Below, one piece after another: positions 1 through 64,000 of a DNA stretch of 64,000 nucleotides (positions within the stretch are counted from its first letter, which is position 1; each line of letters starts with the position of its first letter). The notes under the pieces were generated by a model. That model was given only the letters and a program-made list of their open reading frames with translations, did not search any database and was not told the origin of the DNA. Position numbers and translations under genes: made by a program. The stretch spans positions 248,001 to 312,000 of the forward strand of contig JAKSZP010014446.1 in NCBI GenBank assembly GCA_022478985.1. Reading direction: 5' to 3'. This stretch comes from Massospora cicadina (taxonomy: Eukaryota; Entomophthoromycota; Entomophthoromycetes; Entomophthorales; Entomophthoraceae).

Positions 1-43
1 CCGAGCCTTACCTGGATCTGCTGGTGGATAAGGTTATTGCAAG

Positions 44-1011
44 ATGCCAGGTTTTATGGCAACCAAAATGAACCTGAAGTTTAAAGAGGCCAAAGCCCGC
101 ATGGCCAAGATGGTGCAGGAGACGTGCAAATGGTTAGCACAGATGGAGGCAGAGTTGAAGGCCTCCCTGTTGGAAGTTAAACAAGAATGAAGGCTGCTGG
201 TCAGCCTGCAGGCAGAACTCCATGACAAGACTGACCGAATCAAAACACTCAAGATTGACAACTCACAGATTAGGCTGGAGTTATATGACCACAAGGAGAT
301 TTACCTCAAAACCAGAAGGCCGCTCAAAGCCAGCCACCTCGAAAGACTAGATTGCTCAGCCAGCAGCCAGCTGTAGATCAAGGAGCTTGAAACCACCTTT
401 TTTAAAGAACAATCTGAGTGCTTTATGACAGAGGCTTACCTCCAAGAGCATGCCGCAGCTCATGGAAACCACACCCTGGCTGACCGTTTCAAGTTCCGTT
501 TCCCTGACTTTCAAATTGTGCCTCTTATGATTCAGGAGAACAAAAGTGGTGCCACCCACGCAAGTTTGGTGGCCTCATGGACCCAGCCCAGGCTGCACTT
601 TGTCACCTGGAGCTACTTAGCAAAGCTGCCAATTGCATTCCGCAGGATGACATTGACATCGCCATGAAGAATTTTGATTTTATTTTCTACCAGAGCCGCT
701 CCAAGTATAAGTTCTACCATTCCAAGGTTGCTGAGTGCCAAGCTGAGGCCTACCACTACTTCCACAACTCCAACACCGGCATCATCAACCTGGTCTGCAT
801 CAAGCACAAGGCTCAGTACACTTTCAAGCTTGATCTCTCCATTTACTTTAACCCTCTGGTCACAACTTACTCCCCTAGGACAAGGATTGGAGAGGGCGTT
901 GTTGGGATTCTCCCTGGTTTAGGTGAAAGCCTTGTCCAGGGGGAAGGTCGATATATATATATGAAGGGCCCAATTCTCAAATGGCCTAATAATTTTAGGA
1001 ATGGAGTTTGA
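44..1011 (+). pseudogene. Broken coiled-coil ORF, unidentified (Gag-like guess)
   Basis: I do not recognise this protein. One frame opens before base 44 and is interrupted by in-frame stops at 188 (TGA) and 374 (TAG), then continues to about 550, where the reading switches to another frame that stays open to 1011. The first half is rich in Lys, Glu, Leu and Met in a heptad-like pattern (for example FKEAKARMAKMVQET), which suggests a coiled coil. The second half contains DDIDIAMKNFDFIFYQSRSK and is not repetitive. The window starts inside or just before it. Lying in a transposon graveyard and followed by an LTR-like stretch, it may be a retroelement Gag or accessory protein, but that is inference from context only. 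Confidence 0.35.
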
Positions 1012-1200
1012 ATTAACTGGAATACCAAATTTGGAGCTTTACCTGAATTATGCCAAATTCAGGGAATATTTACATTTCCAAGTTGTTACCTAATCCTAAT
1101 GCAAAATTTTATCTATTCCCACAAATTCCAGTATCAGGACTTTCCTATAGGTCCCATGACACTACCCTTAGAATCCCTATTCCTATCCTTACATTTTAAA

Positions 1201-1234
1201 GCACTATAAATAGTGCTCAGTTACTCTAAATAAA
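1201..1234 (+). promoter_or_regulatory. TATA-like site in a perfect inverted repeat, with AATAAA downstream
   Basis: Bases 1201-1207 (GCACTAT) and 1210-1216 (ATAGTGC) are a perfect 7-bp inverted repeat around AA, so the TATAAATA core sits in the centre. AATAAA follows at 1229-1234. TATA then a poly(A) signal within 30 bases is typical of the U3/R part of an LTR. The purine-rich stretch at about 936-948 could be the polypurine tract before such an LTR. No second copy was found here. Confidence 0.3.
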
Positions 1235-2114
1235 GTACTTCCCAGAATATCATATTCTTTAGTTTATTTTACTTTACTCTAGTGGAGAACATCTTGTTGA
1301 AGGCTGCAAGCTTTGAAGCCCTGCCTTCAGATAAACGCGCCACCAATGATTCCTCCCTGATGGCCCAACGATACCCTTTTAAAAAAAGCCACCATAGCCA
1401 TTGACTAAGTCAATAATATGGTTATGTGACATTAAAATATAAATGATTCTTGTACCTAGTAGTGAGAGGCTCATAAAGATGGTTAGACTTCAGGATTCTT
1501 TCCCCATTGTGATACGCTGTTGTCATATGTGAATCGATATCTTAGATGCTTTTGGATTTGCACCTTTTGACTTGTTCACTACATGAATAGATCTGAAAAA
1601 TCTGTAGGGGAAGATTTATCTTTGCTATCGCTTCAATTTTAAACTGAAATCTTATCCTAATCTGATGAGTTTATGATTCAAAGTAACGCTTTTTGGAATC
1701 AGGGAGATATGTTTTAGATTGATGACAGATTAAGCTTTTGAAACCCTTTTAAATTATTCTAGCATATACAATAAATTGAGTTTTCATTCTGGTCAACAGG
1801 AAAAGGACTTAGCCATGTGTTAGTAAACTTAAAAACATTTATTCACTCATTTGTGTAGAAATAGGTCCTACAATGAATTAAAGCAATTCAGGGATCCTGA
1901 TTGGTGCAGAAATTATTTTTACCCTTTGAAATCTCCTTCATATCTATAAAAGGGGTTGGTTTATCTTTAGAGGCAGTATTAAATTTAAGTAAGTACAGGG
2001 CAAACTTCAGAACTTGTTTGCCTAGTACTTTTAGAGTTAGATTTGAATTTTTCATGATTTGTATAATAAACACCTGGATATTCTTCTCAACCAGTCAAAC
2101 ATCTAATTATTAGA
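1235..2114. other. AT-rich stretch without a recognisable gene
   Basis: No coding signal I can support on either strand. It includes a TATA motif (CTATAAAAGGGG, 1944-1955) whose neighbourhood resembles bases 60020-60085, listed separately. Confidence 0.4.
1870..1955 (+). repeat. Promoter-like repeat shared with 60020-60085
   Basis: CTATAAAAGGGG at 1944-1955 recurs exactly at 60074-60085. Upstream of it both copies carry, in the same order, AATGAA, a short AT-rich box containing AAATTATTT, an ACC and a C-rich stretch. The match outside the TATA box is partial (roughly 60 percent by eye). The simplest reading is two diverged copies of the promoter part of one transposon family, probably LTR U3 or a LINE 5' end. 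Confidence 0.35.
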
Positions 2115-2115
2115 C

Positions 2116-2285
2116 ATGCATCACAAAAAAATGCAAGGTGGTGGATAGTGGGGCTTCACTTCATTTTGCCCCAGCTAAACTTCACAAAAATGAAGACGTA
2201 CACCCCTTAATATGTACAGAATCTACATGTGAAGTTTGGCGAGGATTAAATGTTTAACCTTGGGGGAGTATGCATCACAAAAAAA
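2116..2285 (+). repeat. 16-bp direct repeat pair (2116-2131 and 2270-2285)
   Basis: ATGCATCACAAAAAAA occurs at 2116-2131 and again at 2270-2285, 154 bases apart. The second copy directly follows TTGGGGGAGT, which looks like a polypurine tract, so TGCATCAC could be an LTR start. If so, the interval is a grossly deleted element or a tandem of LTR ends. Confidence 0.4.
2135..2253 (+). pseudogene. Protease-like scrap, possibly Ty1/copia
   Basis: A short frame reads KVVDSGASLHFAPAKLHKNE and closes at a TAA near 2253. D-S-G-A-S-x-H is the usual active-site signature of Ty1/copia aspartic proteases, whereas Ty3/gypsy copies in this window use D-T-G. Only about 38 codons are present, with no flanking Gag or integrase. 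The motif match is good but short; chance cannot be excluded. Confidence 0.35.
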
Positions 2286-3788
2286 GTGAAAATTGATATA
2301 TAGAGGGACTTGACTTCACTTTGCCTCAATAATAAATTAAACTATGGACTCAAACCAAAATTTATATACACACTTAACAATAGCCATTGAACCTATCAAA
2401 GCAAAAAAGGTATACAACTTAGAATATAGTAACTCACTAAATAAACTTGACATTTTACTTTTATCAGTCCCACCACTGTCATCAATAAATGATGTCACAC
2501 AATGATTTTTTAGGTATAAATTGCATTATTTTAAAATTAAACTAAGTAAAAGTTATATCATGTGATCAAAATTAGTCAATTAAAACTTTATTATAAGACT
2601 ATATTCATGCATCGCTGGGGGTTCATTGATAGTAACATCTAGTTGTGCAACATATATGACTTTTGGAACTTTTTTAAAAGACAGATAATAATAATTATTG
2701 TTTAATAATGATCCTGATAATTTATTTGAGTAATTATATGTTTTTTCAGTACACAAGAAGACTCAAATAGAATATTTATTTTGTGACTTCAAATTCATGT
2801 TGTAGTTTTGTGATTTTTATAAGTAAATCTTCATATAAAAATACATTCATAAGAGCATTTATACTACAAATAATTTCTAAAATCCCGTAAAGCTAATGGA
2901 AAGCCTGAGCATCTTATCTTAATGGCACTTGAGCATGATGGCCCTGTAAACTAGGTGAAGTGCTGGACCTTTTTATACTTCATAATCCTCCCAGTATTCC
3001 GGAGTTTAAATGACATTGCTGTACTGATTTTAGTTCACTTACTTCCAGGTACCAAAATCTTAGCGTTTTTGAGTAGGGTGGCCACTAGATGTGGACCTAT
3101 ATGGATAAATTCACTCTTAATACTAAATAAATTAATTGCTTTCAAGCTATTTGTTTTAACTGATTTAGGGTAATTCATTTTGGTTTAGAAAATATGGATA
3201 CATTGAGAAAAGGTAAATCAAATTAAGTACTTTGTAATTTGTTAACAGATATATTTACTTAGCTTAGACAAATCTCTTATAATATACCTTAATCTACAAT
3301 AATTGATTAGTTAAATGATCTGAATAATGACATAAGTTTGTGGCACAAAATCAGAGCCATTAGACCATATGATTACACTGGGTACTATGACCAGTAGTGC
3401 TTGATTGGTTTTTTATGATTTTAGAATAATATTCCATCTCTACTAACAATCTTTATACCAGCTTTAAAGGAAGAAGTATATTTATGGTATAGAGAATTCG
3501 CATATTCCACTACACCTATAAAAAGCGCTATCAAGTAGGATATAGACATCAAAAGCTTGAGTGTCTCCCAGTTTGTTATAGTCAAATGACCTAAGTGAAG
3601 CTAGTAAACCAATTTAAAATCAATAATTTTTATATAATCTAAATCTTCATAAATTAAGGTTTTGGAATTAAATTATACTTCTGGCTTACATAGACAGATC
3701 TTTATTAGACACCTTTTAACAAAAATTTTCTAATGAGGGTTCCAACTGAATATATATGTCTACACAAACTTTGTCTATATTTGAGACT
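2286..3788. other. AT-rich stretch, nothing recognised
   Basis: About 1.5 kb between the protease-like scrap and the first LTR of element O. Open frames are short, AT-driven and show no family motif. This is probably the flanking DNA into which O inserted, itself likely old repeat. Confidence 0.4.
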
Positions 3789-4263
3789 TGTCAGGATTTG
3801 AGATTCTGAGTGATCATAATCTCCTCTCCCTAATTGAGCCACAATAAGTCAACTCTCAAGCCCTCATGATTAAACCTGTCCTTGAAGTCACCAATGAGAA
3901 TCTTAATCAAGAAGCATTTCACGCATGAAAATTGATGGAGATGCCTTCAGGAAGTGCACTTCCGCTTCCCAAACCTCAAGAGGCGTGACTCCAACCATTT
4001 TATTCATGAGAACAACACAGAACAATGAGGGCATCAACCAGGTAGTTGATCTGGAAGGTGTTGAAAGATCCTGATTGTATGGGGCCATGGAGGTCCTCAT
4101 GGCATCATGTACCCACTCACCCTATAATTATCAAAACCTTTATATCTATTAAAATAGTTTATTTAGCTTCATCTTTTTGCTTCATTGATCTCTCCATTGA
4201 TTTAAAGCTCTATTCCCATTTTTGAACTTTGGCTACAGTCCAGAGAACAATTAAGATGAGATA
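3789..4263 (+). repeat. 5' LTR of element O
   Basis: Begins TGTCAGGA and aligns with 30428-30902. Shared blocks include GAGAAT..TAATCA.GAAGCAT, AATTGATGGAG, AACAATGAGG.CATCAACCAGGT and TAAAATAG. About 475 bp. The 3' end is placed just before the primer-binding site; a few bases of uncertainty remain. Confidence 0.8.
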
Positions 4264-4265
4264 AG

Positions 4266-4283
4266 TGGTGCTCACTACTGAGG
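4266..4283 (+). other. Primer-binding site of element O
   Basis: TGGTGCTCACTACTGAGG begins two bases after the LTR. Elements C (51871) and D (minus strand, 25042) have TGGTGCTCCCTG at the same place, so all three probably prime from the same tRNA, whose 3' end would be GAGCACCA. The tRNA itself was not identified. Confidence 0.6.
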
Positions 4284-4509
4284 CTCCAAGCTGTCCAAGT
4301 GAAATTGTCTATCACGAAAATGGAGAATAATAGAAATAAAGAAAACCAACCTGATGATTGGTTGAAAGCGTAATACAATGGATTAACACCTCCCAGTACT
4401 AAATACCTCCCTACAGACTGAAATCCTAGAGTCACTGGCCACTTTGCAACTTACCTTACCATCTGTTGACCACGATCAATACTAACACCAAATAAGAACC
4501 TCGACGAGA

Positions 4510-6290
4510 TAATTTTAACAACTATTGAATGGCATCTACTCCATTAGAGGCAGCTCCATCCACACTTGCGCATCTTTGGTGCCTTCCATGATGTGGGATT
4601 TATTTACTTCATCCCTACAACACTTAGGAGAATTGGCTTTGGGTAATGAACACTATCTCTGAAGCTTCATCTATCCAGCCATAAACCACCTCATACAAGT
4701 AGTCAGGTTTAATCACCAGGAAGTATACCAACAACTAGGGCTTACTAAAACTTAACACTTAAATATTGTCAATTTCTATAATGCGGCCTCCTCCTTGATT
4801 CACAACAATTGGAAAGCTATTGTCATTAACCATCAGTTAGTCAATGAGGGATTTAATTAACTCATTATGCTAGATAATAGAATTTCGTGTTACCTTGAGG
4901 ACCAGCTTTTTCAAAAACTTGAAGCTACTTGAGGCCTCCTGGAACCAACACCTCACCCATATTAAAGAAATTGTGCAGACCTTCCGCATCACTACCAGGA
5001 GTTGGCCTCCCGTGATATCGCCTCTGGGAGTAAAGGGGCTGAGGGCTCAAGTGACCAGAAGAATCAGTAGTCCCTGAATAGCAAAAAGGGCCTGAAGGTC
5101 CCCTTGGGCCACAAGGACCTTCTGGTCCCACAGTGCCTACTCCTGGTGATTCCAATGACTTCTGTAGATAAAGATATTCTAATGGTTCTTGCTGCCTTAT
5201 GATCATATATGCAATGTAAATCAAGGATGCAAGCTCCGAGTATACAGAGTTCCTCTTGATCCCAGAGTCTTGATCAATGCTTTGTTGGACAAGATGGATA
5301 ATATCAGTGCATTTACCAAACTCAATGATAAATTCACCACCCAAAATGAACAAACCTGTAACAGGTTTTAAACTCACTTAAGGAACTTCAAGAGTCAGCT
5401 GCTCCTCCAACGTGTTGAAATTCAAGTACTGAAGGAGAAGATTTCCCATAAAGCCTCCTTGATATCTCTAAACCGAAATTGGGATGAGATTTCAGGAGGA
5501 TCTGGCAGGATTAAGATGACTATTGGATCAAAAGGCCCCTCACGACTATGTGGAGACTAAGTTCTATGAGCCTGCACTGGTTTTTGGTATAAATACTTTT
5601 TTCACCCCAATTTGTGCATAAATTTAAGCCTAGAGAAAGGAGAAATTTACTCCACATCAGAAAATATCGCATCCTTCCTATACGCTTATGAGAGCTTAAT
5701 GGAAGAGGCCACCTACCATCAGAAGTTGAAGCATATCCACTCCTTTTTGGATAGCGTTCCTGGGAGATCATAACTCCCCATTTAAAGTAATGTCACACCT
5801 GGGATAAAGTCCATACCCCAATTCCGGGAATTTGGAAGGAACCAAACCTTAGCCATTCTGAAGCAGGCGCCCATGACATTCATTTGAACAATGGACTAAG
5901 TCCAGTTGAGTTCACCGGCTAATACTATGCTCACGCAAAACCTTTGGCAACCACTAATCGCATTACCTTGGACGACGCCATAACAGTTGTCATCTCCACG
6001 TTGGGATCTTATCCTGAGGTCCAAATGCACATAAATGACAAGAAGCTCACTTAGCCTGCATCTAGGAAATTAAGGAAGCATCTAATTAAATTTCTGCGTC
6101 TATCTTTCATCTCAAGTCCTCTGCATCATTTACCTCCAGCTGTCCTCCAGTCCACGTTGTTGAGAAACAGAAGAATTCCAGATCTCTATGCTCCTACTGC
6201 AATGAATTCTGTCATAGCGCCAAGACTTGTTAGGAAATATTTCGGTAAGGAGGCGGTAAAATGGCAGTCAGTATGTGAGATGAGGCACTT
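4510..6290 (+). pseudogene. Gag of element O (collagen-like, CCHC), decayed
   Basis: The nucleocapsid-capsid precursor, packaging the element RNA in family members. The frame is fragmentary, but the order matches C and D: an N-terminal region, a collagen-like stretch at about 5030-5155, a capsid-like region, then a CCHC zinc knuckle at 6189-6230 reading CSYCNEFCHSAKTC. That knuckle keeps all four metal ligands (C-x2-C-x4-H-x4-C), unlike the knuckles of C and D, each of which has lost one cysteine. Multiple stops and frameshifts throughout. Confidence 0.65.
5030..5155 (+). other. Collagen-like Gly-X-Y stretch in O Gag
   Basis: Bases 5088-5129 read GPEGPLGPQGPSGP, five uninterrupted Gly-X-Y starts, followed by a decayed tail. 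Upstream, GSKGAEGSS in another frame looks like further eroded triplets. Position within Gag matches the longer collagen-like domains of C (52686-52868) and D (24044-24227). Confidence 0.7.
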
Positions 6291-6685
6291 CATGCTGACA
6301 TCCATGTACCGCCACAAAAATGTTTAGTGACATCTAAAGAGTCTAATGTTGTCACACCAGAAGAAGAAGATTTGGTACTCTACAATAATAAAAAATCTGA
6401 TACTGCTTACTCTTGACGATATCCTATGTTTCTCACGCTACTTCACAGTTCAAGAACTTAGTTAAATGAATCGTTTTGTGAATCTATAAAATCCTGTCCA
6501 CGTGATTGTCAACATTGGTTCTCTGTGAATGTCATCTTGTCAAATAACGAAGCGCATCAAAATCACTCTGGAATTAGCAAATTACACGGAATATGGCGCG
6601 GCTGGGCCACAAAGCACTTGGTCCATAATGGATTATTCATCACTACCCTTTTTCTTTGGAAAGTTTTCTGTGAATACCCAAGTCA

Positions 6686-7160
6686 TTGCATAAGACAACC
6701 CAAGTTTTGACCCTCTCCTCAGGACTCAGTTCCTCTGGGTCTATTCCTCTGTCACGCACTATGATGAAGGATTTTTATCCCTGCTGGGACACTGGTTCCC
6801 GTTGGTTTGAAACCTCCTGCGATTCCAAGACGGAGGTCAAAACTTGGGGTTTCTTGTTGGAAAACAAAAGCTGGATTGGATTGAGTATCATGGAAGGGGC
6901 TCTCAAGTATGGATACCCCTCCTGTGATAGATGGGAAAGAAGGCATGCCTATTTGTTTGCCTAAGATGACCACTATATCTCTAAAGTCCCAGTTTATTGT
7001 TAAGCCCAAGTTCATATCAATAACCCCTTCAGATAAATGCTGAAGTCTGAAGCCTAGATAACCCTCATTCAAGGAGGCCTTAACCTGTCCAGTTTCATCA
7101 TACCTATGACTGATCGATAATGGTATTGCTGGCTAACCTCACTTACAACCTAGGATAGTG
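6686..7160 (+). pseudogene. Aspartic protease of element O
   Basis: Retroviral-type protease that would cut Gag-Pol. The active-site triad D-T-G-S is readable at 6788-6799, next to an apparent one-base insertion in a run of G. Family members D and H carry DTGSPINV and DMGSPSNV at the homologous place. The downstream frame is broken. Confidence 0.5.
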
Positions 7161-7369
7161 GGGCCTAATACTCCTGCCGCTTATGTATGTCTCCTTCCTG
7201 TAGAGGCCATAGATGACATCCTTGACCCTGGAAGTATGAGAGATATTGGGTTAGAAGTACAGCAATCCGTAAATTAGTTGACACCTCTATTTTGCATGAG
7301 ATCACTAGTGAACAACAGAGCTAAGTAAAGAAATTTCTGAAAGAAAAATTAAACCTCTTCTCAGCCTCT

Positions 7370-8650
7370 ACCTACAATTTTTGGAAAATGAATGGCGTTC
7401 TGCATCACATTGAGACTGGGGAAGCACCATCCATTTGGTTTTGTCCCTACTAAAAAAGTAAAGTCAAAGAGGCTCAGGTGCCTGTTGAGCTCAAGGAACT
7501 ACTTGAAGTCAAACTAATAGTGACTTTGCGTAGCCATTAGCCTCCCCTATCCTGTAAGTTTATAAGAATAATGCTAGTTATCGTGTAGTGATGGTCTACT
7601 GAAGTATTAACTCTATCACCATGAAGGACAGTTACCTCTTGCAACAGACCAATGACTCTCTCCACTTTCTTTCTGGGTCACAATATTTCTCCACAATGGA
7701 TCTCACTAGTGGATACTGGCAAGTAGAGCTAGCCCCTAACCTCGCTCCAAATGTTCACTCATAGCCAGTGAGGGCTTACTTGAGCCAATAAGGATGCCCT
7801 AGTGCCTTTGCAACGCGCTTGTCACCTTTCAACGTGCCATGGACGGGATCCTAGGGGACTTGAAGCTATCTCATGTCCTCATGTACCTCAATGATATCAA
7901 TGTCTTCTTAAGAACCTTCAACAGCCATGTGGAACACATTTGGAAATTCTTTTACTGTCTTAGGAAGGCATAAAAAAATCTGAAGTCTTCAAAGTGGCCT
8001 TTCATATAATCTGAAATGGAATTATTAGGACACAAGGTCTTTAAACATGGTAGTCAGCCTATCCCAGATAAAGTTGCCACCATTAAAATGATGCTGCGCC
8101 CTTTGAGCCTTAAGTATATTCAAGCATTCCTTAACATGGTGGGTTATTATTATCAGATAACACTTGGCTTGCCAATATATCTGAACCCCTGGTCTAGATT
8201 TTAAAAAATGTTTGTACCGAACTAGTGGTGGCCTGAACAGGTACAGGCGTCTAATGCGTTGCAGACCCTCTTTGCACTTATACTATTTTAATTCATCTGC
8301 TCTTTGACTGACAATTTTGATTTTCACTGATGTTAGTGATGTTGCTGTCAGGAACATCCAAGGTCAGCACAATGAAGAGCAGTTCAATCACCCAGTGGCT
8401 TACTTTAGTAAGACCCTGAGCAAGTTGAACAGAATTACAGCGTTAAGAGCTTGAGTGCCTGGCTGACTTATTGCTGAGCAAACATATCTGGTCCTACCTA
8501 TATGGCACACAATTCACTGTTACCACTGACCATTCATTGCTCTGATGTTTGCAGCAGATGAAGGACGTGGATGACTTTCTAACAAGAATGGCGCTAAGGC
8601 TGCAGAACTACAAATTTTACTAATGTTTATTATGCAGAAGAAATTCATCA
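7370..8650 (+). pseudogene. Reverse transcriptase and RNase H of element O
   Basis: Polymerase block: QYFSTMDLTSGYWQVEL at about 7680-7730 is the Ty3 motif A region, VTFQRAMDGI at about 7827-7856 keeps the Arg that is a stop codon in both C and D, and MYLNDINVF at about 7880 is the catalytic box with the first catalytic Asp changed to Asn. RNase H follows, with FTDVSDVAV near 8325, HPVAYFSKTLSK near 8390 and a TDH-like site near 8525. Frames switch repeatedly; inactive. Confidence 0.75.
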
Positions 8651-8869
8651 GAACGCCAATGGTCTTTTAAGGATGCCAGTATTAGACGCCTTGACCCCTG
8701 GAGAAGATTGAATGTAAAGTCCAATAGACCGCTCTGAGCAATGGGAATTGGAGACTCTTGAGATCCTTACTGAGCTCCTAAAGATGATATTAGACACATA
8801 AACCAAAGAGGAAATGTGATAAAAATTAACAAGAAATGGCAATCTTATATCCGCCATTCTATCTAAACT

Positions 8870-9290
8870 AATGTCATCCTGAAAGACACATGACCATAGA
8901 ACATAAGGCAGTAAAAAATACCCACGAATGACTAAAGAAACAATTCTATTGTGATTGGATGGTTGAGACCATCCAGGAAGTTCTAAAGGCTTATATAACT
9001 TGTTAAACCCAGGACCATGCTAGTCCCTGGTATTAACATAAAGTTATGGCTCCATTAATCCCCTTTAATTTTGTCATCATTGATGTGGTGGGTTCTTTGC
9101 CCACCAGGCTGCATGGCCATATATGTATCCTATTATCCATGGACCACATGATTAAATTGTTCAAAGCAATCTCCATTCATGCTGACACTGCAAAATCCAT
9201 GACCCTAGTCACTGTATGATCTATTTTACACAGCATGAATGCCCAAAAACTTTACTTTCTAGAAAGTGTGCCAAACTTCACCTTGTAGGC
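8870..9290 (+). pseudogene. Integrase of element O, part 1 of 3
   Basis: N-terminal zinc-binding region and start of the catalytic core of a Ty3 integrase. FVIIDVVGSLP at about 9073-9105 carries the first catalytic Asp of the DDE triad, and LSMDHMIKLFKAI follows. The frame ends at TAGGC (9286-9290), the exact left junction of element A, and resumes after A at 15236 and after B at 30226. Confidence 0.75.
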
Positions 9291-10413
9291 TGTAAGTCCT
9301 GGGGAAAGTCCTCTGGGTGTTGACCGGGCCATTTTCTTATTTCTGAGTAAGAAGGCACTGAAGAGGATGGCTGTACCCCTTGTTACTCAGGGCGATCTTA
9401 CTCACATTTTAGATGAGCGCTGGGTAACAGCTCTCTCACTTCAGATTTTCGCTTCTGGTACCCACACTAACCTCAGCAGAACTGTTATGAGGAATCAGTG
9501 AAATCTGCACCAAGATCACTGAAATGAAATTGATCATAACCAATTCAAGTGACAATCAGCCCAATGCTCAGATTTTTAAATTGTCAAAAAGGTATGAAGA
9601 CTGATCTATTGGCTGGAATGCCCAATGGTTCCAATTCAATTAACATGATGATTGGAAAAATCTACCCCCTCTCAAATCTGCCAGGCATCACCCCCGATGG
9701 GCAGCTTCCTGCTGACAAATCAGGTGTGGCGCCTGATGCAATGACATTGACCAAACAAAATGGCCCAGCAACCGAGCATGAGTGGGTTGGGCGTCCCAAA
9801 CCCGTTCCCAACCAAATGGGCCCACCCCTATGTGGAGTGGTCTTGGGGGATTCCCACCGCTCATCAGGCTAAACGCCATCATGCCAACTGTTAGAAACGT
9901 AGCCAAGCCTTGGTCAGATGTTTGAGGTCAAACTGACAGTGACTCATCCCACCATCAAATTTTGCAATGTCAGTTCCCAAGGAACTAACCCGCCCATAAT
10001 TTGGATAATTCGGTGGTTAGGTCAAATTTGTGGGACCCGATCCTGGCTTGTTTCCCCCAAAATTGACTTCTATTTAATCAGTCACATTGCACTGAGAAAA
10101 TTGTTGGTCGATTTTTCTTTCCTAAATTTCAATTAAAAAGTTTTCTCAAAAAATAGTTTTCACATGTCAAAAATTAAGCTGCTTTATCCACCGACATTCT
10201 TGTGACCCTCAGGGTTAACAACCATGTGCACCTGGTACTTCATTTTGTGCCTATATGAAATTCTGGCTCACTGGCAGATATTGGTAGAACTCTTTTCTGG
10301 TTCCATATTTGTCATATCAGTAGCAGTGCCTCGGGCATTCTGGTTTGCTGTTTGGATGCATTGGCATCTGGGCTGGCAGGCCAGTATAATTCTTACTTGC
10401 TGTTCACCTGACA
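9291..10413 (+). repeat. 5' LTR of element A
   Basis: 1123 bp, TG...CA. Pairs with 14113-15230. Identity is uneven: about 87 percent over the first 300 bases, a single mismatch over 9593-9933, then falling again towards the end (see findings). Contains a frameshifted copy of the LTR reading frame (start at about 9388, DERW at 9412-9423; an extra base near 9460 breaks it). Confidence 0.92.
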
Positions 10414-10416
10414 TAA

Positions 10417-10660
10417 TTGACCAACCATTATCTTAGCCATTTCCGCCTTTATCATGTGTATATGCACAGCAATGGTCCTTTCTTTCCAACTGAGCTAGGT
10501 TGTAAGAAGATTATCTTTGACTACATTAGACAAGCCACACTTGAACCTCCAAAACCATACTCCATAGTTGCCGCGGTTATTTGCCCATTGGTTTCCCCAG
10601 ATCCCACCACCATCTCTTTGGTATCGCTGGATTCATCCTCAACTACCAAAAAATAAAACT
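10417..10660 (+). pseudogene. Gag remnant of element A
   Basis: The first 45 bases after the LTR align with the start of B's internal region (shared CCATTA..TCAGCCATTTC). The remaining 200 bases run directly into protease, whereas B has more than 1 kb here. The residual frame ends with Ser/Thr/Pro-rich residues (VSPDPTTISLVSLDSSST) ahead of the protease. Most of gag therefore appears deleted. Confidence 0.5.
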
Positions 10661-10680
10661 ACGCTTACTTCTCAGTACCC

Positions 10681-11198
10681 ATGAAGATTAGCGTTAGTTC
10701 TCATCACATCTCCTTTGAGGCCCTGGTGGATACTGGACTGTGGGAAATTTTATGAGTGTTGAATTGGCGCAACAATTAAGACTGGAAATGGATGCAGGCT
10801 CCTCAGTGATGGTGGCCTCATCTGCTTATCAGCCCTTATATATCGTTCACTGACCAATACCTTTTTCAATCCACCAGTTCAGCTTCTGAGATTGCTTTTC
10901 AGCTATGCCAGACTTGGTGTTTCCAGTGATCTTAGGTGTGGGGTGGTGGCATTGACAACATATGAAGATTCATTTAGAGTCTAATACGTTGTCATTTACT
11001 AATGGTAATTCGGAGGGAGAATTCCCTTTGATTGACACCCTTAAGAAGGTACAAGGTACTAGCTCTATCACTACCCTAGTCACTTCTGCGGGCATCCCAG
11101 CTGATTTCCCCAAAAACCTAATGCGCTATCAGAGAATCTTTGATATGGAAAAGGCGGATCATCTTCCTAAACACACCTGGTTTGATTGTGGGTTTTAA
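10681..11198 (+). pseudogene. Protease of element A
   Basis: Aspartic protease. FEALVDTGL places the active-site D-T-G at 10729-10737. A frameshift follows directly, after which GNFMSVELAQQLRLEMDAGS continues the fold in another frame and matches B's minus-strand copy (GNFMSQKLAPQLKLELD). A linker with ITTLVTSAGIPADFP leads into reverse transcriptase. Confidence 0.7.
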
Positions 11199-11960
11199 AT
11201 GACCATCGATTTGATGAACATCAACTGTCCGCTGTATCCCCATACAGCGAAAGAAGAAGTTGCACTCAATTCCTGGTTGGACGATATGTTGAAAAAAGGT
11301 TGGCTGTTCAAGGAGACCTCACCCATCGCCTCCCCCATTGTCTTCGCCAAAAAAGCAGATGGTTCTCTCCATCCCTGCGTGGATTAAGGCCATTTGAATA
11401 AAATAACAGTTACTGATCCCTACCCATTGCCTCTGGAGCAGACAATCAGTCAGGCAATTGCCAAATCCCGTGTGTTCTCTAAGCTGGATCTGGTGAACGC
11501 TTTCAACTAAATTCAGGTAATGGAATGGCAGGAATGTTTGACAGCAATCCGAATGAAGTGTGGCATATTCCAATTTTGGGTAATGCCTTTCAGGCTGAAA
11601 AATGCTCTTGCTACATTTCAACGGATGATTAAAATGTACTGGGTGACCTCCGGTTCACCTGTGTTGTTGCATACATTGATGATATTCTGGTTCACTCCCC
11701 GACTCCCAAACAGCACTCTATTGACTTTGAAGCGGTGGTGGTCGCCTTGCATAAGGCAGAGTTGTTCCTCAAACTGTCTAAGTGTGAGTTTTATAAGAGG
11801 GAGGTTACTTTCCTCAGGAACCTGGTCCTTAATGATGTAGTCGCAATCCCTCCCAATAAGTTGGATGCTATCTGGGAGTTTCCAACTCTGACTTCCCAGA
11901 AACAACTATGGAGTTTCTTGGGAACCATCATTTTCTTAAAAAAGTTCTCCCCCGCACTCT
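11199..11960 (+). pseudogene. Reverse transcriptase of element A
   Basis: Copies element RNA into cDNA. The start of the domain, INCPLYPHTAKEEVALNSWL, leads to SPIVFAKKADGSLHPCVD, FSKLDLVNAFN (motif A), MPFRLKNALATFQRMI (motif B) and AYIDDILVHS, with the catalytic YIDDI at 11672-11686 intact. Stops (TAA at about 11508, TAA at 11385) and frame changes near 11635 and 11735 break it. Thumb residues FLRNLVLNDVVAIPPNKLDA and LWSFLGTI are clear. Confidence 0.88.
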
Positions 11961-11984
11961 CTCAGATCGCCGCCCCACTCCACC

Positions 11985-12470
11985 CACTCACAGGGAAAAA
12001 TGTACCTTTTTGTTGGATGGACAAATGCTGACAGGCGTTCAAATCAATAAAAAGGTGTTTGTATCCCCTCCCATTTTAAAACACGCTGATCCCACCAAAC
12101 CATATATTGTTGCATGCGACGCGTCATCAGTAGCTGTTGGAGCAGTGTTGCTTCAGGAGCATGATGGTTTGGAACACCTGGTCGCCTACTTTTCCTGAAA
12201 GTTTAACTCTATGGAGCAGTCTTGAGCTATTTATGACAAGGAGTTGGCAGCCATTGCATGGTCCTTAACTCATTGGAGGTACCTGTTACAGAGTGCTCAA
12301 AATGAATTAATAGTTCACATGGATCACCAGGCCCTGTTGTATTTTTGTAAACCCCAAAATTGGCACACCAGCAAGCCCAAACCTATTGGGACCTGTGCAG
12401 TTTCAATTTCAAATACAAATTTGTAAAAGGGGCATTGAATGTACTTCCCGATTTTCTCAGCCTCAGCCCT
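11985..12470 (+). pseudogene. RNase H of element A
   Basis: Degrades RNA in the RNA-DNA hybrid. PYIVACDASSVAVGAVLLQE at about 12100-12160 carries the first catalytic Asp. A TGA at 12196 interrupts the SRKFNS-like stretch. IVHMDHQALLYF at about 12310-12345 is the conserved H-x-A/S-L box. The domain ends around 12470 in an altered frame. Confidence 0.8.
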
Positions 12471-12639
12471 GCCCACAGTTCCACAGATCTGGAGGAAGTG
12501 GACCTTGTTACTGTAATTCCTACCGCCCAAATCTTGTCAATTGTTCCCCCTGTCATTTCTTCCGTTGCTCTGGCCCCCGACGCTCCATTAGTTGTTCAGG
12601 TATTAGCCAGTCAGATGGCCTGCCCTGAGTGCATGTAGT

Positions 12640-13700
12640 TGGTCAAGCAGTTATCTCACCAGAAGCATAAATGCTCCCTATATTCACTGAAGGAGGATCT
12701 TATATATTTTAGATCTTGGGTTTGGGTTCCCCCCTCTTTCTGAAATGAGGTATTTCGCGCCCATCATGATCCCCCCACAGTTGGTCACCCTGGTTCTAAG
12801 AAATGCATTGATTTGATCAAACGGACCTACAATTGGGCAGGTTTGACAAAAGAAGTTCCGGCCTGGATCACTGATTGTGTTACTTGTGCTTGGGCCAAGT
12901 TGAATCTCTCTGGTAAAAATTTCCTTCTGCACCCCTTACAGCAGGCGGAGGGCCTATGGACATTGGTGTCTGTGGACTTGATCGTCGAGCTCCCTGATCT
13001 AACAGGTTCACATCAGTGATGGTAGTGGTGGATTGCTTCACGAAATTTTCCCTTTTTATCCCCTGAACTTCCATGATTACATCTGAAGAAACTGCCCACC
13101 TTTTTGTACGCCATATCTTTTCGATGTTTGGTCTCCCCCAGGAGATCATCAGCGACCATGGTTCCCAGTTCGCCGCACAGTTTTGGAGTGAACTCCTATC
13201 AATCCTGAAAATATCCCTCGTTGCTCCACGGCATATCATCCTCAGTCTGATGGCCAGACCGAGTGGGTCAATCAAGTTCTTGAACAGTACCTGCGTTGCT
13301 ATGCTACAGCCACACAGGATACTTGGGCTGATGATCTCCCCCTCGCCCAATTTGCGTACAGTAATGGAACCCACACGTCCACAGGGTTTCCCCCTATGAA
13401 GCAATGTTGGGTTATAAGCCTTTGTTTTCAGTCAGACCGTGCTTGTGGCCAGAGGTTCAAGCTGCCGCGGACCAAACTGCTCATATTAGATTGACTCAAG
13501 GATTAGTGTGGGAACACCTCACCAAAGCTATAGATGATAAGTGATTCACGGATTGAAAGTGTCTCCCAGGTCATGAGTTTATGAAGGGCTCTTATGTTAT
13601 GCTTGACACCTATCACAAAAAAATCCAGGCCCCTTCCCACAAATTCGCCATCAAACGTTCAGGACCCTATTTGGTGGAGGAGGTATTAGGTAATGGGGCG
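12640..13700 (+). pseudogene. Integrase of element A
   Basis: Joins cDNA to host DNA. The zinc-binding HHCC module reads HHDPPTVGHPGSKKCIDL at about 12760, then CVTCAWAKL near 12880. SVDLIVELPDL near 12970 holds the first catalytic Asp, SDHGSQFAAQFW near 13150 the second, and DGQTEWVNQ near 13250 keeps the third acidic residue (Glu). The GPYLVEEVLGNGAF segment near 13660 is the GPY/F module. Four or more frame changes split it. Confidence 0.85.
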
Positions 13701-13807
13701 TTCTGATTGAAGCTCCCTACACATTGGAAGCAGCATCCCGTTTTCCATGTTTCCCAGCTGTCACCCTTCAAAGGTGCAATTCTCAAGGAACCAGAACCAA
13801 TTTTGTT

Positions 13808-14182
13808 GATAATGAAGAGGAGGCTGTGGTAGAAGCTATCCTGGCATCCCGGAAATCCTGACGTTCCATACAATATCTTATGGCCTGGAAAGGGTATCTG
13901 GTCTATGAAAGCAGTTGGGTCAAGGTGCGAGTTTGTGTGAATTGCATGGACCTGGTTGATGCGTTCCATTTAACCCACCCTGAAGCTCCCTGTCCCCCCC
14001 CAAAAAAAGTCGCAACTATTATGGCAATCAAATTATCCAAGGCACACAAGAATGTGGCTCTCGTGCAGTTCCCCAGTGGTAGGGCCCTTACCTTGGGAAA
14101 AGGAAAGGGTAATGTAAGTCCAGGAAACGTCCTCTGGGTGTTGACTGGGTCATTTTCCCATTTCCGAATAAAAAGCCACTGA
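13808..14182 (+). pseudogene. Chromodomain and Pol C-terminus of element A
   Basis: EEEAVVEAILASRKS, a TGA, then RSIQYLMAWKGYLVYESSW is a chromodomain, the histone-reading module that targets chromovirus integration. HPVFHVSQLSP just upstream is the usual integrase end. The frame continues past the polypurine tract and 23 codons into the 3' LTR, stopping at TGA 14180-14182, only 5 bases before the ATG of the LTR reading frame at 14188. Confidence 0.82.
14094..14112 (+). other. Polypurine tract of element A
   Basis: GGGAAAAGGAAAGGG followed by TAA abuts the 3' LTR (TGTAAGTCC). It would prime plus-strand DNA. It also translates as part of the Pol tail (GKGKGN). Confidence 0.85.
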
Positions 14183-15230
14183 AGAGGATGGCTGTACCCC
14201 TCATTACTCAAGGCGATCTCGCTCAAATAGTAGATGAGCGCTGGGTAACAGCTCTCCCACTTCATATCCCGCTTCCAGTACCCACACTAACCTCAGCGGA
14301 ACTGTTACAAGGAATCAGTGAAATCTGCACTGAGATCACCTTAATGAAATCGATCATAACCAATTCAAGTGGCAATCAGCCCAATGCTCAGATTTTAAAT
14401 GGTCAAAAAAGTATGAAGACTGATCTATTGGCTGGAATGCCCAATGGTTCCAATTCAATTAACATGATGATTGGAAAAATCTACCCCCTCTCAAATCTGC
14501 CAGGCATCACCCCCGATGGGCAGCTTCCTGCTGACAAATCAGGTGTGGCGCCTGATGCAATGACATTGACCAAACAAAATGGCCCAGCAACCGAGCATGA
14601 GTGGGTTGGGCGTCCCAAACCCGTTCCCAACCAAATGGGCCCACCCCTATGTGGAGTGGCCTTGGGGGATTCCCACCGCTCATCAGGCTAAACGCCATCA
14701 TGCCAACTGTTAGAAACGTAGCCAAGCCTTGGTCAGATGTTTGAGGTCAAACTAACAGTGACTCATCCCACCATCAAATTTTGCAATGTCAGTTCCCAAG
14801 GAACTAACCCGCCCATAATTTGAATAATTTGGTGGTTAGGTCAAATTTGTGGGACCCGATCCTGGCTTGTTTCCCCCAAAATTGACTTCTATTTACTCAG
14901 TCACATTGCACTGAGAAAATTGTTGGTCAATTTTTCTTTCCTAAATTTCCATTAAAAATTCTTCCCAAAAAATAGTTTTTACATGTTAAATTAAGCCTCC
15001 TTATCCGCTAACGTTCTCTTACCCCTCAGGGTTAACGGCCATGTGCATCTGGTACTTTATTTTGTGCCTATATGAAATTCTGGCTCACCGGCAGATATTG
15101 GTGGAACTCTTTTCTGGTTCCATATTCGTTGTATCAGCAACAGTGCCTTGGAAATTCTGGTTTGCTGTTAAGATGCTCTGGCATCTGGGCTGTCAGGCCA
15201 GTCTAATTCTTACTTGCTGTTCGCCTGACA
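14113..15230 (+). repeat. 3' LTR of element A
   Basis: 1118 bp, TGTAAGTCC to CCTGACA, followed by the TAGGT target copy. Contains an intact 167-codon frame (14188-14691) and a second short frame repeated in both LTRs (from 15041; in the 5' LTR from 10224). Confidence 0.92.
14188..14691 (+). CDS. Reading frame wholly inside the LTR of family I (167 aa)
   Basis: I do not recognise a known family. The protein starts MAVPLITQGDLAQIVDERW, passes through a Thr/Ser/Glu-rich predicted helix, and ends Pro/Gly-rich (VGRPKPVPNQMGPPLCGV). It has no membrane segment or zinc motif. The motif QG(D/N)L..(I/V)(V/L)DERW is kept in all four family I LTRs of the window (9412-9423, 14233-14244, and on the minus strand 16917-16928 and 30098-30109) despite large LTR divergence. 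It starts 5 bases after the Pol stop in another frame, a spacing that would suit termination-reinitiation, so it could be a third ORF. Alternatively it is a displaced Gag N-terminus or a chance frame. Function unknown. Confidence 0.5.
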   Translation: MAVPLITQGDLAQIVDERWVTALPLHIPLPVPTLTSAELLQGISEICTEITLMKSIITNSSGNQPNAQILNGQKSMKTDLLAGMPNGSNSINMMIGKIYPLSNLPGITPDGQLPADKSGVAPDAMTLTKQNGPATEHEWVGRPKPVPNQMGPPLCGVALGDSHRSSG

Positions 15231-15235
15231 TAGGT

Positions 15236-15666
15236 AATCCAAGGACTGACTTAACTTTTTAGAACTAACCTATGTTTCACTGAATCTATAGCACCTCAAC
15301 AAATGGGGTGGTGGAACATGCTAATGGAACTCTCTTCTCTATTTCTTTGGAAGATGTCCGCCTCCAACCCTATTCTCTGGAATTACTACCTACCCAGCGC
15401 CTTGCTTTCTTACCAAATAATTTACAATAAAATTTCAAGATGTCCCCCTTTACACTATATAAGGTCATGCTCATCAATTACTAAAAGCATTCAAAACCTA
15501 CTAAATACATCTGTGCCTGAGAATTCTGATTTGACCATTAGGGCCTTTGTCAATAAAATTGTCAATATTAAGCCCTAGCCATGCAAAGCATTGTGACCAG
15601 CATAGAAAGGAAATCCCAATTAAATGCCGGCTGACCCTCCTTACCCATTTTCAATTAAGTGACTTA
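15236..15666 (+). pseudogene. Integrase of element O, part 2 of 3
   Basis: Resumes right after A's target copy. TSTNGVVEHANGTL at about 15296-15337 is the third catalytic (Glu) region and matches C's NPSTNGAGKRANGTL, except that O keeps Glu. The block continues to a KKGNPN-like stretch homologous to C's KEGIRTN and ends at ACTTA (15662-15666), the left junction of B. Confidence 0.78.
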
Positions 15667-17047
15667 TTTCAATGAAATAACAGATAAAATTAGACTGGCC
15701 TACCAGTTAGGATTCAAAAACACCCAGAAAGTAGTCAAATTGCCAGAGGCATGGCTGTTTTAATGACGATTAGATGATGAAAAATAAATGAACGTGTGCT
15801 GATGGACCACAAAATGTGAAAGCAACCTGGCAAAAAGCCAGGCTGATGCAGCTCCAGGGTCTCAGGGCCTGGCACGGAAAATGTTGGAAAGGATTGGTAG
15901 GTTTATTTTCCACCATAAGGAGAACTTGGAATGGAGCCATCAGAGAGAGTGCATATACTCTCCCGAGTGGGGATAATTTTTCCCATAAAATGCCGATTGC
16001 CTGGTGATGAATTGCTTCAGCAATCAGAGAAAAGTTCAGGAAGTCCTTAACATGGGAGGACCAATTAACATCAGAAAGCAACAAGGTCACTCACATGACT
16101 GTGATGGTTCAGTCGTTGCATGCCCCATAATTACACATTATTGGATATCAAGGGAATACCAGAAAGATTGGTTTAAACTAAAAAATGTTTTAGGAGCAAA
16201 GGTTTTCTTGTTTAAAGTTTTTGATATATAAACTCAACTGTCAATCTTCCCTTTAGGGGAAGACTGTTTAAATGCTCAATCTATTTGAAATAGTTTTGGG
16301 GATGTAGGGGATCAGGCCCTGAAGTTTACAACATAACTGGAGAAACTTTGAACGGGGGAATATTGCTAAATTAAAACCAACTCAGAAAGTGTCAGAAGCA
16401 GCCTTAATCATCATCCATTTGTTCTCATGCACTATATTGCAGCTTTGCCATGAATAGGCTAATACAAGCAGTGACGGCTTGCTTGACAGGTAATGGAAGC
16501 ATCCCAGGGCCATCTCATTTAGGGATGTTCACAAGTGGTTGGGAACAGGTCAGGATGCTCAACTCACCCCCATATGATCGCTCTGGAACCTGTTTGGCCA
16601 AGAAAGGGTTCAGCAGATTAAGTTTTAATTCCAACACGGTAGGTTCAATGTTGTTGGCTATTTTTGCCAAACGTTTGATGCAGTCAGCAATTGTTGCTAA
16701 AGGTTCGATGCTGCAAACTATCTTTACTAAAGATTTAATGCTGTTGGCAAAGTTAACCAAATTTGAGTTCAGCCTAAAGGTAAGACTCGCCTCATCAGTC
16801 TCATGCTGGTCCCTATTTGCCAAAGTCTTGATGAAGATTCCTTCAATCCGCCATAACAATTCCCAGGTTGTTAGTACAGGGATTGATTGCGAAATTCTTA
16901 AAGGGTAAGCTTTGACCCACCGCTCGTCCACCACATGGTGAGGTCACCCTGGGGAGACAAGGGGGACGGCTGGAATCTTTGGATCTTTTTGAAGGGAAAA
17001 GAAAACCCAGCTGGTCCAAGTATAGGGTACACTCCCCTGGACTTACA
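15667..17047 (-). repeat. 3' LTR of element B
   Basis: Read on the minus strand it starts TGTAAGTCCAGGGG, the same as A. Its far end aligns with 28864 (GCTATTTTCATGACA versus GTTATTTCATTGAAA). About 1.38 kb. Shared inner blocks with the 5' LTR include AGCTCCAGGG and GAACTTGGAATGGAGCCAT as read on the + strand. Confidence 0.82.
16515..16934 (-). pseudogene. LTR reading frame of element B
   Basis: Counterpart of the A frame at 14188-14691. It is open from VDERWVKAYPLRIS through LTTWELLWRIEGIFIKTL and a helix-rich stretch to SQPLVNIPK. An in-frame TGA lies just before the DERW motif (PG-stop-PHHVVDERW). The order motif, helix, Pro-rich tail is the same as in A although sequence identity is low, which argues that this frame was once coding. 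Function unknown. Confidence 0.4.
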
Positions 17048-17139
17048 TTATCATCCACTATTATTAAAGGGTGAGTACCACCGCAAGGAAACTGGGCAAG
17101 AGCCACTTTCTTGTGTGCCTTGGGTAATTGATTAATATC

Positions 17140-17345
17140 AGCATCTTGATCTTTGAGGAAGGGCGAAGAGCATCAGGGTTGTGGCGTGAAAGGCATCAAC
17201 AGGCTCTGAACAGTTAACACAGTCTCAAGCGCAAACCCAACTATTTTTATAGGCCAGATAGCCCTTCCACGTAACGAGATAAATGCTTATGGGCAGAAAT
17301 TAAAGAAAGCCAGAGTGACAATGTCTTTGGCTTCAACCATTCCCT
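17140..17345 (-). pseudogene. Chromodomain of element B
   Basis: On the minus strand HPIFHVSQ is followed by VTWKGYLAYKNSWV and DCVNCSEPVDAFHA, matching A's AWKGYLVYESSWV and DCVN-type tail. Stops interrupt it. It confirms B as a chromovirus of the same family. Confidence 0.7.
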
Positions 17346-17479
17346 CAATCACTATGGGCTCAGGTTCTATTAGATTGCCTTTTTTAACAGAAACACTGCG
17401 AGACATGGAAGATGGGATGTTGCTTTCAGTGGTTAGCAACTTCAAGTGGAAGGCGCCAATTTGCAGGTCCTCATTCACA

Positions 17480-18278
17480 AAATGGGTGCCTGAAAATTTG
17501 CTTGTAAACTTGCATTAAGGCACCTTCTTGCGTAAGTGCCACAAGTCCAACATGACGTGTGAACCTTTATTTATCTCATTATTGGAGACACTATCAATCT
17601 TCAAAACGTTTATAATTGCTAATGACCTTATTTAAATAGTCCTGAACCAAGTACTAGGTGGCATAAATGCTTTGAGAAAGTCTGCTGCAGCTGGTACCTC
17701 TGGGCAAAGGCATGGGCCAACCGAAAATAATAGGGCGTCTGCCAAGGTAGCTTGGTATGGGGCGAAGTCTGTTGTTGCATAAGTTCCATTATTGTATGCA
17801 AATTGGGCGAGCAGAAGGTCGTCCGCCCAGGTATCCCAAGCAGCTGTAGTATAGCATAGCAGATATTGTTCCAAGTTTTGATTGACCCGTTCATTTTGAC
17901 CATCATACTGAGGATGGTATGTGGTGAAGTGACAGTGCACAATTTCAAAATCACCAAGAGTTCGTTCCAAAACAGCTCAATAAATTGGGACATGTTGATG
18001 ATTTCCTGAGGGAGTCCAAACAGAGAAAACGTGCCTAAAAACAGGCTAGTGATCTCCTCTGAGGTGATGGCTGAGGAGCAAGGGATAAACAAAGAAAATT
18101 TAGTGAAGCAGTCTACAATCATCATGACTGCTGTGAACCCATTGGAGCTTGGTAGCTCAACAGTAAAAACCATGGACACCGACGTCCATTGCCCCTTCGC
18201 CCGCTGCAAAGGGTAAAGAAGACCATTTTTACCCAATTGGACCAATTTGGCCCATGCATAAGTTATGCAGTTGGCAAT
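17480..18278 (-). pseudogene. Integrase of element B, second part
   Basis: Resumes after D with ANCITYAWAKLVQLGKNG (A: TDCVTCAWAKLNLSGKNF). SMVFTVELPSSNGFTAVMMI is the first catalytic region, with the Asp replaced; IVDCFTKFSLFIPC follows, and FGLPQEIIN marks the second. DGQNERVNQ, read in another frame near 17895, keeps the Glu. The region beyond LFSVGPCLCPEV is the C-terminal part. Several frame changes. Confidence 0.8.
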
Positions 18279-18899
18279 TATTGGAATTTTGTGAGAAATC
18301 ACAATAAGCAGGTGCTATGAAGGCTACAAAATAAAAAGTTCCATGGCTCTAGAAAAGATCAACACAATTTCAACGAAGTTATTAGTTCCGTTGCTATAGT
18401 AGGTTCCAATTGGAAATACAGAATCCTGTATAAATAGATCATAATTGGGCTATGTGAGACAAGAATTGAGATACTTTATTAATTAATACCCCAGAGATAT
18501 TTATAGGGGAAAATTTTGTGGTTCTTCATGAGGATTTCCGTGATTCACTCAAGTTAAGATATTTCCTACCAGAGGACCAATATTTTTTATTATCACTATT
18601 ATTAAAAGACTTGTGATTATCAGATCTAATAGAGCTCTTTTAGATGTGATCAACCTTTTTAGCGAGGACTTAGCCCCTTTGATATAATTGGTCATTTCAG
18701 ATTGCTTGGTCATCTTGGATTGCTGAGATTCTTCAGATTGGTTAGACTCACCCATTGTAGAAGGTCAATAGCTCCGAAGGGTCTTTCTTCAGTCAAATTG
18801 AGAATCAAAATGCCTGTTAGGAATTTTTCAATTTCATTAGACCAAGATATCAAATCTCTATCTGGAGTAATTTTGGTCATCTTAGTTGTATCTCCAACA
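18279..18899 (-). repeat. 3' LTR of element D
   Basis: 621 bp. On the minus strand it starts TGTTGGAGATACAACTAAG and ends TTCTCACAAAATTCCAATA. Pairs with 25043-25663 and with both C LTRs. Confidence 0.92.
18549..18755 (-). CDS. U3 reading frame in family II LTR (68 aa)
   Basis: Unrecognised peptide: a Ser/Gln/Glu/Lys-rich start with a repeated QSE(E/M) unit (NQSEESQQSKMTKQSEMT), then GAKSSLKRLITSKRA and a hydrophobic run (LDLIITSLLIIVIIKNI) that could span a membrane. A same-length version is in the other D LTR (25312-25518) and homologous versions are in both C LTRs. In C the frame is continuous with the end of the pol region, so it may be a Pol C-terminal tail rather than a separate gene. 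Confidence 0.4.
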   Translation of the reverse strand: MGESNQSEESQQSKMTKQSEMTNYIKGAKSSLKRLITSKRALLDLIITSLLIIVIIKNIGPLVGNILT

Positions 18900-18915
18900 A
18901 TGCCCCCTCAAGATC
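18900..18915 (-). other. Polypurine tract of element D
   Basis: On the minus strand CTTGAGGGGGCAT directly precedes the LTR start TGTTGG. C has TTGAGGGGGGCAT at the same place. Confidence 0.7.
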
Positions 18916-18939
18916 TTGCCTAGGGGGTACATATCTGTG

Positions 18940-19950
18940 AAGAAACCTACTATGCACTCTATTGATAACAGTACCAGTATCAATAGCGGCAATGGATTAT
19001 TCCATACCCCAATGATAAATAATATGATAAGGACTAGCCTGTAAGGTGTTTAATTTGTGAATCCTTCCTCCCGGCCTATGTAGATAGAAAAGTACATGAT
19101 ATCCGACTTGATATTCTGGTGACGTAGGTTTACTAGCGTTGGTTCTGGTACCTTCCTTCAAGTTGGTAGCAGCAAGAGAACTTGAAGCTAATGCTTGTAA
19201 TCAGATGTTTTCATCAGTTAATCACCACATAGCTATATTGGTAGTTTGTGGGGCAGCCTCTTCAAGTATAGGTTGTACACTTGAGGGGAGTATAGGTTCC
19301 CAACCATATAAAGCTTTAAAAGGAGACATTCCAATAATATGATGATAGCTAACTCTATAAGCTAACATCGCACTAGGTAAGTAAATGTTTCACCTACTAG
19401 GATCATTGGAGGCCATCTTTCAAAGAATGGCTACAAGGGTACCATTTGCCCGTTTGACTATACCATTAGTAGAAGGATTATAAGGGGTTGTAAAGTACTA
19501 ATAAGTACTACTAGTTTGGTAAGCTCAGCTACCACCTGAGAAATAAAGTTGGTCCCATTATATGATAACAGGACTTTTGGGCTACCATGCCTGATGAAAA
19601 CTTGCTTAAAAAGAAAAAAACACCGTCACCTTGGCAGTAACTGTGGAAACTGAAATAGCTTCAATCTATTCAATAAGAATGGTTGATAGCTAACAGAATA
19701 TATTGATGTCCATAGGTGGCCATAGGGAAAGGACCCACCACATCAATACTTATAATAGAGAAGGGTTTGGAAGGTCCCACAATTTGATGTTGGAACGTAG
19801 GATTTCCACCACGTTGTTGTTGGCACTTAAGACAAGATTCCAGAATCATGTACAGATTTCAGCATGTTATCCCAGTAACAATGATTCTTTAACCACTGTA
19901 GTGTCTTAGTGACAGCTCCATGACCTACAGCTTGGTGGGCCTTCATAATA
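18940..19950 (-). pseudogene. Integrase of element D
   Basis: On the minus strand: HHCC region with HQAVGHGAVTKTLQWL near 19930, then the catalytic core, and NPSTNGIVKRANGTLV near 19460, where the expected catalytic Glu codon is AAA (19453-19455). C has the same Lys. The C-terminal part ends in VPPRQDLEG just before the polypurine tract. Frameshifts split the core. Confidence 0.8.
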
Positions 19951-20043
19951 GTATCAGTCCTCGCAGAGGGCCAAATAAAGGGCAACCACTATGATCATGA
20001 CTTTTTATATATAATGAACCTATTTTAACCTGAGTGTCTTTGG

Positions 20044-20571
20044 TTAAGGATTGTAGCTTCGAAGTACCATCCTTAGATTCATACAACAGAGCTCAGGTCT
20101 ACTGTTCAGGTCATAAATGTGATCTTCCTCTGCAGAGAATAAGGTTAAGATAGGCAATTGAGGAAAGCCAGTGTTTTGATGTATAGCTCCAGTGCAATGT
20201 TGAATAGTAAAGTCATAATTTTGGAGCTTTAAAGTCCATCTAGCTAAGCGCCCATCAGGATCCTTCATTTGTTGAAACCACTTCAGGGAAGCGTGATCCG
20301 TTATAATAGTGAAATGTTTGCCATATAGATAAGGGCGAAAATGCTTGACAGTGGATAAAACAATGAGACATTCACTTTCAGTAACGCTATAATTGCGCTC
20401 AGCCTTAGAAAGGGTTTTACTATAGTATGCAATGGGTAGATCAACCAGATTACTATCATGTTGAGCCAGAATGGCCACAATAACAATATCACTGGCATCA
20501 GTAAATAGTATAAAAGGTTTGAAAAAGTCAGGATGGGCTAAGACGGGGGCACTCATAAAGGCTTGATGCAA
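20044..20571 (-). pseudogene. RNase H of element D
   Basis: Long open stretch of 175 codons: FILFTDASDIVIVAILAQHD (first catalytic Asp), PIAYYSKTLSKAERNYS, ECLIVLSTVKHFRPYLYG, FTIITDHASLKWFQQM and GRLARWTLKLQNYDF, all classic Ty3 RNase H features in order. It is better preserved than its neighbours. The Trp of LKWFQ is a TAG stop in C. Confidence 0.88.
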
Positions 20572-21930
20572 CAGATCAAAGGATATTTAATGTAATTCTT
20601 TCCATACAAAAGGGACTTCTTTATGCAAAAGGAAATTAAAGGTTCTATAATCTCTGCAAATGGGGATGAATTGTTGATAATAACCAACCATCCCTAAAAC
20701 ACTTGGATATTTTGCAAGCTTTTAGGAGCTGGAATGTCAGAAATAGCTTGTATCTTATTTTATTTTATTTAACCGAGGCAAGCCAACCAGGGGACAGGCA
20801 TTACCAAAAGAAAAAAATGACATGAAACCTGAACAGGGCCAACTCCATCAAAGAAAGTTTTTCCACCTCCGGATTGGGACTCAAATTTTTCTGGTTACAT
20901 CGTGGGTAAGGTTTTCATGTTATTAGACCTACTAACCGCCAATAGCTTCCTTTGGCTGGCACCCCAATCGATGTGTGAAGGGTGGGAATCGAACCTGCAA
21001 CCTTCAGGTTGGTAGCCATACGCCCTCACTGACTTGCCTTCCACCCCCTAATAGCTTGTATCTTATTAGATAAGGGTAAAATACCTTCGCTTTTAACTTT
21101 ATGTCCCAAAAATTCCATCTCAGTTTTAAAAAGCACACTTTAACGGTTTAAGCTTAAGCAAGGCATGATGAAGTCAGTTATTAACTTCCTTTGCATGAGC
21201 CAAATGCTCATTAAAAGTGCGTGAAAAAACAGTATCATCTAGATAATCTAAAACACAAAAAAGTTTCAAATACCCAAACAAGTCATCCATGGCTCATTGA
21301 AAAGTAGCAGGGGCATCGCAAAGCCCATGCAGCATACGAGTTGGCTCAAATAGCCCCTCACTATAAATTAGAGCACATTTTTGACAATCTTCCAGGTCAA
21401 GATCAATTATACAATAACCACTCGCAAGGTCCATAGCAGAGAAGTATTGTGATCCAGTCAATAATCTCAATGAATCATCTATGAGAGGTAGAGGAAAAGA
21501 ATCCTTTTGAGTAACAGCATTAAGTCGACAATAGTCCATAATCACTCTATGCTCTTATCCTTTTTTGGATGAGTAGTAGAGGGGAAGCCCATAGACTCTT
21601 AGAAGGCATTAATAACCTGGCATCGAGGAGTTGTTCCAGTTCCATGGAGACCTGAGCCTCCTTGACTTTGGATTTGTGATATGGTTAAGATCAAATAGGG
21701 GGAGTATCCCTGGTTTTCACCTGATGCTGTACCTCTTACATTAAACCAAAATCCCCTGGACCTTGGGCAAAGATATCCACATATTTTTTAATCAGGGCCT
21801 CATCTTCAAGCTGTTGATCTGAAGTAAGTGAATCCCCAAATTTGACGTCAATTCTACAATGAGAGGGGATCTTCCAGCCCAAATTCGCGTAAATCTCCAC
21901 ATCCTGAGACATATAATATGTCATTCACAG
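20572..21930 (-). pseudogene. Reverse transcriptase of element D, with a SINE inside
   Basis: On the minus strand: ELEQLLDARLLMPSKSLWAS near 21620, YFSAMDLASGYCIIDLDLED near 21425 (motif A), MLHGLCDAPATFQ then TGA then AMD near 21300 (motif B with a stop where O has Arg), and DYLDDTVFSRTFNEH with catalytic YLDD at 21231-21245. The connection region is interrupted by the SINE at 20760-21049. Confidence 0.87.
20760..21049 (-). mobile_element. tRNA-derived SINE inside element D
   Basis: 290-bp insertion flanked by an exact 18-bp target duplication, AATAGCTTGTATCTTATT, at 20742-20759 and 21050-21067. Read on the minus strand, the head is tRNA-like: GGTGGAAGGCAAGTCAGTG (A-box region) and GGTTCGATTCCCACC (T-arm/B box; B box at 20985-20995). 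The tail is AAATAAAATAAAATAA at the 3' end, as expected for LINE-driven retroposition. Sister element C (55851-55868) shows the unoccupied site with one copy of the 18 bases. About 200 bases of non-tRNA body follow the head. It is not a functional tRNA gene: no clean acceptor pairing, and an extended body. Confidence 0.88.
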
Positions 21931-22119
21931 TAGTAGGCCGCACATATGCGATGGAATTATTGAGATTTAATTGCATAGGTCAGGAAGTGAGATTAGCCAG
22001 TAGAATTGAAACAGTCCCATCATAGGCAGGATTAAGGATACCCAGTCATGGTAAGGCCTCCAAATGAGAGAGATTTTTTTACCAAAGATCTCTAATACAT
22101 GATCAGGGGGTAAAAATAC

Positions 22120-22670
22120 TTGTACTCCCATATCAATTATGACTTAAGCTTTTGGGGAATGGTAATCAGAGAGTTAGAATATAAAGGCATTCCCTCAGAG
22201 GAACAATCTGACAGAGGTGGAAGTATAATCCTTAGTCCTAAGATTCGGTATTTGAGACGTGAGATAGAAGTGGGGTATTCCAGTAAGCAAACACGTTGTT
22301 TGAGTTTGCCTTTACTATTGAGAACATCCTGTAAGATTAAAGGTACTCGGTACCCTATTAAAGAAAGGTATTTTTCTTTAAGACTGATTATTGCACCAAA
22401 AGAGGTGAGAAACTTAGTTCCTAAGAGCAGATCATAGCAGTTGATATTCAATACCATTGCAGGGGCTGTCACAACCAACTTTCCAAAGCGCATTGGAAGA
22501 GAGGAATAAGCTCCTATAGACCTAGTGTAGGAAGGTCTAGAAGAACCATAATCTTGGGAATGGTTCAGGTCTGGAGCCAATTTGATTTTCTTCATAAGTT
22601 TGGACGAGATTACATTGATGGGTGATCCTGTATCATGATAGTCAAAACTTTTACCTTATTCACAATGACT
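22120..22670 (-). pseudogene. Protease region of element D
   Basis: On the minus strand DTGSPINVISSKLMKKIKLA near 22645-22590 is the aspartic protease active site and flap region, then NCYDLLLGTKFLTSFGAIIS matches the ILLGxxFL part. An intact D-T-G-S is present, while C has lost it. Confidence 0.75.
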
Positions 22671-22779
22671 TCCACCCGGGTTACATCAGTGCCAAATTTT
22701 AAGATTGAGAATAATGAGGGATTAAACATTTGAATGAAATTAGAAGAAAAAGAGAAAGCATAAACAGAAATAGAGTATT

Positions 22780-24985
22780 AGTTAGATAATTCATCAGGGA
22801 TATTAAACTCATCAGGAGCGGATAACACATAGCAATCGGGTAGAAGAATCAAAAGGTTTTGACTGAGGCACCTGAGGTATGTCAGCACAGGGAGCCTCGT
22901 GCCATATTCTGACTCCTCTTTTTTGATTCCTCCACTTGCTTTTTCCAACATTGGGATACCACATGACCCACGAGACCACAATAAGTATATGACCCCTTCT
23001 TCAGTTTGGATTTAGGCTTATGTGGCATCGAATGGATGTGAGAATGAGGGCTACTAGAGGAGGTTGGATGTACACCCCATTATAATCTCCATAAGCTCTT
23101 CTTTGATGTCAATAATGGAGCTGAAATTTCTTTTAAGTCGTTGCAAGTGTAGTAGTAACTGAGTGTGAGAACCGAATGCACTCATTACAGCTGATATAGC
23201 ATCATCAATAATGATCTGGTTAATAGTAGCATGTGTCTGGGCCTTATGTAGAATCGTTTAGTGAATTCCTGGATAGACTTCCCTCATTTAATTTAAATAC
23301 TAATAAAAGCTTGCTTTTGGTTGGAAAGGATTTGATAACTCACAAATTCCTATATGAGGGCGGTTTTCTCTTGAGCCCATGTAGTGCGAACCTTAAGATG
23401 AGGAACCATGATCTCTTGAGCAAACTGGCTTAGGCAAGAGGTGATATGTCAGACCTTCTGTTGATTAGTAGCTCCATCATCGGGCGTTCATAAATGAAAA
23501 GAAAAGAATGGATGCTACCTTCACCCAGTTCAAACTTATCCTTGAGGGTAGGTTTGAAAGGGGTGACTTTAGTGTTCAAGATGTGTACAACCAAAACCGT
23601 GACTAGTCCAGCCTCGGAGGGTTCAGACTCTGTGAAATGGGCATGAGGGGGAACTCAGTCAACTTGTTGTCCCAAGAGTTTATTAATCATCTTGTAAATT
23701 TTGAACCCATTAGTTAAGATAAACATTTGTAGGAGCTCAGTTTAAGTTGGAAATCGCAGTAACCATCTCAATTTGCTTGGTCTTGAGTACTTCACATTTG
23801 ACAGCCAACTGCTCAATGGACACTGTCAATGAAGCAAACCGGGTTTCTTGAGTAGTTTGATTTGCATCGCATAGCAGATGCGCATTCTCAACACCATCCA
23901 GTAAATTAATTAAAGAATAGTCTGGATCAGTCAAAGACCTTCCAAGGATAAGAAACACCCTTGAGCTATGGCTTGGATAAGTGTTTCTAATGCTTATACT
24001 CGAGATACTAGTAGCATCAAAGGTTCAGAATCAGACATTGGAAGCGAGGAGCCAGGGGGACCAGGATGTCCCGGGGGTCCTGGTGACCCATCTCTACCTG
24101 ATGGTCCCAGCGGGCCTTGTTTACCCACAGGACCAAGGGGATCACATTCCCCAAAAGGTCCTGGATTTACCAATGGGGAGCTAGGTGGTCTAGGAGGTCC
24201 AGGAAAACCAACAGGGCCGGGTTCACCTTCTATGATATTACCAACCACTTGGACAAGATGTTGGGTTAACCCATTAAGCTCCCCCAAGCTCTTCTCATGT
24301 TCAGCCCACAACTGATCCAGTTGTCTCTTAATCTCATCCTCTGAGGAGGTAATCCAGTGGTGAATAGGGTTAATGGCATTGCTAACTTGATGAGATACTT
24401 CTTGTCCAATGTATCCCTCAACTCCATTATTAATTCTCACCAACTGGTTATAATCTTGTTGATTTCTTTTCTATTATCATGAATGGACTCTCAATTATCC
24501 CTTCCAAAGTTGGATGCCATTTCATAAAATGAAGATAGTTGAGCATGAAATTGTTGCGCTAGAGTCAACTGGCGCTGAATTTCGAGATCCTGCAACCCCA
24601 AAAACTGGAGTAAATGGTTAATAGCAGGATGTATATAATGCCGGAGATATTGCTCAGTTATAGTCGAACCAACTTCAGTAGGCTGTAACACTCAGTTATA
24701 TAGGTTCATCATGTTGTCAGCAACTTTAGACGCCCAGTCATTTTTAGGGCGAGCACCAGGCTGAATAGCCCCTCTGATCAAGCTTTTAACGGTTTCTTCA
24801 ACATTTGTGGCTTAAATCTGATAATTAGATTGGTCAGAACCCTCGATGGCCAAGTTCATTGAAGCTTAAAATTAGAGATTATTGATATTAAAGGAAGGCA
24901 AATCTTGCTGGTTATAGTGTACCCAATGGGTAGTACTCAACAATTCCTCCAAAGAGGGGCTCTCTTCGCTATATGTATTCATCAT
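22780..24985 (-). pseudogene. Gag of element D with collagen-like domain
   Basis: On the minus strand the product would start MNTYSEESPSLEELLSTTHW near 24981. Blocks in order: N-terminal helical domain (NVEETVKSLIRGAIQPGA, LRHYIHPAINHLLQFLG), a coiled-coil-like stretch ([35 protein letters not shown]), the collagen-like domain (24044-24227), a second helical stretch with SIEQLAVKCEVLKTKQIEM, a capsid-like part (GATNQQKV, TTWAQEKTALI) and a zinc knuckle YTYCGLVGHVVSQCW near 22960 in which the first Cys is Ser. Several stops and frameshifts. Gag normally forms the virus-like particle; the collagen part is unusual. Confidence 0.75.
24044..24227 (-). other. Collagen-like Gly-X-Y domain in D Gag
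   Basis: On the minus strand [12 protein letters not shown] opens the domain, then RPPSSPLVN (Gly lost, and a non-collagen interruption at the same place as in C), then [20 protein letters not shown] and [11 protein letters not shown]. About 60 residues, most in Gly-X-Y register, Pro-rich at X and Y. Two Gly positions kept in C are Arg and Asp here. Confidence 0.88.
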
Positions 24986-25024
24986 TGTGAAAGTATGTTT
25001 TCACCAGGTAGCCTCAGAAGCAGA

Positions 25025-25042
25025 CCTGACAGGGAGCACCAG
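25025..25042 (-). other. Primer-binding site of element D
   Basis: On the minus strand CTGGTGCTCCCTGTCAGG directly follows the 5' LTR. It shares TGGTGCTCCCTG with C and TGGTGCTC with O. Confidence 0.65.
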
Positions 25043-25663
25043 TATTAGAATTTCGTAATAAATTATGATAAGCAGGCACTCTGAAGGCTACAATATTATT
25101 AGTTCTGTGGCTCTAGCAAAGATCAACAAAATTGCAACGAAGTTATTAGTTCTGTTGCTATATTAGTTTTAATTTGATTTAAAGAATCCAGTATGAAATA
25201 GATCAAAATTAGGCTACACGAGACAAGAATTGAGATAAATTATCAATTAAAAACCAGAGATATGTATAGGGGAAAATTTTGTGGTTTTTCACGAGGATTT
25301 CTGTAATTCACTTAAGATAGGATCTTTCCTACCAGAGGACTGATATTTTTGATTATCATTATTATTAAAAGACTTGTGATGATCAGGTCTAATAGAGCTC
25401 TTTTAGATGTGATCAACCTATTTAGCGAGGACTTAGCCCCTTTGATATAATTGGTCATTTCAGATTTCTTGGTCATCTCAGAATGCTGAGCTTCTTCGGA
25501 TTGGTTAGACTCACACATCGTAGGAGGTCAATAGCTCCAAAGGGTCTTTCTTCAGTCGAATTGAGAATTGGAAATACCCATCATGAATTTTTCAATTTCA
25601 TTAGACTGAGTTATTGAATCTCGATCTGGAGTAATTTTGGTCATCTTAGTTGTATCTCCAACA
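25043..25663 (-). repeat. 5' LTR of element D
   Basis: 621 bp, minus strand TGTTGGAGATACA to TTCTAATA. Carries another copy of the 68-codon U3 frame (25312-25518). The outer end abuts GCAAT (25664-25668). Confidence 0.92.
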
Positions 25664-25668
25664 GCAAT

Positions 25669-26020
25669 CCATGCTGGAACATCCTTTCAAGGCCTGGCCA
25701 GTTGAAGATATACTTAACTAAATCAATGCAATTCTTGTTTCCTGGGTGACCAACTTCAGGTGAATCGTGATGTGCTTGGATGCCTTCGTCCTGGAGGAGG
25801 GGAGGTACCCACAAAAACGACCTAAACTGGATAAGCCCCTAACCAAAAAATATAGCAAATGCTTGGGATTTTTAAGTGATAACCACTCCACTAGTTCCAC
25901 CCTTTTGTGCATGCCATCTGATATTCTAAGGCCCATGAGACCAAGGGTGCATCTGGACCTAAATCCTTTACTGAAACATTGGGTTGAGTGATCGCCAAGA
26001 TTTGGGATTGCAGAATAACT
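25669..26020 (-). pseudogene. Integrase of element B, first part
   Basis: On the minus strand HHDSPEVGHPGNKNCIDLVK, then FNWPGLERMFQHGL, the zinc-binding N-terminus. A has HHDPPTVGHPGSKKCIDLIK and NWAGLTKEVPAW. It stops at the D junction and continues at 18278. Confidence 0.8.
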
Positions 26021-26149
26021 GTGACGAGGTCTGCCCATCTGATTCAGCTGAACAAAATGCTGGATTTTGACTCAAAAGTCAGAAAGTACGTTCAGTGCCA
26101 CCTTTATAACCTCGTATTTAAAACAAAAGCTGCACAATTCTTGGTAGGT

Positions 26150-26660
26150 CTGAGACTGTCAGTGTACCAACTTCTGCAGCTTGCAAAAATATAGGAGAGC
26201 TTTGTGATCCATCTGCACAGTTAAATCATGTTGAGCTCTTAGTACGAGATACTTCCAGTAGATCAGAGACCACGCCCTGACTGCCAAATCCTTGTTGTAG
26301 ATGGCTAGGCTTGTTCTGTGGATAAAACTCGTGGGAAAAGTATGCATCCTGTGTTACAACCAATAAAAGGTTTTGAAGCAGAACAGCCCCACTGCAACGG
26401 AAAATGAATTGCACATTACAACGTAAGGTTTAGAGGGATCCAAGTTCTTGAGGATGGGAGGCTACAAGGACTCCTACTTGTTTTAATCAAATGCCTGCTG
26501 GCACTCAGGCGTCTAGAGAAAGGGAATGTTCTTGCCTTTGAGCAAATGCAGTGGTGCAGACAACTGCAAGAGTGTGGAAGAAAAATTTTCAGGAGAATAT
26601 TGTACCCAAGAAGCTTCTCAGTTGCTTCTGAGTAGTTGGGGTTGGCCACTTGCAGATGAC
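26150..26660 (-). pseudogene. RNase H of element B
   Basis: On the minus strand SGAVLLQNLLLVVTQDAYFS, FYPQNKPSHLQQG and LTVQMDHKALLYFCKLQK match A's GAVLLQ, SRKFN-like and VHMDHQALLYFCKPQ blocks. Frames shift twice. Confidence 0.7.
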
Positions 26661-26689
26661 ATCAAATTTTCTGGGCGGAATGGCGTAAC

Positions 26690-27310
26690 CATCCATTTTG
26701 ACAAGATGACCTAAGAAGGAAACTCCCCCTGGTAAAATTGGCACTTAAGCGGCTTAACAAAAAGTCCTGCCTTATGAAGGAAGCCACCACCTCCAAATCT
26801 TTTGCATTCTGTTTGGGTGAAGGGAGCATACCAGGATGTCATCGATTTATTCTACTATTCAGGTAAACCATAGGTCCCCTAGCACATTATCAATCATCCA
26901 TTGGAATGTTACGGGAGCATCATTTAACCTGAAAGGCATTACTTAAAACTTGAAAATACCTCTTCTTGTCCGGATATAAAAAATCCATTCCTGACTTTCT
27001 GCCACCCACATTTGATTAAAGGCGTTGACCAGATTGAGTTTTGTAATACTCATGACTTTGCAATCACTTAGCAACTGTCTGTTCCAGTGGAAGTGGGTAG
27101 GGGTCATGAACTGTTATGATGAGGTGCCCATAATCAATATAAAGGTGGAGTGAACCATCAGCCTTTTTGGCATAAAGAATGTGTGATCCTAGGGATTTAA
27201 CCTTGAACAGCCCTCCCTTCTTAAGCATGTCATCTAACCATAGGTTGAAGGCGGCATCCTCTTCCTCCATATTCAGGTACAGAGGGCAATTTATATTTAC
27301 CACGGCCACC
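26690..27310 (-). pseudogene. Reverse transcriptase of element B
   Basis: On the minus strand INCPLYLNMEEEDAAFNLWL, DDMLKKGGLFKVKS, YAKKADGSLHLYIDYGHL and HDPYPLPLEQT are collinear with A. The catalytic region near 26840 reads IDDILVCS, with the YIDDI Tyr replaced. FLGHLVKMDGYAIPPRKFDV is the thumb. Inactive through stops. Confidence 0.78.
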
Positions 27311-27790
27311 TTTGTACAGAATTTCAAATCAAATTCAGTACGTGAGGGAAGGCGGTTGGCTTTTTTTGAATCAAAATGATCTGATAAGCCATCAACGCAG
27401 TGGGAAAATCCAGTGGAAAGCCCACAAGGGAAACAAGAGTTGTAATGGACCTTCAGCTCCAAGCTTTAACAAGGGTGTTGAGCAAGGGAAACTCGCCTTC
27501 CACCTTGTCATTGGAAAAAGTTGGCGTGTTTAAATCCAGGTGGATTCTCAAATGCTGACACCGCCACCAACCCCTACCCAATAAATCAGGGAACACAAAG
27601 TCAGGAATCACAGCAAAGCAATCAAAATACTAAACTGGTGAACCAAGAAAGGCACTGAATGCCGCATTTTAAAAGTTGGTTGAGAGCCAACGACGTGACC
27701 AAAACTCTGGCCCCAGGTCCAATTCTAATTTGAGCTGTGGGGCTAATTTCTGACTCATAAAGTTACCCTTGTTGTGTAATAATTAGGGCC
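27311..27790 (-). pseudogene. Protease and linker of element B
   Basis: On the minus strand GNFMSQKLAPQLKLELD, DFVFPDLLGRGWWRCQHLRI and VEGEFPLLNTLVKA align with A's GNFMSVELAQQLRLEMD, VFPVILGVGWW and GEFPLIDTLKKV. The D-T-G itself is not readable here. Confidence 0.6.
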
Positions 27791-27799
27791 ATAAGGGAC

Positions 27800-28863
27800 A
27801 CATGATGTGTGCCCTAATCCTAATTCAATTGGTAATTAAAAGTAGGCTTAAAAATATTTATTGGAGGTTATCATGTGATCCTCTGACAAAGTAGAAATTG
27901 TACCCTAAATCAAGGGGAAAACAGGTTTAGAAGGGATGTAAATGTTTAGGAAATGGGGTCAGATAACATCCTTCTCCAGTTGGTCATCCGCCATCAGTGG
28001 GGCTGGTGAGCTGTAGGTAACCATCTCTGTCACAAGAGAAGTTTCAGTCCCCAGAACCAAGTTGGATGCCAAATTGACGTCAGGAATAGAAACTGAGTAT
28101 GGGTTGGGGAGTCCAATCATGAAGTTACAACTTGTTGTAAAGGGATTGTGGCAGAGGGTTGAATTAATTTTAGTGCTTCCCTGCAGATCTGTTCCATTGT
28201 CTCCATAAGAGCGGCCAAATACTTTTTTTGGCAGAAAACAAGTCCAATGCAGCTTAAAAATCGCTCATATGTTGTCCAAGGTAAGACCAAGAACTGGGGC
28301 TTGCTCCCAGAAGACTGCAACAAAGTAAGACAAGTTTGAGGCTTCATAAATCATAGAGAATAAAATGGAACATTTTTCTATAACGCGGCACAGGAGATTT
28401 TAGTGCTTTAAAAACTAATGTAATAAGTGAGGTGGGGTCGCCTGCCCAAATGGTAGAGCATAAAAGGCTCCGCACCTACTAGTGAGCACTACTATAGCCG
28501 CATCCAGAAAGGCCACAATCTGCTGAGCAGCTTTCAGTGAAACTGGAACTTTCTAAGACGATTGAAGACCACATCTGCAAATATGTGAGGGCGTTGAGAA
28601 AATTATTTGAATTTTTGAGGGAGGGAACAGCCAAACCCGCCACTTGAGGATAGGCCAAGGTGGAAGTGGATGTCAATGGGGTAATTTTGGTGTGGAGAAA
28701 TTCTTCCAAAGCTACCTGGGTGCTGCTCAAAAGATGGCAGATTGACTAGACAAACAACAGGAGGAAAGCCACTGACTTCACGCTCATCTGGTAGATAGTG
28801 ATACTGCTGCGCCCATATTGACAAGAAGGGCAGAAATGGCTGAATTAATGGTTAGTCGATTTT
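27800..28863 (-). pseudogene. Gag region of element B
   Basis: About 1.06 kb between the 5' LTR and protease, the size expected for a chromovirus Gag. Readable pieces on the minus strand are SLKNSNNFLNALTYLQMW, LEEFLHTKITPLTSTSTLAY and YERFLSCIGLVFCQKKYLAA. No zinc knuckle and no collagen-like stretch seen. A lacks most of this. Confidence 0.5.
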
Positions 28864-30225
28864 TGTCATGAAAATAGCAGATAAAGTTTAGCCTGGCCTT
28901 CCAATCAAGACAAAAAAGAACCCAGAAGGCGAGATAGAATGCTAGAGGCACTGTTGCTTATATTACGTTTAGATGTGCTGGGAGATAAGTGAATAATGAG
29001 AGCCAACAGGCCGCAAAAACTAAAAGCAGCCCAACGAAAAGTCAGGCTGTTGTAGCTCCAGGGCCTCCAGGCCTGGGCATGGGAATATATTGGAATAAAT
29101 TGCATGTTTGGATTCCCCCCATGAGGGAACTTGGAATGGAGCCATTGGTGAGAGTACTGATACTCACCTGTAGTGGGATAATTTTGCTTTATAAAATGCC
29201 ATGATCCTGATAGTGAATTACTTCAGCGAATGGAGAGGAATTCATTATGTCTTTAACACAGTAGGCCCAAATAACAGCAGAAGGCAACAAAATCAACAAC
29301 ATGACTGTGGTGGGCCAGTCGTTGCATGCCTTATAATCCCACATTGGTGGATGTCATGGGAATAACAGAAATAACGGTTTAACTTGAATTTTTTTGAAGC
29401 AAGGAAATTTTATTTAAAATTCTTAGTAAATAATATTGATCGTCTATCTTCCCTATGGGGGATGACTGCTTAAGTGCCCAGCTAGTTTAAATATAGCTTT
29501 TGGGGATGCAGGAATTGGGTTCAAAAGTTTATGACCTTAACTGGCGAAACCTTGAGCAGGGAAAAAAGTTGCACAAAAAAACTGACCCCAAAAGGGTCAG
29601 CTGCGGGCTGAGTCATAATCAATTTATCCAAGGGCGCACTAAAATTTGCAGCTTTGCCATGATTGCGCCAGTTAAGTGGTGATTTCACACTTAATGATTA
29701 ACAGAAGACACCCTCCCAGGGCCATCCCATGTAGGGATGGCCCCAAGTGGTCATTAACAGGTTAGGGATGTTCAACCCTCCAGCACCTAATCACTCTGGT
29801 GCCCATTTGGCATGTGAGGCTCAGCGGATTGAGGTTTCAAAACCAACAGGGAAGGTTTGATGCTGTCAGCCTTTTTTGCCAAAGCTTAGATGCTGTTAGC
29901 TATATTTGCCAAAGATTTAATGCTGTTGGCGATGTTTACTAAATTTGAGGCCAACTAGAGGGGAGACTCGCTTCGTCTGTCTCATGCTGGTATTTATTTA
30001 CCAAAACCTTGATGAAGATTCCTTCAATCCGCCATAACAATTACCCAGTTGCTAGTACAGGGATGAATGGCGAAATCTTTAAAGGTACGCCATGAACCAC
30101 CGCTCGTCCACCACATGAATGAGGTTACCCTGGGAGACAAGGATGGCTGGCCTCTTTGTTCCTTTTTTGAAGAGAAAGGGAAAACAACTCAGTTTAAGAG
30201 AAGGGGACGCTCCCCTGGAATTAAA
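28864..30225 (-). repeat. 5' LTR of element B
   Basis: 1362 bp. The outer end is degraded (TTTAATTCCAGGGGAG versus TGTAAGTCCAGGGGAG in the other LTR). The inner end is CATGACA on the minus strand. Contains QGNLIHVVDERW (DERW at 30098-30109). Bases 30226-30230 are the target copy ACCTA. Confidence 0.8.
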
Positions 30226-30417
30226 ACCTAGTTCTCTTTTATCTCCATTAACCCAGAGGTCAACAAAACAAGTTTTTATATTCTTTGGTCTGTACCTTAC
30301 AAGGTCATACATAAAATGAACTCTGAATACTTTATTGCTGATGTCAATCAGGGGACAATGGTGAACCAAGTACATGGCCAAATCCTACGGCCCCTATACC
30401 CCCTCTGACAGGATATT
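30226..30417 (+). pseudogene. Integrase of element O, part 3 of 3
   Basis: PRGQQNKFLYSLV, then PYKVIHKMNSEYFIADVNQG in a second frame, and VHGQILRPLYPL with a terminal TGA. It matches C's VLIYHHRPGGRIHKLDTLWA and GPYHI, the SH3-like C-terminal part of Ty3 integrases. The purine-rich AAGGGGGTTT (30414-30424) before the LTR is the likely polypurine tract. Confidence 0.78.
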
Positions 30418-30427
30418 AAGGGGGTTT

Positions 30428-30902
30428 TGTCAGGACTCAAGATAATGAGCCAGTCAAAATCCCTACTCCCATAATGAGCCCCTATCAGCTTACTATTGAG
30501 TTCTCACTATTGAAAGCTAACCTTTAAGGCACAAGTGAGAATTTTAATCAGGAAGCATCATGCACACAAGAATTGATGGAGTTGCCTTCTAGAATTGCAC
30601 TTACACTTCTCAAAGCTCAATATTCTTTATTCCCACCATTGTGGTCATGTGGACTATGAAGAACAATGAGGTCATCAACCAGGTGGTTAATCCAGATGGT
30701 GGTGAAATATTGTGATAATATGGACCATAGAGGTCCTCTTAGCATTATATCATCACTCACCCTAAAAATATTAAAACATCTTAACTAATAAAATAGCCTA
30801 TCTCACCACATTTTTCGTCTTCATTGACCTATCCACTAATTTACAGATTTGAGTCCATTTTCAAACTTCAGCTGCAGTTCAAAGAACCGTTATGCTGAGA
30901 GA
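30428..30902 (+). repeat. 3' LTR of element O
   Basis: Starts TGTCAGGA and aligns over its whole length with 3789-4263, 26.6 kb upstream; this fixes O as one element split by later insertions. Divergence is high (by eye 25-30 percent), consistent with O being the oldest layer. Confidence 0.8.
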
Positions 30903-33900
30903 ACTCTTATCATAGATGTAGGCTTTAAGCCTGTGAAATCTTCCTTTCTCTTAGTTTTCAGGTTAAATACTAATCTAAGTCTATTGAAAGCACAATTATA
31001 AATCTAATTAATGAAAACATTATAAATATCCCTTTTTTTAAAACACACTTTATTATAACCCAGCACTGCTAATAGACACCATATTATGCTGTAGAAAGAA
31101 AAATAATTTTTCCCTAATTAAGCGTGTTTTCTGTTTAGTGCTAAAGTGCCAGTAATACTGTTATTAATTGTACCTAAATAAAAGTAAAAAAAGTAAATAA
31201 AATAAGGAATGGAGCCACATTTATTAAAGAATAATCTGTACCTTTTCAAATTTTCTATGTTACTTTTATAACTAATAGGGTACCTGTTTGCTTTTGCCCT
31301 AATTCCACTAGATTAGCTGATTTTTACACAGATTGATTATCAAATTACTTTTTTTACTCTTTGTTGGAGTTTGGCATTGACTGGGAAATAAGCTTTAGTT
31401 TTTAGCTGGGTTTGCATTAAGAAAAACGCCATTAAGTTTATATATTAATATAAAAAGAGAGTTGGAGCACTGAAAGATCACATTCAAGCAATAATATTAA
31501 TTAAATAAATCTAATTACGGGTTTGGAGGGACTTAAGCCATTTCCCTGTCTGATATAAGACAATAAATGATAAAACAGATTGTCAGTTCAACTAGATATT
31601 CGATATCCTGGCGATGAGCAAAGCAAAAGCTGGCTAAAAGAACCCTATGCTAATAGGGTTATTAATTATGTGGCCTGCGTTTGCATTAGCTATAAATTAT
31701 ATAATTTTCTAGTAAAATAATATAATGATACACTTGAGTAGAAATGAGAATGTGTGTTAGTTATAATTATGTGTGACTTGCACAGATTTCAGCAACAATT
31801 TTCAGTTAAAAAAGTTGTAGCAATTATTCAGGATATATATATTTCATATTAATTAGTACTTTTTGATTCTGTGTGTTTATTATGAAAGACAGTAACCTTT
31901 GTATTGCTTTCACATTGTATTAATGAGCCTGAACCCTGTGCCAATATCTTCCAGTACCTTAGTAAAGCGATCCACTAGCAGAATTTTGTATATGGCTCAT
32001 TAAGGAGTCCTCTAATACAACTTGTAAAATCTTTCCATACCATCTGGAACCATGTCAGATCCTTCAAGTTCTAATAGCAATTATCCCACAATTCTTGCTA
32101 AGATATGGTGAGTTTCAAGGCTAAGTATTCATGATAGTCCATGTAACGTTAAATTGAGGAGCAACCCCTTATTAAAAAACTTCTTCCATCCAAGACTTAA
32201 TGTCAATATAAATTCAACGGGTGGAATTTATATAATTGGAATCTTCTCATAAAGGAAATATGATCCTTCTCACTCCCAAAAAAGCCTAAAACATAATTGA
32301 AATGGCTCCATAGAAGATATTCCTAGTATATTAGAAAACCTGGAGAAAAAACTTTAGTCATTTTTCTCACCAACATGATCAAGATCATTGATATGATCTA
32401 TAAGTGTCTTATTTTGTAACTAACCACAACTGAACTCAGTTAAAGACATAACTTTCAGCAATATACGCCGCAATACCTTGCTGCTTAAATGCAGCTATCT
32501 AAATAACCAGCTTTTAGGGGTTCTGGACTGCAACAATATAATAAAAATGATGTTATTAAATTTAAGCCCAAAAAAACAACAACACCCTTCTCATGGAATG
32601 TCTTGATAGCACCTTCCTCAAAGTTGTAATGTAGTACTTCACATTCAGAGGCATAAATCAAAAGAACATGGATATATAGATCACCTGGTTCAAAATTAAA
32701 TTGTGAGATTCTGTGATTTGTAAGTGATCTCATAACTCATATAGGGTTAAATAAAATGATCTGTTACATCAATACGCCTATGCTAATACTATTCGATTTA
32801 TGCGGGAAAAATCTGGTTGGTTAATCAGTTAATTACCACTGTAGCGCGTCTACAGGATCAGGTACCTATTATTGACTTCCGCCTCTATGAATTTGAATAA
32901 AGAGCAGCGGCCTATCTTTTAAAAAGTCCGCCAAGATGTTTAGCATAAGACATATGGTAACCGCAAACTACAATCTCACCAGAATTCCCAAATATGGTCA
33001 ACTTATAGATCTGCTGCATCTAATTAATTATATCTTGTATATAAGCTAAGCCAAAACTGAGAATATACCATTTACTAAAATATAGAGTATTCTAGAGTTA
33101 TTAAAAGCATCAAGACCTTGAAATGGGTTTATGATGAATTAAGCTGTGATATAGCTCCTTTTAGAAAAATTGGATGCAGCAACTGACTAGCTTAATAAAT
33201 GTAGTCATCAGAACAATCTCTCAAAAAGGACTCTTAGACAACATATAGGAGCATCTTCAAAGTTATAATGACAACTAGATACAGAAAAAAGTCACTGACA
33301 AGATTCTCACTACAAAATAAATAAAACTATAAGATAGTCTACTATTGGGAGATATTTAGTAGAGAAAAAAAGAGACATTCACAGAAGAATTTCATACAAA
33401 CCAAGATTTGATAACTATGAATACGCTTGAAAAGACAGTTCATTAATAATTTATTCATATTTCCTGCGAGAAATTTTACTTTTTATTGCTGCCTTTCAAG
33501 CAGAAGATGCCAAAGCATAACGTGGAAATTCAGGTGAACTAAGAGTAATTTCACCCATTTACTCCCTTGGCTACAAAAATTTACCAGAATCTCAAAGAAC
33601 AACCATATATGCTAAGTTTTCATGGCCCAGATGGGGGAAAACTTTTTCTTCAAAAACTACTTCCCTTCACCAGAAATGGAGATATGTATGGGACTCTTTA
33701 TACGCTCTGAGTTCACTGTAAAGGAGACCTCAGATTGGCTTAGAACCAGACTAATATATATCAGCCTTTGACGTTAATAGTGCATAACAAGTTAATTTTA
33801 CTTAGAGAATGGCTTTGTGACCTACCAAGAGGTTAAACAAACCAAGCTGAGACTATTCAGAGTAGTCGTAGGGATTCCAACCTGATTTAAACATTTGAAC

Positions 33901-34530
33901 CTCTGCCGGCGGAATTTGAATCCAAAACAAAGGATTGTTTAATAAACCTCATTAGGGATCATCTCAAATTAAAAAAAAACCTCTACCAATATAGGGCTTT
34001 AAACTCAATCCAAACAATTAAATGTTACTATCATGAACAAGTAGCAATTTTCCGCAGAAACTCCAAACAGAAAATCAGTATATATGTGGCTTGAAAGTGC
34101 CTGGCAATTTTCCCTTAATGATTAAAACCGGATTTCTTTTTTAAATTTTTTTCAGCAAATTAACACAATAACGTTTTTATGCAATATACGTAGGATTTCT
34201 ACAATTATTATCGCAAACTTCAATTATACTCATCAATTTGTGCTTTAGTAATAATTTTTAGGTAGTTTTAAAAGAGCATTGACCCCTTACGCTGTGTCTT
34301 CAGTTGCCTTGACCTCTCTTTGGACAGTTGTATTAAAGCCTCACGTCCTGACAAAAATTTGATGCTCTCTGCCAGGTCACCCTAAGTCCCCAGCAAACTT
34401 GTCAATCGCAATAAGCAATAAAACCTTGGTGTCAGATGCCTCATCCTACTGTGATGCCACCCGCTGGCTTTTGTGTGAGGAGTTAACATGAGTGTATGAA
34501 ATCCAGAATAAATCATAACCTTTTATTACC
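30903..34530. other. AT-rich stretch, no gene recognised
   Basis: 3.6 kb of AT-rich sequence without a motif I can name. Short frames (for example 32485-32733 on the minus strand) resemble nothing known to me. It probably contains older repeat and the 5' LTR of element G, which I could not delimit. Confidence 0.4.
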
Positions 34531-34539
34531 CAATTCTAC

Positions 34540-36500
34540 TTAGTTGGACCTCCCCGACTTTTACAAGGATCAGTAACAACTACAAGCTTGGAATTCACAG
34601 AAGCGCTTCAACTCATCATCACTGGGGCCTTTACCCTAGGGATGAGCAAATACAAGACAAGAACTCATAGCATAGCCCTATGACGGTCTTAAACGCTAGT
34701 TCAAATGCTTGATGATGACCATGGTGGGTATGACGTTTGGAGCGTTACTTGAGCCAATTCGCTCATACCACCCTGTATCATCCCTTACAAATAGCAAGGC
34801 TCCATTAATAGGAGCTCTTTTGGCATATACAACTATTGTAACCTTTCTTTTGCAGCTCCTCCAAATTTATCACTCTGCCACCCTCTTTGGTGGTGAGAAA
34901 AAAGTGCCATTTTGGAAAATTGGAAACCCATCAACAATATACAGGCAAATTACCCAGTCTTGACAAAGAGTAATAAGTTTCGTCTACAAAAGTCTTTAAT
35001 CATTTCAGAGATTTAGAAATTGTCATATAAAGCCGGATCAGGGTTATTACCACAGGATTATAGACCCAGATTGACAACTAGAGACTCTTTGTGGATGTTC
35101 ACCTCCTATATCTCAAGGCAATAACTTACAATAATGGGATACCCAGGACAACGGTAGTTTCTCTGGACCACCAGATATGCTGGGTAAGGTAGTCCTCCTG
35201 GAAGCCCTGGATTACCTTAGGCCCCAGACTCCCTAAAGCACCTGGAACACCTGTTTGCAAAGGAACAACATGCTAACTTGGTCACCCAGCCCCTTGGACA
35301 TCCTGGACCTCCCATGCTTAGTACTAATTTGGAAATCCCTGAAGATAGGCTTAACTCGTTATTCCAATAGATATGATATCATAATGCCCAACTAAGAAGC
35401 GTAGCTCAAGGAGTTGAACTAACTCAGGGTGGGGTTCCTCTTCATGTTGAAATTTCATTAGGTGCCAACCACGGTTGACAAACCCTTGGGTGCCCTACCC
35501 TCCCCAAAAATGGAGTTTGAACAGCAAATGCTCAACATGGAACAGAACAAACTTGAGCTTTGGGGCACAACTTCCAGCTTAAAAAACGAAATGAAATAGT
35601 TGGAACATCTCTTTGCCACAAAAACGTCCCTTTGTGCCACCTATGAATATAATAATTCAATAATTGAGAATCTAACGACTTGCATAGTCAGATGAATGCC
35701 TCCATACTCAATAATTTCCTGGAAGACTGCTTCCTCCTTAGATAAAGGTAAACCTCCAATGTTTGTTCATGTCATATGTTCACCAACCACTCCAGGTAGC
35801 CCATTCAAGCCATCCCTTAACGACAAATATATCTAGGATAAAGAAAGGGTTTTCCTTTTTGTACTACTATAAAATTAATTTGGAGGAAGCTACCAACTAT
35901 CAATGGCTCAAGAACTTAATCAGCTGCCGCAGTTGAGTAGCGCAGGATATAATGATACACCATCTAATGACTTTTTGCACTTAAAATAATGCAAAAGCTG
36001 ATTTGCTTTGGGATTTAGGAGTGATTTAATCCTTGCCAACCAAAATTGACAATTATGGGGGATCAGCCTCAAATTGAAGGGAATCCAGTAATGTCTCTCC
36101 CAAAAGTTTTTTTCAACATCTAGAATTTAAAAGTAGGAAATTGAATTACCTTAGATGACCATATTACCGCGGCTTTATCGATATTCAAAACCATACCAAC
36201 ATCCAGCTCTTCCTCAAGGCGGTGAATCTCAACCTAATCTCCCTCCTTCATATTAATGAAGCCCTTATAGAATTTTCATTAAATCTGGTTAAACCTACTT
36301 GTTCTCATTGTCTTACCAGAAGCCCTGGACCCTAGTATTAGCAGTAATGCTTCCCAAATTCCCTGTTTCCAACCTGTACTGCAAATTATGCAAACACTAA
36401 ACCATACCATGGACAATTGCCACCAAATCCTCCGAGACAACGTAGCAAAAGCCCAGTCAGTTTAGGGCAAGAAGCTCCCTTTGCTGACGAGACTTGAATG
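34540..36500 (+). pseudogene. Gag of element G (family II, collagen-like)
   Basis: A further copy of the collagen-Gag family. Starting blocks FTEALQLIITGAFTLG parallel D's ETVKSLIRGAIQPGA. The collagen-like stretch is at about 35137-35324. Then come EFEQQMLNMEQNKLELWGTT (coiled-coil-like, as in C/D after the collagen part), PGSPFKPSLNDKYI (C: TPFKPSLKDKFE) and a zinc knuckle near 36379-36420, CKLCK then, after a one-base frame change, HTMDNC, giving C-x2-C-x4-H-x4-C. Heavily mutated. Confidence 0.6.
35137..35324 (+). other. Eroded collagen-like stretch in G Gag
   Basis: Readable triplets are GYPGQR, GSPPGSPGLP and, after frame changes, LGHPGPPMLS; the last matches D's [11 protein letters not shown] that closes its collagen-like domain. 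More eroded than in C, D or O, but at the same place in Gag. Confidence 0.55.
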
Positions 36501-36799
36501 CCTCAAATATCCTGTTTTATGCCTAATACTTCTACTTGCTTTGTATTAACTGACCCAGCTAAAGCCAACTTACCCCCTTATTTAAGGCAATAAAGCCCAT
36601 TATATTTCTTAATCTTACATTGGTCAATTACTAAAATGAATCCTTACAGTCAGCTCTGCTAGTGAGATCCAGGCCTAAATTAACAAAGCCTTCAAACAAC
36701 CTGAAAATTCCCGTAGCCTGGTCAAGAAAATCTCAACTAGACTCGCTGCAAATATCTACTTACTGTCTCCTAGCCACTAATTCCTAGTTCAGATCCTAG

Positions 36800-36960
36800 G
36801 TTATATGAGGCTTTAGTAGTCCATAAATCTAAATTTTTGGCTATAATTGATACCAGATCCCCAGTTATGGTCTTCTATTTTTGAGCTCAATATATCTGTG
36901 CCCATGAAGACTTCCATTCAATACTTGAAGCTGTCCAAGATGCACAACAATTATATTATT
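36800..36960 (+). pseudogene. Protease start of element G
   Basis: KSKFLAIIDTRSPVMVF near 36825 equals the DTGSPINV site of D with Gly changed to Arg. The element loses recognisable sequence soon after, where the minus-strand element H begins, so G was probably cut by H. Confidence 0.55.
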
Positions 36961-37388
36961 TATTTTTGAGGAGCCAAGTCACGCATACGTACCATCATAG
37001 AGCTATTCCTATGGTAAGTACTGTGTAATGGACTTATTAAAGTCAAGTACTAAAAATGAGATAAAAAATTTGACGTAACTTTATTGCAGTAAAGAATAAG
37101 GTTTTTATACGTTACATTTAACAACATAAACCCCATAAGGAAAGGGATTAATAAAACTTATAGAGATGGAAATTTAAACTAGAAGCTTTTGGTTAGGCGA
37201 TGCATTCCATATTGTAAAATGTTTTTGTAGCATATTTTGATAGGGCGAAGAGGTTTTTAGAATGTATCAAGTCAGATAAAATGGGTAAACATAGGTAAAA
37301 ATAGGGTATATTTTTGATTCTTACTCTTTGCAGATTTTTTTTATTTTACTGACTCTTATTCCGCCTAGTGTTTTATTCACCTTACATA

Positions 37389-38800
37389 TCAAAAATCCTT
37401 CATTTTGATTAAGCAGGATTTCATACAAGGTATTTTAGGCTCGAATTGGTCCAACAGAATTTTCCTGGTATCAAGTTGAGTCTTACTGACTATCAGTTTT
37501 TTCATATGGTAGATCAGTGCAATTTCTTTAACCCCCTTCTCAGGTCTAGGCATCAATTTTCTCAAGGGAGATAAATGCTCAATGTTCTTCTCATAATTTC
37601 CAGTATCCTGATTTTCAACATCACCCACTTTGATAATATTGGCAGTGGAGTACCAACACAAGAATTAACTATGTATGCGTTTGATAATCAATCCTTTTCT
37701 TTAAGTCTTAATTGAGTATTTGTCCCCGTTTGTATATTATATCATATGGCCCATCCCAGCTGTAATCTAATTTTCCTCCTCAAAGCGCTATAAAATTGTG
37801 ATTACACAAGACTAAGTCTGAAATCTTAAAAACAATATAAGGGTTGGAAGGATGCATTAGCTTCTTTGCCTTCTCTTATAACCTTTTTGACTTTCTTTCA
37901 TCCCTTCTGATTGAGGTGGATTAACTTCTGGGCTAATCATAATGGCGCTTTTTAAGACTTCTTGGTATTATCACTGGTAACTTCACGAGCTAATAGAGTC
38001 AGGATTCCAGGTCATCTTCTATATAAAGCCTTATAGGGTGCCATCTTTATAATTAAATAAAAACTTATACTACAAGCTATCCATGCACCTGTGAGATAGT
38101 GGTCCCATAGTAAAGGAATGGCCATCTTATGTAAAATTAAAAACTAACGTCCCATTTGCTCTTTTTTACAGTTCCATTAGTTGATGGGTTTAGGGCGTTT
38201 TGTAAAGTTGTTGATTTACCATACTCATAGCTAAGATCCATAAAACTTTAAAGTAGAGTTCTTCTTGTTGTAGCATAGCAGTACCTGTAGACAGCTAAGA
38301 TCAGTATGTACTTTTTAATAAAAAATTTGTGGTATCCTTCACAAATTATGCGGGAATGGTGATTGCTTGTACTCATTTTATAAAGTAATCAATCTCTACA
38401 AGGATTGTAGATTACCTCCTAGGGGATTCAGGAAGTGGTCCTATGACGCCTATTCATTGGTATGAAATAGTTGCAAGGGTCCATAGTATGATACTTGATC
38501 TAGGCCATATGTGTCAATTTTTACAAGTCATACAAGCGCTTAATAATTTTACTACATAGACCATTATTCCTCCCTAATAATAGTGATCCTTAAACCATTT
38601 GTAAGTTTTTCTGATTCCTCAATGTCCTAAGATATTGTGGGTTTCCATTATATCTGGTACCCATTCCCAAGGTCGCAAGTAAGGTAGACATTCAGTACCA
38701 CTTTCTTGTATAGTAATCAATCCTGAACTTTTGTAATCTGAGTATGTTGTTTAGCATTTTTGAACTATATTCATCTTCATCCTCCTAGAGTCTGGCTTCA
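37389..38800 (-). pseudogene. Integrase of element H
   Basis: On the minus strand METHNILGH and KTYKWFKDHYY near 38640 form the zinc-binding region. GLDQVSYYGPLQLFHTNE parallels the spacer before the core, and ILVEIDYFIK..QAITI the first catalytic region with later blocks eroded. The last 90 codons (37389-37661) are open and include KLIVSKTQLDTRKILLDQFE, a tail seen again at 46600-47050. Confidence 0.6.
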
Positions 38801-38819
38801 TGAGTAAGTCATGTAACCG

Positions 38820-39060
38820 TCCAGCTTTACTTATATCTAAAATTAGTAGTGAAAATCTGGTAAGTCCATCTATGTTTATGTGCTTTGTTACAGCACAATG
38901 GACTATGTTCATATAATATTGGTATAGTTTGAGAGACCTTTGGGCTAGTCCTCCTGATAGATCTTACATGTTTTGCAGCCACTTCAAAGAAGCGTGGTCT
39001 GTAACAACTCAAGAATTTTATAAACTACAAGAAGGGCCGAAAATGTTTTATTACAAGATA
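38820..39060 (-). pseudogene. RNase H remnant of element H
   Basis: On the minus strand VTDHASWLQN-like residues near 38985 (TDH plus a following L-x-W/F-L box) and FEVAAKHVRSI in another frame correspond to the TDHASLKWFQQM box of D. The rest is unreadable. Confidence 0.5.
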
Positions 39061-39429
39061 AACTAAACAATTTTTCTTTTTAACGTAATTTTGCTTTGTT
39101 TTTAGGGGTTTGCTGTTATAGGACACCAGGTGGTCAATGCCTTCCACTTCCAATTGCGAGAGTATGGCTTAACTGCTCAGTTGAAGACATCTGTAAAAAG
39201 AATTAAAGTCTTCCCATAGACACGATGTTGTTATGGGTCTTCTCTTCAACAAATATTTTATGGCCTTGAATGCAGCAAGATTTTCTATTCCTCGCACAAA
39301 AGGAGGTGTTTTTTGGTGAATAAATGGACAATAGGTTCAGTAAGATGAGCGAACTTATCAATATGTTGATGGCAATATTATCATCATTCTTAAATTTACC
39401 TGCATATCTCAGAAGCTCTTTAGCTCAGG

Positions 39430-40110
39430 CATCTTGGAGATTTCTTTACCTTTACTTTACAGGGGTGAATTCCTTACAAATATATGGCGTGTCCTGAAAA
39501 TTACAGTTTTTTTGGAAAAAGGTATAATTTGCAGGATTTAGTTTGATATGGTTTTCTTTTAGACGTGAAAAACTAATTTTTGGGTGTTCAAGATGATCTG
39601 TAAAAGTCTTTGGGAAAACGGTTATGTCATCTATATATACAATCACACAGCTTAGTTTAAAATCCTGCGTTATGTGATCAATCACCTATTGAAACAAGTC
39701 AGGGGTGTTTTTTAATCCCTGAGGGAGCTGGATAAATTGAAATAATTCTTCTATGCATATCAACTCACATTTTTCTTGGTCCTCTGGAGAAAGATGCATC
39801 TGATAATGGCCACTGACATGGTCTATCGTGGAGAATTAATTTAATCCAGGTAGTCGGGCTAAAGCATCATCAACCTATGGAATCAGATTGTTGTCCTTTG
39901 AGTGGCTGTTTACTTCCTGTAATCCAACACTATTCTGTGACCTTTGCCCTTATTCTATATAATTAACATGTGGATGGCCTTGGACTCTAGGAGGGCACAA
40001 GTAAGCTGACATTCAATAATTGCTTGAGCTCAGTCTTCATATATTGCTCCTCTACCTTTTGTTTCCTATATGGCTTCAATCAAACTGGTAAATTTCCTAC
40101 GTTAATACTA
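39430..40110 (-). pseudogene. Reverse transcriptase of element H
   Basis: On the minus strand VEEQYMKTELKQLLNVSLLV near 40060, GKGHRIVLDYRK near 39940, MSVAIIRCIFLQRTKK near 39800 and LIDHITQDFKLSCVIVYIDD near 39650. YIDDI is intact, followed by TVFPKTFTDHLEH and KLNPANYTFFQK. A clear Ty3/gypsy polymerase with frameshifts. Confidence 0.82.
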
Positions 40111-41400
40111 TGTGTCCAGCATTATATGTGACCTTAGTTAATATTTGATGTAGGAAAACCTCTTGATATTCTTCAAGTAATTGGTGCACTTACTCAAGGT
40201 CCTCCTAATTCAACTTTATTTAATTTTTGGACTTGATGTATGTGTCAGGGTAAAACCTGACATTAGTGGCATTCAAGAGATCTCAAATATATTATCCATC
40301 AGAGCAAGAGGATATGTGCTGAATAGATCTATTTATTTTTTGTCATACCATTTTTGTAATGGGTCTGGTTCAATTAATTGCTTAAGTTTTCTTGATTGCA
40401 ATGATATTGAGTCGATCAATTATATAAAACAAATCTAAAATGAGACTGGGATGATTCCCAATGCTTACAAAATCATATACAATTGCAATCCCATAAGCTC
40501 AAAATAACAATAGTGCTCCGTTTAAAAATCAATTAAGTTTAGGTAAGTCCAGGAAGTTAGATGGGATATAAAACTAGGGCATTCATATGCTAATCTTTGC
40601 GGACAATAAAATATTGTCACATGCTACTTTCTTTATGTACTAATTTTCCTTGTACTAGTTACTTATTTTGTATAGTAAACAAGCTATATAATATCCTATT
40701 TATTTATAAAACTCACACCAAATAGTGGTAATTCCTAACTGCAATTCTGGATATTCTGTATCCATGAGTGCAGAAATACTGTACCTGAACAAATCACTAT
40801 TTCGGTACTTCCACGCCTAAACATAGCTGGTGTAATGGCCTAAACAGAAATGGGATTGAATGAAGCAGCCCTTCCTTCTTTAAGGTGAATCGCCCATTTT
40901 CTTTTCTATATTCTATATAGTGCACCAACCCTTTGTTATACTGGACCTTTAGCTCTGGATTAGCAAGTCCACTGCTTGCTATCTCAAACTGGGATAAATA
41001 CTAACTGTCCCAGACAGTATGCCATAAATTATATCATTGCAAGTAGTCCAAAATCAAGGTGTGTACCAATAAAATGTACCTTGTCAATTTCATCAATGGA
41101 AAAAATTGACCCTTCCTAATTTCTTCATGTTTATTGACTAAGGTACCTTGGTTTTCTTAGGTTTCCAAGTAATATTCAATAGGCCGCTGATAAGCAGTAT
41201 CAAGGACTCCTGGTAAAACTTTTGGTTTAAATCTACTGTTTCATAACAATAGTGATAAGTAGCAAGCAGTTTGGGAGTATATTCTGGCTTATGTTGGTAA
41301 AAAACACTATTTTTACTCCTTATTTAATTTTGCCTCCTCAATAGCATAAAATAGTATGCCTTCTGCTGTGTCTACTAAGTTTTAAGTCTTTTTATAGTCT

Positions 41401-41900
41401 TTAAGAGGTAGAGTACCGAAAAGGAAAGTGTAAACAGGGTACACACCAGAAAAAAGTAATTTTTACTGGAGTCTTTATAATACAGTACAAGGAGAACTTC
41501 TTAGGTGAGGAGTGATAAATATTATAATTCATACTGATAACCCATTTTTGTTCAATCATAGACTGCGTCCCAATAAGTATATCATATTGACTATTCTCCA
41601 GGGCAACTGTGGGAGCTGAATAATTTTCTAACTTAAAGTAGCAAAGATGAACATGCACTGATCGCCTAGGTGTTGTTCAGACCAGCGGCGCTATACTCTT
41701 GAGTGTATTAGAGGTCTGGATCAAGCTAAACTTTCTTGATGAGACAGAATGATACAACATTGCTAGGGGATCCCATATCCAAACAAGCCATAATTGGACC
41801 TTATGAATAACCACTTCCACACTGGTGATGGTGTCTCCAAACATTGGCGGGAGTGCTAACATCTCTTTAAGATAAAACATTGTATTGAGCTTTTTAGGCA
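41401..41900 (-). pseudogene. Protease of element H
   Basis: On the minus strand MACLDMGSPSNVVSF near 41790 (D-T-G with Thr replaced by Met) and ENSQYDILIGTQSMIEQKW near 41590, homologous to D's NCYDLLLGTKFL. Open stretches at 41401-41658 and 41677-41880. Confidence 0.65.
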
Positions 41901-41989
41901 GTCCAAGAATACTTTATCTTGATCTCCAGAGACTTTGCATGCTAGAGATGGGTGAGTTTAGCAGGGCAAGGTATTAAATTGCATTGCTG

Positions 41990-44400
41990 GCTGTATCAAT
42001 TCTTCTGTGGCGCCCAAAAACCAAACTGAGGTAAGTGCCTTCAGGAACCTGTGCGTTGTCAATATTTTTAACGTAAAACGGTTTGGAATGGCAATCTCAG
42101 TGGGTCTACCTAAAAATAATAACCTGTGTCCTCATAACAACATTTCAAATGTGTCACTGGAATTGTTCTCAAGGCACGCAAGATGAGTTAATGGCAATGT
42201 TTTGCTTTCAGATACTTTAAACTTGCTGGTTTTTAGAGGTACCTGGCACTAATCCAACTGCCCTTTCCCTTCTCCACAAAGGCAAGGTTTTTATTAATTC
42301 AAATATCTTTCATATGGTTGATCTTCTTGTTGTAGTTTAAACTTTGTTTCTCCTTCTTCTTAGGCTTTGCTTTCTCCACAGTATATACTTTGGGTTTTGT
42401 GGATGCCTTTTAGGAAGTCTCCGGCTTGTGTATATCAACCACATTGAGTAGGGCTTCTATAATGTCCAAGATGTAATTAAAGCTTCATTTTTAAATATGT
42501 GACGTGCATGGATAGATCAGGGTACTATGAAAACCTGCAATTATGAAAGCTATGGCATCATTTAATGTAAGCATTTTTTGAGATCAACAGCAATTGGGCC
42601 ATGATATAAAAGCAATCTGCGAATTTGGCCAAAGTTCAATTTTGGCATAGCCCGATTCTCATGAAAACATGCTTATTCGTACTTGGGCTTTATTTGGACC
42701 TGAATTCCTTGATGAGCGCTTCTTTCAATTCTCTTCAAAGTATGAAGGTTGTCCATATGAACTACAATAACCTCTTAAGAGATACAGATTAAACAATATA
42801 AGATATGCTTATTTTTTAACGATCAGTTGCACATTCCATAAAGGCTTCATAGACGTAGAGGAAAGATTCAAATTCCTTTGTCAGGAAAAGATTTTCTAGA
42901 AAACAATTGAATGTAGTGTCTTCCAATCCTTTAACGACATATACGCTGGGAGCTTCAGATTATTAATTTTGGATGTGTGTCATAATGATCAACTTGACGC
43001 ATGAGTCACATATCTGATCTTGTAGAAGATTAAGATGTTGCTCTCTTTCCTTCAGATTAAGACTTGTAGTGATATCCAGTAGATTAATTCTTCTTTTGAG
43101 AATGACTTTATCATTCTAAAAGCCCTTCATGCGGATGCCCAAATCATTATTTTTTTGTTGAGCAGACAAGTAATAATTTCTGAAAACCTTGTTATCATTC
43201 TTTAACACTATGATGCACCAATTCAAGTCTTACTTCATTTCTCGGCATCTAGAGCTCTGCAAAGGCTTGTGATTCTTGACTTTAAGCTCTTTTGTAAAAG
43301 TATTCTAGTGTTGCTCAGCTTTGTTGAGGTGATGGTTGACTAAAATATTCTTGACTAGGTGGTTAGCCTCTCATACCAATCTATAATAAGTTAAGTTATT
43401 CAGTAATGGAAAGTGTAGACACCTGAGTCAGACAGAATTCCAGATCCTGCTCAACTAGGCTAATTAGTAGAATATAGTTTGATTATTTGATTGAGGATTA
43501 GAAATTCGATGATCCTCCAACTCATCAATTTGTCATAGAGATTGCTCTAGCTGGGTCTCAAGGTTCTTGATACGTTTTTCCTCAATATGATAGCTAGTAG
43601 AAGCTTGGTCCGCCATTTTACCATGTTCTTTGGCGTCATTTCTTTTATAGCTCTTGTCCAAAGGCTTCAAGCAATCTCTTGGTATTTTTGGTTTACTCCA
43701 TAATGTCCTTTTGTAGAAGCTTCATAGCTTCCTTGACTTACTTAGTAACACCAAAATCATTAGTCTAATTTGGTTGTGTAGCAAAATGATATAGTTATGG
43801 TTTGCTTCAATCAGATGGCGGATGTCCCCTATACTTTGTCATGCTAAATTAATTACCTGTTCATAGGCGATCTGCAAGGCCATTGAGTATTAATATCATG
43901 ATGAAATTCCTCTTTATGGAATTCTAGTAAATGCATGACATGGTAGAGTGCAGGGTGTACAAATCATATATTATAAAAGATAGGTTCACATTTGAAATGT
44001 ATGACTTTGAGAGCATTTTTTTCATATAGGTTCATGTAAAACCTATCCACATCGGATAAATTTTTTGCAGCTGGCTCTTTATCCTGTGTAAAACAATCAA
44101 CAAAGTAAGCCTTGGTCTCCTTTATTGGAAATCCATGTCAGATGATGAGATTCAGAAAACTTTATTAGACTATCTTTTACTTCTTTAAATGTGACCAAGA
44201 GTGATTTCCCATTTTGGTCACCTTCTTCACTGTTTCCATTAGCTCCCAGCAGGTTACAATATCATTATATTGTCTTCCAAGGTGAGATCAATTAGATGCA
44301 GTAACAAATAGCATTGGCTGAGCCCTGTAGTGAGCAGAAGCTTGTATGGCTTCCATTTTTGTGGCTCAATGGTAATGTTCCTAAAGACCTTGAGGGTCGA
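41990..44400 (-). pseudogene. Gag of element H, without collagen-like part
   Basis: On the minus strand: a coiled-coil start (HIEEKRIKNLETQLEQSL near 43590), more helical sequence, then FESFLYVYEAFMECATD and ELKEALIKEFRSK near 42800, which match C's NSFLFVYERAMDGATN and QVKTALIKEFWSD. A degenerate knuckle PCLCGEGKG lies near 42275. No Gly-X-Y stretch was found; the region before the capsid is coiled-coil-like instead. Confidence 0.6.
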
Positions 44401-44879
44401 TACTTGCCATAGTTTAAGATTCAAAGCAAGCATTCTAAAATTTTTAGGATGTTAAGTAATGCTTAGGTCACATCAACTATAAACCTCCCCATGGTAAGAG
44501 ATGTGAAGGAATTTAAATAAGTAAAATAACCAAAATAGTGATATCAAATAAACCTGATTACCTTTTTCTCAAAAATACCTTAAGATTTTAATATGTTTTT
44601 TCAACAATATAATTCCCATAAGAAAATTGATAGTATAAGTAATAAATGGGATGCCTGAATCAAGGCTTTTCATTGAATACCGCTTCTGAGTGCATTATTT
44701 TTATCACTAGTGTTTCAAAACCCAAAAAGGGGAGCCGCCATGCATCTTTATTTTCAAATGGGACAAACATAGGGATTATTAGAAATAATTTTTTCCTAAT
44801 ATGGAACCTCAGCTAACAGCCTAGGAAGCCATATCAGAAAGCGAGGAAGCTTTAGGGAAACTTTTGTCCAGCGCCCACT

Positions 44880-46540
44880 TTAGCTGGCGGACCATGGTGG
44901 ACAGCATCAGGTGGGAGCATCAGCGACATGGGGCATATGGAGGTATAGTTATGGGATTTCTTTGTTTATGAGGCCAGCGGTGCCATCGCCCCAACATATT
45001 GAGCAATTTGATGCTCAGCAAAAGTGATGAGAGCCAGTGAACAAGTGAAAGAATTGATGCGCCAGTGGGGTTTGGGATAATCAGGGTTAAAAAGAGAAGT
45101 TTTTGCTGTATTGATGCAAGTGCAGCTCACACCAAAGGCGAATTTCTCAATTTCATATTTTGCTTCCTCCTCAAAATCATGGGGAAACTTGGGATGGGAA
45201 TACTCTCAACAAGGGGTTTTATCGCCCCATGGAGTTGTTGGTGGAGGAGGGTGTTGGCAGGATCTTCAGTGGCTTCAACTGCCATTTTTTTAATATTTTT
45301 ATAAATTTGGGAAACCATCTTAAAAGGGAAAACGATGTGGCTGCAATTTGAAAGGATACACAAAAAATATCCTAAAGCAATATCCAGCTTGACATGGTAC
45401 AGCCAAATGTTCTCATCATCCTTTTGAGAGCTTGAATGGATTGGATTCAGCCAGCACTGGGCCACACACCAAAAATGGGGCAGTGGCAGAATCTGATTGG
45501 CCCCATGCCATTGACCACAGCAGATCAGCTGATGCTGAGTCATCCATCAACTCAGGATTTTGTAATCTGGTCAAATTGATAGAGTTTTTAAATTTTTTTT
45601 TTTTTTTTTTTTTTGATTGGCTGCCATCTCAGAAGCAGTGCCAGAATTCTCTAAGGTTGGGGAGGGACAATTGAGCCCCATTCAAAAAATTGAGCTGAAC
45701 TGGCTGCCAACCCAACACCAGAGGGAGGAGTGGTGGAAACGGAAGAGTGGAAGCTATAAGGCATTTTCGCTTTGAGTGATCAAGCTCAAAGCACAAGGGG
45801 AAAAATGGCGCAGCCGTTCTTAACGTGCACCCAGAATGGGTGATAAGGGGCAGATTTGATCACTGTGCAAGGGGGAATTGCAAGGTGAGTGTCATGATAA
45901 AATGTGTGGATCATCGCAAAGGTGCATGGACCTGCTAAACAATCTGTTCCATTTGGAACCACAAATTGCAAAAAGGGTTCTGAGCCATAAATGGACAAAC
46001 CCTCTGTGAGCTCATGGTGGAGGCGTTTGGAGGAAAGGAAGGAAGGCAACCCAGAGAACTGGACCACCAAAGTGGCCTCATCCAGGAGCTGGGTTTGAAT
46101 GGTTTGTAGAGGTAATTTTTAATAAAATGAATTGCAGCTTAGCTGCTGCAATTGTATCAGCCTCAGAACGTAAACTGAGGTTGGAATACCCCTTAAAGGG
46201 CCAGAAATCAATGAAGCCGGCAGGTTTAAACACCAACGTGGCCATATCAATAATAGCTGCGCTTGCATATGGGAAAAGGTTCCCATGTTCAACCTGGATG
46301 CTGAAATGAAAATTGCTCTGTGGGAGCACCAAAGGGATCCAGAGCACCACCTGGGAACTTGCGAGATGATGGGCCAAGTCCTGATGGGAGATATAACGCC
46401 CAGTAGCGTTAGAGGGGCTAGCAGAGCCAACCCAAGCGCTTTGGCGGCAGATAAAAACGCCAGATGGCGGCACACCACCACCTCAAGCCAGGGCAGCAAG
46501 CATCAATGGCATTGACTTCAGTAATCTTTGGCTTGATTGA
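44880..46540 (-). pseudogene. Mosaic minus-strand repeat, LTR/Gag-like, unidentified
   Basis: More GC-rich than its surroundings. Two long minus-strand frames (45127-45543 and 46078-46473) are open. The second starts near ISHQDLAHHLASSQVVLW, which weakly recalls ITQGDLAQIVDERWV of the family I LTR frame. A 22-base A tract (minus strand) lies between them at 45593-45614. Either a diverged family I LTR plus gag, or a retroposed sequence ending in poly(A). I cannot decide. Confidence 0.35.
45593..45614 (-). repeat. 22-base poly(T), i.e. poly(A) on the minus strand
   Basis: Twenty-two consecutive T on the + strand. It could be the 3' tail of a minus-strand LINE, SINE or processed sequence whose body lies above 45615. 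I looked for a target duplication beginning TTTAAAAACTCTATC on the far side and did not find one. Confidence 0.5.
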
Positions 46541-46599
46541 TAGGTCGTTTTTTGTATTTTAAATAAAGTCCAAATTATGCTTCGACTTGGTTATCAAAG

Positions 46600-47050
46600 T
46601 GAGAGAGAGATCCACTTTTGAGTTCATGTTTTTCTTTGTAGCATATTTTTGATTGGTGAGAAATATGGTGTATATAGCCAACTCTAACCATATTAGTATC
46701 ACTTAAGTCAATCATTGGTCTGTTTAAGATAATGTACCCTTTTTTGGGGACAACTTAATTTACTGCCATGTAAGTCACTGATGTAGTAATCGCCTGACCT
46801 TTGAATACTCTTCTGCTTTGACTAGCCAAGATTTTGTATCAGGGTTTATTGGGCTCAAGTTAGTCCAATGGATTTTTCCTATTATTGGATTGAGATTTAC
46901 CAATTACCATTTACTCCATATAATTAATCATGGAATTTTCTTTATATACTTTTCTGGTCTATTCATCAATTCCCTCATAGGGTTCATTCTTTAGTATTCT
47001 TCCTATATTGCTCATTTTCTGGTACTGACTGCAGTCTTTTAAAGGGGATA
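46600..47050 (-). pseudogene. Detached 3' end of an H-type Pol
   Basis: On the minus strand MINYME, MVIGKSQSNNRKNPLD and LEPNKP align with H's LIYHMKK, LIVSKTQLDTRKILLD and FEPKIP (37389-37661). Only this tail is present. It abuts an unrelated reverse transcriptase start at about 47050, so the junction is a rearrangement or insertion boundary. Confidence 0.5.
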
Positions 47051-47860
47051 TTGATATGGGACAATGACGTTATTTAAGTGGCCATAATCCACAAAAGGTT
47101 ACAGTGTGCCATCTGGTTTCTTTGTAAAACCCACTGAAGATGAGGTGAAGGAGCTTTTCCTGACCATCCATCCTTTAGCCACCATGTTATCAATACAAAA
47201 TTTGAGAGCTTGATCTTGCTGTGCTGTTTATGGGTACAACAGGCAGAGGATTTCAATAAAATCAGCCTTAACTGGAAGTTCAGATAAAACTCTAAATATT
47301 CACGAAAATGATTGCATTTTCATCGTTAACACAGCTTTATAAGGTTCCAGGATTTGCGGCATAGTGAGAAGGTCAGGTTCAGCATCTGTGGTGGAGTACT
47401 TAAATGCTGCTGTTACAGCGTTACCTGTGACTATAGTTGGTACAAGTGAATTTCCCCAGAGTAGGTATGTTTGGTTAACGCCTGCATGTTTTGCTCAGAT
47501 CAATGCTTACAGATATGCGGCGCCACCAACTAACCTTAGTATCATTTGATATAGAAAATCAAGGGATAGGCGAGAATTGGGCAACAAACCTGTGTTCCTT
47601 TGCCCTGAACTTGAGAGGCTTACAGAGTGGCGGTGTGGCCATAGGGATGTAGGAAGCACCCAACACAGTGGCCCCTGTATCAACGGGAATATCCAAAGTT
47701 TACACTAGCTTAAGGTCAATAGAAATTCCAGTTGTACCGGTGTCCACCAAGGCATCTAATGTGAATTTCCGCTTAACAGTAATTTCCATGAGGATTATGA
47801 AATAAGAATAGGTATATTAATTCAACTTAGTGAAGGAGCACATACGAGCTTCTGGTTGTT
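47051..47860 (-). pseudogene. Protease and reverse transcriptase start, family I-like
   Basis: On the minus strand FTLDALVDTGTTG places a protease active site D-T-G at 47736-47744 (A: FEALVDTGL), then IPVDTGATVLG. The polymerase begins with FCIDNMVAKGWMVRKSSFTS and GFTKKPDGTL near 47180-47110, then PFVDYGHLNNVIVPYQYPL. The remainder of the polymerase is absent; the H-type tail follows. Confidence 0.65.
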
Positions 47861-48470
47861 TTACCACAGGGGGTCTTTTGGCTCCGCTTGGGTATAGGTA
47901 CAAACTGAGTTGGCACAGCTGTTGACCATGCATAAGTTAAGGTTCCTCATTATGATCTGATGCATCAGTTGAAGGCCGCCCTTCTTAAAGATTTTCATAA
48001 ATTGGTTTCTCAAATGCTCAACTTCAATCGGTCCACTAGGGAGATATGAGAAGGAGTTTTAGTTGGTTCCTTAGATCTATTTGGATGTCCGCCTTGTCCA
48101 TTAGTATTTTAGTGACATCTTTTTCCTTGCATGGCTCATATGAATAATCTACTTCCCCTCTTCTGCCTCATATACTTCCTCTTCCTCTTCCCCCATCACT
48201 TTTATTTGTTGGTATAAATGTTTTAGGGAATATGGACTGGAGGGAGGAAATACCCTGGGGTGCACTTAGGAGTTTCACATGTTTAGAGCATCTAAGATAA
48301 GGTAACAGTTAAAGGAGATCTCTAAATGGTGCTCCCTGAGCAGAATCTGTTCAGTAAGCATTAAATCGAGTGTAAATTGAGGAAAGATAAGTTGGTAGGC
48401 AGCTTCTATCATGGTTTCCCATGTACCATGCGACAGGGAAGTTAGAAGTGAAATATCCAACTTTTAATGG
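47861..48470 (-). pseudogene. Gag C-terminal part, minus strand
   Basis: On the minus strand a 61-codon frame with HGTWETMIEAAYQLIFPQFT and LTEQILLREHHLEIS, then a charged stretch and PKRSQKTPCGKTTRS before the protease. Size and place suit the end of a Ty3/gypsy Gag. No zinc knuckle. Confidence 0.45.
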
Positions 48471-49555
48471 TTAACCGTCTGTCCTCAAACTATCTAGGCG
48501 TAGAAATAACGTAAACGAATAGTTGCAAGTTAGGTTAATTTGTTTATATAAGCACGTGCGTATAAAACTATCCTATAAATGTAATGCTTTAGGAGCCACA
48601 ACAACAGGCACAGACTGTTAAACTGCGCCTTATCAGAGTTAGGTGGCTGAATGGGGAAACGGTTCCATGTTATCTTGGGGAGGCATTCCTTAGCATTTAA
48701 CTTTTAAAGTAGTACCTAGGAGCTCCCCTTTCAATAAGACAACTAAGTAAGATTCTCAGGTAGCTTTAAATCTTTAAAACCAGGATCTGTGATTTCTGAG
48801 TGTAATTAATTTTAGAATAACTAGGAAGATAAGATGGTTTCAAAGAAACACCTTTAATTGCAAATAGTATAAAACAATAACCCAGGACCCTTTCATATGA
48901 AGAGTGCAGGATTTTGAGGGTGGTCTGATGGGAGGAGGCTTAGATCAACAACGATAGGCTAATTGGTTTCATTAATATTTACATTTTCACTTGAGTATTT
49001 GATTAGCCCGTTCTTTAAAATAGTGGCAGTCATAAAAAATTTTCTGGTGTTTTTCCTGGGAGCAATCCTCATTTTGAGCATTGTTCTTTTGCTTTGCTAC
49101 AACCCAAATTTAACTGGATCAGATCTTGTTGCTTAAATTTTACACTTAATGTCAAATCTAGATGAGATATTTAGGTAAAGTTTTGCACCTGGAATACTTC
49201 AGGTATTAAATTTTTTATAATCAAGGGCGCCCTGTGGGTGCCCTCTGTTTTTAAGGGGTTTAGCACTCCAAGAATCATCTTAAGAATGTTACAAAAACAT
49301 AGAAATCATGGATAATTTTCTTCAGATAGTGTTCAGTCAATTCTTAATTGATAGTTGAAGTAGCTTGAGAAGTTGCACTGGGGTGGAGAGAGAAAGCAAG
49401 GTGGGACATCTGCAATCAATTTATCATCCAGGGTATGCCCTAGACCAGAAAGTTGAGTAAGGGGTATAGCCTTAGGATTGACCCCCTTTTTGTTCTAAAG
49501 GTATGCAGGGTATATCCAGCTTAATAGCTGGATCCCAGAACCTTAAAGTCATATT
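48471..49555. other. No gene recognised
   Basis: Roughly 1.1 kb between the minus-strand gag and a plus-strand integrase. AT-rich, short frames only. It may contain the 5' LTR of the minus-strand fragment and eroded RNase H of the plus-strand one. Confidence 0.4.
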
Positions 49556-50560
49556 GTATTTAACATCACTATAAAGCAGAATAACAAAGTTACTATTGGG
49601 AGTAAATGAGGTTTAATTTCATGACGTTTTGATTAAGTGTCAAGGATGTCAATTGTAACAGTCCTTTAAAGCCTCCAACACCTGTCAACCCATCAGGCCA
49701 AACTGGTTTGGCATGATATCTCTATCAAAATTTATAATTTCTACCTGTTAGCAACTTTAGCCGCTAATAAATCAGTGCAGCTATTGATCAATTAACTAAC
49801 AGTTTTAATCTAAACCTATTTGTGATGCTGGAGATGTTACTACTTCTATTGTCTTGTGAAGACCATTATTAATTGACATGAGTGACCCAAAAAAATTATA
49901 CTGATGGATAACGCCACCAACTTTATGTCCAGAATAATCCTCAAACTCAATGAGCTCAAGGGAATTAAAGAAATCCTAATTGCTCCCTTTCATCCTGAGA
50001 CTAACGGTTCTGTAAAAAGGGTAAATTAAACTTTAAAGCAGATACTACATGAGTTTGCCAATGTATCCCTTTCTAACAACCCTTTACATCAGGGCCACCA
50101 TCTTTGCTTATGATATCGAGCACCATAGCCTACAGGGTTCTCTCTCTTCCAACTATTCTATGGTATAAACCTGCTTTGCACCTCGACTACATACTATCAT
50201 AGAATATAGAGAAGCAGTTAATCTTGAAAACCACTTCAATCATTTAGTTAGGGCACTAAAATTAAAATAAAGCTTAAAGGGCGGCCTTGACTTGCAAGGT
50301 CAAACAATAAGCTCAAGATGATATTTACTAAGGTTTGTTGTAACAGTTTGTGGAAGGTGATCAAGTATCATACTTTGACACATATGAAATTTATCAAAAC
50401 CCAAAAGATGGCCTCCCTGTGGAATGGACCTCGTAATCCTATTATGTTTTCATTTAACGTTTATACAATTAAGCACTTGTTTTATGGGAGAATCATTGAC
50501 CGCATTCATGTAAATTTTTGACTCCTGCCATTATCATTAATCCCCCTCCTTAAGAGATAA
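49556..50560 (+). pseudogene. Integrase of a plus-strand Ty3/gypsy (element E)
   Basis: SYYWE and VKDVNCNSPLKPP near 49580-49670 are the end of the zinc-binding module. MDNATNFMSRIILKLNELKG near 49905 holds the second catalytic Asp. FHPETNGSVKRVN near 49990 has Lys (AAA, 50015-50017) in place of the catalytic Glu. MASLWNGPRNPIMFSFNVYT near 50408 is the C-terminal GPY/F-like end, closing with IDRIHVNF and a stop. No upstream Pol of the same element is present next to it; G (34540-36960) is a possible but unproven 5' half. Confidence 0.7.
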
Positions 50561-50579
50561 ATCTAAAATGTGATTCAAG

Positions 50580-51249
50580 TCAAGGGGAGGTATGTTGTTG
50601 ATTAATGACTCAAATCAAAGTAATCAAAAATCTTGCCTCTTTCCTTGGGTCTTCCTAAAAGAAACGCCAAAAACTCTTTGCTGTCTCATTATCAATTGTT
50701 TGGCTTTCCCTTTGAGACCCCAAACCTTCCAGAATCTTCATGTGCATGCCCTTACCTTTAATAAGTTGTTGCCCTAAAACTGAAAACTAGGTACTCTTTA
50801 TACCCTATGTACTCGCTGTATATCAATCTTCCCTTGGGACATCTTTGTTCTAGGGCTAAAGGATCAAGTATAAGTATTCCACAATAATCCAGTGAGATAC
50901 ACCCTTTACCAAAATTCAGATGGTTTTTTAGAAGTCCTATCTGGAAGTTGAGTTTACTATACCTGGGATTATAGGAAGCAGATCTCAAAGAGTGTAAAAG
51001 GTCGGAAGATCAAGAGGATCAAGCGAGTTCTATGGTGGTACTTTTACCTGTGCTGTAGTGTGCATTTTCGTGCACAAACTGATGAAAACGCCTGTAACAA
51101 ACACAATGACTAGAATTTCTTAGGAATAGCCATTTATTACTGGTAGTTCACACCTAAATACAGTTACATTTTGTAAACCTCATTTTGGACTTCTGAGAAA
51201 AACATGCGCTGCTTACCTGAGATAAACAGTGCTATAATTCCTTTGACAC
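50580..51249 (+). repeat. Polypurine tract and 3' LTR start of element E
   Basis: CAAGTCAAGGGGAGG followed by TA and TGTTGTTGATTAATG (from 50592) looks like a polypurine tract abutting an LTR start with TG. The LTR end and partner are not found. The last five bases (GACAC, 51245-51249) are the left target copy of element C. Confidence 0.45.
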
Positions 51250-51869
51250 TGTTGGAGATACAACTAAGATGACAGGAATTACTTCAGACCGAGATTTGAT
51301 ATCTCAGTCTAATGATATTGTAAAACCCATGACAGGTATTTTTAGTTCTCAATTTGACCGAAGAAAGACCCTTTGGAGTTATTGGCCTCCTATGATGAGT
51401 GAGGCTAAGCAATCTGAAGAAGCTTAGCAATCTGAGACGACCAAGCAATCCAAAATGACCACACATTTTGAAGGGGCTAATCCCTCGCTAAGAAGGTCAA
51501 TCACATCTAACAAGAATAATAAATTGGATATGACCATCACAGATATTTTAATAAGAATAATAATCAGCAATTTGTCCATTTGTTAGAAAAAATCTTAGCT
51601 CAGGTGAGTCATGGAAATCCTCGTGAAGAACCACTAAATTTTCCCCTGCAAATATTTCTGGATTTTAATTAATAAAGTATCTCAATTCTTGTCTCATGTA
51701 GCCTAATTTTGATTATTTCATTCAGAATTCTGTATTTCTGGTTGGAAAAACTATAGCAACGGAACAAATAACCTCATTACACTTGTGTCAATCTTTGTTA
51801 GAGCCACAAAACTAATAATTTTGTAGCCTTTGTAGTACCTGCTTATTTAATTTCTCACAAAATCCAATA
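51250..51869 (+). repeat. 5' LTR of element C
   Basis: Starts TGTTGGAGATACAACTAAG and ends CACAAAATCCAATA, so the ends are an imperfect inverted pair TGTTGG/CCAATA. Contains the U3 reading frame interrupted by TAG. AATAAAG near 51671 is a poly(A)-signal candidate. Confidence 0.92.
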
Positions 51870-51870
51870 C

Positions 51871-51888
51871 TGGTGCTCCCTGCTGGGT
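51871..51888 (+). other. Primer-binding site of element C
   Basis: TGGTGCTCCCTGCTGGGT begins one base after the LTR; same site in D, and first eight bases in O. Confidence 0.65.
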
Positions 51889-51928
51889 CTGCTTCCAAGG
51901 TACCTGGTGAAAACATACTTTCACAACG

Positions 51929-54066
51929 ATGAATACATCAAGCAAAGAGAGCACCTCTTTGAAGGAATCTTTGATTATCACCCAATGAGTACACTCTAAC
52001 TGGCAATATTGCCTTCTGCTAATATCAATAATCTAAAATTTCAAGCTTCAGTGGACTTGGCCATTGAGGGCCCTGACCAATCTAATTATCAGATTCAAGC
52101 CGCAAATGTTGAAGAAACCGTTTGAAGCTTGATCAGAGGGGCTATTCATCCTGGTGCTCGCCCTAATCGTGGATGAGCGTTTAAAGTTGCTGACAACATG
52201 ATGAACTTATATAGCCAAGCGGTGTTACAGCCTACTGTTCTGGTTTGGCTAGAACTGAGCAGTATTTCCGGCATTATGTACATCCTTCTATTTACCATGT
52301 ACTCCAGATTTTTGGGTTACATTATCTTCAAAAATCCAGTGCCAGTTGACTCTAATGCAACAATTTCGCTCTCAACTATCTTCATTTTATGAAATGACAT
52401 CCAACTTTGGAAGGTATAATTGAGAGGCCATTCTCAATAAAAGAAGAGGATCAATAATATTCATAACAAGTCGGTGAGAATTGGTAATGGTTGTGGGATA
52501 CATCGACCAAGAAGTATCTCATCAAGTTAGCAATGCCACTAACCCTATTCACCACCGGATTACCTTCCTGGAGGATTAGATTAAGAGAAAACGGGATCAG
52601 CTGCGGGCCAAACATGAGAGAGAGCTTGGGGGAGCTTAATGGGCCAACCCAACATCTTGTCCAAATGGTGGGTAATATTAGAGAAGGTGAACCCGGCCCT
52701 GTTGGTCCTCCTGGACCACCGGGACCATCTAGCTCCCCAGTGGTAACCCTGGGACCTCCTGGTGAACATGGTCCTCCTGGTCCAGTGGGTCAACAAGGCC
52801 CGCCAGGACCATCAGGTAGAGATGGGTTGCAAGGACCCCGGGCCCTCCTGGTCCCTTTGGCTCCTCACTTCCAAAGTCCAATTTTGAACCTTCGATGCTC
52901 CTAGTATTTCAAGTACAGGCATTAGAAACACAAATATTGGCCATAGCTTAAGGGTGTTTCTTATCCTTGGAAGGTCTTCTGACTGATCTAGACTATTCCT
53001 TAATCAATTTACTGTATGGCGTTGAGAATGCACATTGTCTATGCGATATAAATCAAACTACTCAAGAAACCTGGTTTGCTTCATTGACAGCGTCCATTGA
53101 GCGGTTGGCCACCAAATGTGAAGTAATTGAGACCAAGCAAACGGAGATGGTTACCACAATTTCCAACTTAAACCGAGCCCTATGAAGGACCATCTTAACC
53201 AATGGGTTCAAAATTTACAAGATGATTTGAACCTCTTGGGACAACAAGTTGACTGAGTTCCCCCTCATGCCCATTTCACAGAGTTTGAACCCTCAGAGGC
53301 TGGACCAGTCACGGTATTGGGCGTACACATCTTGAACACTGAAGCCACCCCTTTCAAACCTAGCCTCAAGGATAAGTTTGAACCAGGTGAAGGTAGTATC
53401 AATTCTTTTCTTTTCGTTTATGAACGTGCAATGGATGGAGCTACTAATCAACAGAAGGTCCGCCATATCACCTCTTGCCTAAGACAGTTCTCTCAAGAGA
53501 TCATGGTTCCTCATCTTAAGGTTTGCACTACGTGGGCTCAAGTGAAAACCGCCCTCATAAAGGAATTTTGGAGTGATTAAATATTTTACAACAAAAAGAA
53601 AGCCTTTATGAGTATTCAAATTGAACGAGGAGAGTCTATCCAGGAATTTGCTAAATGATTCTATCATGAGGCCCAGACACTTGCTACTTGCAACTGGATT
53701 ATTGTTGATGATGCTATATCAGCTGTAATGAGTGCATTCGGTTCTCACACTCAGTTACTACTTCACTTTGAATCACTTAAAAGAAATTTTAGCTCCATTA
53801 TTGACATCAAAGAAGCACTTATGGAGATTCCTAATGGGGTGGTACATCCGACCTCCTCTAGTAACCCTTGTTCTCACATCCATGCGATGCCACCTAAACC
53901 CAAATCCAAATCAAAGAAGGATCAGTGCACTTATTGTGGTCTTGTGGGTCATGTGGTATCCCAAAGTTGGAAAAAACAAGTGGAGGAATCAAAAAAGAGG
54001 AGTCAGCATAGGGCACGAGGCTCCCTGTGCTGGCATACCTCAGGTGCCTCAGTCAAAACCTTTTGA
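51929..54066 (+). pseudogene. Gag of element C with collagen-like domain
   Basis: Gag would form the particle shell. It starts MNTSSKES at 51929. Blocks: N-terminal helices (NVEETV-stop-SLIRGAIHPGA), a helical stretch ending [15 protein letters not shown], the collagen-like domain (52686-52868), a second coiled-coil-like part (SIERLATKCEVIETKQTEM), a capsid-like domain (TPFKPSLKDKFEPGEGSINS, LFVYERAMDGATNQQKV, TTWAQVKTALIKEFW; 53317-53580), then a zinc knuckle QCTYCGLVGHVVSQS at about 53924-53968, where the fourth ligand Cys is Ser. Several stops and frameshifts, fewer than in D. Confidence 0.82.
52686..52868 (+). other. Collagen-like Gly-X-Y domain in C Gag
   Basis: [15 protein letters not shown] (five perfect triplets), a seven-residue interruption (SSPVVTL), then ten perfect triplets beginning [15 protein letters not shown] and continuing [16 protein letters not shown] one-base change near 52840 then shifts the frame; the remaining [11 protein letters not shown] is readable in the next frame, as in D. 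Pro is common at X and Y, as in bacterial and viral collagen-like proteins. The preceding helical stretch could serve as a trimerisation seed (inference). Confidence 0.93.
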
Positions 54067-54139
54067 TTCTTCTACAGATTGCTATGTGGTATCCGCTCCT
54101 GATGAGTTTGATATCCCTGATGAATTATCCAACAAAGGC

Positions 54140-54640
54140 AGTATTTCTGCTTATGCTTCTTCTTTTTTTCTAATTCCATTCAAACGATTAATCCCTCAGT
54201 ATTCTTAATCCCAAACTTTGGCACTAATTTAAACTGGGTGGAAGTCATTGTGCATAAGGTGAAAGTTTTGGCTATCATTGTTAGAGCTTGCCCATCAAAG
54301 TAATCTCGTCCAAACTTATGAAGAAAATCAAATTGGCGCCGGACCTAAACCATTCCCAATACTACGGAACTGCTGGATCTTCCTACACTAAATCTATAGG
54401 AGCCTATTCCTCTCTTCCAATGCACTTTTAAATGTTGGTTGTGTTGGCCCCTGCAGTAGCGTTGGATAACAACTGCTATGATCTGCTCTTAGGAACTAGG
54501 TTTCTCACCTCTTTTGATGCAATAACCAGTCTTAAAGTCAAATACATGCCTTTAATTGGGTACCGAGTACCTTTGATCTTACACTATGTTCCCAATAGTA
54601 AAGGCAAACTCAAACAACGTGTTTGATTACTGGAATACCC
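54140..54640 (+). pseudogene. Protease region of element C
   Basis: KVISSKLMKKIKLAPDLNHS near 54300 aligns with D directly after its D-T-G-S, but here the active-site bases read through a stop (GTTAGAGCTTGCCC), so the catalytic triad is lost. NCYDLLLGTRFLTSFDAITS near 54475 is the C-terminal half, open from 54432. Confidence 0.75.
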
Positions 54641-55229
54641 CACTTCTATCTCACGTCTCAAATACCGAATCTTAGGACTAAGGACTATACTTCCACCTCT
54701 GTCAGATTGTTCCTCTGAGGGAATGCCTTTATATTCTAACTCTCTGATTACCATTCCGTCAAAAGCTTAAGTCATAATTTATATGGGAGAACAAGTATTT
54801 TTACCCCTGATCATGTATTAGAGATCTTTGGTAAACAAAATCCCTCTCATTTGGAGGCCTTACCCTGACTGGGTATTCTTGATCCTGCCTATGATGGGAC
54901 TGTTTCAATTCTACTGGCTAATCTCACTTCCTGACCTATGCAATTGAATCGCAATAATTCCATCGCCTATGTGCGGCCTACTCCTGTGAATGACATATTA
55001 TCTGTCTCAGGATTTGTAGTTTACGTGAATTTGGTCTGGAAGATTCCCCTATTGTTGCTAGAATTGACTTCAAATTTGGGGATTCACTTACTTCAGAACA
55101 ACAGCTTGAAGCTGAGGCCCTGATTGAAGGATATGTGGATATCTTTGCCCAAGGTCCAGGGGATTTTGGTTTAATGTAAGAGGTACAGCATCAGGTGAAA
55201 ACCAGGGATACTCCCCCTATTTGATCTTA

Positions 55230-55920
55230 ACCATATCACAAATCCAAAGTCAAGGAGGCTCAGGTCTCCATGGAACTGAAACAACTCCTCGATGCCAGGT
55301 TACTAATGCCTTCTAAGAGTCTATGGGCTTCCCCTCAACTACTCATCCAAAAAAAGGATGGGGGCATAGAGTGGTTATGGACTATTGTCAACTCAATACT
55401 GTTACTCAAAAGGATTCTTATCCTTTACATCACATAGATGATTCATTGAGATTATTGACTGGATCACAACACTTCTCAGCCATTGGCCTTGCGAGTGGTT
55501 ATTGTAGAATTGACCTTGACCTTAAAGATTGTCAAATATGTGCTCTAATTTATAGTGAGAGGCTATTTGAGCCAACTCGTATGCTGCAAGGGCTTTGCAA
55601 TGCCCCTGCTACTTTTCAATGAGCCATGGATGGCTTGTTTGGGTATTTGAAACTTTTTTGTGTTTTAGTTTATCTTGATGATGTTACTGTCTTTAACGCA
55701 CTTTTAATGAGCATTTGGCTCATTTAAAGGAAGTTAATAACTGACTTCGTCGTGCCTTGATTAAGCTTAAACCATCAAAGTGTTCTTTTTTAAACTGATA
55801 TGAAATTTTTTGGACATAAAGTTAATCGCGAAGGTATTTTACCCTTATCTAATAAGATACAAGCTATTTCTGACATGCCTGCTCCAAAAAGCTTGCACAA
55901 TATCCAATTGTTTTAGGGAT
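55230..55920 (+). pseudogene. Reverse transcriptase of element C
   Basis: VSMELKQLLDARLLMPSKSL near 55270, HFSAIGLASGYCRIDLDLKD near 55470 (motif A; the catalytic Asp of MDLAS is Gly), MLQGLCNAPATFQ then TGA then AMDGLFG near 55580-55640, and VYLDDVTVF with YLDDV at 55671-55685 intact. GILPLSNKIQAISDMPAP is the connection region and carries the empty SINE site (55851-55868). Confidence 0.87.
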
Positions 55921-56042
55921 GGTTGGTTATTATCAACAATTCATCCCCCATTTTGCAGAGATTGCAGAACCTTTTTGTTTACCTTTTGCATAAAGAAGTC
56001 CCTTTTGTATGGGAAAAATCACATTAAATACCCTTTGATCTG

Positions 56043-56570
56043 TTGCGTCAAGCCTTTATGAGTGCCCCCGTCTTAGCCCATCCTGACTTTTCCAAACCTT
56101 TTATACTATTTACCGATTTCAGTGATATTGTTATTGGGGCCATTCTGGCTCAACATGTTACCAATCTGGTTGATCACCCCATTGCATACTATAGTAAAAC
56201 CCTTTCTAAGGATGAACGCAATTATAGTATTACAGAGAGAGAATTCCTCACTGTGTTATCCACTGTCAAGCATTTTCGCCCTTATCTATATGGCAAGCAT
56301 TTTACTATAACGGATCACGCTTCCCTGAAGTAGTTTCAACAAATGAAGGATCCTGATGGGCGCTTAGCTAGATGGGCTTTAAAGCTCCAAAATTATGACT
56401 TTGCTATTCAACATCGCGCTGGAGCTATACATCAAAACGCTGATGGCCTTTCTCATTTGCCTATCTTAACCTTATTCTCTGCAGAGGAAGATTGCATTTA
56501 TGACCTGAACAGTAGACCTGAGCTCTTTTGTATGAATCTATGGATGTTATTTCGAAGCTACAATCCTTAA
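56043..56570 (+). pseudogene. RNase H of element C
   Basis: FILFTDFSDIVIGAILAQHV (catalytic Asp kept; the usual DAS is DFS), PIAYYSKTLSKDERNYS, EFLTVLSTVKHFRPYLYG, FTITDHASLK then TAG (Trp in D) then FQQMKDPDGRLARWALKLQN, and HQNADGLSHLPILTL. Near-intact apart from the TAG near 56331 and one small deletion. Confidence 0.88.
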
Positions 56571-56579
56571 CCAAAGACA

Positions 56580-57650
56580 CTCAGGTTAAAGAAGGTTCAT
56601 TATATAAAAATTCAGGATCTAAGTGGTTGTCCTTTATTTGGCCCTCTGCGAGGACTGATACTATTATGGAGGGCCACCAAGCTGTAGGTCATTGAGCTGT
56701 CACTAAGACACTACAGTGGTTAAAGAATCATTGTTACTGGGATAACATGCTGGAATCTGTACATGATTCTGAATCTTGTCTTAAGTGCCAACAACAACGT
56801 GGTGGAAATCCTACGTTCCAACATCAAATTGTGGGACCTTCCAAACCCTTCTCTACTATAAGTATTGATGTGGTAGGTCCTTTCCCTATGGCCACCTATG
56901 GACATTGATATATTCTGTTAGCTATCGATCATTTTACTAAATGGATTGAAGCTATTTCAGTTTCCACAGTTACCGCCAAGGTCACGGTGTTTTTTTCTTT
57001 TTAAGCAAGTTTTCAACAGGCATGGTAGCCCAAAAGCCCTGTTATCAGATAATGTGACCAATTCATTTCTCAGGTGATAGTTGAGCTTACCAAACTATTG
57101 GGTACTTATCAATCCTTTACAACCCCTTATAATCCTTCTACTAATGGTGCGGGCAAACGGGCAAATGGTACCCTAGTAGCCATTCTTTTAAAAGTTGACC
57201 TCAAATGATCCTAATAGGTGGAACATTTACTTACTTTTTGCGATGTTAGCTTATAGAGTTATATATCATCATATTCTTGATATGTTTCCTTTTAAAGCTC
57301 TATGTGGTCGAGAACATATCCTCCCCTCACGTGTACAACCTATACATTGAAGAGGCTACCCCACAAACTACCAATTCAGCTACTTGAAGATTAGCTGATG
57401 AAATCATCCAATTACAAGCATTAGCTTCAAGTTACCTTTCTGCTACCACTTTGAAGGAAGGAATCAGAACTAACGCTAGTAGAACTACATTACCAGAATT
57501 TCAAGTCAGGCCTCTTGTACTCATCTACCACCATAGGCCTGGAGGAAGGATTCACAAATTGGACACCTTATGGGCTGGTCCTTATCATATTATTTATCAT
57601 CAGGGTAATTAATACTTCAGTGCACTATTGATACCGGTATTGTTATCAAT
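56580..57650 (+). pseudogene. Integrase of element C
   Basis: HQAVGH and CLKCQQQRGG supply the HHCC zinc site near 56680-56810. ISIDVVGPFPMATYGH near 56865 carries the first catalytic Asp, LAIDHFTKWIEAISVSTVTA follows, SDNVTNSF near 57040 the second, and NPSTNGAGKRANGTLV near 57140 has Lys (AAA, 57155-57157) where Glu is required. LIYHHRPGGRIHKLDTLWAG near 57520 is the C-terminal part. Stops at about 56695, 56908 and others. Confidence 0.87.
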
Positions 57651-57653
57651 AGA

Positions 57654-58049
57654 GTGCATAGTAGGTTTCATCACAATTATGTGCCCCCTAGGCAAGATCT
57701 TGAGGGGGGCATTGTTGGAGATACAGCTAAGATGACCAGAATTACTTCAAAACGAGATTTGATATCTCAGTCTAATGATATTGTAGAACCTATGACAGGT
57801 ATTTCCAGTTCTCAATTTGACCGAAGAAAGACCCTTTGGAGTTATTGGCCTCCTATGATGAGTGAGGCTAAGCAATCTGAAGAAGCTCAGCAATCTGAGA
57901 TGACCAAGCAATCCAAAATGACCACACATTTTGAAGGGGCTAAGCCCTCGCTAAGAAAGTCAATCACATCTAACAAGAATAATGAATTGGATATGACCAT
58001 CACAGATATTTTAATAACAATGATAATCAGCAATTTGGCCATTTGTTAG
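57654..58049 (+). CDS. Pol tail running into the U3 of the 3' LTR (131 aa)
   Basis: A frame that starts in the last internal bases (SRFHHNYVPPRQDLEGG, over the polypurine tract) and continues about 110 codons into the LTR: ISSSQFDRRKTLWSYWPP, SEAKQSEEAQQSEMTKQSKM, GAKPSLRKSITSNKNN, then the hydrophobic MTITDILITMIISNLAIC. Homologous frames exist in both D LTRs and, with a TAG, in the 5' LTR of C. The internal start codon may not be real; the frame is probably the Pol C-terminus or a reinitiated small protein. Function unknown. Confidence 0.45.
   Translation: MHSRFHHNYVPPRQDLEGGIVGDTAKMTRITSKRDLISQSNDIVEPMTGISSSQFDRRKTLWSYWPPMMSEAKQSEEAQQSEMTKQSKMTTHFEGAKPSLRKSITSNKNNELDMTITDILITMIISNLAIC
57698..57712 (+). 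other. Polypurine tract of element C
   Basis: CTTGAGGGGGGCAT directly before TGTTGG at 57713. Confidence 0.7.
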
Positions 58050-58334
58050 AAAAGATCTTAGCTCAGGTGAGTCATGGAAATCCTCGTGAAGAACCACTAA
58101 ATTTTCCCCTACAAATATTTATGGATTTTAATTAATAAAGTATCTCAATTATTGTCACACATAGCCTAATTCTGATCTATTTCATACAGAATTCTGTATT
58201 TCTGGTTGTAAAAAACTATAGCAACGGAACTAATAACCTCATTACACTTGTGTCAATCTTTGAAGAGCCATGAAACTAATAATTTTATAGCCTTTGTAAC
58301 ACCTGCTTAAGTAATTTCTCACAAAATTCTAATA
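57713..58334 (+). repeat. 3' LTR of element C
   Basis: 622 bp, TGTTGGAGATACAGC to CACAAAATTCTAATA, followed by GACAT. Pairs with 51250-51869. Confidence 0.92.
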
Positions 58335-58344
58335 GACATCTTCC

Positions 58345-58770
58345 AAATGGCTTTTGAACTTACTGGTGTTACTTTTACCCAATTCTGGAAAAAAAATTAT
58401 ATTACAACTTGATGCATCCCTTTCTTCAACTGAAGAGTTTTTTAAAGAGATGATAATGTTAATGAGCATCTAGTCACTTACTGTAGCTTAAGTATGGGTT
58501 TTCATGAGAAAAAACATACTGCTACCAAACAAGGTTGTTTGTCTGAAATATTCTTACAAACAATCTTGGGTGTACTTACATGGTGTAAAGGTTAAGGCTG
58601 TGATTGGACACACGTCACTATGCTGGTTAGAACCCTTAGAGAACTTGAAGGGTGGCTAGCGCGCTGTGCCCTTAAACTTCAGGCTTATGACTTTGACATA
58701 ATCCACCGCATTGAAGATTAACACCATAATGTGGACTGTATATTGCAATTATCAAAGGTAGCTAAAACAC
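58345..58770 (+). pseudogene. RNase H remnant (element F)
   Basis: ILQLDASLSSTEEFFKE near 58403 (catalytic Asp), HTATKQGCLSEIFLQTILGV near 58514, HTSLCWLEPL near 58600 and GWLARCALKLQAYDFDIIHR near 58652, followed by HHNVDCILQLSK. This is the usual Ty3 RNase H ending. It lies just right of C's target copy; its missing polymerase should be on the left of C but was not recognised there. Confidence 0.7.
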
Positions 58771-58929
58771 CATATTTCACTGACATGATGTATACAAATA
58801 TGAACTGTGGCGACTACTCAGATGAACTTCCTCGAGTGATAAGAGCACTGGATAGAAGTACACTAATACTTTTCAGAAAGAAAGCAAATTATCTAATAAA
58901 AAGCAGACTCAACATGTACTTCCCTAAAC

Positions 58930-59730
58930 CTTTGGATCAGCCAAACATCATTATTGATGCGCACAATGTGATAGGGCACAGAGGATTGCACAAGAAAATA
59001 TAATTTATGACCAACTTAGTACTGCTATAAAGCATAAATTTAATGTCATGGACACAACTTTATGTTATCAGTGTCAAGTGGATTTTCCATTATACAAGAA
59101 CACAATCTACTGCTTTGTAAAAAACTCATATTTCATGGCACACTGAGTCTATGGATGTTTTAGGACCTCTGTCAGCTGGCACAGGACATGTTATATATAG
59201 TTTTCATAGCTAAGATCATATAATAAAGTGGGTTGAAACATAAGCTATTTGAATCTAAGTGCTGCAACAACAGCTAAATTTATTATATAGTTTAATATCT
59301 TACAACATGGTTGTCTCCTATTTACTTTCAAAGACATTAGGATAAACTTCACTTCCCATGTTATACCTAAGTTGATTGAATCTATTGAATCTTCAGAGTA
59401 ATTATAACACCATATCACCCTAATCTTAAAGAAACTGTACAATGAGTCAATGGTAAAGATAAAAGTTCTATATACGATTATAAAAGGCCATGTTTTAGAT
59501 TGGAACTCATTATACTCACCGCTGTGTCTTAATATTATATTATTGTCACTCTGTGACGGCGAAAAGCTATTACAACTATCTTATAGAAGGCATACAGCCT
59601 TTCCACTGATGTAGTCCTGTGTAGAAGATACTGCTGAAGTGGAACCACCAAAATAATTGTTGGAGGAATCCAGATAATTTATGCTCGCTGGTGCTTTACG
59701 CCGTCTGGATTTCACAAAGATTTATTTAAA
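58930..59730 (+). pseudogene. Integrase remnant (element F)
   Basis: HNVIGHRGLHKKI near 58960 is the zinc-binding start, CYQCQVDFP near 59070 the paired cysteines, SMDVLGPLSAGTGHVIYSF near 59150 the first catalytic Asp, DIRINFTSHVIPKLIESIES near 59330 the second region (Asp kept, Gly-Thr lost). The end near 59720 is unclear. Not family II by sequence; its closest relative here cannot be named. Confidence 0.68.
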
Positions 59731-60394
59731 AACGAAAAAATCGAGCACATATAAAAACTTGAGGTTTTCATGAATTTTATTAGAAGCGCGGGAAAAAAAG
59801 AAAATGATCCCTCTTAATATCTGACCATTCATCATTTAAGCTGTATAAAAGTTCAAAGGGATTCAGTAATAAGTTAAGAATGGCTTGTTGCAGCCTGAAT
59901 AAGGAAATATATGCATTCAGCCTATCAAAGAATGGAATACTCGCTTCACTTTGCCTGAATGATGGATGGGGAGTTAACTTTTGGCAATGCATACCTATGA
60001 GGTAACAATTTAATGAACTTCAGCCAATCCCAATCAGAGTAAATTATTTCACCTTGGGGGACCCCCTCCACGCCTATAAAAGGGGATAATCCCCATGTCA
60101 GTGCTTGAATGGACATGGTTTCAGATAGGGGGAGTACCATCCAAAGACACCCCTAGGGTCCACCACGTGGCCAGGATAATCTGACTGCCAATCTCATTTT
60201 AATTGCCCATGAAATATATAAAATTGTGTTACCCCAATCTGCAGGCCTTCACCGAGAATCAGCCCAGGTCTTTCGGCTGATATAATCATTAGTATCATTT
60301 AAATCCTTCATATTAGTATTGCAAGCTTGCAAATGGCGCTTTTCTTTCTTGTAACAATCACTTTATTTACTATGATTCAATTTGAACAGCAATT
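59731..60394 (+). other. Possible 5' region of the LINE, with TATA-like repeat copy
   Basis: No gene. Contains CTATAAAAGGGG (60074-60085), the second copy of the repeat at 1944-1955, and a C-rich stretch before it. It could be the LINE 5' UTR or an older LTR fragment. Confidence 0.4.
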
Positions 60395-61430
60395 TTGGAT
60401 AATCACACACAGGAAAGATGGGCGACTTTATTAACAAAAATAATACAACATGGGCAAGCATTGTGGCAAGCGGTGCGCTTAACGGTGCAACTAAGGGCAA
60501 GAAACGCCCTGGAGGGGGACCAGGAACCCAAGCCAAAAAAATCGCAAACTCAGACACTGTCTGGGTTTATGGTAAATAATGTAAAGCACGCGCAATACAT
60601 GTACATTCAATTCAACCAACCTTTGTCAAAGGTGGAACATGGGATCTGACTCTTCCTTGGGGATGAGTCACCGACCCTGTGGGAGAAAACATGTGAGGCA
60701 CAGCCCTCACTTTTCCCTCACGCGGTGTATGTAGCCACCAACAACATGGGCCGCGGCTGAATTGATATTGGTTCTAAAACAGCTAATGAAGCTGATGCTG
60801 CAGCAAAAATCTGCGTGGAAATTGCCCTCCCTGAGGGCAAAAAATTGTGCGCACCGTGCACACCAGATGGAACAAAGCAAAAACTTTGTTCATCTCCTTT
60901 GACTCGCTCCCCACCAACCTTTCTTGTAAGGTAATTGAGGAGGAGCTCCGCAAAGGTCTTGTGGCCTACGGAGAAATCCAACAACTCAAATTACAGCGAT
61001 TTTGCTTAATGCCTGACCTGTGCACGGGCAAAGCTATCGCTGTAATCAACCCCTTCCCAGAAGTGGAAGAGGATTTATCCAGAATTCCCCATGCAGCAGA
61101 ATTTCACTTCACAGATGGGGGCCAGTTGGCTGCATTCCAAGCTACACCAGAACATGCACCACCCGTTTGCAACCACTGTGGCTCACTGGGACACAAGGAA
61201 CATGCATGCCCTGTAAAAGAGGGCTTAATGGAAAATGATTTTTGTGAAGAAGCTATGGACGAGGATAATGAAAGCTTCACCAAAATGACTGATGGCCACC
61301 ACCCATTCCGCTGGGGTGAAGATGGACTATACTCCATCGTGGACCCAGTTACAAGCAAATAGCATAAGGCAGCACAAAAAGCCTGCAAGATAGCAGCGGC
61401 TGAAGCGGTGGCACACGCGGAATACGCCAT
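60395..61430 (+). pseudogene. LINE ORF1 (Gag-like, CCHC)
   Basis: Binds LINE RNA in related elements. It starts MDNHTQERWATLLTKIIQHG at 60395, with stops TGA at 60647 and 60758. At a run of six A (60839-60844) the frame changes; from 60847 it is open for 171 codons: FISFDSLPTNLSCKVIEEEL and GKAIAVINPFPEVEEDL resemble an RRM-like fold, and VCNHCGSLGHKEHACPVK at about 61165-61215 is one CCHC zinc knuckle (C-x2-C-x4-H-x4-C). An acidic region follows. After the TAG at 61360 an Ala-rich helix continues. Confidence 0.8.
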
Positions 61431-61839
61431 TAACCACTGACAAATTCAGGAGGATATTTCAGATATTCACCGAACCAACTAATCAGAAAAATATGCCCAG
61501 GTTGAAAATTTTCATAGTAACTAGACTGAGCCACAAAGTGTCATCAGTCATGCACATACTGAGGAACAATTCAACCGCAATTTGGGTGAAAATGCGGTGC
61601 ACAATGCAACAAAGTTGAGCCTCAAAAATATAAAATCCAATTAACAACCCGCATCAAATCAACATGAGACCTGTGCAGGAAAAGTTGATGCAAATGCAAA
61701 AAACCGCAATTCCCTTGAATCATTGGGTCAGATCAAGGGAACCAACAATGGCAGTGAAAGAGTTGGAGTACAGACGCAGAGCATGGCCAAAATGAGCCGC
61801 GGTGGGATAGGACCAGAGGGTCCTCCCAACCACTCCTGA

Positions 61840-62620
61840 GGCGCCACGGGCACCTCAGTGTCAATAGGGACATTAAATATCGTGGGAGCCAGGGCTCATA
61901 CGTCCCAAGCCAAAAAGCTGGCATTCTTGCAAAAACCTCTTGTAGACATCTTGGCCATCCAAGAAACCCACTGCCTACAAGGGGAAGAAGAATCCTGGTC
62001 AACCAGGGTCGCACCATCACAATCAGTATGGACGTCTCACTGTGGGGTGATAGTCCAAAACAACAAAAAATTTAAAATTACAAATTCATCATCACACTTG
62101 CATGGTTGAGTCCTGGTAGCAACAATCACATGCCAAGATGAAATAATTTTGTTATCATGAATCTACGCACCATGCACTGCAACTGAGTGAAAAAAATTTT
62201 GAAAAAATTTCTACTCTCACCCTCCCACCAGATATCATCATGTTAGGCGATATCAACTGCTGGGATAACCCCAATACAGATCGATGGCCTAATCCCAGGG
62301 GATACCCACCTGGACACATTGAATATCTCACAATGAAGGCATCTTTTGGCTTACAGGATGCTCTTCCCCCCAATTCATCAATCCTTCCCCATATGACAAG
62401 ACCCAACATATGTGAGGGACTGCTCATATTGATGAGTCGTATTGACCACATCCTCATCCCACAATCCCACCACTCAAGAATCTCCAAAAATACAACAAAG
62501 ATCAATTTTTCTGATCACCGATTAGTTATGGTGCAGTTAATGCCAACCCAATCCCACACACAGGTGACGCCTTGGAGAAAGCTTCACCCAGAAAATCTAA
62601 GATTGCCTGAGATATCTAAT
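61840..62620 (+). pseudogene. LINE ORF2 endonuclease domain
   Basis: APE-type nuclease that nicks the target. SIGTLNIVGARA opens the fold (motif with the first Asn), LAIQETHCLQGEE near 61950 holds the metal-binding Glu, IMLGDINCWDNP near 62237 the GDxN motif, LMSRIDHILIPQ near 62430 the SxxDH-preceding strand, and FSDHRLVMVQL near 62509 the catalytic SDH. A frameshift lies in A-rich sequence near 62190, with stops at 62107 and 62158. It is in the same frame as the open part of ORF1. Confidence 0.85.
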
Positions 62621-62739
62621 TAGGTTAAAACAAGGCTACAAACCCAGCATTCACAGCCCCATTCACTTTGGATCCCATCAGAACATGGGAAAATTTCAAA
62701 AAATATTTAATCAACAAAACCTGATATATTGCATCATGC

Positions 62740-64000
62740 AAGTACACCGCGGACACAGCCACAATCAAGCGTACCTTGGCAGAACTAGACCACCTGGAAA
62801 TAAATACTCTGAAATCTGGCTATAGCCCTAATTGGGGATGCAAATGGGCAGAAATTTTAGCCCGACTTAACAATCTCATCTTTGAACACCAACACAGAAT
62901 CAAAGTATCAAACAAAGGTAGGTTTATAAAGGAAGGAGAAACCTGTTTGACATACTTTTTCCACCAATTCCACTCCTGCGGAAACCAGCCCACATGCACA
63001 CAGGTCCGCAAGACCAACGGCACTGTGGCAACTGACCCTGAGGAGGTCAAGGTGGAAGTACACCGCTATTACACCAAATTATATCGCGATATGCCAACAG
63101 ATCCACAAAAAATTAAAGAAATTTATTCAAAATGCCAAGATATAAAGTACACCACCAAATTACAATATACTATCCCTTATCACACGGGAGGAGCTTTGGG
63201 AAACAATTCGCGGTGCACCACGTAGGAAATGCTCAGGGCCTGATGGGATACCCTACAAATTTTACAAAAAATATTTTCAACAAATTGCCCCCCTCCTATT
63301 GGCGTCAATGAACCAGAGTTTGTTGGAAACACGCCTATTACCAGGAGGCCATGAATCCTATGTTATAACCTTGTATAAAAAGGGTGACAAGTTGGACCTG
63401 GCCAACTGGCGCCCAATTGCACTCTCTAACTCTGACACAAAAATTCTAGCAAAAATCTAGCAGCTAGATTAGGCGCAATTGCATCTGACGTCCTATCACC
63501 CAACCAGTTTGGGTTTATACCAGGGCGTTCAATCTGGAACAACATACACCCTGTTGCAAACATTTGCCAATCCAAAGCAACTGGTGCCCTGGTCTTCTTG
63601 GATCAGGCTAAGGCGTATGACCGTGTTAGCTGGCCATACCTAAAAGAATGTAAACTTGCCTTCAATCTCCCACCAAGATTCATAAAATGGGCGATGCTCC
63701 TAACAGAATCTGCAACCATGGCTGTATGCGGCCCTGGATTCCTAACAAACAATATCAAACCACACAGAAGGCTCAAACAAGGGGATCCCCTCAGCCCACT
63801 GCTATACAATTTCAGCTTTGACCCGCTCCTCCAAGTAACTGACTCACGTCTCATGGGGATAACCGCACAAGGACAACCAACAGTCAAGATACTGGCCTTT
63901 GCAGATGACTGCGTAGAAGGTATAGCAACCAATGAAGATGCCCGACAGCTGGAACACACTCTAGAGGAATACTCCAAGGTGAGCAATGCATCGCTCAACA
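62740..64000 (+). pseudogene. LINE ORF2 reverse transcriptase domain (partial)
   Basis: Target-primed reverse transcriptase. FEHQHRIKVSNKGRFIKEGE near 62880, CSGPDGIPYKFYKKYF near 63232, YVITLYKKGDKLDLANWRPI near 63360, PNQFGFIPGRSIWNNIHPV near 63500, FLDQAKAYDRVSWPYL near 63594 (catalytic Asp), RLKQGDPLSPLLYNFSFDPL near 63768 and LAFADDCVEGIA near 63895 (catalytic FADD). From about 63457 to the window end the frame is uninterrupted. Frame changes near 63200 and 63455. Confidence 0.9.

Follow-up and report, generated by a model that had tools for sequence, protein, structure and literature searches.

The window, by which we mean the whole 64-kb stretch of DNA analysed here, holds a retroelement that we call element A, bounded on the plus strand by a 5' LTR at 51247..51869 (outer ends approximate), of which 51247-51863 forms a direct repeat with 57710-58327, and a 3' LTR at 57710..58334. 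These LTR-like repeats are 93.5% identical over 619 bp, with a start-to-start spacing of about 6.46 kb, and both carry 18-bp tandem repeats of a similar unit (57870-57924 and 51407-51450). Between them, on the same strand, lie a reverse transcriptase fragment at 55317..55619 (PF00078, 30.5 bits against a cut-off of 29.6), an RNase H fragment at 56028..56330 (PF17919, 116 bits; PF17917, 96.1 bits; above the cut-off) and an integrase zinc-binding fragment at 56696..56905, the last scoring below its cut-off (PF17921, Integrase_H2C2, 22.2 bits against 25.5), and to judge from the two LTRs and the order of reverse transcriptase, RNase H and integrase, this is a Ty3-type LTR retrotransposon.

A broken Gag with a collagen-like stretch

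The gag part of element A, also on the plus strand, begins with an N-terminal helical, coiled-coil-like region at 52424..52679, located by tblastn with the open frame of a related copy (L003) and broken in frame. It continues through a collagen-like Gly-X-Y stretch at 52686..52841 and, in another frame, 52842..52868, into a second helical part at 52869..53173, located with the open frame of copy L004, which is 80% identical over 111 aa at 52841-53173. Next come a capsid-like region with internal stops at 53257..53655, recognised by its identity (49% over 72 aa, 52% over 125 aa) to the capsid of a second family of elements, and a CCHC zinc-knuckle-like motif at 53926..53967, which was found by eye and has lost one ligand; natural copy L045 has a knuckle that looks intact, again by eye, and Pfam did not call zf-CCHC over the motif in either copy. 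The sequence-only reading of this DNA had placed the collagen between two helical parts of Gag, upstream of a capsid-like region and a knuckle, and that is indeed the order seen in this Ty3-type element. It had also described the whole as Gag within a complete LTR-to-LTR element, and here the two LTRs and the reverse transcriptase, RNase H and integrase inside them stand, while the Gag is not intact, with its upstream helix, collagen and capsid in three different frames and with stops. Element A is a broken pseudogene, a dead copy, and the case for a collagen Gag rests on its relatives in the same genome, not on the copy in the window.

The Gly-X-Y stretch itself holds 5 + 10 strict triplets in frame 52491, as two blocks of 15 and 30 residues on either side of a single 7-residue interruption (SSPVVTL), and Pfam Collagen (PF01391) matches it at 28.2 bits against a cut-off of 27.2, so that the fifteen triplets with one short interruption first read from the letters were confirmed. 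The extent first given, 52686..52868, needs qualifying: one frame runs to 52841, and 52842-52868 requires a frame change in element A, although in copy B (below) and in L003 the two parts are in one frame. In family 1, as we call the window's family, the 7-residue interruption throws the Gly-X-Y register out of step, which tells against the reading favoured below. A chance origin of the run could be ruled out, since 30 order-1 Markov sequences of 64 kb, read on both strands, never gave more than four triplets (the longest run was three in 16 of them and four in 14).

Element A has company in the window. A second member of family 1, copy B, lies on the minus strand at 18279..25664 and is 87% identical to element A in two long pieces; its collagen stretch (24045..24227, minus strand, by triplet count) sits in a single open frame that takes in the upstream helix and reaches as far as the beginning of the second one. 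Near 5 kb, a Gag of a more distant lineage carries a run of five Gly-X-Y triplets at 5088..5132 on the plus strand (triplet count), its N-terminal part being 40.8% identical to that of locus L038 over 76 aa and its capsid 34% identical to that of L042 over 73 aa. A decayed Gag of a more distant lineage, at about 34.7-36.1 kb, shows by eye only scattered Gly-X-Y pieces. Of the remaining features, an integrase-like frame at 17631-18302 (minus strand; PF00665, 17.1 bits against a cut-off of 32.6) lies beyond copy B and perhaps belongs to another Ty3-like element. LINE-like frames were recognised by eye over 60847-64000, with an endonuclease-like frame at 62240-62623 and an ORF1-like protein at 60847-61362 whose CCHC-like motif scores below the zf-CCHC cut-off. 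The window as a whole has a CpG observed/expected ratio of 0.34 with an excess of TpG and CpA, as if methylated CpG were decaying, and Rfam at gathering scores found no match anywhere in it.

Relatives across the genome

The genome assembly that we searched comprises 1,469,884,898 bases in 16,968 contigs. It contains two matches to Chitin_synth_1, a fungal family, the best at 267.8 bits and the other with a 782-aa open frame; one match (L119), compared with the PDB, gives 177 and 167 bits to two chitin synthases, which we take to be the yeast enzymes, and 104 bits to others. These matches make a fungus the most likely host. The passages of the genome paper that describe the Massospora cicadina assembly give it as 1,488.88 Mb in 19,694 scaffolds with 41.1% GC, and put transposons at 92% of the genome and Ty3 at 73% of those transposons (PMC9584336).

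Searching the contigs with the PF01391 profile gave 6441 unscored first-look candidates, so the elements must be numerous; 150 candidates were scored and 145 reported, and the 70 reported loci that we examined (L009-L078) include 40 chosen partly for their long open frames. By tblastn, every one of the 70 has a Gag coil or capsid near the collagen, 66 have the capsid and 65 have both, and the four that lack a capsid, of which one lies where its contig stops, have Gag coils. The coil is of the family-2 type in 63 loci (including the distant L075), of the family-1 type in six, and of neither type in L038. That the collagen loci might be host collagen genes lying beside elements, or assembly chimaeras, is a reading whose probability we would put at practically nil: host genes were ruled out for the examined loci by these Gag matches (70 of the 145 reported loci, all positive), together with 39 of 40 copies that were picked by their capsid DNA and carry the stretch all the same.

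The relatives also supply the reading frames that the window copy has lost. Six copies (L019, L040, L042, L043, L053, L054) run from collagen to capsid in one uninterrupted natural frame, four (L003, L056, L063, L064) run from the helix into Gly-X-Y in one frame, and L004 does so from Gly-X-Y into the next helix, so that a stretch out of frame with Gag, which had been set as a test of the first reading, is not what natural copies have: they are in frame on both sides. Among the 70 loci, strict Gly-X-Y runs reach a maximum of 10-20 triplets per locus, and of at least 17 in 42 loci; most well-kept family-2 copies have 17-20 unbroken triplets, and the family-1 copies L056, L063 and L064 have 5 + 13. 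PF01391 scored above its cut-off of 27.2 in all eight copies listed (L003, L019, L038, L039, L040, L042, L064 and L075), at 27.5-38.7 bits.

The order within Gag is a conserved N-terminal helical domain, a coiled-coil-like helix, Gly-X-Y, a second helix, a capsid-like region and a zinc knuckle. In four Gag lineages the stretch falls between the common N-terminal domain and the capsid, a placement found in family 1, family 2, L038, L075 and the 5-kb copy, and between lineages the N-terminal domain is 28-47% identical (against family 2, over at least 60 residues) and the capsid 34-65% (over at least 70 residues). The second helix is matched in families 1 and 2, in L075 and weakly in the 5-kb copy, and tblastn gave no match to it in L038. 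L038 and L075 represent two more Gag lineages, whose Gly-X-Y stretches differ in composition and run to 18 and to 6 + 14 triplets, respectively. The helices on both sides of the collagen have a modest heptad periodicity (14-54 of 500 shuffles were as strong as the best windows), and the N-terminal coils of L003 and L024 have a periodicity of 3.5 residues, matched by 16 of 500 shuffles in each, which fits coiled coils and does not prove them.

We call the capsid region capsid-like, an assignment made from its position, from homology between the lineages and from sub-cut-off scores to Retrotrans_gag (PF03732), which reached 15.9-20.8 bits in five of six capsid pieces against a cut-off of 24.1 and gave none in the window piece; in a separate run at E 1, L042 scored 13.3 bits and L040 and L019 had no match. 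A sequence search of the PDB with the capsid returned nothing below E 1.7, the single-chain AlphaFold models of Gag and of the capsid were too poor to use (mean pLDDT 44.5 and 47.2), and Foldseek with a predicted model of low pLDDT gave no match at E 0.001.

Selection on the glycines

Loci L009-L078 were found with a collagen model and are thus biased towards copies that have kept their glycines, so we took further samples by capsid DNA. The family-1 search gave 2105 candidates, of which 40 were scored (89-93% identical to the copy in the window, that copy aside), the family-2 search 2301, with 40 scored (92-95% identical to L042, itself aside), and for 20 of the 40 scored copies in each family, leaving out copies already sampled, we fetched the piece upstream. 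The collagen stretch is there in all 20 family-1 copies, though mostly deleted in L097, and in 19 of the 20 family-2 copies, L112 having no match over it. Of the 299 Gly codons that could be read in this family-2 sample, 282 still encode glycine. Among the 19 family-2 copies the gaps measure 27 bp in five cases and 54 bp in two, with five cases apiece of 1 bp and of 7 bp and single ones of 9, 23 and 24 bp. The collagen of L102, L111, L113 and L118 has one 9-residue (27-bp) unit fewer, and its Gly register is kept.

We compared the two capsid-picked families by codon position. In 18 Gly columns, positions 1, 2 and 3 differ between families in 16.3, 13.6 and 64.0% of comparisons; the corresponding figures are 41.6, 44.0 and 69.8% for X and Y columns, and 64.1, 53.4 and 77.3% for the flanks, whose helices are 22-29% identical between the two families. 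Positions 1 and 2 of the glycine codons are therefore held while position 3 varies widely, and the flanks vary widely at all three; this means purifying selection on glycine. The comparison is all-against-all among related copies, which are not independent, and an alignment made on protein is prone to pair Gly with Gly; the Gly register is, however, unbroken within each family taken separately, so the result does not depend on the alignment of single columns. Singletons at Gly codons, our gauge of decay after insertion, number 10, 10 and 7 at the three positions in family 1 and 4, 6 and 4 in family 2, which shows that such decay lacks the codon-position pattern seen between families. The free drift of the glycines, which the sequence-only reading had named as a result that would count against it, is thus not seen, and with the frame also fitting Gag, neither of its two warning signs appeared.

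Pairs of open copies tell the same story. For the collagen, all 15 pairs have an NG86 dN/dS of 0.13-0.45, and in the flanks it is 0.09-0.38 in the 13 of 15 where it could be computed; these are individual natural copies and not consensus sequences, the choice of open copies brings a bias, and some sequences occur in more than one pair. The Gly-column tallies of two pairs read with L064 (2/3/3 and 2/3/6) were left unused, being out of register past the 7-residue interruption. Within families, collagen variants common to at least three copies lean to third positions, with 83:30 among singletons against 26:24 among shared variants (one-sided p 0.007), which modestly supports constraint on the collagen; the same test on the Gly columns alone (p 0.055) or on the flanks (p 0.70) is not significant.

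These figures bear on two further ways of explaining the stretch. One holds that it is a neutral proline- and glycine-rich tandem DNA repeat that rides in gag and reads as Gly-X-Y by accident, and the 27-bp length steps in some copies, like the decay of glycine in dead ones, are what such a repeat might show. We reject it on the codon-position pattern and on dN/dS, which is below 0.5 in every pair, and consider it very improbable also in view of Tandem Repeats Finder, which at score 50 reported no array at 52686-52868, and of the recurrence of the stretch between the same domains in lineages whose N-terminal identity is so low. The other holds that the stretch is an extended spacer inside Gag that forms no triple helix, and this, while unlikely, deserves to be taken more seriously: a proline-rich Gly-X-Y chain is extended even when it stands alone, and X and Y vary a good deal between the families. 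A spacer, however, has no need of glycine in every third place, yet the Gly columns are held far tighter than X and Y, and the helices on both sides also speak against it. We conclude that, during the active life of the elements, selection maintained the glycines in a stretch that is present in several lineages and in frame with Gag on both sides.

A possible stalk on the particle

The reading towards which we lean, and which we hold to be probable, is that of a real collagen-like Gag domain in a large Ty3-type group, its glycines selected, with a trimeric stalk predicted N-terminal to the capsid. Known proteins offer partial parallels. Retroviral matrix (MA), as trimers, and the N-terminal Gag of foamy viruses, by coiled coils, oligomerise N-terminal to the capsid, and to our knowledge neither contains Gly-X-Y; the likeness is one of location in Gag and of oligomerisation, which for the present domain is a prediction. 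Phage tail fibres, bacterial Scl, collectins and MARCO have Gly-X-Y (PF01391), often beside a trimeric coiled coil, but these are extracellular or tail proteins, unlike Gag. Yeast Ty3 (Metaviridae) is likewise an LTR element with the order reverse transcriptase, RNase H, integrase, and its Gag3 has a capsid followed by a zinc knuckle and, as far as we know, no collagen. The Ty3 N-terminal stretch is short, at 36 residues by the structural passages of PMC6525542, whereas here it is long, with coils and a Gly-X-Y rod; in the same passages the residues before the Ty3 capsid run outward in the middle of the threefold and fivefold capsomers, and the sixfold positions appear trimeric (PMC6525542).

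The helices would gather three Gag chains and nucleate a collagen triple helix, giving a rod of perhaps 11-17 nm (from 13-20 triplets at 0.286 nm per residue). A stalk N-terminal to the capsid would leave from the outer side of a threefold capsomer, tie three subunits together and surround the particle with a brush. The simplest fit to the Ty3 arrangement would be a trimeric collagen stalk on each threefold capsomer; against it, such a stalk would sit badly with the symmetry of fivefold capsomers.

A protein search with the collagen alignment (A1) gave 422 hits among 8000 scored candidates; 119 of the 120 listed carry PF01391, collectins and MARCO being among them, and the 120 listed of the 422 gave no match at E 0.01 to six Gag coil and capsid pieces. 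One protein (P0024, Penicillium herquei, 544 aa) combines, by eye, a long Gly-X-Y region with a DTGS motif like that of an aspartic protease. In the PDB, nearly every row returned by a sequence search with A1 was a collagen. Neither the capsid region nor the coil-collagen region had a hit at E 0.001 in protein searches, and a 135-aa capsid/knuckle piece run against viral contigs gave seven pattern matches, none of them confirmed.

The nearest report among the open-access papers that our searches listed is the Entomophthora muscae genome paper, which notes PF01391 enrichment, raises the question of immune evasion and cites the collagen-like Mcl1 of Metarhizium (PMC11105155). What is shared is that the collagen-like protein belongs to a fungus that attacks insects, and E. 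muscae and Massospora are both entomophthoralean; the difference is that the paper reads the E. muscae proteins as a possible secreted cloak (PMC11105155), while the domain described here lies within the Gag of a retrotransposon. One might suppose that our domain serves as an adhesin or cloak away from the particle, in the manner of Mcl1, and not in assembly, given that Mcl1 helps fungal cells evade insect immunity (as cited in PMC11105155) and that the likely host is an insect pathogen, but the domain is fused to the capsid in natural open frames, and we judge the idea improbable.

Returning to the stalk, we would go further only tentatively, with a proposal that we think somewhat more apt to fail than to hold: that collagen was captured once before the families split, that the particles carry trimeric collagen stalks at their threefold capsomers, and that such elements may underlie the collagen enrichment in the related fungus. 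Gag capsids go far back in evolution and hosts have put them to uses of their own, yet their N-terminal extensions are poorly understood. A collagen-spiked retrotransposon particle would, if true, be a Gag architecture of which we found no description (nor any collagen in a Gag) by title and abstract among the open-access papers listed, and a selected collagen rod by the capsid would provide a naturally occurring example of a trimeric fibre borne on a capsid. For fungi of this kind, PF01391 hits may come from the Gag of transposons and not from secreted cloaks, and this bears on the guess of immune evasion that is made for Entomophthora muscae in its genome paper (PMC11105155).
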